Below the pieces are notes generated by a model that was given only the letters and a program-made list of their open reading frames with translations, ran no database searches and was not told where the DNA came from. The position numbers and the translations under genes are program-made. From positions 1 through 50,274 of the IMG/VR virus record IMGVR_UViG_3300046506_000470: DNA of 50,274 nucleotides, one strand, 5' to 3'. This document shows, in pieces, positions 1-50,274 of this stretch. The DNA is from a virus. Every line of letters starts with the position of its first letter. Position 1 is the stretch's first letter.

Positions 1-234
1 ATGAATGCACAAGACCGCCTGATTCGTTGGCACTTCACATGGCAGATATCTAAGACGGTGGTCAGTTGTCGCGCATGCCACGCGTCGCAATCAGAGAATG
101 ATAGGAGCTCCCCGTTCCAGCACGGCCACGGCTGTGCGAGCGCCTTAGCAAGCCTCAATCCATGGGTAGAACTTGACAGCATCGGCCGAGCAAGTCCGGC
201 AACCCTAAATGCCAGCAAGGCCCGATTCGACTGA
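1..234 (+). CDS. Small zinc-finger-like hypothetical phage protein
   Basis: This 77-residue ORF begins at the first base of the window, so nothing upstream can be seen and it could be longer. It contains a CRAC motif near residue 23 and an HGHGC cluster near residue 41, together a possible metal-binding C-x2-C...H-x-H-x-C pattern. A PWVELDSI segment follows. It is convergent with the endolysin gene. From memory it resembles small Cys/His-rich ORFs at the ends of Pseudomonas prophages, but I cannot name a family. No function is assigned. It could also be a chance ORF. Confidence 0.45.
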   Translation: MNAQDRLIRWHFTWQISKTVVSCRACHASQSENDRSSPFQHGHGCASALASLNPWVELDSIGRASPATLNASKARFD

Positions 235-244
235 CCAGCGAACG

Positions 245-670
245 TTATGGGACGTCCTTAAAGAAAACATGGTGCCCGAGCTTTAGCGTCTGCTTTGCGC
301 CGGTTACCCACCTTGGCGGCTTCGGCATTGTCGTCGAGTAATAGTGAGTCGCCCCGCCGGTTGGATCAGGCTTCACGCCATTGATGACCTGCTGGGCTGC
401 TAGCTGGCACATCGCAAACTCAGCTTTCGGAATCGGCTTGGCGCCGCTCAGAAACGGGAAGTTGGGATCGTTCGAATTCCAGCAGCTGAACTGCCACGGC
501 TTTTGACAGACGCCAATATAACCCTCGCCCCACCACGACTTGGCCTTGCCGTCGTCCACGCGGTTGCGGATCGCCCAAGCAACGGCCACCATTCCGGCAG
601 GCTCCTCTCCTCGCGCCTCACCCCAAAGGGTACGCGCCAGCACGTCACGATCTTTGTCAGTTACGGTCAT
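245..670 (-). CDS. Endolysin, cell-wall hydrolase SleB-like (Hydrolase_2 family)
   Basis: The 141-residue protein opens with LARTLWGEARGE followed by GMVAVAWAIRNRV. This is the signature of SleB/CwlJ-type cell wall hydrolases, in which the Glu of the WGEARGE segment is the likely catalytic residue. These enzymes cut peptidoglycan glycan strands. There is no signal peptide or membrane segment, so it probably needs the holin encoded near 26.2 kb to reach the wall. A GGAG ribosome-binding site lies 8 nt before the ATG. It is the last gene of the minus-strand late region. A strong terminator hairpin lies 18 nt upstream of its start, so expression must come by read-through or antitermination. Length fits a compact single-domain phage lysin. 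Confidence 0.88.
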   Translation of the reverse strand: MTVTDKDRDVLARTLWGEARGEEPAGMVAVAWAIRNRVDDGKAKSWWGEGYIGVCQKPWQFSCWNSNDPNFPFLSGAKPIPKAEFAMCQLAAQQVINGVKPDPTGGATHYYSTTMPKPPRWVTGAKQTLKLGHHVFFKDVP

Positions 671-687
671 TCGCTTTTCTCCAGGCG

Positions 688-711
688 AAAAAAAGCCCGC
701 ACTGAGCGGGC
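688..711 (-). terminator. Intrinsic terminator upstream of endolysin
   Basis: On the minus strand the sequence forms a perfect stem GCCCGC / GCGGGC with a 5-nt loop, followed by seven T residues. It lies only 18 nt before the endolysin start codon, so it would reduce endolysin transcription unless late transcription is antiterminated. Confidence 0.85.
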
Positions 712-844
712 AACAAATTTCTGAATACAGACTATGGTTAGTGATCAGCCGCGTACGAGGAAGTGGCTTACTCCTGAGAACCTCGTGCTCCAGCCTCCAT
801 CACACTTTGTTTCGAGAACGGAATTGAGTGGATTTCGCAGGAGT

Positions 845-1345
845 ATGCTCGTGAAAGATTTTGGATTACGGTTACGGAGAGAAAGAAATAGGCTAGGCCT
901 TACCCAAGCAGATTTCGCAAGAATTGGCGGCGTTGAACCCAACGCGCAGGGTCACTATGAAAGCGGGTGGCGCAATCCTAAAGCCGATTATTTGCAAAGG
1001 GTAGGCGGCGCAGGCGTTGACCTGATGTTCCTTCTCACCAAGGCAACATCAGGCCCTTATGAGCAATCGGTGGTGGCAAAACGCGTATTGATGATAACCG
1101 AAACCGATGGATACATTGATGGTCCCCCTGATCATAAATCTATGCATGACCTGTTCGACCCGCTCAGAATAAGTCTTCAAGCTTCTGCCAAAGCTATCGC
1201 GAGCGCGGCGCATATATTTAATCCTGCCCTAGACACAACGAGCGACTTGGCGTTGCAAAAAGAGTTGGAGAACTTGATAGCGACCTCGGAAAAACTGCTT
1301 GATGTGGCTTTCTTAAAAGCCACAGGCAATCCTCGTGAGCGGTAG
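845..1345 (+). CDS. XRE-family HTH transcriptional regulator
   Basis: The N-terminus (DFGLRLRRERNRLGLTQADFARIGGV, then YESGWRNPKADYLQRV) is a Cro/C1-type helix-turn-helix at about residues 5-60. The C-terminal 100 residues are unrecognised. The usable starts are ATG at 845 or, better spaced from the GCAGGAG ribosome site, GTG at 851. The frame is open upstream to 734 but has no ribosome site there. It is the only clear plus-strand gene inside the left late region, between the endolysin and the last tail gene, with hairpin terminators on both sides. That arrangement suggests an independently transcribed moron regulator. Its target is unknown. Confidence 0.8.
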   Translation: MLVKDFGLRLRRERNRLGLTQADFARIGGVEPNAQGHYESGWRNPKADYLQRVGGAGVDLMFLLTKATSGPYEQSVVAKRVLMITETDGYIDGPPDHKSMHDLFDPLRISLQASAKAIASAAHIFNPALDTTSDLALQKELENLIATSEKLLDVAFLKATGNPRER

Positions 1346-1388
1346 GTGAGGTCTTTGGGGAGTGGCAGACAACTGAAGCCGCTTCCCC

Positions 1389-1409
1389 AAAAGCCCGCAC
1401 ATGGCGGGC
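1389..1409 (-). terminator. Intrinsic terminator of the tail operon
   Basis: The hairpin GCCCGC / GCGGGC with loop acatg (1393-1409) is followed on the minus strand by TTTT. It lies 23 bp after the stop of the coiled-coil tail protein and about 45 bp after the convergent XRE gene, so it may also stop transcription from the plus strand. Confidence 0.75.
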
Positions 1410-1431
1410 ATCGGTGTTTCGGGCGGGGTTA

Positions 1432-1971
1432 TTAGGTGGGCTCGTCCGGTGCTGTTTGTTCGGCGACATCAGGCGCCACAGGTTGCAGACTGAGCACCAG
1501 AGCATTCAAGCGCTCGATCTCATTCTGCAAAGCCTTGATGTTGTCCTGACCAGCTTGGGCGGCGATTTTCAGCGTATCAATCTCGGACTGCTGGGCAGCT
1601 TGGTTGCGCAGGCTGTCTTCGGCGATCGCCTCCATTTCATCGATACGGCAAGACAGTGACTGGTTCGCACTGACCGCATCGCCCAACTGGACTTTGGTTT
1701 GATCAATGATCTGCGCAGCCGCTTTCACCTGGGCCTGTAACGTCTCGTTGGAGCTGATCGCCGTCGTCAGTACTGGGCCTAGGATTGTGTTCAGTACGGC
1801 AATACCCTCGTCGTCGACCGTGTAAACCGGCTGAAGCTGACCTTCGGTGTCGCGAGTCACCACGCCGTCATTCAGCAATTCCCAGATGGTTTTGTAACTG
1901 GTTCCGAAAGTGCCGTCGGCATTAATCCGGAAGAAAAGCTCGTACGGACGGGTTCGTTCTACAAGTGCCAT
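1432..1971 (-). CDS. Coiled-coil tail-associated protein
   Basis: The 179-residue protein has a globular first 65 residues (YELFFRINADGTFGTSYKTIWELLNDG...) followed by a long heptad-rich helix from about residue 75 to 160 (SLSCRIDEMEAIAEDSLRNQAAQQSEIDTLK) and a Pro-rich tail. It follows the tail fibre gene by 13 bp and is co-oriented, so it is probably a fibre accessory or chaperone-like protein. I do not recognise a named family. A terminator follows it, making it the last tail gene. Confidence 0.7.
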   Translation of the reverse strand: MALVERTRPYELFFRINADGTFGTSYKTIWELLNDGVVTRDTEGQLQPVYTVDDEGIAVLNTILGPVLTTAISSNETLQAQVKAAAQIIDQTKVQLGDAVSANQSLSCRIDEMEAIAEDSLRNQAAQQSEIDTLKIAAQAGQDNIKALQNEIERLNALVLSLQPVAPDVAEQTAPDEPT

Positions 1972-1984
1972 GGTTTAAGAATCC

Positions 1985-4660
1985 TTAAGCGAGTGAATAA
2001 CGGACGTTGGTGAGGTCGATAACTTCGCTGGCTGCGAAACCACCTTTTGCCCCAACCGAGAAGACACCTGTACTGAGCGCAGACAGGTACGGCGTTGTTG
2101 CTGTCGGGCTGAACAGCCCGAGCAGTAGGGTGTCCGTGCCGACCAAGTAGCTTGGTCGATAGCCTGCCGGCATCGCTGTTAACTGGCGAAGCGTGTTCAT
2201 GCCTAGCGTGGCGTCGATCGTCACCTTCCCCCGAAACTCGACGCAGTCATCAATGACCCGGTATTGCGGCTTAGTGGGCCCCGCGGTGAAACCTGCGGTC
2301 AGCACCATGTCGATCCAAGCGCCAGCGTTCAACACAATCCAGGCGGTGCCGTTGGAGCGCTGACGCTGAGATCCCCCCGGTGTGTCTGTTACATCGATCT
2401 CACCGCCTGGGTTGGCAGTAGCCGACGGGCGTGTAGCGATTGTGAACTGACCGGGACGGATAGCCGCCGTGACCGTCAAGCCGCCGCTCAGCGCCAACTG
2501 CGCAATGGTCGTCAATCCTGTCGCACGACTCACGGCCAAGGGGACGCTCAGATAACTATTGGTGTCGCTGTACCGCACAAGCTGAAAATCTGAGCCGGCG
2601 TTGCTGCCGGCTTCTGCGTCTGCGGACTTCAGAAGATCCCAGCGACGCGATGTACCCGTGGCCAGTCGGAGCGTTGCTGACTGCCCGGCGTCAGCGTCCA
2701 CTGACAGGATGGTGGCGAGCGCTTGACCGTTTCGAGTTACACGAGTGTCGCCGGCCACGGCGAGAGTTGCGCTGGCGTCGACGGCCGATTGACCGATGCC
2801 CACCTTGCCGCCGCCCGAAGCCAGAAGCGCGTAAGAAGTTGACGCAGCGTTGGTCCCCGCGCAGTTGAACAGGTGGTCGGTTTGGGTCGTGTTGTTGCCA
2901 CGGTTGATCGCGACCTGAACGCTACCGGCAGTTGTGATGTTCCGATGCAGACGGATAAGGGCTGAGTCGGTTGCATTGACAGGGACGTCGTCAATGTCAA
3001 TCTGCCCACCCGAGTTTGCTTTGACGTGGCGAAGGTTGCCACCCAGACCGCCGATGACGTTGAGCGGACTGGCAGACCCAACAACCACGTTGCCAGTGGT
3101 CGCCAGGTTCCCTCCCACGTCTACCTTGGCGCCGGTCGCCGCGCCACGGCCCAGTCCGAACAGCGTGTTGTTGCTTTCATTTATCGTAACCGCGATACCG
3201 CGCGAAACACTTCCGGTGACTGTGTTTTCGAGGTTCATGTACGTGGCTTGGTTTGTGTCTGAGTGGTCGGACGCGGCATAAACGCTAAGCGAGGCAGCGT
3301 TTGTTATGGCTTGACCCGCGGCACGGACACCGCCGAATACGAACTGGCCGAGTCGGTCGGTAGCGATAAGCGGCATCGGGGCTGCGATGGTGCCCCTTCC
3401 CTTACCCAAGATAACCTCTGTGACTCCGAAGTTATCGATGTAGCTGCGCATGTTTAGCGAGATGCCGTTGTTCGCCTGCGCGACAATGCTGCCACCCAGT
3501 GTAAGCCCCGCGCCTATTGTGGTTGAGCCCGCAACGCTTAGACTCCCCGTAGCAGCCGGAAAATTCGTATTCAGCTTCGCGTCGAGCGCGGCCTGCTGCG
3601 GCACGCTTACTGGTTTCGCGTTGTCCGCCGTATTGCTCGCCTGGTCGAGGCCGACATCAGCCTTTGCCAAAACGACGTCGCCAGTTCGCCCTGCAACCGA
3701 CTGCACCAGGTTGACCTGCGCACCAGGGGCAATACCTCCGAGCTTCGTTTTCTCCGCGTCGCTGTACGCGTTGGTGTTCGGGTTCGACTCGTACAGCGTC
3801 TTGACCTGCGCGGCGGTGACACCCGCAGTCGGGCCGTTGTACACCCATTTCGAATCGTTGTTGTCCCACAGGTACTGGATGACATCGGTGCCGTTGGATG
3901 GATCGACGAACGCGTAGTCGCCGATGTTTGCCGTGGGTACCGCGGATTGAAGCGCGGCCAGCGTGGCGAACATACCGCGGAAGTGGTTCGGATCGAGGCC
4001 GGCGAGCTTGGCCTTTTCCAATGCGGTGTAGTTCTCATCGGACAACTGCTTGCCAGCGACGATAGCGACCTTCGAATCTAGCGCATTCTGCAAGCCCGCC
4101 ACGGTAGCGATCGCCTGGGCACCGGTGTGATTACCGCGCGCCAGCAAAAAGGAATCGGATTGGTTGGCCGTCGCACCAGCAGCTATCGCGTTCAACTTGC
4201 TCAGCAGCGCGCCGGTGAAGTCATTGGCGGACAAGCCGTAACCGTTCACCTTGTCAACCTTGAGGCCCAGCGCTTGAACCAGATCAGTCTGATCTGCAAG
4301 TAAGCCGCCGATCGCGCCCCATGTCGGAGCCCCTGCCACCCTCCCCCAGCCGCCCGCCGTGCGTCCGTACAAGATCCCGTCTGCCAGGTTCAATGCAACA
4401 CGGGCGCCAAAGAACGACCAGTGCCCGTCCAGGAAGCGCGCGACCTCGCCAGCCTGCCCAGCCCAAAGCCCGCTCGGAGCCGTGCCCACTACATGCCGAT
4501 CGCCTTCGGCCGGCACCGCCGGCGGCGCATTGGTATTGACCGACAGGACGGCCAACTGCACCAGACCGTCAATGGCGATGATCGCTTCGTTGAGCCCCGC
4601 TGCCGGATCAATCGTGTTTTCCGGCACAAACGGAATGGCGTTGTTGATGCTAACCGTCAT
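1985..4660 (-). CDS. Tail fibre protein with N-terminal DUF2793-like module
   Basis: The 891-residue protein is Gly/Ala/Thr-rich. Residues about 40-110 (EGDRHVVGTAPSGLWAGQAG, then HWSFFGARVALNL) match the DUF2793 module found in phage tail fibres. The middle carries typical fibre repeats: SDEN/SDAEKTKL segments and a VAGRTGDVVLAKADVGL motif near residue 325. The C-terminal 100 residues (VEFRGKVTIDATLGMNTLRQLTAMPAGYRPSYLVG) are probably the receptor-binding tip. It starts with an ATGA overlap on the tail-tip gene at 4657. Its role would be host recognition at the distal tail. Confidence 0.88.
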   Translation of the reverse strand: MTVSINNAIPFVPENTIDPAAGLNEAIIAIDGLVQLAVLSVNTNAPPAVPAEGDRHVVGTAPSGLWAGQAGEVARFLDGHWSFFGARVALNLADGILYGRTAGGWGRVAGAPTWGAIGGLLADQTDLVQALGLKVDKVNGYGLSANDFTGALLSKLNAIAAGATANQSDSFLLARGNHTGAQAIATVAGLQNALDSKVAIVAGKQLSDENYTALEKAKLAGLDPNHFRGMFATLAALQSAVPTANIGDYAFVDPSNGTDVIQYLWDNNDSKWVYNGPTAGVTAAQVKTLYESNPNTNAYSDAEKTKLGGIAPGAQVNLVQSVAGRTGDVVLAKADVGLDQASNTADNAKPVSVPQQAALDAKLNTNFPAATGSLSVAGSTTIGAGLTLGGSIVAQANNGISLNMRSYIDNFGVTEVILGKGRGTIAAPMPLIATDRLGQFVFGGVRAAGQAITNAASLSVYAASDHSDTNQATYMNLENTVTGSVSRGIAVTINESNNTLFGLGRGAATGAKVDVGGNLATTGNVVVGSASPLNVIGGLGGNLRHVKANSGGQIDIDDVPVNATDSALIRLHRNITTAGSVQVAINRGNNTTQTDHLFNCAGTNAASTSYALLASGGGKVGIGQSAVDASATLAVAGDTRVTRNGQALATILSVDADAGQSATLRLATGTSRRWDLLKSADAEAGSNAGSDFQLVRYSDTNSYLSVPLAVSRATGLTTIAQLALSGGLTVTAAIRPGQFTIATRPSATANPGGEIDVTDTPGGSQRQRSNGTAWIVLNAGAWIDMVLTAGFTAGPTKPQYRVIDDCVEFRGKVTIDATLGMNTLRQLTAMPAGYRPSYLVGTDTLLLGLFSPTATTPYLSALSTGVFSVGAKGGFAASEVIDLTNVRYSLA

Positions 4661-6237
4661 AAGTTCACCGAGATTGCCGGGCCTAAGCCCGTGATGGAAT
4701 TTTTCTGCCGCACACTGAGCGTGCCGGCGACATAGGGAATGGTCATGGTCATGTCGGTGGTGTCGTAGCTGTTCGCACCCAGCGTCAGGCGGAACCCGGT
4801 GAAGTAGCGACCCATACCCACACCTGCGCCGCCACCGAGGCGCCCAACGCCTTGCCAGGACACGACAGCGTTGCCGCCATCGCGCACGACCTTGAGGTAA
4901 GCCGGGGCCCGCTCTTGCTGCGACACGCCGGTAAACGTGACGGTAACGACCGGCCCGTCAGCCAGGCCGTACGACGTAACCCGGAAGGTCAGCGGCCGAT
5001 TGAGTTCGTACAGCTCGGCCTCGACAAACGCCAGGTCCAGGCGATCGAGGAAAACGAACCGCTCGCCGGTAACGTGCGCAACGGCCGCCGACCCTTTGCG
5101 ACCGCGCAGCAAACCACCCAGCAACCATTCGGTATCGCCGATCTGCTCCACGGTTGAAAAGTTGATCAGCTCGTTACCCACGATCGCCAGGTTCGTGCGG
5201 TTGAGCATTTCAGTCATGGTCGCCGGTATCAGCTCCATATCCTTGCGCAACAGCTTGACCGTCAGTGTGTTGAGGTCATCCCGGTAGTACGGCGAATGCG
5301 CAGCGCAGTCGGCCGTCAGCGCGCCCATGATCGCGTTGGAGGTGGTGCCCTCTGAATCGATCCAGTTGGCCCCGCCATCCTTGCTCAGCTCGACCACAGC
5401 GCCTTGCCAGTCCTGAGTCAGGCTCGATACGGCGATGTAATAGCCCAGGGCATCGTCCGAAGACTTGAGAATGCTGGTGTCGATGAATTCCATGCGCGAC
5501 TCACTGGCGATCAGGCTGGGCGGTGTCGATGGCACGCCCGCCGGCACACCCTGGATCGTCGACTGGTAAGCCGTGGCCCGGTCATAGGTCAGTTTGTAAG
5601 TTTGCTGACCTTCGTCAATCTTGCATTCGGTGATCCGTAACCGGTCACCCTCGAACAGGATGATGTCGGCCCCGGTCAACTGAATGAAGTTGTCCGCCAG
5701 GGCAAATTCGAAGTCGCCGCGCTGTTCTTCAATGGCGATCTTGTGGGACACCACCACCGAACGCGCCGCGTCATCCGCGCGCATGATGACCGTCGTTGCG
5801 GTCGAGCTTTCGCCGGTCGCGCGATTGTCAAAGCTGCGGTCGGATGTTTGCTTGTCGGTGGTCAGCCCGCCGTCGGTGTCGTAATACTCCAGGTTGATCA
5901 CGCGAGGGACGGTAATGCTGTCCCCACGGGTGACCCGCTCGACCTCCTTGCCATCGTCGATCAGATCCTGACGGGTGATCGTGGCGACCGGATCGCCGCC
6001 CCGTGGCACGAAGTGGATCACCCCGCCATGGTTTGACGGGTCAAAGGTGAACACGCCCGACAGCGTGTTGATGGCGGCCGCCACCGAATGCGCGCTGGTG
6101 GTCGAAAACCCGTCGACATAACCTTCCAGCAGACTGACATCAAAACCACCCAGCGGAATCCCGGCACGCTCGCACATCTCGGCGACGATCGAGGACAGCG
6201 CCCAGCTGCACAACAGCGGGTCGTAGGCCTGGCTCAA
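4657..6237 (-). CDS. Tail tip / hub protein, C-terminal half (lambda gpJ / GTA-like)
   Basis: The 526-residue protein begins with SSIVAEMCERAGIPLGGFDVS and VDGFSTTS, the pattern that opens the hub domain of gpJ/GTA-type tail proteins (putative phage tail protein family, Phage-tail_3). A beta-rich C-terminus (VTVTFTGVSQQERAPAYLKVV) resembles a fibronectin-like end domain. Full-length relatives are usually more than 1000 residues. Here the N-terminal half appears to be the separate gene at 7738-8742, with two extra genes in between. It is coupled by ATGA overlaps on both sides. It should form part of the distal tail tip. Confidence 0.78.
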   Translation of the reverse strand: MSQAYDPLLCSWALSSIVAEMCERAGIPLGGFDVSLLEGYVDGFSTTSAHSVAAAINTLSGVFTFDPSNHGGVIHFVPRGGDPVATITRQDLIDDGKEVERVTRGDSITVPRVINLEYYDTDGGLTTDKQTSDRSFDNRATGESSTATTVIMRADDAARSVVVSHKIAIEEQRGDFEFALADNFIQLTGADIILFEGDRLRITECKIDEGQQTYKLTYDRATAYQSTIQGVPAGVPSTPPSLIASESRMEFIDTSILKSSDDALGYYIAVSSLTQDWQGAVVELSKDGGANWIDSEGTTSNAIMGALTADCAAHSPYYRDDLNTLTVKLLRKDMELIPATMTEMLNRTNLAIVGNELINFSTVEQIGDTEWLLGGLLRGRKGSAAVAHVTGERFVFLDRLDLAFVEAELYELNRPLTFRVTSYGLADGPVVTVTFTGVSQQERAPAYLKVVRDGGNAVVSWQGVGRLGGGAGVGMGRYFTGFRLTLGANSYDTTDMTMTIPYVAGTLSVRQKNSITGLGPAISVNL

Positions 6238-6812
6238 GGGGGGACCTCCATCATGAATTGCAGCCGTAGCTGATCGCTGAAGCCGATACGCAAAATGCCG
6301 CTGGTGATGCCGGTGGCCAGCAACCGCTCCACCAGGTACCGATCGCGCTGCTGCCGGTAGTACAGGCCGCCATCACGCACGTAGGCGATAATCACATCAC
6401 TGAGGCTGCTTTGCTTTTCGCGCTTGTCGTCGAGGATCACCCGAGGCGTGATCGCCGTTGCAGGCAGGTCAGTGACCACCTGCCCGCCCGCTGACGGGTC
6501 GTACCAGCGCAGCTTGGCTCGCCCTGCCTGCATGAAAGACAGCACCGGGCGCATGTTCTGATCAAACGTCAAGCTGATTTCAGTGATGCCCGGCGCTTCG
6601 TACAGCACGAATTCATCGGTGTTCTGTGCGCTGAGCAGAACCTGGTCACGAATCAGCCGGGCGCGCCATACCTGGTACTGATTGCCCTTTGACGAATCGT
6701 TGATCGCCACGCCGCCGTCTTCGTAGTCGATGTATTTGGTGACGGCCATGGCTCGGGCGCCAGTCATGGTGCCGCGCACCGCCTGCGTCGACAGCACCTT
6801 GCTGGGCAGCAT
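6234..6812 (-). CDS. Putative tail-tip structural protein, unknown family
   Basis: The 192-residue protein starts at ATG 6812, where TAATG overlaps the stop of the upstream gene. The frame is open further upstream to 6986, but that part is out of frame with a clearly coding gene. It begins MLPSKVLSTQAVRGTMTG and is soluble and beta-rich (YQVWRARLIRDQVLLSAQ), with no recognised motif. Overlapping starts and stops tie it into the tail-tip cluster, between the two halves of a gpJ-like protein. A virion role is inferred from context only. Confidence 0.7.
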   Translation of the reverse strand: MLPSKVLSTQAVRGTMTGARAMAVTKYIDYEDGGVAINDSSKGNQYQVWRARLIRDQVLLSAQNTDEFVLYEAPGITEISLTFDQNMRPVLSFMQAGRAKLRWYDPSAGGQVVTDLPATAITPRVILDDKREKQSSLSDVIIAYVRDGGLYYRQQRDRYLVERLLATGITSGILRIGFSDQLRLQFMMEVPP

Positions 6813-7741
6813 TACAGCGCCTTCCTTGCCCAGGTATGCGTAAACGAAAGCGCGAGGGTGTTGGTGTTTTTCTTCGGGATCTTGGGTGTGAACCCGAACT
6901 GATAGCAGCCGCTGCCGTGAATAAAGCGAATCGCACCAATGCCACCGGGATAATTGGCGGCATCCAGCCCGAACGTAAGGGTGCACGTTCGGGAGTAAGT
7001 GCCAGGGTTGTAGACGGCATCAGACTGCGATCCGCCCTGGCTGATAGATGCGTGTTCCCCTGATGGCACTGCCACAATATCGGCGCCAATAGACCCCGAA
7101 TAACTCTCGTTGAACACACCGTTGCCCACCCCCTGCGCCACACCTGCTTGCCAGTAAGTGCTGATCGTTACGCCCGAGGCACGGGAAACCCAGTTGTAGG
7201 GGACCCCGGCGAGGGTCACAGTCCCCGAGTTGTCGACCAGCGGCGGATAGAAACGCAGCTGATAGGTGACTTGCAGGATTTCGTCAGGCAGCACCGTGAT
7301 CGTTGTCGGGTTACCCGCGCTGTCCTTGACCAGAGCCCGGCTAAACAGGTTGCCTTTGTCGGTCCAGCCAATACCAATCTCGGAAATATTGCCCGCCGCC
7401 GCACCCACCGGGAACTGGAAGTCCTTTGTGATCGACGCGTAGTAAGGCGGCTCCGGGGGATTTTTCAAGGTAGAGGCGAAAGTTAGAAAACTCGCCAGCC
7501 AATTCGCCAGCGAGGTATCCGCGTTAACCGGTGTCGCGCCGCCCGACCCTATTTGGCAGTAGTACAGATAATCTGTGTTGTTACCCATGCGATCGAGACC
7601 GCCATTGGTAATCAGGTTTCGGAACGTCGGCACAGGTTCATGCCGACTGCCCGGAACTTCCACACCGTCCTTATCAACCTTCCACTTGGTGAGGGTGAAG
7701 TAACCCTCAACCTCAGTTTCAAAATTTGTGTCTAAATTCAT
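6812..7741 (-). CDS. Putative tail protein, unknown family
   Basis: The 309-residue protein contains FRNLITNGGLDRMG near residue 41 and CQIGSGGATPVNADTSLANWL near residue 62, a pattern often seen in phage tail and baseplate-associated proteins. The C-terminal half is a beta-rich fold ending in a FGFTPKIPKKN segment. It starts by ATGA overlap with the upstream gene and ends by TAATG overlap with the downstream one. It is the first of two genes inserted between the gpJ-like halves. A role in adhesion or tail-tip structure is inferred. Confidence 0.72.
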   Translation of the reverse strand: MNLDTNFETEVEGYFTLTKWKVDKDGVEVPGSRHEPVPTFRNLITNGGLDRMGNNTDYLYYCQIGSGGATPVNADTSLANWLASFLTFASTLKNPPEPPYYASITKDFQFPVGAAAGNISEIGIGWTDKGNLFSRALVKDSAGNPTTITVLPDEILQVTYQLRFYPPLVDNSGTVTLAGVPYNWVSRASGVTISTYWQAGVAQGVGNGVFNESYSGSIGADIVAVPSGEHASISQGGSQSDAVYNPGTYSRTCTLTFGLDAANYPGGIGAIRFIHGSGCYQFGFTPKIPKKNTNTLALSFTHTWARKAL

Positions 7742-8742
7742 GATAGTGAACCTGTCGTGATCGATGATCCGCTCGTCGTCAGCCCTTCGGGCGGATACGT
7801 GTGGAAAATTGCGGGCTTCAATAAGCCGGATGAAATAACTGAGCCGCTGGTGGTGAGCGCTTCGATGGTTGAATTCGTCGGTGCCGTGCGCAAAGCACCT
7901 GCCGAAATTATTGAGCCAGTCGAGCCGATCGCCTCGATCACGGCCTGACTCGGCGGATTGCGCAGGTCACCGGCGCTGATGTATGAGCCTGATGTGCCAA
8001 GCGCGTCAGAAAGGACGTAAGGCGGCGGCGGTACGTGTCCCTTGGTCAGCACTGCGCTGACGCTATCCGCAGCCTCAGTGACCTCAAGCGCATAAGGCCG
8101 CGAGGTCAGCGGATAGCCCTCGGCGCGTTCCACCTCAAACAGCCATTGCGGAACTGCCCCGCTCATGTCCGTCAGGTCTTCATTCAGCGCGACCATGTAG
8201 GCCGTGCCGCGATACCCCGGAACGTTACCGGCACCCCATATCGCTTCCAGATCTGGCGACGGCATCTGCGTCCACCCGCCGAGGTAAAGCCGGTACGCCT
8301 TAAGGAACACGCCGTTGTTGGCACGACCCCAATTGTTTCCGCGCGCGTCATACACCAGCTTGTTGTTGCGCCAGATCCTCGCAAATGCGGTGATCGGCCC
8401 TTCGCAAACGCCCAGGGCGTAGGTGCGAAAGACGTGCTCGACCTTCTGCGTCTTCTTGCTGCTGCCACCCTTGCCGCCGCTGTCGACGCTCTCTTTCACC
8501 ATCCGTTTGATGGGTTCTTGGCAGTGAATGAGGTTGCCCCCGATCGGGCGAACCCTGCCCCAGATAATTGCGCGGGGCTCGGATTCCTTGGCCGTCTGCT
8601 GGCTGATTTCGCCGAGTTTGGATTCGATGGGGTCGCTGGTTAAGCCCAGCGCCTTATCCAGCTTTACGTCCATGCCCAGGCTGGTGAAGCGGTCGATCTT
8701 GCCGAATATTGAGTTGCTGCCAAAAATCAGCGTGCTACTCAT
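7738..8742 (-). CDS. Tail tip protein, N-terminal half (gpJ-like), with 24-residue C-terminal repeats
   Basis: The 334-residue protein carries YALGVCEGPITAFARIW at about residues 108-124. This is the characteristic CEGP segment of gpJ/GTA-type tail-tip proteins, where it precedes the hub domains. It stops after about 245 such residues and continues with four copies of a (G/T)TSGSxISxGxLR unit at about residues 248, 272, 296 and 321, spaced 24-25 residues. The matching hub half is encoded separately at 4657-6237. It overlaps the NlpC-like gene by ATGA. The repeats are glycine/serine-rich and probably surface exposed. Confidence 0.78.
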   Translation of the reverse strand: MSSTLIFGSNSIFGKIDRFTSLGMDVKLDKALGLTSDPIESKLGEISQQTAKESEPRAIIWGRVRPIGGNLIHCQEPIKRMVKESVDSGGKGGSSKKTQKVEHVFRTYALGVCEGPITAFARIWRNNKLVYDARGNNWGRANNGVFLKAYRLYLGGWTQMPSPDLEAIWGAGNVPGYRGTAYMVALNEDLTDMSGAVPQWLFEVERAEGYPLTSRPYALEVTEAADSVSAVLTKGHVPPPPYVLSDALGTSGSYISAGDLRNPPSQAVIEAIGSTGSIISAGALRTAPTNSTIEALTTSGSVISSGLLKPAIFHTYPPEGLTTSGSSITTGSLS

Positions 8743-9161
8743 TGCCAGGGCCTATAGATCCGCACAATGCGTCGACGCCACGCGTCATCAATGCCGTGCT
8801 CCGTGACCGATATCTGGCTGAAACTATGGATCAGCGTCAGGCCCAACTCATTGGACGCGATCAGTCCGACGTGTGACGGCTCGGTCGAGCCATCCCAAGC
8901 CATCAGCACCACGTCACCGGCGCGCAGATCCTCGACCGGTTCGCCAAAGTGCTCGAGCATTTCACGCTCCAGACCATCCATGTGCGGGGTGCGGCTGTAG
9001 TCCAGCCGATCGCGCATCAGCAGCCCGCCGGCGGCCATGGCGATGACCACCAAGCCAATGCAGTCGATGCCGTATTTGCTTCGGCCCCGGTGCCGCCACT
9101 TGCTCCCCAGAAAGGTGCGAGCCTCGGCAATGGAAGCGTCAATCGACAATTGCAGATCCAC
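8739..9161 (-). CDS. NlpC/P60-family tail assembly protein (gpK-like)
   Basis: The 140-residue protein has the NlpC/P60 layout: YGIDCIGLVV with catalytic Cys34, RAGDVVLMA before the active-site His, and SHVGLI with His97. Family members in siphophage tail-tip clusters are peptidases acting on peptidoglycan or maturing the tail tip. It overlaps the DUF2163 gene by 23 bp and the next gene by 4 bp, as usual in the cluster DUF2460 - DUF2163 - NlpC - tail tip. Confidence 0.9.
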   Translation of the reverse strand: MDLQLSIDASIAEARTFLGSKWRHRGRSKYGIDCIGLVVIAMAAGGLLMRDRLDYSRTPHMDGLEREMLEHFGEPVEDLRAGDVVLMAWDGSTEPSHVGLIASNELGLTLIHSFSQISVTEHGIDDAWRRRIVRIYRPWQ

Positions 9162-10053
9162 TCAAACCTCCGAACGTTTGCGCGCCAGGCGTCATCGATT
9201 CCGTGCCGTCACCGACCGGAATGTATGGCTCGCCCTTGTAGTTGATGTAGTTGCCGTAGGCCGTGCAGAAACTCGGGGACTTGTTGCAGTCGCGGCGGAT
9301 CTCGAACTGGTGGCCGACCTCGATCAGAAACGGCACCGGCTCCAGCAACGCCACGGTGTGACTGGTAGGGCTATACCCTTCGACCTGGTACAGCCGAGAG
9401 CCCCGGTTGGGCCCGGTGATCCAGCGCAGGCGGCCCGGCACCACCTCCTGATCCAGGACCAGACCGGCAGCGGCGAACACCACATGCGGTTCTCCGCCGA
9501 GCGCCGTTACCGTGCCGGCCCGCCACATGCCAGAAGCGTCCACGCCACAGCCGGTTTGCCCGCGGGCCTCACTGCCAAACACCGCACGACAGCGCCGCGA
9601 CCATAGGTAACCAATGCTCTGTTTGAGCCGCATGGCATAGCTGAGCAATTCCGGCACATAGATCGCCTGGCCGTCGACCGTCACCTGGCCCACGTCGCCG
9701 GCATCCATGACCATGTGGCCCATGCTCAGGTCGGCCCAGTTGACCAGGCGCATCTGCCATGCGGCGTCGTCCAGTTCCCCGGCCAACGCCATTTCCAGGG
9801 TGATGCCCGGCATGTCGACCGACAGCAGTGCCGTGGCTTCGGCGTTGTCCACCGACAGACCGGTGTCGGTGGCGATCACCGAGGGGTCAAAGCCATTCGC
9901 AGCGACGTACAACACGCCGTCGTAATAAACATCGCGGTTCAACGTGGTCAGGCCGAACACCCGGCCATCGCTGAACGTTAGGCGTAACAGCCGGCAGGTG
10001 CTGGTGACGGACTGTTGCAGGTGCGCCAGTAGCGCAGGCGGGCATGACCTCAC
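9139..10053 (-). CDS. DUF2163 / BR0599-family tail protein
   Basis: The 304-residue protein shows the family hallmarks: an N-terminal beta domain with FSDGRVFGLTTLNRDVYYDGVLY, a cysteine-containing WSRRCRAVFGSEARG segment, and a C-terminal RRDCNKSPSFCTAYGNYINYKGEPYIP motif at about residues 253-279. Homologues in gene transfer agents and siphophages are distal tail hub components. It overlaps both neighbours. The paired Cys residues near the C-terminus are typical of the family. Confidence 0.88.
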   Translation of the reverse strand: MRSCPPALLAHLQQSVTSTCRLLRLTFSDGRVFGLTTLNRDVYYDGVLYVAANGFDPSVIATDTGLSVDNAEATALLSVDMPGITLEMALAGELDDAAWQMRLVNWADLSMGHMVMDAGDVGQVTVDGQAIYVPELLSYAMRLKQSIGYLWSRRCRAVFGSEARGQTGCGVDASGMWRAGTVTALGGEPHVVFAAAGLVLDQEVVPGRLRWITGPNRGSRLYQVEGYSPTSHTVALLEPVPFLIEVGHQFEIRRDCNKSPSFCTAYGNYINYKGEPYIPVGDGTESMTPGAQTFGGLSGSAIVD

Positions 10054-10649
10054 GTCGGCACCTCCACCAGATCCACGTCAGCGCCGAGCATGAAACCTTC
10101 GTCACCAGGTGCGACCGGCGAAAAGTCCAGACGGTCCGAGGCAAAGCGCACCGGCACGTCAAATTCACCTGACCAGGTCAGCACCGCTTCCACGGGTGCC
10201 GTTACCGTAACGATGCCCTTGGCGTAGTCGACCACTGCCATCGGCATGACCTGGCCGTCGGCGTAGATCGTCACCGTGCCGGCCACCGGCTTGCTGATCG
10301 GCCGCAGCAGATTCAACGGCCCGAACTTGTAGGTTTTGGTCAGCTGCACCTGCTGCTCAACGCCGGTGGCGTAACCGATCTGTTCACGGTCCGCTTCGTA
10401 GTCAATCCAATCCTTGAAGCGGAAGGCGATCGCGCTGCCCATGCTCGCCATGTGCGCGCCGCGCACCAGCAGATGGTCCTCCGGATACAACGCGGTGTAG
10501 CTCACGCTGTAGCGGCCCAGCGGGCGCGTCCAGTTGGCATTGCGCCGTTCCTGGCCAGAGCGCAGCGCGGTGATGCGGGTGTTAAATTCCTGTCCGAAAT
10601 GCGACCCGTAGGCCACATCGTCCAGCAGCCGGGTTTCATTGAACATCAA
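10050..10649 (-). CDS. DUF2460-family distal tail protein
   Basis: The 199-residue protein matches the TIGR02217/DUF2460 pattern: N-terminal FNETRLLDDVAYGSHFGQEFNTRI, central AIAFRFKDWIDY, and C-terminal LTWSGEFDVPVRFASDRLDF. Members form the distal tail ring at the junction of tube and tip in GTA-like tails. It lies between tape measure and DUF2163 genes with 4-bp overlaps at each end, the standard order. Confidence 0.9.
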   Translation of the reverse strand: MMFNETRLLDDVAYGSHFGQEFNTRITALRSGQERRNANWTRPLGRYSVSYTALYPEDHLLVRGAHMASMGSAIAFRFKDWIDYEADREQIGYATGVEQQVQLTKTYKFGPLNLLRPISKPVAGTVTIYADGQVMPMAVVDYAKGIVTVTAPVEAVLTWSGEFDVPVRFASDRLDFSPVAPGDEGFMLGADVDLVEVPT

Positions 10650-13600
10650 CCTAATCTCCCAATCGCCGTTTGCTGTTTGCGCACGGCGTCACGCTGCATC
10701 TGGTTGGAGGTACGGTTATCAACGCGGCCGGTGGTGTAGATGTTTTGCGTCACGGCCACCGAGCGATCGACATTCGTTGAACCACCCCATCGAGTACCCT
10801 GCCCGCTGCCAGAACCGCCAGCGGACGCCTGGCCACTGCCTCCCGAGGGCAACATGGAAATGTCGCCATTGCTCAGCGCTTCCAGCGTGCCTACTCCGAT
10901 GCGGGCGGTAGCCTCCGCGTCCATGACGTATTCCTGCCCATGCACCGCACCGACCACCTGTTTCCGGCCGAAATTGCCGGTGTAGCCGCCCTTCTCGAAT
11001 CCCACGCCGGCGATTTTTGCAACGTTCACCGCCGCCGCCACACCTACGCCGGCCGCCGCGATAAAGTTGAAGGGAGGCGGGAAAGCGCCCAGCGCGCGCT
11101 GCACGCCGAGAATCCCTTGAATGGTTGCCTCGGCGATCGCCGAAGCCTTACCGATCGCGGCCAGCTTCTTGTTTTCCGACGTGCTGAGCGTGGCCATGTT
11201 GCCGAAGAAATCCGCCGCGCCCGTGAGCATCGCGGTGTTTTTCGCCGAGGAAATAGCGGCCTCGTTGTCCCTGGCCTGCTTGTTGATATTGGCCACGCGA
11301 TCGGCGTAGGACTGCTCGTTGATGACCTTGAGGTCGAGATAGCCTTGTTGCTTCTCCAGCTCGGCGGCGCGCCACGCTTCCAGATCCTCGGCGTCCTTGT
11401 TCAGGCGTTCGATTTCACTGGTCGGCCCGCCAATGGAAACGTCGATGCCCGCAGCTTTTGGCGCTTGGGTAACACCCTCCACCGTTTTAGGTGGCAACTG
11501 GGCTTGTAGGTTGATATCCCGAATCTTTTTCAGATTCTCCAGCTGGGTCGCCGCTTCCGTGTTGCCTTGGCGCTGGTACTCCAGCATTTTCGCGGCATCA
11601 TCCAGTTCGGACTGCGCCGCGTTGGCTGCTTTGAGCTGGCCCGTCTCTTTCAGGATCTCGATGCGGGCCTGCTCAATCTTGATCGCATCCTCAGCCGACT
11701 TGTTAAGCCGTCCGAGCGCATCCAGCTCAGACGCCAGCCCTTTTAAGCGCGCTTGTTGCTGGGTGTTAAGGCCAGCGAGCTTGCCGGTCTGCAACTCAAA
11801 ATTGAGTTTGGCAACCTCGGTAACGGTCTTCTGCTTGCCGGTTGTCTGGTCAATCAGCGATATCTGCCGCAGGTAGGCTTCCTCGGCCGACTCAAATGAT
11901 TTGAGCTGAGCCTTGGCAGCGCTGGCCGCTTCACTGGTGGTCTTGCGTGCCGCCGCCGCTGCCGCGTCGTCTGCGGCCTTTTGCGAGTCCTTCGCCGCTG
12001 CCGCCGACCGGATGGCCACGACCATGCCTTCGGTCAGCAGGGTGTTTTCAGCAATGAACCGATTCGCTGCCTGGAGCGCTGTTTTGTCTTGCGCCGCTCC
12101 GAGCTGCTTTTGCAACTGGTCCAGGTACTTCTGCCCGTCGGTTTCAGCCTGCGCCTTGGCCGCGTTGTTCTGCAGCTGGGCACGCGTGTTTTCGTCCGTT
12201 TCCCCGGACAGCTCAGCGAGCGCTTGTTTCTGCTTGTTCAGCGTGGCGGTCAGGTCAGAAACCTTGATTTGACCGGTCTCGATTGCCTGCGCCATTTCCT
12301 CGGTGACGCCGGGAATCAGCCGCACCTGGTCGGCCACCGTCTTCCAGTCCACCGACTGGCCGGCGGCCGAATCCTTCACCGCCTGGTTGACGATGTCCAT
12401 GGCCTTCCGAAACTCGGCCGGCAGCGGTGCGATACCGCCCATAAAGCCGGACGCGCCCGCCAAACCCGCACTGGACAAGCTGGCTTGCAGCTCAAAAGCA
12501 ATCGAGCCGGCAGCGGCGGTCAGGTCTTTCTGCGTGTCCGCGATTGAGGCACGCAGCTCGCGCAAAGTGACTGACTGCGTGGCGCGGTTCAGCGCGTTGA
12601 ACCGCTCGGTCAGCTTGTCTAGCGGATCGGCCAAGTCACCTAACTTCTGCTCCAGGACACTGGTGTTATCACGCAATGTCAGGAACGCCGTGGCAGCACC
12701 AACGGCCAACATGGCGATACCGACCGGCCCACCTAGCAGGCCGAGCACCGTGCGCGCAGGGCTGACCATTGCAGACTGCGCGGCCGTCACGGCAGCTGTA
12801 GCACGAGCCTCGGCCATGCGGGCTTGCGCAACCTGGAGCGCCATTTCCCGCTCAACCGCCATACCACTGACGCGCGACTTGGAAGCAGCCAGCTCTTTCT
12901 CGGCCAGGAACAGCGCCGTGGCGGCTTTTTGCTGCTCGGCCTGCGCAGCCAGCAACACGGTGGCTGCCTCCGCGCGTCGCGCGATCGCATTTTCCAGCGA
13001 GGCCTTGGTGGCCATCACCGACGCCGCAGCGGATACCGTCAGGTTGCGCGCATACACGGCTAAGGCCGCGACCGCTGCAACGCCGGCGATTTCCGCTAAC
13101 GTCTCGAAATTATCGCCCAGCAGCGAGACGCCGCTGGCTAGTCGGCCGGTACCGTCGTAAGTCTCATTGAGCTGGCCAACGTAGACCGAAAAGGCGTTGC
13201 TGAGGTTCTGGATCGCGTCACGCACCGCCACGCCCATGCTGTCAGCCAGCAGGCCATTGGCCTCGGCGGACTTCTGTAGGCCGGTGGTCAGGGTGTCGAG
13301 ACTGAGTTTGCCTTGGGCGCCCAGGCTTCGGATCTGCTCCGACGTTTGCCCGGTCGATTTGGCGATGGTGTCGACGATGGTCGGCATTGCCGCGAGGATC
13401 GATTGCCAGCCATCGGCTTCAATCTTGCCGGTTTGCAATGCTTTGGAATAGGCATCGATCGCCGCCGCGCCCTTGTCGGCTGACGCCGAGTTGGTCACCA
13501 GCAGGAAACTGAAACTGTCCATGACATCGAGCGCTTGCTCGGTGTTGTAGCCCATCGACTTAAGGCTGTCCGCCGTACGAATGTACAGCTCTTGGGCTTC

Positions 13601-13969
13601 GCTCAGCGGCCGATAGGTGCGCTTGGACGTGCTCAGCAGGCGCTGTTGCACCAAGTCGTATTCGCCGACGCTGCTGGTTGCCTGACCGATGCGATCGGAC
13701 ATCTGTCCGTAGGAGTCGGCCGTTTCCACGATCTTACCGATCGAGGCAGCACCTACAGCCGCCGCCAATACAGTCTTGATCAGGCCCGCCGCGCTCTCCG
13801 CACTGCTGCCCGCACGATCAAAGGCGGTGTCGATCCTTCCCAGGCTCTTGTCGATCTTGGTTGACGCCTGGGACACGCTGGTGTCGGCACGCGCCATTTC
13901 CTGACGAAGTTGCGCCGTCGTCGCTTCGATGCGGACCAACATGCCTTGAACGTCAGCATCTGCCATCAT
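10646..13969 (-). CDS. Tape measure protein
   Basis: The 1107-residue protein is the longest in the window. Residues about 75-270 match the tape-measure N-terminal domain (SYGQMSDRIGQATSS, LSEAQELYIRTADSLKSMG, LDTLTTGLQKSAEANGLLADSMG). Long Ala/Gln/Glu-rich helices follow, with a hydrophobic stretch near residues 405-430 and another near 975-1000. The C-terminal quarter is Gly/Ser-rich. It sets tail length and is ejected with DNA. Starts are ATGATG with GGAGAAAA upstream. A terminator hairpin lies 15 nt before the start, so transcription must read through it. Confidence 0.95.
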   Translation of the reverse strand: MMADADVQGMLVRIEATTAQLRQEMARADTSVSQASTKIDKSLGRIDTAFDRAGSSAESAAGLIKTVLAAAVGAASIGKIVETADSYGQMSDRIGQATSSVGEYDLVQQRLLSTSKRTYRPLSEAQELYIRTADSLKSMGYNTEQALDVMDSFSFLLVTNSASADKGAAAIDAYSKALQTGKIEADGWQSILAAMPTIVDTIAKSTGQTSEQIRSLGAQGKLSLDTLTTGLQKSAEANGLLADSMGVAVRDAIQNLSNAFSVYVGQLNETYDGTGRLASGVSLLGDNFETLAEIAGVAAVAALAVYARNLTVSAAASVMATKASLENAIARRAEAATVLLAAQAEQQKAATALFLAEKELAASKSRVSGMAVEREMALQVAQARMAEARATAAVTAAQSAMVSPARTVLGLLGGPVGIAMLAVGAATAFLTLRDNTSVLEQKLGDLADPLDKLTERFNALNRATQSVTLRELRASIADTQKDLTAAAGSIAFELQASLSSAGLAGASGFMGGIAPLPAEFRKAMDIVNQAVKDSAAGQSVDWKTVADQVRLIPGVTEEMAQAIETGQIKVSDLTATLNKQKQALAELSGETDENTRAQLQNNAAKAQAETDGQKYLDQLQKQLGAAQDKTALQAANRFIAENTLLTEGMVVAIRSAAAAKDSQKAADDAAAAAARKTTSEAASAAKAQLKSFESAEEAYLRQISLIDQTTGKQKTVTEVAKLNFELQTGKLAGLNTQQQARLKGLASELDALGRLNKSAEDAIKIEQARIEILKETGQLKAANAAQSELDDAAKMLEYQRQGNTEAATQLENLKKIRDINLQAQLPPKTVEGVTQAPKAAGIDVSIGGPTSEIERLNKDAEDLEAWRAAELEKQQGYLDLKVINEQSYADRVANINKQARDNEAAISSAKNTAMLTGAADFFGNMATLSTSENKKLAAIGKASAIAEATIQGILGVQRALGAFPPPFNFIAAAGVGVAAAVNVAKIAGVGFEKGGYTGNFGRKQVVGAVHGQEYVMDAEATARIGVGTLEALSNGDISMLPSGGSGQASAGGSGSGQGTRWGGSTNVDRSVAVTQNIYTTGRVDNRTSNQMQRDAVRKQQTAIGRLG

Positions 13970-13983
13970 TTTTCTCCGGGCAT

Positions 13984-14007
13984 AAAAAAACCCGCCGGAG
14001 CGGGTTT
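13984..14007 (-). terminator. Intrinsic terminator between lipoprotein gene and tape measure
   Basis: The perfect stem AAACCCGC / GCGGGTTT with a CGGA loop is followed on the minus strand by T residues. It terminates the lipoprotein gene and sits immediately upstream of the tape measure ribosome-binding site. The hairpin is symmetrical and could work in both directions. Confidence 0.85.
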
Positions 14008-14022
14008 CTTTTAAAAGGGGTA

Positions 14023-14589
14023 TTACCTGACGCAGGATTCAATATCGTCGACGACGCCTTTGAGACTCGCCAGCACCTTGGCCGAGCCCCCGCCGGTCAT
14101 CACATGCACGCGGGTGAAACCGATGTTCGACATGGTCCCGGTATCTGTTTGCGCCTGCTGGATCGACGCGAATTGATACGATCGACCTTGGCCGTCACGT
14201 TGCAGCGTCATGGTGAATCGAACCACGTTTGTTGCCAGCCCACTGTTGAAGCTGGTCGCACCCTGGGCGACAACCTTCGCTTCGTCTGGGGATACGTATT
14301 GGATGACGCTGCCGCCGCCGGACTCGCGCACAGAACCCGCAGAATAGTACGTCCTGGTGTAAGGGCCGACGAAGCTGCCGGCGGCATCACCGAGCGACAC
14401 CGAATCGTTTCTAACCGTGGCGGCTACGCATTCGGGCAGGCCTTGCGAGGCCGGACCGGAGCGCTTAACCACCAGGGATTTTAGAAACTTGCCCTCCAGA
14501 CTCACATCACCATACTTGGCCAGCTCTTTCGGGTTCGCCGAACAACCGACCAGCAGCACCACAGCGGCAATACCTAAAACAAAACGCAT
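14023..14589 (-). CDS. Prophage lipoprotein (moron candidate)
   Basis: The 188-residue protein begins MRFVLGIAAVVLLVGCSANP, a lipoprotein signal peptide with lipobox LVGC and lipidation at Cys16. The mature part has no recognised domain and includes two further Cys (about 54 and 187) that could pair. It sits between tail chaperone and tape measure genes, a position with no tail-assembly need for a lipoprotein. It has a candidate promoter upstream and a terminator directly downstream, the architecture of a moron expressed from the prophage. Superinfection exclusion or envelope modification is a reasonable guess, not shown. Confidence 0.8.
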   Translation of the reverse strand: MRFVLGIAAVVLLVGCSANPKELAKYGDVSLEGKFLKSLVVKRSGPASQGLPECVAATVRNDSVSLGDAAGSFVGPYTRTYYSAGSVRESGGGSVIQYVSPDEAKVVAQGATSFNSGLATNVVRFTMTLQRDGQGRSYQFASIQQAQTDTGTMSNIGFTRVHVMTGGGSAKVLASLKGVVDDIESCVR

Positions 14590-14600
14590 ATCGATCCCTC

Positions 14601-14629
14601 AATAAATTGTGACGGGAATCTATCACCAA
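14601..14629 (-). promoter_or_regulatory. Candidate promoter of the lipoprotein moron
   Basis: On the minus strand TTGGTG (14629-14624) is separated by 17 nt from TTTATT (14606-14601), giving about 4 of 6 matches in each sigma-70 element. A GAGGGA ribosome-binding site and the ATG at 14589 follow. It is weak but in the expected place between the chaperone stop and the moron start. Confidence 0.4.
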
Positions 14630-14649
14630 TAGATCGAGGTGGCGCGCCT

Positions 14650-15212
14650 CTACTTTCTGCGACCACTGAGTGCCAGCCTCAGCTTGTCTGCGACCGTGGA
14701 AGCCTTGGGCTTTTCTACATCGGCCTTGCCGCCATTCTTGATCCGCGTCCACTCGATACGCGCATCCAAAGCCATAAGTAGTTCCGGAATCGGCGTGTGC
14801 CAAGCCACTGCAGGCGGCCAGCCAAGCCAGCCGACTGCCCTGGAATACAGACTGTCGACATAGCTGCCGTCGACTATGAGGTCGACGCCTCCGGCTCGGG
14901 CGCTTTTCCCGAGGTTTTACCGCCTGGGTTGTAAAGCGCCGCCAGGTATTTGCTGAGTTTGATGGACACCTCAAACACACCTTCGAACCAGACGTTTTCT
15001 GCAACTACGTCGCGGCGTTTTTCGTCCAGATCCGCGCCGGCCAAAATCACACTGGCGCACGCATCAACGCTCAATGCCTGGAGCGCTGAGGAAGTTGCAT
15101 TAAGTCCACCAAAGCGCGACTCGATGGCGCGTACGGCGGCCAGAGTGGGCAGCAGCGCGTAAATTGTGCCGTTCACTTCAATCTCTGTGGTGCCGTGCAG
15201 AGTCCTGCTCAT
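14650..15212 (-). CDS. Tail assembly chaperone, -1 frameshift product (gpGT-like)
   Basis: The upstream ORF (15212-14874) can slip by -1 at GGGAAAA (14910-14904), which is positioned exactly as G GGA AAA in the zero frame. The new frame stays open for 84 codons to TAG at 14650 and encodes a sensible domain (AVGWLGWPPAVAWHTPIPEL, then DARIEWTRIKNGGK). The fused product is about 187 residues. In lambda the equivalent gpG/gpGT pair is made at GGGAAAG and chaperones the tape measure. Position just before the tape measure (bar the moron) and after the tail tube fits. An independent start for the second domain is not evident. Confidence 0.85.
14874..15212 (-). CDS. Tail assembly chaperone, zero-frame product (gpG-like / GTA_gp10-like)
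   Basis: The 112-residue protein (TEIEVNGTIYALLPTLAAVRAIESRFGGL, then VWFEGVFEVSIKLSKYLAALY) resembles small tail-assembly chaperones of the GTA gp10/lambda gpG type. It ends ten codons after a slippery heptamer, so most ribosomes would yield this short form and a minority the extended one. It should bind the tape measure during tail assembly. It follows the tail tube gene by 40 bp. Confidence 0.85.
   Translation of the reverse strand: MSRTLHGTTEIEVNGTIYALLPTLAAVRAIESRFGGLNATSSALQALSVDACASVILAGADLDEKRRDVVAENVWFEGVFEVSIKLSKYLAALYNPGGKTSGKAPEPEASTS
14904..14910 (-). promoter_or_regulatory. Programmed -1 ribosomal slippery site GGGAAAA
   Basis: The heptamer reads G GGA AAA in the frame of the upstream chaperone, allowing both tRNAs to re-pair as GGG AAA after a -1 slip. 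The zero frame stops 28 nt after the site. The -1 frame continues for 84 codons. It is the same site class as the lambda G/GT signal. Confidence 0.85.
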
Positions 15213-15252
15213 GATTCAGATCCTCAATGGATCGGGGCCGAAGCCCCGCCAT

Positions 15253-15738
15253 TTACGCTGCGACGATTTCGATGATGTCGGAGTTGATGCCGATGGTGAC
15301 GTTACGGCGCACGACGTTATCAGCCGCACCCGGCGCCACGGTGTTATTCATCACCTTGCCACGCATGTAGAACACCGTCGGCAATACCGCCGGTACCGCA
15401 TCTGCATCGCCGTCGTTCAGGGTAATCTTGATGTTGTAATCACCCTTGCCACGGTCCTTGTGCGCAACCTTAAGCGCCGACTGGCCCACGTCGCCGTTAT
15501 CCAGGCCGAGGGCCAGGGTCAGATCACCGGCATCTGCCGTGCCCTTGTACTTGCGCACGCGACCGCCGCGCAGCGACGTGAAGGTCACCGAACTGAACGT
15601 GTCGCCGAACTCGCCCAGGTCTTCGATTTCACCGACATCGACGTATGTGTCTGCCTTGTATTCAGTCTCGGTATCGGCGCCGGTCTTGCCGCCAATGGCG
15701 AACCGACATTCGGCCGCCGTATTCAGATTATCGGGCAT
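15253..15738 (-). CDS. Major tail tube protein
   Basis: The 161-residue protein has the order and content of a lambda-like tail tube subunit: YVDVGEIEDLGEFGDTFSSVTFTSLRGGRVRKYKG, then LTLALGLDNGDVGQ and VFYMRGKVMN. Members polymerise into the non-contractile tube. The gene lies between the DUF3168 tail terminator and the tail chaperones, as expected. A good GAGGATTACCC ribosome site precedes the ATG. Confidence 0.88.
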   Translation of the reverse strand: MPDNLNTAAECRFAIGGKTGADTETEYKADTYVDVGEIEDLGEFGDTFSSVTFTSLRGGRVRKYKGTADAGDLTLALGLDNGDVGQSALKVAHKDRGKGDYNIKITLNDGDADAVPAVLPTVFYMRGKVMNNTVAPGAADNVVRRNVTIGINSDIIEIVAA

Positions 15739-15793
15739 GGGTAATCCTCCAAATGCACATTGGATAAAGCCGCTGAGCGGCCGTTGTTGGGGT

Positions 15794-16180
15794 TTAGTGA
15801 GTGGTGATGACGCGCAGCGTGATCGAACCCTGATAGGTCACACCATCCGCATCCCGCTGAGCCTCGGCCTGTTGCACGCGGACGGAAACAGCGCGACCTA
15901 CGGCCAAGGGCAAGCGGCGCTCATCGAGCGCGGCGACCACCTCGCCAATGATGCGTTTAACCTCGGCCTGGCCATGCAGATCGGACCACACGGAAAAATA
16001 GACCAGTCGCTGTTCGCGTTTGCGTCCGGAAACGGGCGAGTCATTGGTGGATATCTCCCGATCAATCGAGACATAAGGCTTTGGCGTATTCATCGGCGCG
16101 CCATCAAACACCGGGCATGAAACCTCGGCCTCAAGCCTGGCTATCAGTGCCACCTGTAACGCCAAGGACGGATCAGACAT
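15794..16180 (-). CDS. DUF3168-family tail terminator/completion protein
   Basis: The 128-residue protein starts at ATG 16180 (MSDPSLALQVALIARL), overlapping the upstream gene by 8 bp. The frame is open to 16246 but lies inside that gene. The segments VALIARLEAEVSCPVFDGAP and YVSIDRE are typical of DUF3168, whose members cap the tail tube. The C-terminal YQGSITLRV strand also fits. Confidence 0.85.
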   Translation of the reverse strand: MSDPSLALQVALIARLEAEVSCPVFDGAPMNTPKPYVSIDREISTNDSPVSGRKREQRLVYFSVWSDLHGQAEVKRIIGEVVAALDERRLPLAVGRAVSVRVQQAEAQRDADGVTYQGSITLRVITTH

Positions 16181-16751
16181 CGCTTGAACCCTCGCTGGCC
16201 TTGCGCAATGTATTGGCAAGCGCCTCCCGTATGCATGCCAACACAAACTCCCGATTTACGTCCTTGGCAGGTCGCAACCAAGGGTGCGCCGGACGCGCCG
16301 GGATATCAGGATATTTGCCGTAGAAGTGTGAGCCGTCTGACTTGTTCTGAGTGTCACGGGCCCGTAGTGCGTTCCGCCGCCCGCTCAGCTTGGACTTATC
16401 GCGGTTGTTAGTATGCACTCCGCCCACAGCGTTTTTGTCTGCTCGACGGTACAACGAACCGCTGTAGCCCTTGGTCCCGTACTCCAGGAATTTCAGGTAA
16501 AAAAAGCGGCGGTTGTCCTTTTTACCGCGCAGACCAATTTGAGCATCCAGCCCGCTTTTCGACACAAACGCTTTCAGCGCAGATGCAGCCTCACCGGTAT
16601 CACGGGGGACCAACTGCTGCATGGTCCGCAGGATCGCATCGGCGCCTTGCTGCATGGCCGGCCGTATTTCGTTATCCATCATTGTGTGAATGTTGCGCAG
16701 GGTACGGCGCAACTTGAAGTCCCCCGACATTCGCGATCGACGCCTCGCCAC
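16173..16751 (-). CDS. HK97 gp10-like tail completion protein
   Basis: The 192-residue protein contains the gp10 pattern: RPAMQQGADAILRTMQQLVPRDTGEAASAL near residues 30-60, FYLKFLEYGTKGY near 85, and PARPAHPWLRPA near 150. Such proteins act at the head-tail interface. The start is either GTG 16751 (MARRRSRMSG) with AAGG 8 nt upstream, or ATG 16730 (MSGDFKLRRTL). I prefer the former on ribosome-site spacing. Confidence 0.85.
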   Translation of the reverse strand: MARRRSRMSGDFKLRRTLRNIHTMMDNEIRPAMQQGADAILRTMQQLVPRDTGEAASALKAFVSKSGLDAQIGLRGKKDNRRFFYLKFLEYGTKGYSGSLYRRADKNAVGGVHTNNRDKSKLSGRRNALRARDTQNKSDGSHFYGKYPDIPARPAHPWLRPAKDVNREFVLACIREALANTLRKASEGSSDV

Positions 16752-16754
16752 TAA

Positions 16755-16946
16755 TTACACCTTGGCCTTGGCGGCCTTATCAGGTGTCACCGCCGCCGGT
16801 TGCTCAGCCATTTCCGGATCAGCCACCTCAACCGCAATACCGCGAGCAACCAGAGCTTTGCCTGTGGTCTTGTCGGTGATGAATTCTTCGCCCTTGGCCT
16901 TCTCACCCACGGCGCCCGACAGGTCGCCCAATGCTTTTAATTTCAA
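16755..16946 (-). CDS. Small conserved head-tail region protein (DUF7210-like)
   Basis: The best start is TTG 16946, giving MKLKALGDLSGAVGEKAKG. An AGGGA ribosome site lies 6 nt upstream. A GTG at 16982 gives an N-terminus inside the upstream gene. The 63-residue protein fits the small family found between the head-closure and gp10-like genes (KALGDLSG, EEFITDKTTGKALVARGIA). An Ala/Lys-rich tail follows. Function is unknown. Confidence 0.72.
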   Translation of the reverse strand: MKLKALGDLSGAVGEKAKGEEFITDKTTGKALVARGIAVEVADPEMAEQPAAVTPDKAAKAKV

Positions 16947-16957
16947 AATGATTTCCC

Positions 16958-17290
16958 TCAGGGATTTGGAACGCTGGAGCACAATATCCGCAGCATGGTG
17001 GTTTCGTTATCTAGCAAGGCCGCCTCGATCAGGTATGTCGTCGACACACCGTTGCGCACGTTAACCAAGCGGTTACCGGCGACAGCATTTGGTTGGGGGC
17101 GCGCACGGATCTCGGCGGTGACCATGGCTTCGATTTGCTCAGCCATAGGAGTGGTCCGCCCAGTAGGCAGAGTGATCTCGCACCAAGTCTTTCCAATCTC
17201 CAGCCAAGTGGTGTCGAACCCGCCCGACGAATTCTTTACCAGCACCGGCCGAATAATCGTGCAGCGATGTCGAAGCGGACCAGCGCGCAT
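16958..17290 (-). CDS. Head closure / head-tail joining protein (SPP1 gp16-like)
   Basis: The 110-residue protein shows the head-tail joining pattern: PLRHRCTIIRP at the N-terminus, GGFDTTWLEIGKTWCEI, and TYLIEAALLDNETTMLRI near the C-terminus. Members form the stopper ring below the connector. The gene shares its first base with the last base of the upstream connector gene. Confidence 0.88.
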   Translation of the reverse strand: MRAGPLRHRCTIIRPVLVKNSSGGFDTTWLEIGKTWCEITLPTGRTTPMAEQIEAMVTAEIRARPQPNAVAGNRLVNVRNGVSTTYLIEAALLDNETTMLRILCSSVPNP

Positions 17291-17631
17291 TACACCCCCC
17301 AGCCGACACGGTATGGCGTCAGCAGCGCGCGTGAGCCCATAGGCAGCTCGCTCGAAATGGTTCCGACCACCACGTCTTCGCGATTGCCGTAGAGATGACC
17401 AAGGATCAACAAGCAGGCAGCTCTCACCGAGGCATTGATCAGTATGGGATCTGCGCCCGCAGTACCGGCCGACACGGCGAAAGCCAGAGAGTCAGCGTCC
17501 GCGTAGAAGCGGCGGTTGAGGTATTGCTCCGCAGAGTCTTCTGCGGCATCGAGCAACAGTTCGACATGCGAAAGATCGTCCTCCTCCGCCCGCAGATGAA
17601 GCATTGCGACATCGAGCGAGATTGCCTTCAT
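17290..17631 (-). CDS. Head-tail connector protein (HK97 gp6-like)
   Basis: The 113-residue protein (LDVAMLHLRAEEDDLSHVELLLDAAEDSAEQYLNRRFY, then INASVRAACLLILGHLYGNRE and SRALLTPYRV) has the all-helical connector signature. It would form the adaptor ring under the portal. It lies directly upstream of the head-closure gene, overlapping by one base. Confidence 0.9.
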   Translation of the reverse strand: MKAISLDVAMLHLRAEEDDLSHVELLLDAAEDSAEQYLNRRFYADADSLAFAVSAGTAGADPILINASVRAACLLILGHLYGNREDVVVGTISSELPMGSRALLTPYRVGWGV

Positions 17632-17632
17632 G

Positions 17633-18016
17633 TCAGGCCTTCGGCTTCTTATCGGTGGCTAAGCCTGCAGCGACCAACGAGACCGCATCGTGCTTCGGTG
17701 ACTTGTAGCCCTTCCCGCCCGCGCGGCGAACTTCCTTGCCGTCAAGGTAGCTGCGAAGTGGGTAGATCATGATTTCGCCGGAGTCTTGAGTTCCGTCGGT
17801 TTGTGCATTTGCTTCTACAGCGCCGGCATCAACATCACGCGAGGGTGCTGCAAACGATGCGCCGCTTGCAGTGGTCGACACAGTCCCCGCTTGCAGCTGA
17901 TCCCCGCCAACAGTCCCCGAATCAACAGCGGGAGCATCGGTTGCCCGTGCGGTAGTGGGGAGCACAGTGTCTGTGGCCACTGGTTTCGCCAAATCGTTCG
18001 AATTTGTACGTGCCAT
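17633..18016 (-). CDS. Small head-region protein with Ala/Thr-rich linker
   Basis: The start is ATG 18016 (MARTNSNDLAKPV), preceded by GGAG at 8 nt. The frame opens upstream to 18058 without a ribosome site. Residues 15-80 are low-complexity Ala/Thr/Gly/Ser. The C-terminal 45 residues (MIYPLRSYLDGKEVRRAGGKGYKSPKHDA) are basic and conserved-looking. It follows the capsid gene. A head decoration or small connector role is possible but not shown. Confidence 0.68.
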   Translation of the reverse strand: MARTNSNDLAKPVATDTVLPTTARATDAPAVDSGTVGGDQLQAGTVSTTASGASFAAPSRDVDAGAVEANAQTDGTQDSGEIMIYPLRSYLDGKEVRRAGGKGYKSPKHDAVSLVAAGLATDKKPKA

Positions 18017-18040
18017 TTTTGAATCTCCAGAATCAGCGAG

Positions 18041-18056
18041 GCCGCCCGAGGGCGGC
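18041..18056 (-). other. Stem-loop after the major capsid gene
   Basis: The perfect stem GCCGCC / GGCGGC with a CGAG loop lies 17 bp after the capsid stop. There is no T-tract, so it is more likely an mRNA-stabilising or partial attenuating hairpin than a full terminator. Confidence 0.55.
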
Positions 18057-18073
18057 ACTCAGTTGCGATGGGA

Positions 18074-19267
18074 TCAGGCGGCGGTGAGATCACCGGTCAC
18101 GAAGGCTTCCGGACGGTAAACCGCGAACGCCAGACGTTCTTCCGCGCGGATGGTGACCATGTTGTTCTCGAAGTCTTTGTCGTTCTCCGTCGAGACCAGG
18201 ACTTCGATACCCATGCGGTCGTAGATCTGCGCAGCCAGGCTGAAGGCGCCGACCAGAAATTGGTCTTGAACAATTGCCTGAGTTTCAACAACGGGCAGGT
18301 TCCACAGACGCGGCGCGGTGCCATCCTGAGGCTTGCCGATGATGTAACGGCCTTCGCCATCCTTCAGCAGCTCGATAGCTGCCCAATCAATCGGGTTCAG
18401 CACGATGCCCGTAGACGGGAATTCAGCCAGCATGGCCTGCAGTAGCGCCAAACGGATACGGTCGATGCGCTGTTCAGCTTCGACCACAATGCCGGCCGGC
18501 GGCGCATATGCCTGGGCCTGAGGAATGATCCCCTTCAAGTTATTGCCCGTGCCGTTGCCGTAAAGCAACTGCGCCTCTTCGGCCAGCAGGAGGCCGTAGC
18601 GAGCACGGGCGTCGATGTAGCTTTGCAGTGCCGCTGCATCGTCGAGGATCTGGCGGCTGCCTTTGAAGAGATGCGCAATGGTGCGCACGTTGGCGTTCTC
18701 GAGCGCGAAGGTCAGTTCGCTGTAAGGCTTGGCCAAACCTTCGCCGACAATCGCAGCGTTGTTGGTGAAACCAGTCTCACGGACGTACTCGACGGCATTG
18801 CTGCCGGTCGTGCCGGGCGCTACCAGGTCACGGATTGTGAGGCGACGTTGAGGTGCCAAGATTACGCCCACACGTTCGGTCTGTACCAGGGCGCCACCGG
18901 AAGTCGGTACCGAGGTGATGGCCGCACGGGGGACCTCAACACGGCGCGAACCACGGAAGGAGCTGGTGACGCCCTCTTCCGCCATTTTCGCCGCGACCAG
19001 ATCACCCGCAGATTGCTGGACGCTCGGCTCGTGTTGCTTGTTGGCATTGACCAGCGACTGCTCGGCGCTCTGCATGCGCGCCTGCAGCTCGCCCTGCTTC
19101 ATCAGCAGTTCATCGACCTTGGTGCGGGTTTCTGCCTGCATTTCACCGGAGGCTTTGATCTCCTTCTCGGTACGCTCGGCATAGGTCTTGATCTGATCGC
19201 CGACAGCTTTCAGGTCGGCTTGGGTCTGCTTCTGGGAAGCTTCAATCGCAGAGAGATCTTGGGGCAT
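18074..19267 (-). CDS. Major capsid protein, HK97 fold
   Basis: The 397-residue protein has a coiled-coil N-terminal delta domain (about residues 5-95, AERTEKEIKASGEMQAETRTKVDELL). It would act as scaffold and be removed by the adjacent protease. The capsid body begins near residue 105 (VEVPRAAITSVPTSGGALVQTERVG) and contains AEEAQLLYGNGTGNNLKGI and LVGAFSLAAQIYDRMGIEVLVSTEN, typical of Phage_capsid. A terminator hairpin separates it from the protease gene. Confidence 0.95.
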   Translation of the reverse strand: MPQDLSAIEASQKQTQADLKAVGDQIKTYAERTEKEIKASGEMQAETRTKVDELLMKQGELQARMQSAEQSLVNANKQHEPSVQQSAGDLVAAKMAEEGVTSSFRGSRRVEVPRAAITSVPTSGGALVQTERVGVILAPQRRLTIRDLVAPGTTGSNAVEYVRETGFTNNAAIVGEGLAKPYSELTFALENANVRTIAHLFKGSRQILDDAAALQSYIDARARYGLLLAEEAQLLYGNGTGNNLKGIIPQAQAYAPPAGIVVEAEQRIDRIRLALLQAMLAEFPSTGIVLNPIDWAAIELLKDGEGRYIIGKPQDGTAPRLWNLPVVETQAIVQDQFLVGAFSLAAQIYDRMGIEVLVSTENDKDFENNMVTIRAEERLAFAVYRPEAFVTGDLTAA

Positions 19268-19288
19268 GGTGTTGTCCTTTCAGAAATG

Positions 19289-19310
19289 AAAAAACCGCCT
19301 CTAGGGCGGT
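19289..19310 (-). terminator. Intrinsic terminator between protease and capsid genes
   Basis: On the minus strand the stem ACCGCC / GGCGGT with a 5-nt loop is followed by six T residues. It lies 22 bp before the capsid start and 27 bp after the protease stop. It could tune the ratio of protease to capsid or be bypassed by antitermination. Confidence 0.8.
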
Positions 19311-19336
19311 CAGTAGTCGGTTGCTGTCTCAGTCGT

Positions 19337-20200
19337 TTAGCCCGTCGGGAATAGATTCCGAAGAGCTGACGCCTGGAGTGCGGTTTCTTCAAACGCAGAT
19401 ACATCAAGGGCAGCGCGAGGCGTACCCGGCACGACAGCGCTAGGCGTGTCGCCGCCAACAGCTTTACGCGTGCTGGTCTTGATTTCGGAAAGCAGCTTCT
19501 TACGCTCCGTACGGGTCATGCCTGACTTCGCAAGTGCTGCGTCTAACTTGCGCGTGGCATGGGCACTTGCTCTTTCTGGATCCGCTTCTTCTGTAACTTC
19601 TGAAGCATTGATCAACCCCGTCGCGAAACCCTTTTCCACGGCATTCGAACCGTTCATATAGGTTTCGGCGTCGAGCATTTTTTCAACGGCTTTTTCGTCC
19701 TGGCCGCTAGTGTCCGCATAGAGGCTGATCATGGCCCGATCAAACTCTTCCATGGTGTCGGCCAGTTCGCGAATGGCGTGCCGGTTACCAGCAAAGTAAG
19801 TCCAGCAGTTGTGAATCATCAGGAACGCGGTCTTAGCCACCTCCCGCTTGGCGCCGGCCATGGCGATGACTGATGCAGCTGATGCCGCCAGGCCAAGAAC
19901 TTTCACGGTGACTTCCTGCGAATGCTCGAGAAGTCGGTTATAAATCGCGATCCCCTCGAACATGTCGCCACCCGGGGAGTTGATGTAAACAGTCACCGGC
20001 TTGTCACCGATGGCGCGTAGCGCCGCGTCAACGCGCTTGAGCGTCACCCCGTCGCCGTACCAGTCCTCGCCGATGATGCCGTACATGGTGATGGTGTCGG
20101 TACCGGCTTCCAACGCCGCGCGAAGATCAGGGTTCCAAAGATCAAGCGCACGCGGGCTCAGCTCACACTGGAAACTGCGAGCATTGATATTCAGCGGCAT
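19337..20200 (-). CDS. Head maturation protease, ClpP-like
   Basis: The 287-residue protein has a ClpP fold in its first 200 residues: VTVYINSPGGDMFEGIAIYN at about 69-88, GLAASAASVIAMAG with likely nucleophile Ser107, and FLMIHNCW with His130. MLDAETYMNGSNAVEKGFATGLI covers the segment that supplies the acid. The C-terminal tail is charged and low-complexity. It would cleave the capsid delta domain after prohead assembly. It lies 2 bp downstream of the portal gene. Confidence 0.93.
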   Translation of the reverse strand: MPLNINARSFQCELSPRALDLWNPDLRAALEAGTDTITMYGIIGEDWYGDGVTLKRVDAALRAIGDKPVTVYINSPGGDMFEGIAIYNRLLEHSQEVTVKVLGLAASAASVIAMAGAKREVAKTAFLMIHNCWTYFAGNRHAIRELADTMEEFDRAMISLYADTSGQDEKAVEKMLDAETYMNGSNAVEKGFATGLINASEVTEEADPERASAHATRKLDAALAKSGMTRTERKKLLSEIKTSTRKAVGGDTPSAVVPGTPRAALDVSAFEETALQASALRNLFPTG

Positions 20201-20202
20201 GT

Positions 20203-21501
20203 TTACTCCTTATGGCCGAGCCAGCTTTTAAGGGCTGCCTGCGCGGCCTGGCCATCGGTGGATTCGCCCAGCTTGTCGATCGGGGTCAAGTTGGTTTGAA
20301 CAGTGAGCACACCAGCGTTGCCGCCGTGGCGCGGGAGGTTTTCTTTAACACGGCATTCGTCTCGGGTCATGATGCCGTTCTGCGTCATCTGGCTATACCA
20401 GGCAGAGCGGCCCGCCGTATCCGCCTTGAGGAAGGCTTCAAGCGAAAACTCGGCGTAGTACACCTGGCGCTCTACAGGGGTGATAAGCCGCTTGTTCACG
20501 CATTGCTGAATTTGATTTGTGATCGAACTGATGCTGAAGGTCAGGAACGCAATCATCTGCTGTTCAAGGCCTGTCCCCCAGTTGCTGCCCGCATCTGTCT
20601 TGCCGACCATCCACGGCGGAACCCCAAACCAGCGGCAGACTTCCTCGACGCTGTAGCCCCTGGATTCGAGCAGCTGCGCATCTACCGGGTTGATACCAAT
20701 AGTTTCCGGGGTGATGCCCTGCTCCAGCACCGGTGAACGGCCTGCGTTCAGCGCGCCCGAAACCTGCTTCACATAGTCACGAAACTCTTCGCGCTGTTCA
20801 GGCTTGAGGACACGATCAACCTTGAAGGCCACCGCCGGCAGTAGTCCGTTTTTAAATGTGCCGTTTGCCGCATCGTCGGCCGACATTGCGGCGCCGAACA
20901 CATCGGCGCCATATCGGATCGCAGATAAACCGACTCGCCCATCCAAGCTGAACGCGGGGATGTGCAGCATGTTGAGGCGTTCAATCTGACGGCGCGCCCC
21001 TTTCCTAGGGCGGTACCAATAGGTGATCCGACCATCATCATCAAGGTCCATATCGACGCGGCTGGGCAGTAGAAAGTCCAGCGCAACGATGCGGTTCCCG
21101 AGGCGCAAGATTTCCGCGAACGCATTGCCGCGCAATAGCATTGAAGCGACCATCGCCTGCCAGAACTGGAAGGCAGTCATGTCCTCGTTGGGACTGGTGT
21201 GGATGACATCGTAAAGGGAAAAGTCCCGGGCATCCTTGCGGCCGCCGTCTGCCTCCCGCCGGTAGACACCCATGGGCAGACCAGCAACCGATGTCGAGAT
21301 AATCCGGACACACGACCACACTGCTGACAACTGCATTGCATTGTCGACGGTGACCCGCTTGCCTGAGCTGGAATCACTTCCGAAAAATTGGCTCCAGAAT
21401 CCACCATCGCTCAAGCTGATTGGCTTGCCCAGCCAGTTTCCGAGTGAGGCGCTAGGACGTCGAGCCGCCCGCCCGAGCACGGCTGATAAGGATTTAGTCA
21501 C
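20203..21501 (-). CDS. Portal protein, HK97 family
   Basis: The 432-residue protein carries the HK97 portal pattern: NAMQLSAVWSCVRIISTSVAGLPMGVYRR at about 54-82, LLRGNAFAEI, RYGADVFGAAMSADDAANGTFKNG, and EEVCRWFGVPPWMVG near 310. It forms the dodecameric DNA channel. The start is GTG 21501, overlapping the stop of a small membrane protein gene upstream. Confidence 0.95.
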   Translation of the reverse strand: MTKSLSAVLGRAARRPSASLGNWLGKPISLSDGGFWSQFFGSDSSSGKRVTVDNAMQLSAVWSCVRIISTSVAGLPMGVYRREADGGRKDARDFSLYDVIHTSPNEDMTAFQFWQAMVASMLLRGNAFAEILRLGNRIVALDFLLPSRVDMDLDDDGRITYWYRPRKGARRQIERLNMLHIPAFSLDGRVGLSAIRYGADVFGAAMSADDAANGTFKNGLLPAVAFKVDRVLKPEQREEFRDYVKQVSGALNAGRSPVLEQGITPETIGINPVDAQLLESRGYSVEEVCRWFGVPPWMVGKTDAGSNWGTGLEQQMIAFLTFSISSITNQIQQCVNKRLITPVERQVYYAEFSLEAFLKADTAGRSAWYSQMTQNGIMTRDECRVKENLPRHGGNAGVLTVQTNLTPIDKLGESTDGQAAQAALKSWLGHKE

Positions 21502-21655
21502 TGATCAGCCCCTTGCGTACAAATCCCGCGGTGAGAAGTAAGACGACGCCTCCGGCGATCAGAGCCCAGCCCAGGCCTTGAAGAACGTAAACGCCCGCAA
21601 CGACCGAAACGAACCCGCACAGCGCGAGCAGAATGAATACAAGCAATGGGTTCAT
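21494..21655 (-). CDS. Small two-helix membrane protein between terminase and portal
   Basis: This 53-residue ORF starts by ATGA overlap on the terminase stop and ends 8 nt into the portal gene. It encodes two hydrophobic helices (PLLVFILLALCGFVSVVAG, then ALIAGGVVLLLTAGF) and a basic end (VRKGLISD). The tight double overlap and coherent membrane topology argue it is real. Small ORFs at this place occur in other HK97-type phages, but their function is not known to me. Confidence 0.75.
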   Translation of the reverse strand: MNPLLVFILLALCGFVSVVAGVYVLQGLGWALIAGGVVLLLTAGFVRKGLISD

Positions 21656-23340
21656 ACGATGATGGGGTTCCTGATGGCGGCCATGAAGTCGTCATTGCCC
21701 CGCCCTTCAGGGTTCAAGGAAATCAGGGACACTGCGTTAAATAAGGCCATTAATGGATCGATCTTTGCCGACCCGCTGGCCTGCTTGGTGATCAGGATGG
21801 AGTTCGCACGCGGCTCGACTTTTGCGTTTCCGACGCACCAGGCCATCATCGGCTGCCCGCCGTGCTTCATGCCGCCTTCAGCCAGCTTGCGCTCGGCCGT
21901 CTTGATTGCCCCGCCCAGCTTCCAGCCTTGGCTGACAGCGACAATTTTGTCCGGAGGAATTTCGCGCTCAATCATCGCGTCGTAAATTGCGCCGATTCCC
22001 ACCGGGTCGACACCGACCTTGTCGAGCAGCCCGGACGCTTCAATTTGCTCAACCAGATCAGCGACGTCGTTAACGTCATCGCCAATGCGAACAGACAATG
22101 TAAGGTTGCCGTCTTTCTCGAAGTCGTGAAACCGCGGCGCCTCAGCTTTGCGCCGCTCAAGCACCGATGGGTGGGCCCAGGCATGCGTCCATACGAGCCA
22201 GTCACGTGTGCGCTTGTCGCGCCCAACTGCGGCGAAGCCCAGAAGGTCGTCGAGGCCCCCGCCATCTATTCCGACGTCGATTACCTCCGACATGGAAATC
22301 AGCATATCCAGCGTCAGGATCGGAACCGCTGCTGGCAGCCAGAAATCAGCGCCCGCCCAACGATCTGAACGAAGAGCCAAGCCGATTTCAACATTCAGGT
22401 GCTTCGACATGAAGCCGAGGATTTCTGACTCACCCGCCTCCTCGGCTTTTTTCATTTCGCGGATCAGGAATTTCTCGCTGACCGAATAGCCCATGTTGGG
22501 GTTGGTGATGTAGAAGTTTTCGGGCTTGCGGTGATCCTTGGCTTTCAGTATTCGGTCAGGAAACTCGTAAATCACCGGCAGGAAGTTTGGATCTATGATT
22601 TTGCCGTCGCGCACGCCGCGAGCGTACTGCAGCTTTTCACGGAAGACGCCCGCGGGCGGCTGGTCGGATTGCGTCGTCAGGTAAATGACGAACCCTTCCG
22701 GCCTGGATGCCAGGCCGCCGGTTGCTTCTCGCAGCATGTTCGCGGCGTGCGGGTTCTTTCCGAACAGATGGAGTTCGTCGACCAGCACAACGGCCGCTTT
22801 CTTACCGCCGACCGTATTCTGGTCCGCAGCCACAACCTTGAGTGTCGCCCCCGACTCGCGATGGGTAATCGTGCGGACATGATCCTGCACGTGCAGCAAC
22901 GCCGAGAGCTCCTCGTCATGTTTGACCATGTCACGCGCCGGCGCATATGCGTTGTTCGCGACTTCAATCGTTGGAGCCAGAATGATGAACTCTGCCGACT
23001 GCCGCCAATTTCTGATCAGCACCGTGAGCATGATCGCAGCGGCGATGGTGCTCTTAGCGTTCTTTTTGCTGATCAGGAGGAAGAATTCCTGAATCAGGCG
23101 CTCACCGGTGTCGCCGTTGTAGGCACCAAATATTGCCCCGGCCAAGTCCGCGATCCAAGGGGCGCAAGATTCGCCGATCAGAGGGCTGCCCGGCGCATCC
23201 ACAATTTTCAGGTCGTTGAAGACCTGCATGCACGCCTCGGCCTCAGCAGGGAACAGCGGCTGGAACGGCACAAGTGACTGACGATTTACGATTCGCGATT
23301 CCCAATCTGGGCACGACGTGTCCCAGGTTGGCTCGCTCAA
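21652..23340 (-). CDS. terL: Terminase large subunit (Terminase_1, HK97 gp2-like)
   Basis: The 562-residue protein has an ATPase with a variant Walker A loop SKKNAKST at 91-98 and Walker B VVLVDELHLFG at 184-194. The C-terminal nuclease half starts near DVGIDGGGLDDLLGFAAV with an acidic Asp and continues to GVDPVGIGAIYDAM. It packages DNA into the prohead and cuts at cos together with the small subunit and HNH protein. The start is a TTG directly after the small subunit stop. No better ATG exists in frame near it. Confidence 0.95.
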   Translation of the reverse strand: MSEPTWDTSCPDWESRIVNRQSLVPFQPLFPAEAEACMQVFNDLKIVDAPGSPLIGESCAPWIADLAGAIFGAYNGDTGERLIQEFFLLISKKNAKSTIAAAIMLTVLIRNWRQSAEFIILAPTIEVANNAYAPARDMVKHDEELSALLHVQDHVRTITHRESGATLKVVAADQNTVGGKKAAVVLVDELHLFGKNPHAANMLREATGGLASRPEGFVIYLTTQSDQPPAGVFREKLQYARGVRDGKIIDPNFLPVIYEFPDRILKAKDHRKPENFYITNPNMGYSVSEKFLIREMKKAEEAGESEILGFMSKHLNVEIGLALRSDRWAGADFWLPAAVPILTLDMLISMSEVIDVGIDGGGLDDLLGFAAVGRDKRTRDWLVWTHAWAHPSVLERRKAEAPRFHDFEKDGNLTLSVRIGDDVNDVADLVEQIEASGLLDKVGVDPVGIGAIYDAMIEREIPPDKIVAVSQGWKLGGAIKTAERKLAEGGMKHGGQPMMAWCVGNAKVEPRANSILITKQASGSAKIDPLMALFNAVSLISLNPEGRGNDDFMAAIRNPIIV

Positions 23341-23904
23341 TTATTTCACCGATCGTAAATGGCTAGGGGGTGGCGGGGATGCGCCGAACTTTCCTTTCGA
23401 TGCGGTCTTGGCCGCGTTTTCCTTCTCTTCCTTCTTGCCGCCCTCGCCTCTGCGTGGATGAATGAAAGGCATAAGCGCCTTCGCGGCGTCGCGGCGATCC
23501 TTCCGGTCAAGATTGGGATCGTTCATGTCATCGAGCAGGTAGTCCTTCGGGTCGGTATATACACGACCAGAGGCGTATGACTCCTCGGCCAACTCTTCCG
23601 AGTGCGCAGAAGGTGCGCTGATCGCTCTCCCAACAACGTCGCTGACATGCTTGGCGACGCCGGCCGGCACCTTCGCCGGCTTCGTTTTAACAGCCGCTTT
23701 AACATCAGCTTTAACATCCCCATTAACGGGGAACAGCGCGTTGAGTTTGTGCAGTTCGCGGGTGACGTCCGGATCTTTCGCAAGCCTGGAGCCCGCTGCC
23801 GACGCGGTCTTCTCTGAACAACCAGCCGCGATTGCTGCATCTTTGTTGGACGCACCTTCCCTCACTGCGACGATGAAAGCGCGCTTTTTGGAGGTGAGTG
23901 CCAT
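23341..23904 (-). CDS. terS: Terminase small subunit
   Basis: The start is ATG 23904 (MALTSKKRAFIVAVREGASNKDAAIAAGCSEKTA), giving 187 residues. The frame extends to 24063 without coding character. The N-terminal 60 residues form the helix-turn-helix of Terminase_2-type small subunits, which bind the packaging site. The Lys/Ala-rich middle and acidic C-terminal part (DPKDYLLDDMNDPNLDRKDRRDAAKALMPF) fit the family. It abuts the large subunit gene. Confidence 0.88.
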   Translation of the reverse strand: MALTSKKRAFIVAVREGASNKDAAIAAGCSEKTASAAGSRLAKDPDVTRELHKLNALFPVNGDVKADVKAAVKTKPAKVPAGVAKHVSDVVGRAISAPSAHSEELAEESYASGRVYTDPKDYLLDDMNDPNLDRKDRRDAAKALMPFIHPRRGEGGKKEEKENAAKTASKGKFGASPPPPSHLRSVK

Positions 23905-24142
23905 TTTTAACAAAAACCTGTGAGGGGGAAAAAATCTGTCCGTGCGGTCGGGGGCGGTGTCCGAGGCAAAAGGCCCCAAGGTCTCGACCCGCCCCTCCCG
24001 CGAACGGGAATCTTTCTCATTTGGTCGATTTTTCGTGCATTTCGCACGGTTTTGCCTGAACACGTCGCTGGGAGGATCAGTTATCGAGACTCATTATCAA
24101 TTCGATGCCTTTGATCCGTGCGCTTTGCACGACTCACCCACG
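23905..24142 (-). other. Non-coding gap before terS; candidate cos region
   Basis: This 238-bp gap between HNH and terminase small-subunit genes has no supported gene. It contains GC-rich blocks (around 23925-24010, including a run of Gs and CCCGCGAACGGGA) and a short inverted repeat CGTGCATTTCGCACG near 24033-24047. In HK97-like phages cos lies beside the terminase and HNH genes. Assignment of cos here is inference only and the nick positions cannot be read from the sequence. Confidence 0.35.
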
Positions 24143-24466
24143 TCAACCACGGCCAGCACCGCGGGCAGACTCCTCGGCCGTCTTGCCCTTGTGGCAGGGC
24201 ACGCATAGTGCTTGCAGGTTGTCATCTGCATCCGTCCCGCCCTGCGCCACATTGATAATGTGGTCGACTTCAAGGTCCAGCGTTACGGTGCCGCATGCTT
24301 GGCAGGTGTACTCGTCACGCACGAGGATCACTGCTCGCTTGCGTCTCCACGGTCTGCCACCACGACCAGAGCCCCAGCCCTCTTTACCTTCCTCTGCTGT
24401 GGCAGTTGCATACTGCCGAGTCGCAGCCTCTGCCATGCGCGGCCTAAGCGTCGTGAGCCTGCCCAT
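24143..24466 (-). CDS. HNH endonuclease, packaging-associated
   Basis: The 107-residue protein has RRKRAVILVRDEYTCQACG with Cys55-x2-Cys58, LEVDHIINVAQGGTDADDNLQALC with the catalytic Asp68-His69 and Asn83, and CVPCHKGKT with Cys88-x2-Cys91. It is a complete HNH zinc-bound nuclease. HNH proteins encoded next to terminase genes of cos phages are needed for efficient cos cleavage. The N-terminal 40 residues are basic and probably DNA-binding. Confidence 0.93.
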   Translation of the reverse strand: MGRLTTLRPRMAEAATRQYATATAEEGKEGWGSGRGGRPWRRKRAVILVRDEYTCQACGTVTLDLEVDHIINVAQGGTDADDNLQALCVPCHKGKTAEESARGAGRG

Positions 24467-24805
24467 CTAATATTCCTTCGCTGTCCGGGCCCGTTGACCT
24501 GACGTCTCCCCCATCGTGGTGATTTCAACGACATGAGGGTCACCTCGGCTGACAGGCGGAGACGCCTCGATGATCATGGCATCGGCGTTGATGACCTCAA
24601 CCCGTTGAGGCAGCACAGTGATGTTGGCCTGCCACACATCGCCCGGTAGCGCGGTGAGGGTGATCGAGGTGACGCCGCTCAGCTCACTGCCGTCGCTTAG
24701 CATCACTTTGGTGCCCATCGTTGAGAGAGGTCTGCCGGGTACCTGATCTGGGCGTGGCATGATCGTCACTACGCTAAGCGATATGGCGGATACAGAATCT
24801 GTCAT
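24467..24805 (-). CDS. Hypothetical protein upstream of HNH gene
   Basis: The 112-residue protein starts 5 bp after the preceding small gene and stops directly against the HNH start. It looks like one small beta-rich domain (SDGSELSGVTSITLTALPGDVWQANITVLPQRVEV). I recognise no family. Operon position suggests expression with the packaging genes. Confidence 0.65.
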   Translation of the reverse strand: MTDSVSAISLSVVTIMPRPDQVPGRPLSTMGTKVMLSDGSELSGVTSITLTALPGDVWQANITVLPQRVEVINADAMIIEASPPVSRGDPHVVEITTMGETSGQRARTAKEY

Positions 24806-24810
24806 GGTGC

Positions 24811-24939
24811 TTACTCAACTGTGCAGGTTGCCCAAATAGACCGAGCCACAGCCAACGCTCCAGCGTGGTCGTGATCGGCCTGCATGATCATGGGAAAAGG
24901 TTTGTAACCGTGGACGGTGACGTTCCAGGACTTCTTCAC
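24811..24939 (-). CDS. Small hypothetical protein, GTG start, translationally coupled
   Basis: This 42-residue ORF begins at a GTG overlapping the upstream stop (GTGA). It reads VTVHGYKPFPMIMQADHDHAG followed by ALAVARSIWATCTVE, a compact sequence with good amino-acid composition. From memory similar mini-proteins with HGY-P-F and AR-IW-CTVE occur in Pseudomonas phages. It is followed 5 nt later by the next gene. Function unknown. Confidence 0.62.
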   Translation of the reverse strand: MKKSWNVTVHGYKPFPMIMQADHDHAGALAVARSIWATCTVE

Positions 24940-25079
24940 TTGATGACGAGGCTGTAACCACGCAATGCGGCAGCGCTGACTTTGTCGAGATCAGGTTCTA
25001 GCCCTGTCACCTCGCTGAACCACATCACTGAGTACAGGTAGGGCATCACCCACCAGGCGCGCTTGAGGGTGAGGGTCAT
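24936..25079 (-). CDS. Small hypothetical protein
   Basis: The 47-residue ORF reads MTLTLKRAWWVMPYLYSVMWF, then SEVTGLEPDLDKVSAAALRGYSLVIK. The aromatic N-terminus is amphipathic and may associate with membrane. It overlaps the following GTG-started gene by GTGA, which supports both being real. A GAGG-containing segment lies just upstream of the ATG. Function unknown. Confidence 0.58.
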   Translation of the reverse strand: MTLTLKRAWWVMPYLYSVMWFSEVTGLEPDLDKVSAAALRGYSLVIK

Positions 25080-25099
25080 TGTCGTGGTTGCCACGCCTG

Positions 25100-25363
25100 T
25101 CAGCCCTGTGCGGCCTGAACAGGCCGATTCATCATCTCGGTCTCACGCAATGCCGCGCCATGAAGGACCGCAACGACAAAGCCCTGAGCTACGCCGGTGG
25201 TCTTCGCGTAGTTCACAGCGTCGGTGATGCGTTGATTCAGGCCATCGACTTCAGCAGCCACGGCGGGTGAGATCCACATATCCGGGGTCTGGATCACTGG
25301 CTCTACTGGCGCAGCCTTGGACGAGGGTTTGCGGGCTGGCTTTTTGGCGACTGACTTGGTCAT
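25100..25363 (-). CDS. Small hypothetical protein with basic N-terminus
   Basis: The start is ATG 25363 (MTKSVAKKPARKPSSKAAPV) with GAGG 6 nt upstream. The frame opens to 25441 without a site. After a Lys/Ala/Pro-rich tail of 25 residues comes a helical part (AAEVDGLNQRITDAVNYAKTTGVAQGFVVAVLHGAALRE). It lies between the spanins and the packaging genes. Function unknown. Confidence 0.62.
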   Translation of the reverse strand: MTKSVAKKPARKPSSKAAPVEPVIQTPDMWISPAVAAEVDGLNQRITDAVNYAKTTGVAQGFVVAVLHGAALRETEMMNRPVQAAQG

Positions 25364-25454
25364 GGGGTGCCTCGGTGTGAGTAATTCAAAGATGTGTTCG
25401 GATTTGGACGGATCAGCGCGCCACAAAACGACAGTTGCCATTGCGTGGCGCGGG

Positions 25455-25727
25455 CTACTTGGATTTGCTTCGGAGGATCTGTGCGTCGACCTGATCAGCG
25501 CAGGTGTCGAGCAGGTTGATTGCCCGGTCCTTCAACGCCCAGAGGTCGCCATTCAGAGCGAGGTCGTCATCGGCGGTGCTGATGCGCTCACAAGAGACCA
25601 GCTCAGGGGGTTCGAGCCTTACCGCTGTTGTCTTTACCAGTGCTGGCTGGCCTCCCGCGCAGGCCGTCAGGCAAAGGCTGATCAGCCCACTTACGAACAG
25701 CCGGGCTCTTGCGTTTGAGGTCTTCAA
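25455..25727 (-). CDS. Rz1: Rz1-like outer-membrane spanin lipoprotein
   Basis: The 90-residue protein has a lipoprotein signal (LFVSGLISLCLTACAGG) with lipobox LTAC, followed by a short region with LEPPELVSCERIS. It overlaps the Rz-like gene by 125 bp in a different frame, the classic nested Rz/Rz1 layout. With Rz it would fuse inner and outer membranes at the final step of lysis. The C-terminus is longer than in lambda Rz1. Confidence 0.85.
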   Translation of the reverse strand: MKTSNARARLFVSGLISLCLTACAGGQPALVKTTAVRLEPPELVSCERISTADDDLALNGDLWALKDRAINLLDTCADQVDAQILRSKSK

Positions 25728-26034
25728 AGTCTTTCCTCGCCTGAACGGCTTTTTGTTCGCTGGCTTTCAGCCGCTTGTCGAGATCGAGACGGTAAGTCTC
25801 ATTGCGCGCGGCCTCAGCTCGCAGCGTGGTGATGGTAGCCAGGCTCTCGGCGTTGGCGCTGAGGGCGGTCGCGGTAGCGCCACGTTCCAACGTGAGGTTG
25901 CCCTGCAAGGACACAACACGGATCTGCTGAATAGCAATTAGCAAGCCCATGACGATGGCAATGACGATGGCGGCCGCAATGGCACGCAGGGTGGAGACAG
26001 ACTTGGTAACAGCGACAACAGGTTCGAGGTTCAT
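25603..26034 (-). CDS. Rz: Rz-like inner-membrane spanin
   Basis: The 143-residue protein has one N-terminal transmembrane helix (about residues 17-36, AIAAAIVIAIVMGLLIAIQQ) and a periplasmic coiled coil (AEAARNETYRLDLDKRLKASEQKAVQARKDFEDLKRK), the inner spanin plan. It starts by ATGA overlap on the holin stop. The Rz1 gene begins inside it. Confidence 0.88.
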   Translation of the reverse strand: MNLEPVVAVTKSVSTLRAIAAAIVIAIVMGLLIAIQQIRVVSLQGNLTLERGATATALSANAESLATITTLRAEAARNETYRLDLDKRLKASEQKAVQARKDFEDLKRKSPAVRKWADQPLPDGLRGRPASTGKDNSGKARTP

Positions 26035-26357
26035 GCTGAGTCCGCCTTGCGACCGAGAAACCTGATGATCAATTCACGAATGGCGGTCACTCCAATGAAG
26101 CCGATCGCGCCGCCCGCTCCCACCGACAGACTGGAAGGCCAGGCCATCCACTCAATGACGCTACTGGCCGACAAGCTCAAGCCGCCGCACATGAGTGCTT
26201 CGAGCAAGACGCGGCGCTTGTTTGCTTCTTTGCCTTCATAGAGGACGCGCAGCATCGAGATGGTTGCCGACATGATTGCGCCCTGCCAAAGCGGAGTCGT
26301 GACGACGATCCAGACTTGCGCCCAGAAATCAGGGTTTTTCTCGGGCATGTTGGACAT
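26031..26357 (-). CDS. Lambda-family holin (Phage_holin_3 type) with possible dual start
   Basis: The start chosen is ATG 26357 (MSNMPEKNPDFWAQ) with GGAGG 8 nt upstream. A second ATG lies three codons later at 26348, giving MPEKNPDFW, as in lambda S107/S105 (MKMPEK). About three hydrophobic segments follow: WIVVTTPLWQGAIMSATIS, LLEALMCGGLSLSASSVI and VGAGGAIGFIGVTAI, ending in the basic IIRFLGRKADSA. It would time lysis by forming holes for the endolysin. The two extra N-terminal residues are uncharged here, unlike lambda. Confidence 0.88.
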   Translation of the reverse strand: MSNMPEKNPDFWAQVWIVVTTPLWQGAIMSATISMLRVLYEGKEANKRRVLLEALMCGGLSLSASSVIEWMAWPSSLSVGAGGAIGFIGVTAIRELIIRFLGRKADSA

Positions 26358-26387
26358 CCGACTGTCCTCCCCTGAAGGGAGCTGAAT

Positions 26388-26410
26388 AAAAAAAGGCCGG
26401 GTAAGCGGCC
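26388..26410 (-). terminator. Intrinsic terminator upstream of holin
   Basis: On the minus strand GGCCG / CGGCC with a 6-nt loop is followed by seven T residues (26394-26388). It lies about 30 bp before the holin start, so the lysis and packaging genes need read-through or antitermination. Confidence 0.78.
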
Positions 26411-26485
26411 AAGGGAGGGAGCGCAATCAAATCGGCGTCACCAGCACTCCCAGCTCGGGGCGATGGGCGTGGGTGAGCCGAAAAC

Positions 26486-26512
26486 GAAAAAGCCCCGCTC
26501 GATGGCGGGGCT
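26486..26512 (-). terminator. Intrinsic terminator after the acidic small protein gene
   Basis: The perfect 8-bp stem AGCCCCGC / GCGGGGCT with a 6-nt loop is followed by five T residues on the minus strand. It ends transcription of the small gene at 26531-26725. Confidence 0.85.
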
Positions 26513-26530
26513 CAATTAACTTCTATCGGG

Positions 26531-26725
26531 TCAAACGTTATTACCTGGCGATGGCTCTTCAGACTCGTCGACCGGGAGACTATCCGGCGTATCAACGTCA
26601 TCGCTCTGATTGCCTACCTGATCTGCGGACTCTTCGCCTTCGATATCAGGGTAAGTTTCCTCTTCGCTGCCTGGCTCGGCTGGGCCCGGATAAGCGCTCT
26701 CCGGTCCATTGTCTTCAATGCCCAT
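26531..26725 (-). CDS. Small acidic hypothetical protein
   Basis: The start is ATG 26725 with an excellent GAGGA site 6 nt upstream. The 64-residue product is strongly acidic (SEEETYPDIEGEESADQ, then DESEEPSPGN) and probably unstructured. It stands between two strong terminators, so it is likely transcribed alone or after read-through. Acidic small phage proteins are sometimes inhibitors or DNA mimics, but nothing here proves that. Confidence 0.6.
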   Translation of the reverse strand: MGIEDNGPESAYPGPAEPGSEEETYPDIEGEESADQVGNQSDDVDTPDSLPVDESEEPSPGNNV

Positions 26726-26817
26726 TATCAATCCTCGTCTGCGGCGCAGAAGGTCCGCGCATACAAGGTGAGAGACGGACGAGAAATTGTCGTGCCCACA
26801 AATGGATGAGCGGGCAC

Positions 26818-26844
26818 AAAAAACCCGGCTCGATCGCCGGGTTT
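26818..26844 (-). terminator. Intrinsic terminator after the 26918-27604 gene
   Basis: The perfect 9-bp stem AAACCCGGC / GCCGGGTTT with loop TCGATC is followed by a T tract on the minus strand. It closes the early/middle minus-strand operon before the late genes. Confidence 0.85.
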
Positions 26845-26917
26845 AGAATTGGTGTGCGGCTGAGGTAACTTTCGCACTATGGGAAATGTATCTGCCTTTC
26901 CCATTCAATGCAAGAGT

Positions 26918-27604
26918 TTATGCCGCACCCTCCTCACTCTCCGCGGTAATTACCTGCCAAAGTGGCTGCTGGGCTTCGATATCCACTTCTTTAATGGTTG
27001 CCTTCAGCAGATCCCAAGTTGGCTTCCAGTCCCGGTTCCAGTTATTGGGATCGACTGCGAGACCGTAGAAGGCTTTCATCTCCTCGGCTACGCGCGCCGG
27101 GCCCCACTCCGACGCACCGGTAACCTCGCACTTGAATGAATGCAGAGCGGCCGTCACCAGGTAGTGGGCACGGGCACGACGCAGCGGGGTCAGCTCCGAC
27201 AGCTCGGCACGGATGGCGATCAGAAGCACGGCATTCATCACGTAGCGCATGTTCGGAATCGGCGAGTACATATAGTGGCCGAACTGCTGCACCTGAAACG
27301 GCAGCGTGGCGATCGCGCGCTGAAACTTACCCATCATTGTCAGGTGGGCGACCCGCGCAGTAGATCGACCGGCAGACGTTGGCCGCGTTTCACTGATGCT
27401 GATGCGCTGCCCCAGCACCGGAAAGCGGCCGGCCTTTTCGTTTTCCTCAGGCCCCATTGCCGGGAAGAACGACTCGCGCCGCTGAATGCGCGCCTTGCTC
27501 TTCTTGATCCCTGACTTGGCCGTTTCGATAGCGACCGCTGAGATTGAGGCTCCGGACTCATGCTGCGAATCGGTCCAGGCCTGACGAGCTCCTATCAACT
27601 TCAT
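26918..27604 (-). CDS. Conserved phage protein of unknown function, in the late-regulator position
   Basis: The start is ATG 27604 (MKLIGARQAWTDSQHES) with GGAG 8 nt upstream. The frame extends upstream without support. The 228-residue protein is helical in its second half (NMRYVMNAVLLIAIRAELSEL, LRRARAHYLVTAALHS, EEMKAFYGL, WDLLKATIKEVDIEAQQPLW). It is the last gene before three terminators and the lysis genes, the place where lambdoid phages encode the late antiterminator. No Q family motif is visible, so the antiterminator role is only a hypothesis. Confidence 0.65.
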   Translation of the reverse strand: MKLIGARQAWTDSQHESGASISAVAIETAKSGIKKSKARIQRRESFFPAMGPEENEKAGRFPVLGQRISISETRPTSAGRSTARVAHLTMMGKFQRAIATLPFQVQQFGHYMYSPIPNMRYVMNAVLLIAIRAELSELTPLRRARAHYLVTAALHSFKCEVTGASEWGPARVAEEMKAFYGLAVDPNNWNRDWKPTWDLLKATIKEVDIEAQQPLWQVITAESEEGAA

Positions 27605-27638
27605 GTGCTGCTCTCCCCAATCAAAATAGTCGTGCCGG

Positions 27639-27941
27639 TCAGTCGCCGGTGTAATGCGAGCCGCCGGCGCCCCGGCGGTTGTTCTGTGCATCGGTGCCGC
27701 GATTGTTCGCCCGGGCGAGTTCGGCGGTGATGTTGCGAAGTCTCATGCTCAACTGCTGAACCATCACCCCGGCAGGCAAGGGCTCACCTGTTTCGGCGCA
27801 TACCCATCCCGACGCGTTGCAGGCCTCGCAATCCAGCTGATAGAACGTGCCGTTGGTGACCGTGGTGCCGCGGCAGATTCGGCACTCCATCAGCCTCATC
27901 AATTCTTTCCGAAAGGCGGGACCATGGCTCTTTTTCATCAT
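27639..27941 (-). CDS. Small zinc-binding phage protein (CxxC...CxxC)
   Basis: The 100-residue protein has ECRICRG with Cys20-x2-Cys23 and DCEACNASGW with Cys38-x2-Cys41, a DnaJ-like zinc-ribbon spacing. A helix (MVQQLSMRLRNITAELARAN) and a Gly/Asn-rich tail follow. A GAGG site lies 7 nt before the first ATG. Such small zinc proteins are common near phage antitermination and replication genes. The exact role is unknown. Confidence 0.72.
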   Translation of the reverse strand: MMKKSHGPAFRKELMRLMECRICRGTTVTNGTFYQLDCEACNASGWVCAETGEPLPAGVMVQQLSMRLRNITAELARANNRGTDAQNNRRGAGGSHYTGD

Positions 27942-27943
27942 TT

Positions 27944-29227
27944 TTAAACCTCGCCTATGGTTGATTCTGGAAGATGGTCGCAGCCCTTATCCGACGTGGC
28001 TTGTGGGCAATTATCAGAATCTCCCGATCTAAAGCCGGTCAAGGTGCTGATACGGTCGAAGCCCTTTGAATCTAGATGCGCGTGCCACTTCTCCAAGGCG
28101 TCACGCTTGCGGCTCATGACGTCGGACTGGATGTACACCTTCACGTTGTGGCCCATGGCGTGGTTGATCAGCAGTTCACCAATCAGGTGGTCGATGCCGA
28201 TATCTGCCCAGCCAGTGCGCGCCACCTTGCGCAGATCGTGGCTGGTCCACTCGCCCTGCCCCAGCCGGACGAAGACGGCGCTGGCCTGCCCTTCACTGAG
28301 TGCGTTGCCCGAGCGGGACGGGAACAGGAACTGGCCTTGGTAGCCGCGGGCCGATTGGATTTCGCGATAGCTGATCAGCACGTTGCGCAGTTGCTCGGTC
28401 AGCGGCAGGTGATGCTCCACGCCCGTCTTGGTGTGCTCGGCCGGAATAAACCACTCGCGCTCTGCCAGGCTGATATGTGACCAGCGCGCTTGCCGGGTCT
28501 CGCCGATGCGCGTGCCGTGGCAGAGCATCAGCAGCGCCAGCATGCCGTCAGAGGGCGCGTCCTCGATGGCAGCCAGCAAGCGGGTGATCAGCTCTTGCAG
28601 CTGGGTTACACGCAGACGCGATGGCTTGATGCCCACCTTGGCTTTCGAGAAATCGCTGAACTTGATGTCCTTCATCGGATTGGCCGCGATCAGACGAAGC
28701 TTGAAAGCCTGCCGGAATGCCAGGGCCAGCAACTGGAACGCCGAACGCACGTAGTCGATGCCGATGGTTTCCTGCGCTGGCCACATGAACTGTTCGTCCA
28801 GGGTCGCCTTGTCGATGCTGGTCAGTGGCAAGTCGCCCAGTCGCGGCTTGAGGTGGCACTTGATCAACGAGGCGCCAGTCTTCTTGCGCTTGCTCGACAG
28901 GCTACGGTCGCGCGCCATGCGGTCGGCGTACCAGTCCAGCAGCTCGCCCGTCGTGACCCACTTCGACAGATTCGAACGGGCGCCAGCTTCGAGGCGCAGG
29001 CGAATGCCCGGCAGCGCGGCAACAACCTGCTTGGTGCTCAATTCTGGAAAAGCGCCAACGAGATTCCATTTGCCCTTGCGCACCAGGTACCACGACGCCC
29101 GTGCACGGTCACGGGTGAAACGCAGGTAAAGCCCGCGGTTTTCGGTGTCCCGCAGATCGCGCAACGTGCCGGCGGCCTGCCGTTTGATTTCTGGATCGGT
29201 GATTTTGACTGCTGCTGTCCCGGTCAT
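27944..29227 (-). CDS. Second tyrosine recombinase (phage integrase family)
   Basis: The 427-residue protein has all catalytic positions of a tyrosine recombinase: Arg240 in CHGTRIGETR, Lys267 in EHTKTG, His330-x2-Arg333 in TSHDLRK, His360 in AMGHNVKVY, and a likely nucleophile Tyr365. The N-terminus (GLYLRFTRDRARASWYLVRKGKWNLVGAFPELS) resembles the arm-binding domain of integrases. It is embedded in the early operon, overlapping the VRR-NUC gene by ATGA, far from the real xis-int pair. It could resolve multimers or act in recombination rather than integrate the phage. Confidence 0.88.
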   Translation of the reverse strand: MTGTAAVKITDPEIKRQAAGTLRDLRDTENRGLYLRFTRDRARASWYLVRKGKWNLVGAFPELSTKQVVAALPGIRLRLEAGARSNLSKWVTTGELLDWYADRMARDRSLSSKRKKTGASLIKCHLKPRLGDLPLTSIDKATLDEQFMWPAQETIGIDYVRSAFQLLALAFRQAFKLRLIAANPMKDIKFSDFSKAKVGIKPSRLRVTQLQELITRLLAAIEDAPSDGMLALLMLCHGTRIGETRQARWSHISLAEREWFIPAEHTKTGVEHHLPLTEQLRNVLISYREIQSARGYQGQFLFPSRSGNALSEGQASAVFVRLGQGEWTSHDLRKVARTGWADIGIDHLIGELLINHAMGHNVKVYIQSDVMSRKRDALEKWHAHLDSKGFDRISTLTGFRSGDSDNCPQATSDKGCDHLPESTIGEV

Positions 29228-29655
29228 GCGGCCACCTGAGTGCGAGGAAGTTTGAGGTATGCGTCGAGTGCTTCCATTGCGTCAGCACGGCCGCGACAGA
29301 CAATCGCGAGATACCCCTGCTCGATGAGCGCGTGCAGGCAAGCGTCCTGGCTGGGGGAAACTGGCGAGTCGTGCGGCGGCGTGGCCTTGAACTCCAGGTA
29401 CAGACCGAAATACCCGCCGCGGGCCATCGGCAGGACGAGGTCAGGAACGCCCGCCTTCACGCCCTGCTTCTTCAACTCGATGGCAACCAGCGTGTGCCGA
29501 TGACCGCCATTGGGGACATGGAAGATCAGCTTGGCGGCGGCCGGGTGACGCAGCGCAAGCTCGAGCAGAAGGGCCTTCTGCTCCATGCCCTCCCAGTCGA
29601 TCGGCTTCGCGCGTGCCACCTTCGGCTTGAACGGTTTGAGCGTGACAGGCTTCAA
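29224..29655 (-). CDS. VRR-NUC domain nuclease
   Basis: The 143-residue protein shows the VRR-NUC core: LIFHVPNGGHRHTLVAIELKKQGVKAGVPDLVLP, GYFGLYLEFKA (catalytic Glu-x-Lys) and a final helix AIVCRGRADAMEALDAYL. These PD-(D/E)XK-type enzymes act on branched or single-stranded DNA in phage replication and recombination. It is coupled by ATGA to genes on both sides. Confidence 0.9.
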   Translation of the reverse strand: MKPVTLKPFKPKVARAKPIDWEGMEQKALLLELALRHPAAAKLIFHVPNGGHRHTLVAIELKKQGVKAGVPDLVLPMARGGYFGLYLEFKATPPHDSPVSPSQDACLHALIEQGYLAIVCRGRADAMEALDAYLKLPRTQVAA

Positions 29656-29951
29656 GCGGCCACCTTCCCTTCAGCGATCAGCGTGGCGTTGGTGCGGATG
29701 ACGCCTTCCGCGTGGTACAGGCGCATTTCAGAGCGCGCCATTTCGTGCCGTGCACGCCCGTCGATGCGGTCATGGCACCAGACACAACACCATGCCCCCT
29801 GCAGGTTGTTCGGCTTCAGGCCCATGCCGCACGTGCCCGCCAAGCGGTAATGGGCCAACACAGTGGTTTCGGTGTCGTTCGTGCAACCCGGCAGGCGCAC
29901 GGTGCAATCCCGCCCGCGGGCCTCTCTGGTCAGCTTCGTCTGCTTGCTCAC
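29652..29951 (-). CDS. YbcO/DUF1364-like putative nuclease
   Basis: The 99-residue protein (TREARGRDCTVRLPGCTNDTETTVLAHYRLAGTCGMGLKPNN, then CCVWCHDRIDGR) matches the YbcO/DUF1364 family of lambdoid NIN regions. It has Cys16 and Cys22 and a C-x2-C-H cluster near residue 56, compatible with a bound metal. Members are putative endonucleases. The start is GTG 29951, overlapping the preceding mini-gene by GTGA. Confidence 0.87.
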   Translation of the reverse strand: MSKQTKLTREARGRDCTVRLPGCTNDTETTVLAHYRLAGTCGMGLKPNNLQGAWCCVWCHDRIDGRARHEMARSEMRLYHAEGVIRTNATLIAEGKVAA

Positions 29952-30058
29952 TGCGCACCCCCGATCTGGAAATCAACCGTCGACGGTTCCAACGCGGCGC
30001 ACGCCATCATCACGGCGAAGCACGACAGGACGCGGATCAAGGCTTTGATTCTCTTCAC
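29948..30058 (-). CDS. Mini-protein with hydrophobic N-terminus, doubly coupled
   Basis: This 36-residue ORF starts at a GTG that overlaps the upstream stop (GTGA). It stops within the GTGA that opens the YbcO-like gene. It reads MKRIKALIRVLSCFAVMMAC followed by AALEPSTVDFQIGGAQ, which looks like a short secretion or membrane signal with two Cys. Precise GTGA junctions on both sides argue for translation, though it might serve mainly to couple its neighbours. Confidence 0.55.
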   Translation of the reverse strand: MKRIKALIRVLSCFAVMMACAALEPSTVDFQIGGAQ

Positions 30059-30255
30059 TGGTCCAGCTCCGCGATATCGACGACTTCAAAGGTGGCCGGC
30101 CACATTATTCGGCCGAAGGTTTCGGCGATGGGCCGGTGCTCAAACAGCGCAACAGCAGGATCTGGGGGGTGGGACAGATCAAGCTTCGAGGAGCAGGCGT
30201 ACACGGCGTACCGGAAAGTCTCGGGACTCGGTGGCGCCAGACGTGCCTTTGTCAT
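30055..30255 (-). CDS. Small hypothetical protein
   Basis: The start is ATG 30255 in an ATGA overlap with the replication P-like gene. The 66-residue product (MTKARLAPPSPETFRYAVYACSSK) ends in TFEVVDIAELDQ. No motif recognised. Operon coupling on both sides supports it. Confidence 0.62.
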   Translation of the reverse strand: MTKARLAPPSPETFRYAVYACSSKLDLSHPPDPAVALFEHRPIAETFGRIMWPATFEVVDIAELDQ

Positions 30256-30932
30256 TGGCACGCTCCGCCGCGGAGTGCGCGCAGTTCGGCCAAGGCTTTT
30301 TTGCCCACTTCGGGGGTCATCTTCGGCGCAGCCTGATCGGTCACCGCCTTGGGCATTGGCTTCAACGGCAAACCAGCGAGCAGGCGGCGAATCGTGATCG
30401 TGTAGTTGCGCTCGAAGAGCTTCAGACTCAGGGCCGTATCAAGCTTGTTGAGGCTTTCGAATCCGCATTCTCCGGCGGTGTGCCAAACGGCCTCGTGTGA
30501 CCACTTACCCTTCCCTGCCATGCATGGATGGGCATTCCGGCATGCTTCTCGGTGAGCGGCAGCGAGAACTGGCAGGCCGAGCATTTCCGGGGTCGGCTTA
30601 CACCACTCCATGAACTGGCCGGGGCTCGGAATGAAATCACCCGGCTGCTTGCGCGCTTGGGTCATGCCAAAGTCGATCTGCCCCTGGGTGCAGATGCCTT
30701 CTTCGAGGAAAGCCTGATACCACTGGCGCTTGGCCGCCTGATAGGTTGCCGAATCAGGCCATGCCTGCCGCCAAGCAGAGCGGATCGAACGCAGTTCTTT
30801 GAACAGGCCGTTCACGGCAGATACGAGCGTAGAGTCGTTTTCGCTAGCCGGTGCTGCTTCGGACGCCGAGATAAATTCGCCAGACCGCGCTGAATCCCAT
30901 AGGCCTTGGGCAATGACAGATACGTTCTTCAC
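30252..30932 (-). CDS. Replication protein P (lambda P-like helicase loader)
   Basis: The start is GTG 30932, overlapping the upstream stop as GTGA. The product is 226 residues. The core VNGLFKELRSIRSAWRQAWPDSA, KRQWYQAFLEEGICTQGQIDFGMTQARK and FIPSPGQFMEWCKP is the Phage_lambda_P signature. It recruits the host DnaB helicase to the phage origin bound by the O-like protein encoded just upstream. Confidence 0.9.
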   Translation of the reverse strand: MKNVSVIAQGLWDSARSGEFISASEAAPASENDSTLVSAVNGLFKELRSIRSAWRQAWPDSATYQAAKRQWYQAFLEEGICTQGQIDFGMTQARKQPGDFIPSPGQFMEWCKPTPEMLGLPVLAAAHREACRNAHPCMAGKGKWSHEAVWHTAGECGFESLNKLDTALSLKLFERNYTITIRRLLAGLPLKPMPKAVTDQAAPKMTPEVGKKALAELRALRGGACQ

Positions 30933-31675
30933 GACTGCACCCCCGGGACCCACTCGTTATCGCTGTCGTCAAAATCCTGCGTCGGCTGCTTCGCTGGAAA
31001 CTGGCGCACGTTTGAAGAAGCAGCACGGGCCTTATCGCTCAGCACCCACTTCACCAGCATCTGCACCCATTCGGCCTGAGTGTTCACCTGCCCACGCGAC
31101 TCGTAGAACGCGGTGAACGCGCGAAGAATCTCTTCGGTGAACGAAGCCAGAGATACAGCCGAGTGGGTCGCATAGGTCTTCAGCAGCTTGTCATCCGGCG
31201 CCCAGTCGAGGGTCATTTCGCTCGGCATCCGGGGATCGATACGCCCATGCCCAGAGAGAGGGTGTTTATTCTTCTCTACATCTTCTTTAGGTAACGCATC
31301 GCTAACGATAGGAGCGTTACCTTTAGCGTTAGCAGACTTGTGATTCGCCACGCGCTTTGCCGTGAGAAGCCTGTTTTTGGCGGTCTTGCCGTTATGACGA
31401 TCAAAGTGTGGAAGGCTGATCACGCCATCTGATTCGGACATCCAAGCGACCGATTTCATGTGTTCGCAGAAACCGATAACGCCCACCATGCGATCGAGTA
31501 ACTTTTTGCTAACGCTCGGAGCGTTACCATCTTGAGTCTGCTGATCGAACCATCCCCACACGCGCATCAACTTGCCGACAACAGCGTCAGGGTCGATATC
31601 GGCCAAGTCCGCGATTTGGCAAACCTCGGGCTTATCCAGGGTAGTGAGTTCGAACTTGATCCAATCACCAGCCAT
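30929..31675 (-). CDS. Replication initiator, O/DnaT-like, with internal origin-like repeats
   Basis: The start is taken as ATG 31675 (MAGDWIKFELTTLDKPEVCQIAD). A GTG one codon earlier is possible. The N-terminal 105 residues resemble winged-helix phage replication proteins (GKLMRVWGWFDQQTQDG, GVISLPHFDRHNGKTAKNRLL). Residues about 165-225 (LDWAPDDKLLKTYATHSAVSLASFTEEILRAFTAFYESRG, then QAEWVQMLVKWV) match the DnaT-like DNA-binding domain. It precedes the P-like gene. Repeated TAACGC/GCGTTA motifs inside the gene look like origin iterons. Confidence 0.85.
   Translation of the reverse strand: MAGDWIKFELTTLDKPEVCQIADLADIDPDAVVGKLMRVWGWFDQQTQDGNAPSVSKKLLDRMVGVIGFCEHMKSVAWMSESDGVISLPHFDRHNGKTAKNRLLTAKRVANHKSANAKGNAPIVSDALPKEDVEKNKHPLSGHGRIDPRMPSEMTLDWAPDDKLLKTYATHSAVSLASFTEEILRAFTAFYESRGQVNTQAEWVQMLVKWVLSDKARAASSNVRQFPAKQPTQDFDDSDNEWVPGVQS
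31292..31526. other. Iteron-like repeats, candidate replication origin
   Basis: Six copies of TAACG(C/A) or its complement CGTTA occur inside the O-like gene: 31292, 31303, 31314, 31326, 31510 and 31521. The last two form a perfect 8-bp inverted repeat TAACGCTC / GAGCGTTA with a 1-nt gap. In lambda the origin iterons lie inside gene O, so the location fits. The repeats encode a repeated GNAP peptide, which could partly explain them. Confidence 0.55.
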
Positions 31676-32421
31676 CACACCTGCTCCTGTAGAAGCTCAG
31701 CAAGCCGGGTCAGGCCCTTCGGCGTTACCAGCGGTTGAAATGCCGCCCGCTCCACGCCAGTCTCTTCATCAGGCTTGAGCGATGTGACCTTGTGGATGAG
31801 CAAGCCAGACGTGATGCGAGGCTCTCTGGCAATCCAGCGCGTAGATCCACTTCGCCGATAGATCCACCGGTTCTGCTGCATCCAGTCGAACAGCTGCGCT
31901 GGGCGAATCTGAAGCTGCTTGGCGGCATCGGTAATGCAGATCGAACCGCATGCGCTCGCGAGGCGTTTGATTGCCGCGACATGCGGAGCTTGGCGCTTGA
32001 TCACATCCTGGAGTTTTTGGTTTTGCTCTGCCTGATCCGCTGCAAGACGAAGAGCCTCGGACAGGGACGTGGGAATCTGGAACTGGCCTATTACTCGGCC
32101 TTCAAGTTCATGCCACCGGCGGATAACGCGCATGCGAAGTGCGGCGCTATAACCCGTCAGCAAGCAATCCGTATGCTCACGGTCGAGCAAGTACTGGACT
32201 TGCCGACGGTTGCGACCGTCAAGATAGATGTCCTCAAAACTGAGGACATTGGTTTTCAGGTCCGAAAGCATGTTCAGAATGTCGCGCTTCACGTTGTCGT
32301 GGCGCTTTTCTGTAAGTTCAGCGATCTCTACCGAAGACATGAACAGACGGGTCAGATTTGATTTGGGAATCAATACTGTCGAGTCAGCGCCTTTATTGCT
32401 TGAGGTGGGGGATACGTGCAT
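31675..32421 (-). CDS. Rha-family regulator with C-terminal antirepressor (KilAC) domain
   Basis: The start is ATG 32421 with GAGG 6 nt upstream. The product is 248 residues. Residues about 25-105 are Rha-like (SSVEIAELTEKRHDNVKRDILNML, YLLDREHTDCLLTGYSAALRMRVIRRWHELE). The C-terminal 100 residues are KilAC/ANT-like (GSICITDAAKQLQIRPAQLFDWMQQNRWIYRR). Such proteins interfere with lytic development or act as antirepressors. It lies between the CII-position gene and the replication initiator. Confidence 0.88.
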   Translation of the reverse strand: MHVSPTSSNKGADSTVLIPKSNLTRLFMSSVEIAELTEKRHDNVKRDILNMLSDLKTNVLSFEDIYLDGRNRRQVQYLLDREHTDCLLTGYSAALRMRVIRRWHELEGRVIGQFQIPTSLSEALRLAADQAEQNQKLQDVIKRQAPHVAAIKRLASACGSICITDAAKQLQIRPAQLFDWMQQNRWIYRRSGSTRWIAREPRITSGLLIHKVTSLKPDEETGVERAAFQPLVTPKGLTRLAELLQEQV

Positions 32422-32447
32422 AATCGGCCTCACAAGTGTTGTTGAAG

Positions 32448-32475
32448 AAGCCGGTCTAGCCACCGGCTTTTTTAT
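32448..32475. terminator. Hairpin with T-run, stronger on the plus strand
   Basis: The perfect stem AAGCCGGT / ACCGGCTT (32448-32469, loop CTAGCC) is followed on the plus strand by a T-run. On the minus strand the tract is only CTTCTTC. It lies between the CII-position gene and the Rha gene and may attenuate leftward transcription while stopping antisense transcription. Confidence 0.6.
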
Positions 32476-32485
32476 TGCCTGCGAT

Positions 32486-33106
32486 TTAGCGAATTGCTTT
32501 GAGGCTTGGCTTTGCGCTCGCAGCGATCAGTGCTTCAGCTTTGCGACCCAGCTCTCCTGCCTTCGCCTCTATCTGGCGGCACTGCTTGGCAAACTCCGGG
32601 AGGTGCGGAAGATCCTGTTCGCACATCACTTGGTCGTCGAAAACTTCGCTTCCGGTATCGATCAAATCGCCGAGTGCACGGATCAGCGCGCCGAAACTTC
32701 TGTTGGCGCATTGGTCGCTTGCAAGATGGCGAGCGCCGATTAACCCGTGACGGCTTGCCAGCTCGTTGACGCAGTGATCGCGATACTCCGGAGCCAGCGC
32801 TGCAACCCAAGACTCTTCCAACCAAGAAGGCATTTCAGCCTCAGCAGAAAGCCAACGCTGAACACGCTTGAGCCATCGGCCAGTGGCCTTCACGAACTCG
32901 CTCACGTCATTGCCTGCAGTTAGTGCTGCGAAGTCCGGCACTTCCTTGGCCTTCGCCTTTTCAGAGCAGGAGATATGCAGTTCACGACTCAATGCCTGGG
33001 CGAAGTCGTCCTGGCTCATGCTGGTGCGAGCAATCTGGTTTTGTGCATGAGCAATCAGCACCTGGTCACGGGACTGCGTTTCCTGTCTTGAATTGGACGT
33101 GTCCAT
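32486..33106 (-). CDS. Helical regulator in the cII position, unknown family
   Basis: The preferred start is ATG 33106 (MDTSNSRQETQSRDQ), preceded by a purine-rich GAGAG. An ATG at 33136 lacks a site. The 206-residue protein is almost entirely helical (FVKATGRWLKRVQRWLSAE, LIRALGDLIDTGSEVF, QCRQIEAKAGELGRKAEAL). It follows the Cro-like gene, where lambdoid phages carry cII or the YdaT-type toxin/regulator. I see similarity in layout, not a firm sequence match. A regulator role is inferred. Confidence 0.65.
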   Translation of the reverse strand: MDTSNSRQETQSRDQVLIAHAQNQIARTSMSQDDFAQALSRELHISCSEKAKAKEVPDFAALTAGNDVSEFVKATGRWLKRVQRWLSAEAEMPSWLEESWVAALAPEYRDHCVNELASRHGLIGARHLASDQCANRSFGALIRALGDLIDTGSEVFDDQVMCEQDLPHLPEFAKQCRQIEAKAGELGRKAEALIAASAKPSLKAIR

Positions 33107-33227
33107 GAGGCTCTCTCGTTCGTATTCTGGGTTCATGCCAAATCGGTACTACTGATCAAGGACGCATCGATGACCGACCCTTCAAAGCTGCAAGGCGAGA
33201 TACCCGCCCTTCAAAGAAACGCTATGG

Positions 33228-33446
33228 TTAAGCCGCAGATTTCTTCGCCTGCTTCTCTGGCTTTGCGAGTTCGTCATGCATCAGGTCAATAGCTCGGCCA
33301 GCGATGTAGTTGGGGTTGCTGATCTTCCCGCTACGGATGCGGAAGATCGTGGAGATGTCGCAGTTGGCTCGGTTCGCGATAGCTTTGTAGGTCAAGCCCG
33401 AGCCCAGCAAAGCATCCAGTTTGATCGGGAGTTCGGTAGCGCTCAT
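33228..33446 (-). CDS. cro: Cro-like helix-turn-helix repressor
   Basis: The start is ATG 33446 with AGGAGG 5 nt upstream. The frame extends to 33500 through the promoter. The 72-residue product contains a compact HTH (YKAIANRANCDISTIFRIRSGKIS, about residues 19-42) and a Lys-rich tail. It is divergent from the CI-type gene across a 102-bp operator region and first in the leftward early operon. It should repress the cI promoter during lytic growth. Confidence 0.85.
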   Translation of the reverse strand: MSATELPIKLDALLGSGLTYKAIANRANCDISTIFRIRSGKISNPNYIAGRAIDLMHDELAKPEKQAKKSAA

Positions 33447-33465
33447 GGCTGCCTCCTGTGTGGTT

Positions 33466-33491
33466 ATGCACATGATCATGCACCAGTGCAT
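33466..33491. promoter_or_regulatory. Operators at the cro promoter (OR-like)
   Basis: ATGCAC-CA-GTGCAT (33478-33491) is a perfect 14-bp palindrome with a 2-nt centre. The overlapping ATGCAC-AT-GATCAT (33466-33479) matches one half exactly. Together they cover the spacer and -10 of the leftward promoter. The same palindrome recurs at 38088 and 38113, which marks it as the binding site of the CI and Cro proteins. Confidence 0.8.
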
Positions 33492-33500
33492 ATCTGTCAA
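33472..33500 (-). promoter_or_regulatory. Leftward early promoter (PR-like, drives cro)
   Basis: On the minus strand a perfect TTGACA (33500-33495) is followed by a 17-nt spacer and GATCAT (33477-33472). The cro start is 26 bp further on. Operators sit on the spacer and -10, so repressor binding would block it. Confidence 0.75.
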
Positions 33501-33540
33501 CGACCGCCTCTATTGATGTATGCACGCCCCCCGGCGACTA

Positions 33541-33554
33541 TTGCACTCATGCAT
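33541..33554. promoter_or_regulatory. Operator overlapping the cI start codon
   Basis: TTGCAC-TC-ATGCAT matches the 14-bp operator at 10 of 12 half-site positions and overlaps the cI ATG at 33549. A further half-site ATGCAC lies at 33520. A weak -35-like TTGATG (33513) and -10-like GACTAT (33536) would start transcription at about the ATG, so cI mRNA may be leaderless as in lambda PRM. Confidence 0.6.
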
Positions 33555-34385
33555 AAATCTATTGATAAAAACCTTGCCGAGCTCATGGCTCGGGCCAAGG
33601 TCACCCAGGCTGATCTCTCTCGCTTGACGAAAATCGGGCAGCCGACTATTTCCCGAATACTCAAACCCGCGGGGCTAAAGGGGATTAAGGAGCCAACCGA
33701 TAAGCAAGTGAAGCCACTCGCCGACTTTTTCGGTGTGAGTACTGATCAACTCCGCGGATATGCACCGATTGATTCGCCTTCGGGTGGCACAACTGAGCAA
33801 GAGAAGCCGGTCTCTCCTGCCGATCTGGTTCGTGAGCTGCTTGCCAGGAATGTGAAGCTGCCTGATCACCTTAAGCAGAAGCTGATAGCCGTAGCCGACA
33901 GCCAAGGAGAGAAACCCAGCAATGTGATCACAGTCGACTTCTCACGGCCTGGGCAAGTCGGCGATGAGGTGTGGATCGCTCACTATGATGTGCGCGCGGC
34001 GATGGGAGGCGGTCAGATCCCGCACGAATTCCCTGAAATGCTCCAGGACATCCGTGTCAGCCCCAAGCATTTGCGCGAAATGGGCGTCACTTTTAAAGAG
34101 CACTTTCATCTGAAGATGATCACCGGCTGGGGCCAGTCGATGGCGCCCACGATCAAGGATCGCGACCCGCTGCTGGTGGATGTCACCATCCGAGAATTCA
34201 CAGGGGATGGCATCTATCTGTTCTCCCACGACGAGATGCTTTACGTAAAGCGTCTTCAGAAGAAGGGCAAGCAAGGCTTCAAAATGATTTCAGACAATAA
34301 GCATCACGACCCTGAGGATATCCGGGTGGATGACACTCACATCCTTGCGCGTGTGCTTTACGTATGGAATGGGCAGCCGGTTTGA
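33549..34385 (+). CDS. cI: CI-type phage repressor, HTH plus S24 LexA-like peptidase
   Basis: The start is ATG 33549. The open frame upstream runs through operators and the cro gene. The 278-residue protein has an N-terminal HTH (LAELMARAKVTQADLSRLTKIGQPTISRIL) at about 9-38 and a C-terminal S24 domain. TGWGQSMAPTIKDRDPLLVD carries Ser197 and MLYVKRLQ carries Lys234 of the catalytic dyad. It maintains lysogeny by binding the 14-bp operators and self-cleaves on SOS induction. There is no ribosome site before the ATG. Confidence 0.93.
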   Translation: MHKSIDKNLAELMARAKVTQADLSRLTKIGQPTISRILKPAGLKGIKEPTDKQVKPLADFFGVSTDQLRGYAPIDSPSGGTTEQEKPVSPADLVRELLARNVKLPDHLKQKLIAVADSQGEKPSNVITVDFSRPGQVGDEVWIAHYDVRAAMGGGQIPHEFPEMLQDIRVSPKHLREMGVTFKEHFHLKMITGWGQSMAPTIKDRDPLLVDVTIREFTGDGIYLFSHDEMLYVKRLQKKGKQGFKMISDNKHHDPEDIRVDDTHILARVLYVWNGQPV

Positions 34386-34624
34386 TCTGAGGGGATGACG
34401 TCTCCTATGAGGAGTACCAGGTGCGGTAAAAGAAGATCATGGGGGAGTGATGCCCCTCTCGGCACAGATGGCGCCAAGCGCCATGTGTCCGAGGTCGGTG
34501 CTGGCTTATCGCTAAGATGCGAGTGACGGGAGGGTTGAGCTAGCGCAAGCCAATCAGACTGGATAGTGATTTACAAGGTTGCAATGAACGTAGCTTTTAA
34601 TTAATCAATACAAAGGGATTTGCA

Positions 34625-35560
34625 GTGCCGAATTTCAATCTGTCCAAGCTCATAATAGATGAACCTCCATTCCGAAAGCTAAAAAAAATTGAGTTTGAAT
34701 TTGCTCCTAGAATCACGCTGATCGCCGGGCACAATGGCATTGGCAAGTCAACGATTCTTGCGCTGGTTGCAAACGGATCTGGGTTGACCGACTCAGAGCA
34801 TAGTAGCTATACCGGGAAAACATTTCAGGGAAACCTAAATGAGATCATCCACCTCGACTATGAGTCGGAATTTTCTGATAAGAAAATTGCAAATACGCTC
34901 CCCAAGCCAGTGCTGGAGTACTCGCTAGACGGCCAAGCTTTTAAAAAGCGATGCGCATTGACTAAAAGGACAGTGCCAGCAACAGAAACAAAAGCAGCTC
35001 GTCTTGAAGCACGGGTGGTTCCCAGGAACATCCCTCTCAAAGATTTTGCTGTCCCGGGCTCGGAAATAGTAATAGGAAGCGCATCAAAAGTTCCAATCCC
35101 TACTATTTACCTTGGCATGACACGGATGCTTCCAATTGGGGAAAGCGACCCCGAGATGGTCGAAAATACTCCTGACACATTAATAAATCCACTGGATGTG
35201 GACTTCATAACCAGCTTCGTAAATGGTGTCATAGGAGTAGGCGCTAACATTGGTGCCGATAAATCCATCACGACGCAGTCCATCAAGGGCACAAATAAGA
35301 CCACAAAGCATCCAGCTTACAGCCATAGTCCGAAGACCGTTTCATTGGGACAGGACAGCCTCAGCGCCATAGCGACAGCGCTTGCTTCCTTTCAAAAGCT
35401 AAAGCGTGAGTGGCCAGATTATCCAGGCGGTCTACTTGTGATTGACGAGCTCGATGCGGGCTTCCACCCACACGCACAGCAGAAGCTGATTAAAAGCATT
35501 GGGAATACAGCCAAAAACTTAATATACAGGTTGTCGCGACAACTCACTCACTGTGTTTAA
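34625..35560 (+). CDS. AAA ATPase, first part of a frameshifted OLD-like AAA-TOPRIM protein
   Basis: The start is GTG 34625 with AAGGGA 6 nt upstream. The 311-residue reading frame has Walker A GHNGIGKST (35-43), a signature-like SLGQDS (240-245) and Walker B LLVIDELD (270-277) followed by AGFHPHAQQKL. This is the ABC/SMC-type ATPase of OLD and related defence nucleases. After NTAKNL the frame runs into 12 meaningless residues. The -1 frame restores IQVVATTHSLCLIEA, the expected next segment. The gene is AT-richer than its neighbours and has a candidate promoter in the 239-bp gap upstream, so it looks like cargo. Confidence 0.8.
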   Translation: MPNFNLSKLIIDEPPFRKLKKIEFEFAPRITLIAGHNGIGKSTILALVANGSGLTDSEHSSYTGKTFQGNLNEIIHLDYESEFSDKKIANTLPKPVLEYSLDGQAFKKRCALTKRTVPATETKAARLEARVVPRNIPLKDFAVPGSEIVIGSASKVPIPTIYLGMTRMLPIGESDPEMVENTPDTLINPLDVDFITSFVNGVIGVGANIGADKSITTQSIKGTNKTTKHPAYSHSPKTVSLGQDSLSAIATALASFQKLKREWPDYPGGLLVIDELDAGFHPHAQQKLIKSIGNTAKNLIYRLSRQLTHCV

Positions 35561-35688
35561 TTGAGGCGATACATCCCGATGCAAATGCGATTGGGGCTAA
35601 AGGATCATACGTCGACAAAGTAATTTACATCAGAGATACGAATCATCCAAAGATCAAGGACTCATCCCTACAGTCGATCAAGGACGAC

Positions 35689-36327
35689 ATGAATCTGACA
35701 CCGCCTAAGCCTTTGAAAAAACCTGAGACGAAGTATCTGAAAGTATATCTAGAAGACGCCGAAGCAAATAGATTTATAAAAGCTTTAATCACTCGACGCG
35801 TCCAGAACAAGGTAAAGGAAGCCTGCGGTGCCTTATTGAAGCCCATCCCGATAAGTGTTGGGTGCGAAAACCTTCAAGGTTTGCAGCAATTCGACCCGCA
35901 TTTCAAAACTGTATTAATCGCCGTAGATGCAGACTCGACTGTGCGCAAGGGCAAAGGAAGAAATAAGATCAAAAACGTCGTCAAGCTTCCGGGCGGATCG
36001 GACGCAGCGGGTCGAGGTTTTAATCCCGAGCGCACGATCTATGAGTTTGTGAAGGAGCTTATAGAGAATGAAGACAATTACGTCAGAACCAGAGAGCATT
36101 TGGATGCCCTTGGAGTAACAAGCGACCAGCTCTATCACCATTTGATCGAAGGCGATGTTGTGATTACCAAGCGCGAATCATCCAAAAATTGGATGAAGGC
36201 TCGACTACAAATCATTGATGATTGGAACTTGATCGGCCTATGGCTTGCGGAGCACCCCGAGAAGGTTCAGGCCTTTGAGGGGGAGCTGCTGAAGGCGGCA
36301 GTGGCGACAGCAGAACTGACATTTTGA
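35689..36327 (+). CDS. TOPRIM-like domain, second part of the OLD-like protein
   Basis: The 212-residue ORF opens at an internal ATG. Its frame is open back to about 35518 and includes VVATTHSLCLIEAIHPDANAIGA. It has KYLKVYLEDAEANRF with the TOPRIM Glu, and VLIAVDADS with the Asp-x-Asp pair. KLPGGSDAAGRGFNPERTIYEFV is typical of TOPRIM-linked nuclease domains. No ribosome site precedes the ATG, so on its own it is probably not made. If the frame were repaired it would form the nuclease half of the upstream ATPase. Confidence 0.65.
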   Translation: MNLTPPKPLKKPETKYLKVYLEDAEANRFIKALITRRVQNKVKEACGALLKPIPISVGCENLQGLQQFDPHFKTVLIAVDADSTVRKGKGRNKIKNVVKLPGGSDAAGRGFNPERTIYEFVKELIENEDNYVRTREHLDALGVTSDQLYHHLIEGDVVITKRESSKNWMKARLQIIDDWNLIGLWLAEHPEKVQAFEGELLKAAVATAELTF

Positions 36328-36391
36328 AGGCTGGCCAAGTATACTGCGCGCCGCTAAACTGAGGCTTGCATACCTCAAAGGATGAGATTGA

Positions 36392-37270
36392 ATGTACTCC
36401 AACAAGCTGTATAGCCCACTGCGATACCCTGGGGGAAAGGCCCGGTTTGCGCATTTTATTTCGGAAGTCATGCGCGCCAACGGCCTGATTGGAGGTCATT
36501 ATCTGGAGCCTTTCGCTGGCGGCGCAGGGGTTGCTTTGGAGCTTCTCTTCGACGGGCATGCCTCGCACATACATATCAATGACCTAGACCCTGCCGTCCA
36601 TGCTTTTTGGGCGGCCGCGACAGCCGACGCTGAGGGCATGCTGAAGCTACTCCACGACACGCCAATCACAATGGATCAGTGGCATCACTGGCGCTCTGTA
36701 ATGCTTTGCCAGGATCCTAATCTGTCGCCAGCTGAGCGCGGGTTCGCAACCCTGTTCGTGAATCGAACCAACCGCTCTGGCATTCTGAAGGGCGGTGTAA
36801 TTGGCGGTAAAGCCCAGACTGGCGCTTACAAACTCGATGCCAGGTTCAGCAAGGAGATGATCTCGGCAAGATTGGAGCGCATTGCCCTCCACGCTGGATC
36901 GATCTCCGTTTACTGCGAAGACGCTTTTCAGCTCTTAGGCCGAGCTTCGGTTCTGTTACCTGAGAAATCGTTGATTTACTTGGATCCTCCTTACTACGTA
37001 AAAGGGCGCGGCTTGTATAGAAATTTCTACAAGCATGACGACCACTTGCAGATCGCTCGCCTTCTTCAGTCGCCGGAATTTGGGCGGCCTTGGGTGGTCT
37101 CCTACGACAGCGCGCCAGAAATATGCGAGATGTATAGCGAGAATGAGGCGCTCAGCTACGGCCTTCATTACACTGCGCAGGCTCGCTATGTTGGCGATGA
37201 GGTGATGTTCTTCAAGGAGGGCATTGCAATTCCTGACACCAAAATTCCCAGAGCGACGGTCGCCGCGTAG
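36392..37270 (+). CDS. D12-class N6-adenine DNA methyltransferase
   Basis: The 292-residue protein carries the D12/Dam order: PLRYPGGKARFAHF (motif X, residues 9-22), LEPFAGGAGVALEL (motif I, 38-51), FVNRTNRSGILKGGVIGG and LDPPYYVKGRGLY with catalytic DPPY at 198-201. It methylates adenine in DNA, with an unknown recognition site. A GGATGAG ribosome site precedes the ATG. It lies 64 bp after the AAA-TOPRIM gene in the same direction, suggesting a two-gene unit. A hairpin closes the unit at 37276. Confidence 0.92.
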   Translation: MYSNKLYSPLRYPGGKARFAHFISEVMRANGLIGGHYLEPFAGGAGVALELLFDGHASHIHINDLDPAVHAFWAAATADAEGMLKLLHDTPITMDQWHHWRSVMLCQDPNLSPAERGFATLFVNRTNRSGILKGGVIGGKAQTGAYKLDARFSKEMISARLERIALHAGSISVYCEDAFQLLGRASVLLPEKSLIYLDPPYYVKGRGLYRNFYKHDDHLQIARLLQSPEFGRPWVVSYDSAPEICEMYSENEALSYGLHYTAQARYVGDEVMFFKEGIAIPDTKIPRATVAA

Positions 37271-37275
37271 CCCAT

Positions 37276-37295
37276 GCCCGGCCACAGCGCCGGGC
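37276..37295 (+). terminator. Hairpin after the methyltransferase gene
   Basis: The stem GCCCGG / CCGGGC with an 8-nt loop is followed by TTCTCGT, a poor T-tract. It is a probable weak terminator 5 bp after the stop. Confidence 0.5.
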
Positions 37296-37393
37296 TTCTC
37301 GTATCTGCCCTTCGCCTGCAAATAATTGCAATTCCCCCTTGCGGTCCAACTCAGTCATATAGCGTCAGCCTGGAACCCACCCAGGAGAGCGCC

Positions 37394-37621
37394 ATGCTCT
37401 ACCACGACAACATCATCCGTAATCTTCCCTTCTACTGCCCACCAGGCTTGCAAGTAACCCTCAAGCGCGTCGGGCGCACGAAGGGGCAGTTCCGCATCAA
37501 GGGCGCAGACCGATCGTTCTTGCTCACCAGCAATCGGCCTGACATCTTCACATTCGAGAGCAACGATACGCAGATGAAGCGGTTCTTTGCTGACGCGTAC
37601 CAGCGATACGCTAACAGCTAA
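37394..37621 (+). CDS. Small hypothetical protein
   Basis: The start is ATG 37394 (MLYHDNIIRNLPFYCPPGLQ) with AGGAG 6 nt upstream. The open frame to 37274 lacks a site. The 75-residue protein is basic and soluble (VTLKRVGRTKGQFRIKGADRSFLL) and ends in FFADAYQRYANS. No family recognised. A possible imperfect hairpin with a short T-run follows at about 37635-37660. Confidence 0.65.
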   Translation: MLYHDNIIRNLPFYCPPGLQVTLKRVGRTKGQFRIKGADRSFLLTSNRPDIFTFESNDTQMKRFFADAYQRYANS

Positions 37622-37665
37622 ATTATCCGGACGAGCGCGCCACTGAGCGGGCTTTTTAGTGCGTT

Positions 37666-37977
37666 TCAGAAAGGCGCAGACTCAGCCTCGGGCTCGTAGT
37701 CATTCGCCTCGACCGGACGCTCGTCTGCCGGGATCGGGTCCCATTTAACAGTGACAGCCCCGTCATCATCGAAGGTTATGTCCAAGTCATCCGTTGCGGT
37801 TAAAACCCCCATCACCTCGTCCCACTCCCTATCCCCGTCCGTATCTAACCGGTGGATAGTCACCCAGCGCTGAAGCTGCGCGACAGGGTGGTTTATCATC
37901 CCCGAAACTCTCAAGCCAAGCCGCTCGACACCGCTCATTTCCTGCCGTACTACTGGTTTAGCCTGCTTCTTCGCCAC
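37666..37977 (-). CDS. DUF1654-family protein
   Basis: The 103-residue protein has the DUF1654 plan: SGVERLGLRVSGMINHPVAQLQRWVTIHRL, then EWDEVMGVLTATDDLDITFDDDGAVTVKWDPI. The family is typical of Pseudomonas and its phages and has no known function. The start is GTG 37977 with GGGAGGATGAGG just upstream. It is the only minus-strand gene between two plus-strand blocks. It has its own divergent promoter next to the PL-like operators, so it may be expressed in the lysogen or under repressor control. Confidence 0.85.
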   Translation of the reverse strand: MAKKQAKPVVRQEMSGVERLGLRVSGMINHPVAQLQRWVTIHRLDTDGDREWDEVMGVLTATDDLDITFDDDGAVTVKWDPIPADERPVEANDYEPEAESAPF

Positions 37978-38024
37978 GCCTCATCCTCCCTATAAAAGCT
38001 GTATATCCATACAGGTTGACACCG

Positions 38025-38054
38025 ATCATAGCCCAGCACTTTCCGGAAAGTGAA
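38025..38054 (-). promoter_or_regulatory. Candidate promoter of the DUF1654 gene
   Basis: On the minus strand TTCACT (38054-38049) is followed by an 18-nt spacer and TATGAT (38030-38025). The gene starts 48 bp downstream. It is divergent from the rightward promoter, with the repressor operators between them. Confidence 0.5.
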
Positions 38055-38087
38055 ACGCTTTCTCGGAAATCTTCCTACAAATAAAAT

Positions 38088-38126
38088 ATGCACTAGTGCA
38101 TTGACACTGCAATTGCACTGGTGCAT
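38088..38126. promoter_or_regulatory. Second pair of repressor operators (OL-like)
   Basis: ATGCAC-TA-GTGCAT (38088-38101) and TTGCAC-TG-GTGCAT (38113-38126) are the same 14-bp palindrome found at the cI/cro switch, the first perfect and the second with one change. They flank and overlap the -35 and -10 of the promoter at 38101, with centres 25 bp apart. Confidence 0.85.
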
Positions 38127-38129
38127 ATT
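38101..38129 (+). promoter_or_regulatory. Rightward early promoter (PL-like)
   Basis: A perfect TTGACA (38101-38106) is separated by 17 nt from CATATT (38124-38129). Both elements touch repressor operators. It would drive the plus-strand early operon through a long leader to the first gene at 38659. Confidence 0.8.
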
Positions 38130-38658
38130 TACATTCATCGAGACGCCATAGCCCCTCAACAGGCACAGCGAAACGAACCGCTCTTTAACAGCCAGCGCAA
38201 CAACACAACAGACCGCATTGCCTCTACCGGCGACCGGCGATCAGACAGGCGAACGAGGAAAGCCTGCCAACAACAGGGAGAACCCTGGACGGCTGATTGA
38301 GGGCGAAATGCCCGCACCGCGTGAACGACCCGGCAAGCAATGCAAACCGCGAATCCCAGCGGCAGAAGGGAGAGACACCGAATTGAATTAGCGCTCTGAG
38401 CCTCGGCTTTGAGGAGCGCCGGACTTGATGCAGCAATGCCACACCACAGCCGGGCCAATTGAGCTGCAGGCTGCATCTCGTATAACCGTTGATGTCGCCA
38501 CCGCCTGTTGATAGGTGGCGTCGGAGGAAGCTCAAGGCCCAACCCAACCAGATCCCACGGCCTGCAATCAACAGCGGGCACGGGGCGCACAGACAGAGCG
38601 GTCGCTTCCTGATGCAGCTTGGCAACAGGCTGCATTGGGAAATCAACCGGAGCACACC
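38130..38658 (+). ncRNA. Long structured early leader RNA with boxA
   Basis: About 530 nt between the rightward promoter and the first well-supported gene. A boxA-like CGCTCTTTAACA lies at 38179-38190, 11 of 12 bases like the rRNA boxA. Hairpins follow: CAGGC/GCCTG (38246-38266), CAGGG-AGAA-CCCTG (38274-38287), GGGC-GAAAT-GCCC (38301-38313), GCGCTC/GAGCGC with an inner stem (38391-38419), GATGCAGC/GCTGCATC (38427-38477), CGCCACC/GGTGGCG (38496-38520) and ATGCAGC/GCTGCAT (38612-38635). This suggests an antitermination leader, nut- or put-like. ORFs inside lack ribosome sites. Confidence 0.55.
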
Positions 38659-39066
38659 ATGGCAAGCACTGATGAGATACGCATTACCTGGCCGGGCCGG
38701 GTGATCGTTGAGAAAGGGAAAATCGTGGTTGAAGGGTTCACTGCCGACAACGCCAGCTGCCGGGAGGTTGCGACGATGGCAGCAGCATGGGCGATTGGCG
38801 AACTGCAGCGCGAAATGCTGAAGAACATCGAACGCCCAGGCGGTGGAAACATCGGTATCGGTGGCCCGCTTGATCTGGATTTGAAAGAGTCCACTGGCGA
38901 CGTCGAGCTGCTTATTGAGCAGGAAGGCGGAACGCTGCTTCAGCACGATGGGCCATTGAGAACCGTCCTACTCTACGCGGCGGGACAGCTCGAAAGCAGC
39001 GAGCGGCTGCAGCTGATTTCGCAGCTTCAAGCGTCGCATCAAGAAATGGATTCTCGTTTCCGATAG
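38659..39066 (+). CDS. First rightward early gene, hypothetical
   Basis: The start is ATG 38659 with GGAG 6 nt upstream. The 135-residue product begins MASTDEIRITWPGRVIVEKG and includes DNASCREVATMAAAWAIGELQREM and a Gly-rich segment before the acidic LDLDLKESTGDVELL. No family is recognised. Lambda encodes N at the equivalent position, but this protein lacks the Arg-rich motif of N proteins, so it is not an obvious N analogue. Confidence 0.68.
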   Translation: MASTDEIRITWPGRVIVEKGKIVVEGFTADNASCREVATMAAAWAIGELQREMLKNIERPGGGNIGIGGPLDLDLKESTGDVELLIEQEGGTLLQHDGPLRTVLLYAAGQLESSERLQLISQLQASHQEMDSRFR

Positions 39067-39120
39067 AGACAACCAGCGCCAGCGTCAGCCTGACGTTAAC
39101 TGCCCGAGCCCTGGCCAGGC

Positions 39121-39212
39121 GCCAGGCCGCATCGGCAGATGCCATGCCAGTCTCGTTGGCTGGGTTTGGTCACCCGTGCATGGCATCTGACCGATGCGGA
39201 CGAACACCTGGC
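39121..39212 (+). ncRNA. Very long imperfect hairpin, candidate structured RNA
   Basis: CCGCATCGG plus AGATGCCATGC (39127-39147) pair with GCATGGCATCT plus CCGATGCGG (39178-39199), interrupted only by a C versus GA bulge. GCCAGG (39121) and CCTGGC (39207) extend the stem. The 30-nt loop has an inner GGGT/ACCC. It lies in a 436-bp gap (39067-39502) with no convincing gene. The gap ends in a terminator, so it could be a small RNA or a regulatory 5' region. Confidence 0.6.
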
Positions 39213-39401
39213 ACCAGTAAGTGCCGGCCACCTGCAAGACGTCAGCTAAGGCTCACTACGGTGAACCCTAAACCGCCTAAAGCTGACCCCCATCAACATT
39301 AATCGTGAGGATTTGCAGCCATGTAAACGCAATCAACTGTCTCGCGGCCACATGCCGCCAGTCAGCGCGGGGTGACGTATGGAGGCATGCTCACCCAATG
39401 A

Positions 39402-39427
39402 AAGCCCGGTTCCGATCGGGCTTTTTT
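39402..39427 (+). terminator. Intrinsic terminator
   Basis: AAGCCCG / CGGGCTT with an 8-nt loop is followed by a T-run on the plus strand. It lies 75 bp before the next gene, so the rightward operon needs antitermination or read-through here. Confidence 0.85.
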
Positions 39428-39502
39428 ATGCCCGCGATTATCCGCCAGCCCTCTCCCACCAGAGCGCTGACGAATACACGTGAACCAACCAAGGAGAAGG
39501 CC

Positions 39503-39802
39503 ATGCGCCTCGAAATGCATCCAACAATGCAGCTGAAAGTCGATGGCCTTAACGCCATCCGTGCTCGCGCCCACCTCGCCACAGCGGAGCTTTACGCCAT
39601 GATCGGTAAAGAGCCGCCAGCACAGAAGATTCGCTTTCAGGTCGTCACCAAGGGCACCAACGCTTACCACATCGTTGAGCTGTCCAGCGGCAAGGTAAAG
39701 GGCTTTCGTTTCACCTGGCAGGCCGCGGTCAACTTCGCGCAGGAACTTGAAGCGCGCCACGACGGCGTTCTGGTGAAACTTTCTCAGGCGGCGCTTCAAT
39801 GA
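39503..39802 (+). CDS. Small hypothetical early protein
   Basis: The start is ATG 39503 with AAGGAG upstream. The frame opens to 39305 but crosses the terminator. The 99-residue product (MRLEMHPTMQLKVDGLNAIRARAHLATAELYAMIG, then YHIVELSSGKVKGFRFTWQAAVNFAQELEAR) looks like one alpha/beta domain. No family recognised. It overlaps the next gene by ATGA. Confidence 0.68.
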   Translation: MRLEMHPTMQLKVDGLNAIRARAHLATAELYAMIGKEPPAQKIRFQVVTKGTNAYHIVELSSGKVKGFRFTWQAAVNFAQELEARHDGVLVKLSQAALQ

Positions 39803-40110
39803 TCGGTGAGAGCGTGCCGGACCAGCACAAACAGGCCATCGCGCAGCTCAGCGCCCAGATCGACCATTACTTGGCCACTGGTGGAAGAGTCTTGCAAGTC
39901 GAACGGGGCGTCAGTGCCGAAGTAACGATGACGGGGATGTCGGCCAACCACGCGAAGCTCAAGGTGGGTCGTGACCGTTTGGCGCCAACCGTGCGGCAAC
40001 ATGCGGAGCAAGGCCTAACCCTAACGCAGATCGCCACGGCAACGACGCTTCGCAAAAAACGCATCTTGGTCATCGCTCGCGAGAACAACATCACCATCGC
40101 AGGTAGCTAA
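39799..40110 (+). CDS. Small protein with possible helix-turn-helix
   Basis: The 103-residue protein starts in an ATGA overlap. The C-terminal half (RLAPTVRQHAEQGLTLTQIATATTLRKKRILVIARENNI) reads like a recognition helix-turn-helix of a Hin-type fold. The N-terminal half is helical with a beta pair. It may be a DNA-binding protein of the early operon. No family named. Confidence 0.65.
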   Translation: MIGESVPDQHKQAIAQLSAQIDHYLATGGRVLQVERGVSAEVTMTGMSANHAKLKVGRDRLAPTVRQHAEQGLTLTQIATATTLRKKRILVIARENNITIAGS

Positions 40111-40204
40111 TGCGCCGCTTTATCTCAAAAGCGAATTGCCGCCGCCGACACTCCCAACATCAACTCCCACCCAGCGGGCTGAAAACCCAAGCGGAGAATT
40201 ACGC

Positions 40205-40552
40205 ATGTCCACACCAACTGATACCGCCGAGTTCCTCGAAGAGCTCAACGGCGGCGCCTTCGCCAGCCAGATCGGTCACGCCCTCTCTGAGGTAGCCGCC
40301 GGTGTTGTAGACCACGGCAAGGCAGGAAAGCTGGTCATCACCTTGGACTTCACCCAAGTGGGCGAATCCACCTCGGTGAAGATCAAACACAAGCTCGATT
40401 ACAAAGTGCCAACCAAGCGCGGCACCCGCAGCGAGAACACCAGTCTTGAAACCCCTATGAATGTCGGCAGCGGCGGACGCATCACGTTGTTCGCCGAAAA
40501 GCATGACCAGATGTTCACCCGGGACGAAGCACCAATTCCACGTCGTACCTGA
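40205..40552 (+). CDS. Hypothetical early protein upstream of DUF2303 gene
   Basis: The start is ATG 40205 with GGAG 9 nt upstream. The frame opens to 40136. The 115-residue product (MSTPTDTAEFLEELNGGAFASQIGHALSEVAAGV) continues as a beta-rich domain (GKLVITLDFTQVGESTSVKIKHKLDYKVP) and ends ITLFAEKHDQMFTRDEAP. It is paired with the DUF2303 gene 40 bp later. Function unknown. Confidence 0.7.
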   Translation: MSTPTDTAEFLEELNGGAFASQIGHALSEVAAGVVDHGKAGKLVITLDFTQVGESTSVKIKHKLDYKVPTKRGTRSENTSLETPMNVGSGGRITLFAEKHDQMFTRDEAPIPRRT

Positions 40553-40592
40553 TCCTTCGAAGCATCCCCCCTTCACCCAAGAGACTTTGAAA

Positions 40593-41405
40593 ATGTCCCT
40601 GAGCAAAGAAGCAATCCAACTCATCACCGACACGTCGCTCCAAGCGACCGGCAGATCGCTGACCACTCTGGTGCCGACGGTGGTGCTGCCTGAAAACACC
40701 AAAGTCGTCGACTTGGAGAAATACCAGGCGCTGCGCAGTCGCTTTCGCGGCATCTTCTCCACTCACTCCCTGGCAGACTTCAGCGCCTACGTGACAGACC
40801 GCGCGACCGATGCCGCCCGCGGCTTCATCAATCAGGACGAGATGAGCTGCGTCCTTCTCTTCAACCTGGGCGACACCGACACGCCGGGCCATGCCGATGA
40901 CCGCGCAGTGTTGAAGCTGAAGGCATCGGCCGGGTACAGCGCCGTGCAGGCAGTTGCCGGTCAGCGTCTTGCGCAGAAGGACCTCAGCGACTGGATCGAA
41001 GACTGGCACCAGTACCTGACGCCGGTTGACGACGCTGGCGTTGCTATACCGATCGCCAAGGCAATTGCGGCAGTTCGAACCATCACGATCAAGGCAACCA
41101 GCGAGTCGGAAACGACCGTCGGCGATACCAGCGCCAGCCGCAGTGCCATGGACCAGATCGAAGCGCGGAGCAAAGAAACTCTGCCAGCGGCTCTGCAATT
41201 TCACATCGTGCCGTTTGAAGGTTTGACTGAACAGCAAATCACGCTGCGGATTTCAGTGATCACCAGCGGCTCTGTGCCGGTGCTGAAGCTTCGCTGGGTT
41301 GGCGAAGAGGTTCAGCGCGAGGCGATTGCGCAGGAGTTCAAAGCGGTGCTGGAAGAGAAAATTGGTACAGCGGCTAAGCTGTCACTCGGCAGCTTCGCAG
41401 CATAA
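40593..41405 (+). CDS. DUF2303 (YfdQ-like) family protein
   Basis: The start is ATG 40593 (MSLSKEAIQLITDTSLQATG), giving 270 residues. The segments LEKYQALRSRFRGIFSTHSLADFSAYVTD and GFINQDEMSCVLLFNLGDTDTPGHADDRAVLKL match the DUF2303/YfdQ family found in early operons of E. coli CPS-53 and many phages. The biochemical role is not known. The ribosome site (GAGA) is weak. Confidence 0.85.
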   Translation: MSLSKEAIQLITDTSLQATGRSLTTLVPTVVLPENTKVVDLEKYQALRSRFRGIFSTHSLADFSAYVTDRATDAARGFINQDEMSCVLLFNLGDTDTPGHADDRAVLKLKASAGYSAVQAVAGQRLAQKDLSDWIEDWHQYLTPVDDAGVAIPIAKAIAAVRTITIKATSESETTVGDTSASRSAMDQIEARSKETLPAALQFHIVPFEGLTEQQITLRISVITSGSVPVLKLRWVGEEVQREAIAQEFKAVLEEKIGTAAKLSLGSFAA

Positions 41406-41538
41406 TCGGTAATGCCCGCGTGACACCGTGGCGCTGGTGTTACGCGGCGTAAATGCGATCGAGACCTACAGCCCGTAGGCCCAATTATTCGCAGCTGCCC
41501 GGATTTCGCGGGGCGGTGCCTGGTAGCTGAATAAGCGC

Positions 41539-41892
41539 CTATATCACGAGCTCATAGCCAGCTTTTATCACGCCAAGAACTTCGGATGCAAACTTCGCAA
41601 CCTGCGATCCGCTCGACAGCCACTTTGCTAGAGGTGATGCCTTGATTGTCTGCTCAAGCTCCTCCTGGGACTGATTAGGCTTGGCTTTCAATGACGCCAA
41701 TATCTCTAGCAGGTCGTCCTTTAAAACACCCGCAGGGAGCCCAAGAAGCTGATAGTTTTTCGGCTCGAAAATGTCGAGAAATTTGTCCCCGTTAACAGCG
41801 AAGCAGTTATCTATTCTGAGATCAACGTCACTTGGCGCACGAACAAACGTTTTATATCCATACGCGCTTGAGTTGGTTATTTCGATAGCCAC
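41539..41892 (-). CDS. Hypothetical cargo protein
   Basis: The 117-residue protein (MAIEITNSSAYGYKTFVRAP) lies on the minus strand inside the plus-strand operon, with AT-richer sequence than its neighbours. It has a middle helix pair (DDLLEILASLKAKPNQSQEELEQTIKASPLAKWL) and a C-terminal hydrophobic end (VLGVIKAGYELVI). A GGAGCAGAACG-type site precedes the ATG. It looks like moron cargo. No family recognised. Confidence 0.6.
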   Translation of the reverse strand: MAIEITNSSAYGYKTFVRAPSDVDLRIDNCFAVNGDKFLDIFEPKNYQLLGLPAGVLKDDLLEILASLKAKPNQSQEELEQTIKASPLAKWLSSGSQVAKFASEVLGVIKAGYELVI

Positions 41893-41999
41893 GTTCTGCT
41901 CCTTGACCCAGCGGAATGCCGGTCAACACGTATAGCCCACCACCAACCTATTAGCCACTGTCCTGACATCGGAGGGAGGCACCGGCATTGGAAGTACAC

Positions 42000-42071
42000 A
42001 TGAATGTAGCAACGGACGTAATGGCGCTGTTAAGCGCATCCCGTCACCTGTGGAAAGGGGAACGCCGATGA
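42000..42071 (+). other. Short ORF and leader, possible remnant of an interrupted phage gene
   Basis: A 23-residue ORF (MNVATDVMALLSASRHLWKG) starts after GGCACCGGCATTGGAAG and ends in ATGA with a second ORF (42068 onward, MMPLAQHYSQSLSGRV). The second ORF runs on into the antisense of the gene at 42098. The same leader precedes the PP-loop gene at 43586. This looks like the original operon cut by cargo insertion. Confidence 0.4.
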
Positions 42072-42097
42072 TGCCCTTAGCGCAGCACTACTCGCAA

Positions 42098-42943
42098 TCA
42101 CTCTCGGGGCGGGTCCGGAATATGGATAGCGAAATAGCCAACTTCAAAGCCAACTATGTTTCTGTATTTCGAAACGTCATACCCAAGAAAATTCACCTCG
42201 ACCCCATCGCGCGTCGGGCCGGTTTGCACAATGGGCACGTTCTTGAACCCCTCTTCCGAACATATCCCAACTTGCAGGTGACCGCCAACATCGGCCCGTC
42301 CGTCTTCATCGACTATCGACTTTAGAATCTCGAGGATACCTTCGTTATTCCGCCTGGGTTCTTTTGCACGCTCAAAAAACCGTGCGGTGCCACTTCCTAA
42401 AACTATGCACCGGTTAGGGGCCAAAGCTTCGACCTCCCCAACATGTAGGGAAAAATCTTGGTTCTCGATTTTCGGCTCAAGGATGAAAATCCTATACCGC
42501 TTTTCCAACGAACAATAACCAAAGACAAGGCCTTTAAAGAATGCGCTTTCTGGCTTCTGAGTAGCCCCTAGCCTTGAGCACATCTCCTTGATCTGAAGCC
42601 CACCTATCTCGCCGTAAAGCATGGCAATCCGGGCTAGGTTGAGCTCCTGATCTTCTATTGGCAAGTCTCTATCTAACCTAAGGTTCATCGTGCAAGAGAT
42701 CGTACGCACATGGGTGGCAAGAGATGCCAAGGATGATCCCGCAAAGGCGAAACCGAAGGTAAATCTGGAGTTGACTTTCCACCCAGTAGCCTCGGCTTCG
42801 CAAAACTCATTTAGCACGATCGGGACCTCAAATACTTTAGGACCGCTGTCTGTCACAACGCCGTTTTCATTTGAAATTCGAGTATCTGCAGCACACCACA
42901 AACTGCCGCTTTCCTGATCAATCCATGCGACTACCAATGTCAT
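42098..42943 (-). CDS. Proteasome-like Ntn-hydrolase candidate
   Basis: The 281-residue protein begins MTLVVAWIDQESGSLWCAADTRIS, the N-terminal strand pattern of proteasome beta/HslV-type Ntn-hydrolases. Thr2 would become the nucleophile after Met removal, and AADTRIS fits the family Asp segment. FTFGFAFAGSSLASLATHVR at about 61-80 fits the following helix region. A conserved catalytic Lys is not certain. AGGGA precedes the ATG by 6 nt. It is minus-strand and AT-richer cargo inside a plus-strand operon. Self-processing peptidase activity is inferred from the start motif only. Confidence 0.6.
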   Translation of the reverse strand: MTLVVAWIDQESGSLWCAADTRISNENGVVTDSGPKVFEVPIVLNEFCEAEATGWKVNSRFTFGFAFAGSSLASLATHVRTISCTMNLRLDRDLPIEDQELNLARIAMLYGEIGGLQIKEMCSRLGATQKPESAFFKGLVFGYCSLEKRYRIFILEPKIENQDFSLHVGEVEALAPNRCIVLGSGTARFFERAKEPRRNNEGILEILKSIVDEDGRADVGGHLQVGICSEEGFKNVPIVQTGPTRDGVEVNFLGYDVSKYRNIVGFEVGYFAIHIPDPPRE

Positions 42944-43263
42944 CTCAAATCCCTTTTTTAGTATTTCTCGAAAGTGGAATAGCTAAAGCATGGCCTCATA
43001 TAGCGGCCCTAGGCCTTTTTACCATCATCAACGAACGGGGAATTTTTTTGAACAAGCGGAAAAATTTGTTTGCAAAGTGGAAGTCCAAGCACTGGGACCA
43101 CAAGCTTTTTACGTGTAACGAGCTGCACTATTCTCTAATAGGCTTCGATACTCCCCCGCTAAGGGCCGCATGGGAGAAAGCCCGCAAACCAATTTCCAAG
43201 TTTGGCCCCTGGTTTGGAGGCGTAATATTCGGGGCCGTTATTCAAAAGCTAATGGGTCTCTGA
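42937..43263 (+). CDS. Possible small membrane protein, divergent from the Ntn-hydrolase
   Basis: The 108-residue frame (MSSQIPFLVFLESGIAKAWPH) has hydrophobic segments near both ends (AALGLFTII and FGPWFGGVIFGAVIQKLMGL) around a basic, aromatic middle (KWKSKHWDHKLFTCNELHYS). The ATG at 42937 overlaps the divergent gene start by 7 bp and has no ribosome site, which lowers confidence. Internal composition looks protein-like, so a real gene with an unusual start is possible. Confidence 0.4.
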   Translation: MSSQIPFLVFLESGIAKAWPHIAALGLFTIINERGIFLNKRKNLFAKWKSKHWDHKLFTCNELHYSLIGFDTPPLRAAWEKARKPISKFGPWFGGVIFGAVIQKLMGL

Positions 43264-43283
43264 CGCCTCTCGCCAATGCTCAA

Positions 43284-43496
43284 TCACCCCGCCGCCGGCC
43301 ACGGATACTCAAGATCATCCACGGCTATCTCGACTTCGTAGGCTGCGTTGATCTGATGGACATCGTCCGGCGCGGGCGTTACCAGCCCCCGCACTGCCGC
43401 TTGTGACAGCCGCTCCACATCTACTCCCTGTTCCCGTGCGGTTTTTAACACCGCCTTCAGCGCTATCTCCAGCGCAATGACTCGCTCAATGCTCAT
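43284..43496 (-). CDS. Small hypothetical protein
   Basis: The 70-residue protein (MSIERVIALEIALKAVLKTAREQGVDVERLSQAA) starts with a helix, then an acidic end (EVEIAVDDLEYPWPAAG). A GGAGGGA site precedes the ATG. It is on the minus strand, 3' to the membrane-protein ORF, and seems part of the cargo block or a small phage gene in reverse. Function unknown. Confidence 0.62.
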   Translation of the reverse strand: MSIERVIALEIALKAVLKTAREQGVDVERLSQAAVRGLVTPAPDDVHQINAAYEVEIAVDDLEYPWPAAG

Positions 43497-43585
43497 GACA
43501 ATCCCTCCATGTGGTGGGTTGAGAGTAGTCGAGTTCTGAAATTATTCGGCGCGCCTTGTTCTAAGGCGCCGGCATTGGAATACCC

Positions 43586-44449
43586 ATGAACCCTTATCTG
43601 ATCACAGGCCCGGCCCAGATCGGGCTCAGCGGTGGACGCACCAGCGCGCATATGGCCTGGAAAATCCTCGAAGCGCACGACTTCAAGCTTCCGCCCGACG
43701 TGCACTTCTTCTTTCAGAACACCGGCAAAGAGCGTGAAGAAACGCTGGTGTTCGTTGACCAAATGGCCAAGCGCTGGGGCATTAACGTCGTATGGATGGA
43801 ATGGTGCCGGGTATACGGACAGCCTGCTGATGCGCCGTGGTATCGCCTAGTGGACTTCGACACTGCAAGTCGTGAAGGCGAGCCATTCACGCTGATGCTT
43901 GAGTATTACGCGGCCTACCGAAAGGCTGAGAAAGGTTTAGAGCCGGTCCTGCCTAACTTCTCCAACAACATGTGCACCGCCTACCTGAAAATCAAGATTG
44001 GCGAGAAGCACATGCGATCGCTGGGCTACAACGAGTGGGACTGCGTGATCGGCATCCGCCGGGACGAGGCTGGTCGCTACCACAGGATGATGGCAGCCAA
44101 CGCCAAGGGCGGCACGCGCTGGGACAACGTATGTCCCTCCTACACCGCTGGGGTCACGAAAGAAGATGTGGCCGAGTTCTGGCGCACACAAGACTTTGAC
44201 CTCGGCATGGATTCAAATCTTGGAAACTGCGACCTCTGCTGGAAAAAGGGCGAGGACAAACTATTCAAGGCGATTCAGGCAGAGCCCGAGCGCGTTTTGT
44301 TCTGGTCCGGCGCCGAAGAACGCTTCAATCAGGTTTTCCGCATGGATCGCCCGAAGTATGCCCACCTGGCCTGGTACGCGGAAAACTACAAAGGCCAGAT
44401 CGATGCGTTTGGCTACTCCGACGACATTGACTGCTTTTGCGGCGATTAG
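43586..44449 (+). CDS. PP-loop PAPS-reductase-like protein
   Basis: The 287-residue protein has the PP-loop GLSGGRTSAHMAW at about 13-25, HFFFQNTGKEREETLVFV, and a C-terminal NCDLCWKKGEDKL near 213 with a Cys pair that could bind metal. This fits phage PAPS reductase / adenine nucleotide alpha-hydrolase proteins. The reaction in phages is unproven. Candidates are sulfur transfer to DNA, tRNA or nucleotides. It precedes a DNA cytosine methyltransferase gene, separated by one cargo gene. Confidence 0.88.
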   Translation: MNPYLITGPAQIGLSGGRTSAHMAWKILEAHDFKLPPDVHFFFQNTGKEREETLVFVDQMAKRWGINVVWMEWCRVYGQPADAPWYRLVDFDTASREGEPFTLMLEYYAAYRKAEKGLEPVLPNFSNNMCTAYLKIKIGEKHMRSLGYNEWDCVIGIRRDEAGRYHRMMAANAKGGTRWDNVCPSYTAGVTKEDVAEFWRTQDFDLGMDSNLGNCDLCWKKGEDKLFKAIQAEPERVLFWSGAEERFNQVFRMDRPKYAHLAWYAENYKGQIDAFGYSDDIDCFCGD

Positions 44450-44451
44450 GA

Positions 44452-45072
44452 TTAAACCATTTGTTTGACTCGCTCCCACTCAGTCTTCAGTATTCTCTGG
44501 GACTTCTCGATCAACATTTCGCTTAAAATAAATATATTTCCCTCATTGTCCGCCCCTTGGTACATATTCCGGGCAACCTCAACCATATCCGACGAAGCCT
44601 GTTCGGTCGGATTGATGAGCAATTCGATTTCGGAAAGGTATTTCCGCGCCTCCCCTTTCTTCGCAAAATGCTTCGACACTATCTCACGATGCAGTGTAGC
44701 GGCGGCGATTGCTTCTTCCGGTGTTACCGCAGAGAGACTTGAGGGGCCGCACAACACCATGTCAATCGAGCGAAGTTCGAAACAAGCTCCTGTAAAGTTT
44801 GATATGGCCACTCGTAGACTATTGATCCATTCTTGCCTGTTTTTAGAGACGGCCTCCGCTTTAGTCTGAATTAACTGATGATGGGCGTGTTGTTGAGCAA
44901 GACGTTCTTGTGCCTTAGTGGTTGTTTTGAAATTCTTGTTAGTCGTCCATGTACCTAAGAAAACTACCAACACAGTTAGAATCGTCCCTGCGAACGTTAC
45001 CCAATCAGTGCCTGTGTCTACCGTAATTTCAGGGATTTTGTAAACCCCTAGCATCATTGCATCCAACGCCAT
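44452..45072 (-). CDS. Membrane-anchored hypothetical cargo protein
   Basis: The 206-residue protein has one N-terminal transmembrane helix at about 22-42 (DWVTFAGTILTVLVVFLGTW). A helical cytosolic part follows (KAQERLAQQHAHHQLIQTKAEAVSKNRQEWINSLRVAI) and ends MLIEKSQRILKTEWERVKQMV. It is AT-richer than flanking genes and minus-strand within a plus-strand operon, stopping 2 bp after the PP-loop gene. The plan of one helix plus a helical cytoplasmic domain is shared by some phage exclusion proteins. Function not shown. Confidence 0.65.
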   Translation of the reverse strand: MALDAMMLGVYKIPEITVDTGTDWVTFAGTILTVLVVFLGTWTTNKNFKTTTKAQERLAQQHAHHQLIQTKAEAVSKNRQEWINSLRVAISNFTGACFELRSIDMVLCGPSSLSAVTPEEAIAAATLHREIVSKHFAKKGEARKYLSEIELLINPTEQASSDMVEVARNMYQGADNEGNIFILSEMLIEKSQRILKTEWERVKQMV

Positions 45073-45175
45073 ATCGACCCTCCTTATTTAATCGCGCCAC
45101 TCTAGCCGATTTCACTCGAAGCGACGAACTCACTCGACGCCCCACATAAATCACGCCCATTGGCGAGGATGATCC

Positions 45176-47092
45176 ATGACCGCATTTCAGAAGATGCATC
45201 AACTTTCCAGCGAGCCTTCGCCGACACTTGGCCTACCGTTCGAGCAAGAGCTGATCGTTGACCTGTTCGCGGGTGGCGGCGGCGCCAGCAAGGGCATTGC
45301 CCGAGCGTGGCGCGAGCCGGACGTAGCGGTAAACCACAATGAAATCGCCTTGGCGGTTCACCGGGCCAACCACCCTGCCACGGCGCACTACGTCGCCGAC
45401 GTGTTTGAAGTTGATCCAGTCCTCGCTACGCGCGGTTTACCGGTGGCACTGCTCTGGGCATCGCCTGACTGCAAGCACTTCAGCAAGGCCAAAGGGGGCG
45501 CACCGCGAGACCGCAAAGTGCGCGGCCTGGCTTGGGTAGTGATTCGATGGCTTTACTCGACCCGCCCGCGAATTCTGTTCCTTGAGAATGTCGAAGAGTT
45601 TTGCGACTGGGGGCCGATCGACGAAGACGGGCTGCCGATCAAAGCCGAGCGGGGCCGAACATTCAAAGCGTTCATAGCCGCTATGGGAAACGGCTTGCCC
45701 GCCGACCATCCCGACATGCCGGAGATTATCGCGGCCATCGGTGAGTTCGTCCCGGTCGATGCGCTGGTGCGCGGGATGGGCTACAACGTCGAATGGCGTG
45801 AGCGCATCGCGGCGAATGCCGGTGCGCCGACCATCCGCAAACGTCTGTACCTAGTGGGTCGCCGGGACGGTAAGCCGATCGTCTGGCCAGCACCGATTCG
45901 ACACAAGGTGCCCACCGGCAGACAATATGGTTGGCGCGCTGCCGCCGAGTGCATCGACTGGTCGAATACAGGCAAGACGATTTTTCGTGAAAAGCCGATG
46001 GCCACAAACACTCTTCGGCGTGTAGCCAAAGGCCTGTGGCGCCATGTGCTGACCAGCGCTGCGCCCTTCATAGTGCCAATGCGCGGGACGTCGGCCACCC
46101 ACACCAGCACCCATGGTGTCGACGAGCCACTTTCAACTGTCAGCGCAGGCGGCACCCATCACGCGCTTGTACAGCCGGTAGCCACGCCCTTCCTCACCGA
46201 ATGCGCGAACGGCTCCTCGCAACGCAACTTCGATATCCAAGAGCCGCTTCGCACGCAGGTCGCTCAGGTCAAGGGTGGGCATTTCGCTATGGTCGCCGGG
46301 CATCTCACCCACCTGACCCACCACGGGGACCGAAGCGGATATTCGCTGAATGAGCCTGCCCGCACAGTCACCGGCGCCAACAGGGGCGAACAGGCACTGG
46401 TTGCGGCGCACATGACCGCGTTCGGTCAAAACGCAGTCGGGACATCGCCAGCCGAACCGATGCAGACCGCGCTGGCCGGAGCAGCTCGACATGGCGTTGT
46501 GTCGGCATTCTTTGAGCAGGCCAACGGCGGGTTTTACGACGGCGATGGCCGCGCCGCAGAAGTGCCCCTTTCGACAATCTGCCAGTCCGGCGCCCACCAG
46601 CGGCTCGTGAACGCATACCTGGTTAAGTACTACGGCAACGAGAAAGACGGCATTTCGCTGCGAGAGCCGATGCACACCCTTCCTACGAAGGATCGCGTAG
46701 CGGTCATCGAGGTTGAAAGCGTTCCCGACACGCTGTCGCCTGAGCAGATGGCAGGCGCACGCCGCTGCGCCGCGTTCATGCATGAACACTTGCCGGAGCA
46801 CTTCAAGGTGCTCGCCGACATGGTCATGTTCAACGGTTACGTCCTCATCGACATCACGCTGAGGATGCTGCAGCCGCCAGAACTGAAGAAGGCTCAGGGA
46901 TTTCCGGGTGATTACATCATCGACCGCGGCCTGTTCGTCGACCCGCTGACCGGCGCCGAGGAATGGCGCGACATCAACAAAACGGACCAGGTAAAGCTGA
47001 TCGGGAATAGCGTTTCGCCATACGAATCCGAAGCGCTGGTGGCCGCGAACGCGGGCGACTTGATCAATCTTTACAGGCGTATCGCCGCGTAA
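45176..47092 (+). CDS. C5-cytosine DNA methyltransferase with six-repeat central region
   Basis: The 638-residue protein has motif I DLFAGGGGASKG (29-40), motif IV as ASPDCKHFSKA with catalytic Cys99 (PDC instead of the usual PPC), motif VI FLENVEEF (139-146), motif VIII-like IRKRLYLVGRR, and motifs IX/X at the C-terminus (LKKAQGFPGDY, LIGNSVSP). Between them lie six EPLxT-type repeats at about residues 317, 356, 394, 427, 463 and 497. It is much longer than typical 330-400 residue enzymes. GAGG precedes the ATG by 7 nt. It would methylate cytosine in an unknown sequence. Confidence 0.92.
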   Translation: MTAFQKMHQLSSEPSPTLGLPFEQELIVDLFAGGGGASKGIARAWREPDVAVNHNEIALAVHRANHPATAHYVADVFEVDPVLATRGLPVALLWASPDCKHFSKAKGGAPRDRKVRGLAWVVIRWLYSTRPRILFLENVEEFCDWGPIDEDGLPIKAERGRTFKAFIAAMGNGLPADHPDMPEIIAAIGEFVPVDALVRGMGYNVEWRERIAANAGAPTIRKRLYLVGRRDGKPIVWPAPIRHKVPTGRQYGWRAAAECIDWSNTGKTIFREKPMATNTLRRVAKGLWRHVLTSAAPFIVPMRGTSATHTSTHGVDEPLSTVSAGGTHHALVQPVATPFLTECANGSSQRNFDIQEPLRTQVAQVKGGHFAMVAGHLTHLTHHGDRSGYSLNEPARTVTGANRGEQALVAAHMTAFGQNAVGTSPAEPMQTALAGAARHGVVSAFFEQANGGFYDGDGRAAEVPLSTICQSGAHQRLVNAYLVKYYGNEKDGISLREPMHTLPTKDRVAVIEVESVPDTLSPEQMAGARRCAAFMHEHLPEHFKVLADMVMFNGYVLIDITLRMLQPPELKKAQGFPGDYIIDRGLFVDPLTGAEEWRDINKTDQVKLIGNSVSPYESEALVAANAGDLINLYRRIAA

Positions 47093-47103
47093 ATATCCCA
47101 GAT

Positions 47104-47149
47104 GTAGCCTCTAGAGGCTACTTTTCCAATAGTAGCCTCCTGAGGCTAC
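47104..47149. repeat. Two tandem 18-bp palindromes
   Basis: GTAGCCTCTAGAGGCTAC (47104-47121) is a perfect palindrome. GTAGCCTC-CT-GAGGCTAC (47132-47149) is the same apart from the central base pair. Each is followed by TTT. They lie between the methyltransferase and DUF4406 genes and could be an operator pair, methylation-sensitive sites or weak terminators. Confidence 0.85.
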
Positions 47150-47161
47150 TTTGAGGTCAAA

Positions 47162-47512
47162 ATGCCATCGAATAGCCCCTCCCGCGTTTATCTGACCGGG
47201 CCTATGACCGGCCTTCCCGAATTCAATTATCCCGCGTTCAACGCCGAAGCAGCTCGACTCCGAGCCTTGGGCTACTGCGTCGAAAACCCCGCAGAGAATC
47301 CGCTACCCGCCGAGGCGCCTTGGCATCAGTGCATGCGCGCTGCAATCCGGCAGATGGTTGTCTGCGACGTTGTGGCCTCCCTGCCCGGCTGGGACAAATC
47401 GCGAGGCGCCCAGCTTGAGGTGTACTTGGCTGACCGCCTTGAAATCCCCAGCGTCGAGGCCGCCAGCCTCACCGAACACCAGGTAACGTTATCGGGGGAG
47501 TTAAGGCCATGA
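47162..47512 (+). CDS. DUF4406 (deoxyribosyltransferase-like) protein
   Basis: The 116-residue protein has VYLTGPMTGLPEFNYPAFNAEAARLRALGY, the DUF4406 signature shared with nucleoside 2-deoxyribosyltransferase folds. DVVASLPGWDKSRGAQLEVYLADRL is the second conserved segment. It may act on nucleotides or derivatives. It overlaps the next small gene by ATGA. Confidence 0.9.
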   Translation: MPSNSPSRVYLTGPMTGLPEFNYPAFNAEAARLRALGYCVENPAENPLPAEAPWHQCMRAAIRQMVVCDVVASLPGWDKSRGAQLEVYLADRLEIPSVEAASLTEHQVTLSGELRP

Positions 47513-47667
47513 ACTGGGTTGAATGGACCATCATCATCTGCGGCGTCCTGGGCGCGTGGACATACATTTCGTTCAAGATCGCACTACGCGTTGGCCCGCT
47601 CCTCCGCGAACTCACCCGCCAAAATCAACCGACTGTAATTGGATCATTGGCGTCGGGGAGTCATTAA
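47509..47667 (+). CDS. Small single-helix membrane protein
   Basis: This 52-residue ORF starts in an ATGA overlap with the DUF4406 stop. It has a transmembrane helix (WTIIICGVLGAWTYISF) and a basic, soluble tail (KIALRVGPLLRELTRQNQ). It overlaps the 3' end of a convergent minus-strand gene by 24 bp. Coupling supports it being real. Function unknown. Confidence 0.65.
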   Translation: MNWVEWTIIICGVLGAWTYISFKIALRVGPLLRELTRQNQPTVIGSLASGSH

Positions 47668-47859
47668 GGTCGCCGCATCGGGATGCTCTAAGTGCAAGTG
47701 AAGCGCAGCGTACGATGCATGGTGCAGACGCACGACATCGTGCCACTGAGTCGAGCCCATCCCTGAGATTGCGACCAGTTTCATCATCTGAATCGTGGAA
47801 GCGTCGAGCGCCAGCAACAGTTGATGCGACGTGAAACGAAAATCTTCAGCGCTTTGCAT
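47644..47859 (-). CDS. Small hypothetical protein
   Basis: The preferred start is ATG 47859 (MQSAEDFRFTSHQLLLALDA) with AAGG 7 nt upstream. The frame opens to 47976. The 71-residue product is helical and His-rich (STQWHDVVRLHHASYAALHLHLEHPD). It is convergent with the membrane mini-gene. A 173-bp gap to the next gene (47860-48032) holds a hexanucleotide repeat and no clear gene. Family unknown. Confidence 0.55.
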   Translation of the reverse strand: MQSAEDFRFTSHQLLLALDASTIQMMKLVAISGMGSTQWHDVVRLHHASYAALHLHLEHPDAATLMTPRRQ

Positions 47860-47975
47860 GATGACGCCTTTCCGAAAGGCAATCGATGATCGACCACATA
47901 TATAACCGACTTCGTCATCGCCGCTTAATTCATCCAGTCGGATATATGGCAAATAGCTGCAAGAAGTTCCGGACA

Positions 47976-47999
47976 TCCCTATCCCTATCCCTATCCCTA
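47976..47999. repeat. TCCCTA hexanucleotide repeat, four copies
   Basis: Four perfect tandem copies of TCCCTA occur 34 bp upstream of the gene at 48033. A 6-bp unit keeps reading frames and changes spacing by whole units, so copy-number change could alter promoter spacing but not frame. Confidence 0.85.
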
Positions 48000-48032
48000 T
48001 TGCCTGCTGCGTATGCGGCGAGGAGTCTTGTC

Positions 48033-48221
48033 GTGAGCAAAACAGTCGTGTTGACCGGGAGAGCGGTCGTGAATTTTCGCAAGGTGATTACCGGTATGGA
48101 TGACGCCGAAGTAGAGGAATTGCTAGCTAGTAACGACTTGCGCGAGGCTCAGATCGACGATGATGACCTGCGCGATATCGAATGGATTCATGACGACGTT
48201 GAAATACAGGTGAATCCATGA
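48033..48221 (+). CDS. Small acidic hypothetical protein
   Basis: The start is GTG 48033 (MSKTVVLTGRAVVNFRKVI) with AGGAG 7 nt upstream. An open frame to 47886 runs over the hexanucleotide repeat without support. The 62-residue product is acidic in the second half (DDAEVEELLASNDLREAQIDDDDL). It overlaps the ASCH-like gene by ATGA. Function unknown. Confidence 0.65.
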   Translation: MSKTVVLTGRAVVNFRKVITGMDDAEVEELLASNDLREAQIDDDDLRDIEWIHDDVEIQVNP

Positions 48222-48895
48222 GTACCACCAAAGAACGCGGCATCCTGTTCTCGGCCCCAATGGTGCGAGCCCTGCTGGATGGTCGGAAGACAGTTACGCG
48301 GCGGGCCGTAAAAGGCACCGCTCTCGAATGGCTGGAAGAGTTTGACCCCGCCTACGTGGCGAACTCTGACAATGGGCTCTGCCCTTACGGCAAGCCGGGC
48401 GACCGGCTGTGGGTTCGCGAAACGTGGTCTGACGTAAATCTGCATGGCGCGCCGGGCATCGCTTACCGCGCGGATGATGACGTCCGGGATCTCATGGAAG
48501 ACAAGAGCTTTTTGGATGAAGACCGGGCGTTCAATTACAACGACTCGCGCGTCCAGAAGTATTCATTCGCTTGCTGGTCGGAAGACCTGATGTCGGGAGT
48601 AGAGGGGCGGTGGCGGCCGAGCATCTTCATGCCGCGCTGGGCCAGCCGCATCCTGCTGGAAATCACCGACGTGCGTATCGAGCGTCTGAACAACATCATT
48701 ACCCAGCAATGCCAAGCTGAGGGCTATCCAGCTGAGCGGGAGGCGGAAGCGCGCGGCAGCGAACTGGATGTGTGGCTCTGGTACCGAGGACTGTGGGAGC
48801 AGATCAACGGGCCGGGCAGCTTCGGCACGCACTGGGTTTGGGTCGTCGAATTCAAGCGGGTGGCGCAAACAAATAATCTGACGAATCAGGACTGA
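48218..48895 (+). CDS. ASCH-like / phage morphogenetic-type protein
   Basis: The 225-residue protein reads ILFSAPMVRALLDGRKTVTRRAVK, CPYGKPGDRLWVRETW, WRPSIFMPRWASRILLEITDVRIERL and YRGLWEQINGPGSF. This is the pattern of the phage protein family often labelled morphogenetic and related to ASCH/PUA-like RNA-binding folds. Its function is not known. It is coupled to the preceding gene. Confidence 0.85.
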   Translation: MSTTKERGILFSAPMVRALLDGRKTVTRRAVKGTALEWLEEFDPAYVANSDNGLCPYGKPGDRLWVRETWSDVNLHGAPGIAYRADDDVRDLMEDKSFLDEDRAFNYNDSRVQKYSFACWSEDLMSGVEGRWRPSIFMPRWASRILLEITDVRIERLNNIITQQCQAEGYPAEREAEARGSELDVWLWYRGLWEQINGPGSFGTHWVWVVEFKRVAQTNNLTNQD

Positions 48896-48902
48896 GGTGA
48901 GC

Positions 48903-49136
48903 ATGGCCAGGGTGATTGCGCAAATTACAGCTCGACTTCCTCGACTGATGGAAGCAGCCGAGTACCGGAAGCTGCGCTACGCTGGCGGGAAACCCAGCTT
49001 GCAGCAGTTGAAAAAGTGGATCGAAGAGGGAGAGATCGTGGGAGAAGTAAAAGGCGGGATGTATTTCGTCGATCTGCAAGCAGCTATTACGGGCTCAGAT
49101 GACCCGCTGCTCGCGCAAATGATGGATGTCGGCTGA
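48903..49136 (+). CDS. xis: Excisionase-like protein
   Basis: The start is ATG 48903 with GAGG 5 nt upstream. GTG 48897 is possible. The 77-residue product includes KPSLQQLKKWIEEGEIVGEVKGGMYFVDLQAAI, the winged-helix pattern of phage Xis proteins. It ends one base before the chosen integrase start, as in xis-int operons. It would bend DNA at attR to direct excision. Confidence 0.85.
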   Translation: MARVIAQITARLPRLMEAAEYRKLRYAGGKPSLQQLKKWIEEGEIVGEVKGGMYFVDLQAAITGSDDPLLAQMMDVG

Positions 49137-49137
49137 T

Positions 49138-50274
49138 ATGGTGCCGCGCCCGCGAAGACCGGTGAATCGGAAACTGCCGCCGAACCTATACGCCAACGGC
49201 CAATACTGGAGATACAAGAACCCCATCACAGGCAAGATGACCAGCATCAACCGCCCGCTAGACGAGGCGATCAAGATGGCCAAGGCGGCGAATGCCAAGC
49301 TAGCCCCGTTGATGGCCGGGGACGGCGAGATGCTCGCTATGATCACCGGGGACAAGGTGCAGAACTTTCGGCATCTCGTTGACCGGTTCGAAAAGGAATG
49401 GCTGCCGGACCGCAAGTATGCAGAAAGCACCCTCGATGAAGTCGGATTCAAGCTTGAGCGGTATAGAACTGACCTGGGCGATATGCTGGTTGGCCAAGCA
49501 GACATCCAAGTGATCGCGGAGTACTTGGACCAATTCACCAATAACGCCTACACCAAGCACCGCGCGTTGCTGGTAAACGTTTTCAAGTTTGCCGTGGCAA
49601 AGGGGATGGCGGAAAGAAATGTCGCCGAACTGACACTGCTCAAGAAGGAAGAAGAGAAGAAGCGCCAGCGCCATACCATGGAAGGCGTGCAGAAGATGAT
49701 AGCGGCCGGCACCACGCCCGAGTGGCTTAAGCGCACCATCAGACTTGGCCTGCTGAGTCTTCAGCGCCGCGAGGACATCGTCACATGGCTGAAGTCAGCA
49801 GTAGATCTCGAAAACAATACGATCAAAGTTTCACCCGGAAAGACAGAGGGCTATGAGACGCCGATCCACCTGAAAATCTTAATGGGTAAAACAATGCGCC
49901 AGGTTGTCTCGGAGTGCATGAAGTCTCCGATACTTTCTCCCTACCTTATTCACTATCAACCCAAGGCGCGGCGAAAAGAGCAGGTAGCGGCTAAAGACCA
50001 TTGGACTTCAATCACTCCAGACTACTTGACCAACTGCTTCAGAAAGGCCCGTGATGCCGCTCATGCATACGATCATCTTGCGCCGGATGAACGTCCAACT
50101 TTCCACGAACTAAGAGCGCTCGGCTCTTGGCTGTATGAGCAGCAGAAGTTCCCAACTGAATACGTCCAGGCTCTTATGGGACACGCTGACGAGAAAATGA
50201 CGAAGGAGTACCAAGACGGTCACAAATCGAAGGAGATTGAGTACGTCGAGGTCGCGGCCGGACTGTCGCTTTGA
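49138..50274 (+). CDS. int: Phage integrase, lambda-type tyrosine recombinase
   Basis: The start at ATG 49138 gives MVPRPRRPVNRKLPPNLYANG, which aligns with the lambda Int N-terminus (RRDLPPNLY), the arm-type DNA-binding domain. An ATG at 49126 adds four residues. Catalytic residues are visible: Arg211 in LQRREDIVTW, Lys235 in SPGKTEG, His323-x2-Arg326 in FHELRALG, His349 in LMGHADEKM, and Tyr358 in TKEYQDGH. The stop codon is the last base of the window, so attP/attR must lie outside or beyond it. Confidence 0.95.
   Translation: MVPRPRRPVNRKLPPNLYANGQYWRYKNPITGKMTSINRPLDEAIKMAKAANAKLAPLMAGDGEMLAMITGDKVQNFRHLVDRFEKEWLPDRKYAESTLDEVGFKLERYRTDLGDMLVGQADIQVIAEYLDQFTNNAYTKHRALLVNVFKFAVAKGMAERNVAELTLLKKEEEKKRQRHTMEGVQKMIAAGTTPEWLKRTIRLGLLSLQRREDIVTWLKSAVDLENNTIKVSPGKTEGYETPIHLKILMGKTMRQVVSECMKSPILSPYLIHYQPKARRKEQVAAKDHWTSITPDYLTNCFRKARDAAHAYDHLAPDERPTFHELRALGSWLYEQQKFPTEYVQALMGHADEKMTKEYQDGHKSKEIEYVEVAAGLSL

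Follow-up and report, generated by a model that had tools for sequence, protein, structure and literature searches.

A predicted OLD-like ATPase/TOPRIM gene and a D12 adenine methyltransferase as a probable prophage defence pair with kinship to PD-lambda-5

Described systems and the locus

PD-lambda-5 is a two-gene system of E. coli prophages for which phage protection was shown; the authors who described it (Vassallo et al., 2022; PMC9519451) speak of an "RM+Abi" system that is compact and prophage-borne. OLD-type ATPase and TOPRIM modules also serve in other phage defence systems. PARIS and retron Eco8 each use an OLD-type ATPase/TOPRIM effector and act by abortive infection, PARIS in reaction to an anti-restriction protein (PMC9122126; PMC10568477). 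In class 1 OLD proteins, e.g. P2 Old and the OLD protein of Thermus scotoductus, the ABC-ATPase and TOPRIM parts share one chain encoded by a single gene, and no methyltransferase adjoins P2 old. Gabija (class 2 OLD) has a UvrD-like helicase as partner, and PARIS (class 4) splits ATPase and TOPRIM between proteins.

The locus considered here lies in a stretch of 50,274 nucleotides, referred to as the window (positions 1 to 50,274 of IMG/VR virus record IMGVR_UViG_3300046506_000470), which at the DNA level weakly resembles Pseudomonas phage D3 and its relatives. Its features are as follows.

33549-34385, + strand: CI-like S24 repressor, directly 5' of the ATPase gene (Peptidase_S24, E 5e-18)
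34625-35560, + strand: OLD-like ABC-ATPase/TOPRIM gene, N-terminal (ATPase) part, GTG start, frame 2 (phrog_3940 positions 12-285, E 7e-60; AAA_15, E 2e-12)
35515-35527, + strand: site of the frameshift, where a DNA alignment with seven intact relatives shows one base missing
35527-36327, + strand: remainder of the same gene, with the H-loop and the predicted TOPRIM part, frame 1 (phrog_3940 positions 294-532, E 9e-35)
36316-36345, + strand: promoter-like site CTGACA-N18-TATACT, 5' of the methyltransferase; the -10 is invariant in relatives, the -35 is not
36329-36347, + strand: conserved 19-bp element GGCTGGCCAAGTATACTGC, nearly invariant, which includes the -10-like TATACT
36360-36377, + strand: inverted repeat TGAGG-N8-CCTCA, just 5' of the methyltransferase ribosome-binding site (17 sequences)
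36392-37270, + strand: intact D12-class N6-adenine DNA methyltransferase of the PD-Lambda-5_B family, 292 aa (PF02086, E 2e-15)

A 239-bp gap (34386-34624) precedes the ATPase gene. On the 3' side of the methyltransferase is a 75-aa open reading frame (37394-37621), for which Pfam gives no match and the libraries searched give no significant relative.

The closest relation is with PD-lambda-5, which has the same D12 methyltransferase family in a two-gene prophage cassette and is joined to the present pair by four loci that carry both kinds of effector. The partner differs, however, being a PD-Lambda-5_A protein of ~470 aa unrelated to OLD in PD-lambda-5 and an OLD-like ABC-ATPase/TOPRIM protein here; the two partner families have no common matches, i.e. 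they form disjoint sets. The PD-Lambda-5_A models PDLC04016 and PDLC04017 have no match in the window record; they match nothing in the control genomes either, yet do match real PD-Lambda-5_A proteins in other loci. Membership of PD-lambda-5 as defined was therefore rejected, the A component being absent. Class 1 OLD provides the best structural match and the one-chain architecture, and the E. coli copy of the pair (methyltransferase WP_001581117.1 first, then ATPase WP_001581118.1) occupies the P2 old/tin locus, flanked in a P2-like prophage by the gene for the replication endonuclease on one side and the portal gene on the other. Vassallo et al. describe this spot in P2-like prophages as the old/tin defence hotspot (PMC9519451). 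Class 1 genes are nevertheless single, whereas a D12 methyltransferase lies within 2.6 kb of 61/61 complete AAA-TOPRIM homologues, and sequence similarity to class 1 is limited to the ATPase core. Gabija and PARIS resemble the locus in their modules and differ in architecture, with a methyltransferase here in place of the helicase of Gabija and one chain in place of the split of PARIS. The pair shares with type II restriction-modification an adenine methyltransferase adjoining a predicted nuclease, in either order and on mobile elements, but the ATPase/TOPRIM enzyme replaces the standard restriction endonuclease fold, and a nearly constant methyltransferase is common to highly divergent nucleases.

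Gabija was rejected for the window on gene content, the nearest fold being class 1 OLD: between 33549 and 37621 there is no UvrD-like helicase gene, only the repressor, the ATPase gene, the methyltransferase and the 75-aa frame. The label "Gabija-type" used in an earlier note on this DNA thus has to be dropped, as the neighbour is a methyltransferase. In the same note this exact pair is not known as a described system. This holds for the open-access literature searched, in which no system of OLD plus D12 methyltransferase is described (an earlier in silico mention may exist), and for PADLOC 2023, NCBIfam and PHROGs, in which the pair is not named; it holds less well for the methyltransferase, whose kin are PD-Lambda-5_B. 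Krishnan et al. reportedly surveyed ABC ATPases in 2020 and may mention the pair. In databases the methyltransferase goes under PD-lambda-5, as one half of that system, or under type II or orphan methyltransferases; the nuclease is the unknown phrog_3940. The best reading of these sequence comparisons is that the pair would be a variant around PD-lambda-5, distinct both from PD-lambda-5 as defined and from class 1 OLD. If it works, a methyltransferase-linked class of OLD would join the stand-alone, Gabija, retron and PARIS classes.

The two genes and the region between them

The first gene product is an ABC-type ATPase (Pfam AAA_15 and AAA_21). Across 79 diverse homologues, G35, N37 and K41 of Walker A, S240, G242 and D244 of the signature, D274 and E275 of Walker B, H308 and S309 of the H-loop, and E377, D378, D435 and D437 are invariant. 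The window copy keeps 26/26 strongly conserved residues checked, including Walker A GHNGIGK, signature SLGQDS, Walker B DE, H-loop HS, the TOPRIM-type E377 and D435-x-D437, and also K521, so that the Walker A/B, SLGQDS and TOPRIM-type Glu and Asp-x-Asp residues seen earlier are all in place. The OLD-family ABC-ATPase core, with Walker A/B, signature and H-loop, is accordingly present; the profile match to P2 Old covers this core only (E 2e-6), and the best hmmscan matches are AriA, PtuA and other generic ABC models.

A C-terminal TOPRIM domain is predicted from motifs, fold and Foldseek matches. The AlphaFold2 model of a relative with an intact gene, L005, has a mean pLDDT of 93.1, and its top Foldseek match in the PDB is the class 1 OLD of Thermus scotoductus (TsOLD, 6p74; E 2.7e-12), followed by PtuA, GajA and retron Eco8 effectors. 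Global TM-scores are low (0.27-0.36, with 0.27-0.30 for OLD), so the same domain packing as in OLD cannot be claimed. The order of strands and helices in the C-terminal part fits TOPRIM, with fold matches to 6p74 and GajA. Two attempts to recognise TOPRIM from sequence profiles alone failed, a profile of the C-terminal part giving nothing relevant in the PDB and no alignment to P2 Old, and the label rests on fold and motifs. The gene is predicted to encode an ATP-driven enzyme that cuts DNA or RNA.

Comparison with relatives shows that 34625-36327 is a single gene, interrupted near 35520 by a frameshift of one base, as had been proposed for the split ATPase reading frames. Both parts can be assigned to one gene because they align, one after the other, with a single family of 537 positions, phrog_3940; one base is missing, and intact relatives in viral contigs have uninterrupted frames of ~560 aa, e.g. 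L005 with 78% identity over 566 residues. Programmed frameshifting was rejected, as the relatives read straight through and the site has no classical slippery heptamer. Silent codon differences from L005 outnumber replacements in both halves of the window gene, which, together with the retention of all conserved residues, makes the break recent or a sequencing error. Probably, then, the nuclease of the window is dead, or else the frameshift is an error of sequencing or assembly.

The methyltransferase starts 64 bp 3' of the ATPase stop and is complete, as the earlier note had stated. It carries the motifs DPPY and EPFAGGAG, and PADLOC PD-Lambda-5_B (PDLC04018) matches residues 5-285 (E 7e-108); a check against profile collections, which the note had suggested, gives a defence family for the methyltransferase and, for its partner, the generic ABC models.

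In the intergenic region a promoter scan finds two promoter-like sites against 3.1 in shuffles. Since the match alone is not significant, only conservation of the element across species counts. The 18-mer core of GGCTGGCCAAGTATACTGC occurs in only 17 stretches among all viral contigs, every one of them on a pair-carrying contig, and it is kept even where the upstream ATPase is ~25% identical. In the inverted repeat 93% of cells are paired over 17 sequences, with compensatory change in two pairs, a modest level of support. The TATACT-bearing element and the inverted repeat before the ribosome-binding site suggest that expression of the methyltransferase may be controlled separately, and the elements at 36329-36377 are possible candidates for its promoter or regulator.

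Linkage of the genes and exchange of partners

The adjacency of the two genes was counted from both sides. When viral contigs are searched with the methyltransferase only, an AAA-TOPRIM gene adjoins in 36/36 loci. In the opposite direction, a PD-Lambda-5_B-like methyltransferase lies within 700 bp of 59/62 distinct complete AAA-TOPRIM genes, found by an ATPase-alone or family-profile search and with sufficient flank. A recount, which omits L015, places some D12 methyltransferase within 2.6 kb of all 61 complete nuclease genes. In L006 and L007 the methyltransferase belongs to another D12 subfamily and is on the opposite strand, in one case ~1.1 kb away; its presence even when the subfamily differs suggests that adenine methylation is the common need. 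The ATPase gene precedes the methyltransferase in 82 pairs and follows it in 7, and 3 pairs are on opposite strands. Bacterial genome contigs contain pairs as well, in Burkholderiales, Bacteroidales and others; Acinetobacter has the pair in 5/99 sampled genomes, with 6/6 copies paired. Co-occurrence thus extends to dozens of other viruses and bacteria, and the homologues, far from being rarely adjacent, are almost obligate neighbours.

The surroundings are variable. Within 80 CI-repressor loci used as a control (891 kb), either gene occurs in only two, in both as the full pair, and the 3' side of the repressor holds other genes in the remaining 78. That the genes adjoin by chance, through a gene order common to related phages, was rejected on this control, the occurrence of both orders and the chromosomal pairs. 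In the same loci (L201-L280), gene content 0-4.5 kb 3' of the repressor differs in nearly every related phage. The slot is likely a cargo hotspot, in agreement with the cargo site proposed earlier, and the ATPase gene is indeed AT-richer than the phage (GC 0.470 vs 0.577 for the window, within the lowest 0.6% of equal-sized windows). The counts argue that the two genes form a real, almost obligate cassette that is variable cargo beside the repressor.

The nuclease is broken and the methyltransferase intact in 4/48 loci (the window, L033, L053 and L086), and an intact nuclease with a lost methyltransferase is found in 0/61. This asymmetry is weak (p = 0.035); loss of the nuclease alone fits a self-protection role of the methyltransferase, the numbers being small.

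Partners are exchanged. Methyltransferases 87-89% identical to that of the window have ATPase partners 19-78% identical to its ATPase, and DNA similarity to L013 and L031 starts 2 bp 3' of the ATPase stop and spans the methyltransferase. The reverse is seen in L002, where the ATPase is 66% identical but the methyltransferase only 39%. Among 80 cellular loci of the methyltransferase family, which include distant relatives, 49 have PD-Lambda-5_A as the partner, 15 have AAA-TOPRIM and 4 have both; in the other 12, of which several sit at the end of a contig, no partner of either kind lies within 700 bp. The loci with both (L060, L075, L082 and L086) have the three genes PD-Lambda-5_A, methyltransferase and AAA-TOPRIM, and they link PD-lambda-5 to the AAA-TOPRIM pair. 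In L075 and L086 the methyltransferase and ATPase genes overlap by 4 bp. The methyltransferase tree requires at least 12 partner changes, and the Acinetobacter sister methyltransferases of L058 and L067, 93% identical, have different partners.

Predicted function and alternatives

The explanation regarded as probable is that of a prophage defence module of two genes with kinship to PD-lambda-5, in which a methyltransferase is paired with an exchangeable, predicted TOPRIM effector that methylation would restrain. The best reading of the module is as a restriction-modification-like or methylation-guarded abortive system with an OLD-type effector. The methyltransferase would methylate host and prophage DNA at one fixed site, and this methylation, or the methyltransferase itself, would hold off the ATP-dependent TOPRIM enzyme, which would be released on unmodified incoming phage DNA. 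Alternatively, the TOPRIM enzyme would act as a suicidal nuclease once a phage disturbs methylation. The exchanged nuclease halves probably would respond to different phages or triggers. The possible defence cassette of the earlier note is strengthened by the near-obligate pairing, the repressor-side cargo position and the E. coli copy in a proven prophage defence hotspot; its Gabija-type assignment is lost, and the methyltransferase turns out to have known kin. The marking of self DNA for the nuclease that the note proposed is plausible.

A broader formulation, given a slightly better than even chance, is a combinatorial family in which the D12 methyltransferase stays constant and the effectors are diverged OLD-like clades, PD-Lambda-5_A or both. 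The methyltransferase would then serve as a constant self-marker or as a sensor under guard, with the response of the cell depending on which effector has been swapped in.

More tentative, and somewhat short of an even chance, is a guarded abortive system, in which the OLD-like protein would not read methylation of the DNA: the methyltransferase would restrain it, or it would sense phage attack on the methyltransferase, and it would kill the infected cell, much as PARIS responds to an anti-restriction protein. The use of OLD-type effectors for abortive infection in PARIS and retron Eco8 (PMC9122126; PMC10568477) speaks for such a system, as do the "RM+Abi" designation given to PD-lambda-5 by its authors (PMC9519451) and a methyltransferase that is nearly constant while the nucleases diverge to 19% identity. 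A lock between the two proteins is made less likely by L006 and L007, whose methyltransferase is of another D12 subfamily and lies on the other strand, once ~1.1 kb off; because another subfamily can substitute there, methylation is favoured over a fixed protein lock. Natural swaps, i.e. one methyltransferase with a different nuclease or with both effectors, could serve to separate the methylation reading from guarding of the methyltransferase by the OLD nuclease.

For the window itself the nuclease half appears inactivated and the methyltransferase is predicted to work. That this copy is a decayed remnant, whose orphan methyltransferase perhaps guards the phage against relatives with an intact pair, is held with comparable doubt; it concerns the window copy rather than the family and is compatible with the favoured module. 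The frameshifted ATPase gene beside an intact methyltransferase with its conserved upstream element is consistent with decay, as are the further loci with a broken nuclease and an intact methyltransferase, but there is one lesion only, every conserved residue is kept and silent differences exceed replacements, which points to a very recent event or a sequencing error.

It is very improbable that the genes are mere neighbours, with the methyltransferase as a shield of the phage against restriction by the host and the ATPase/nuclease as a separate superinfection-exclusion gene like P2 old: orphan adenine methyltransferases are common in phages and P2 old acts alone, but linkage is near-total from both blind searches, in both orders, in phages and in chromosomes of several phyla, and holds although the surrounding slot is otherwise variable.

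Two minor observations concern relatives of the partners. Pfam finds no significant domain in the PD-Lambda-5_A proteins, encoded 5' of the methyltransferase; near the N-terminus of those from L058 and other genome loci is a GNRR-type motif that on visual inspection resembles ParB. In L132 (7574-9462) an AAA-TOPRIM relative is followed by a SRAP-domain gene and an opposite-strand Dam-type D12 methyltransferase.
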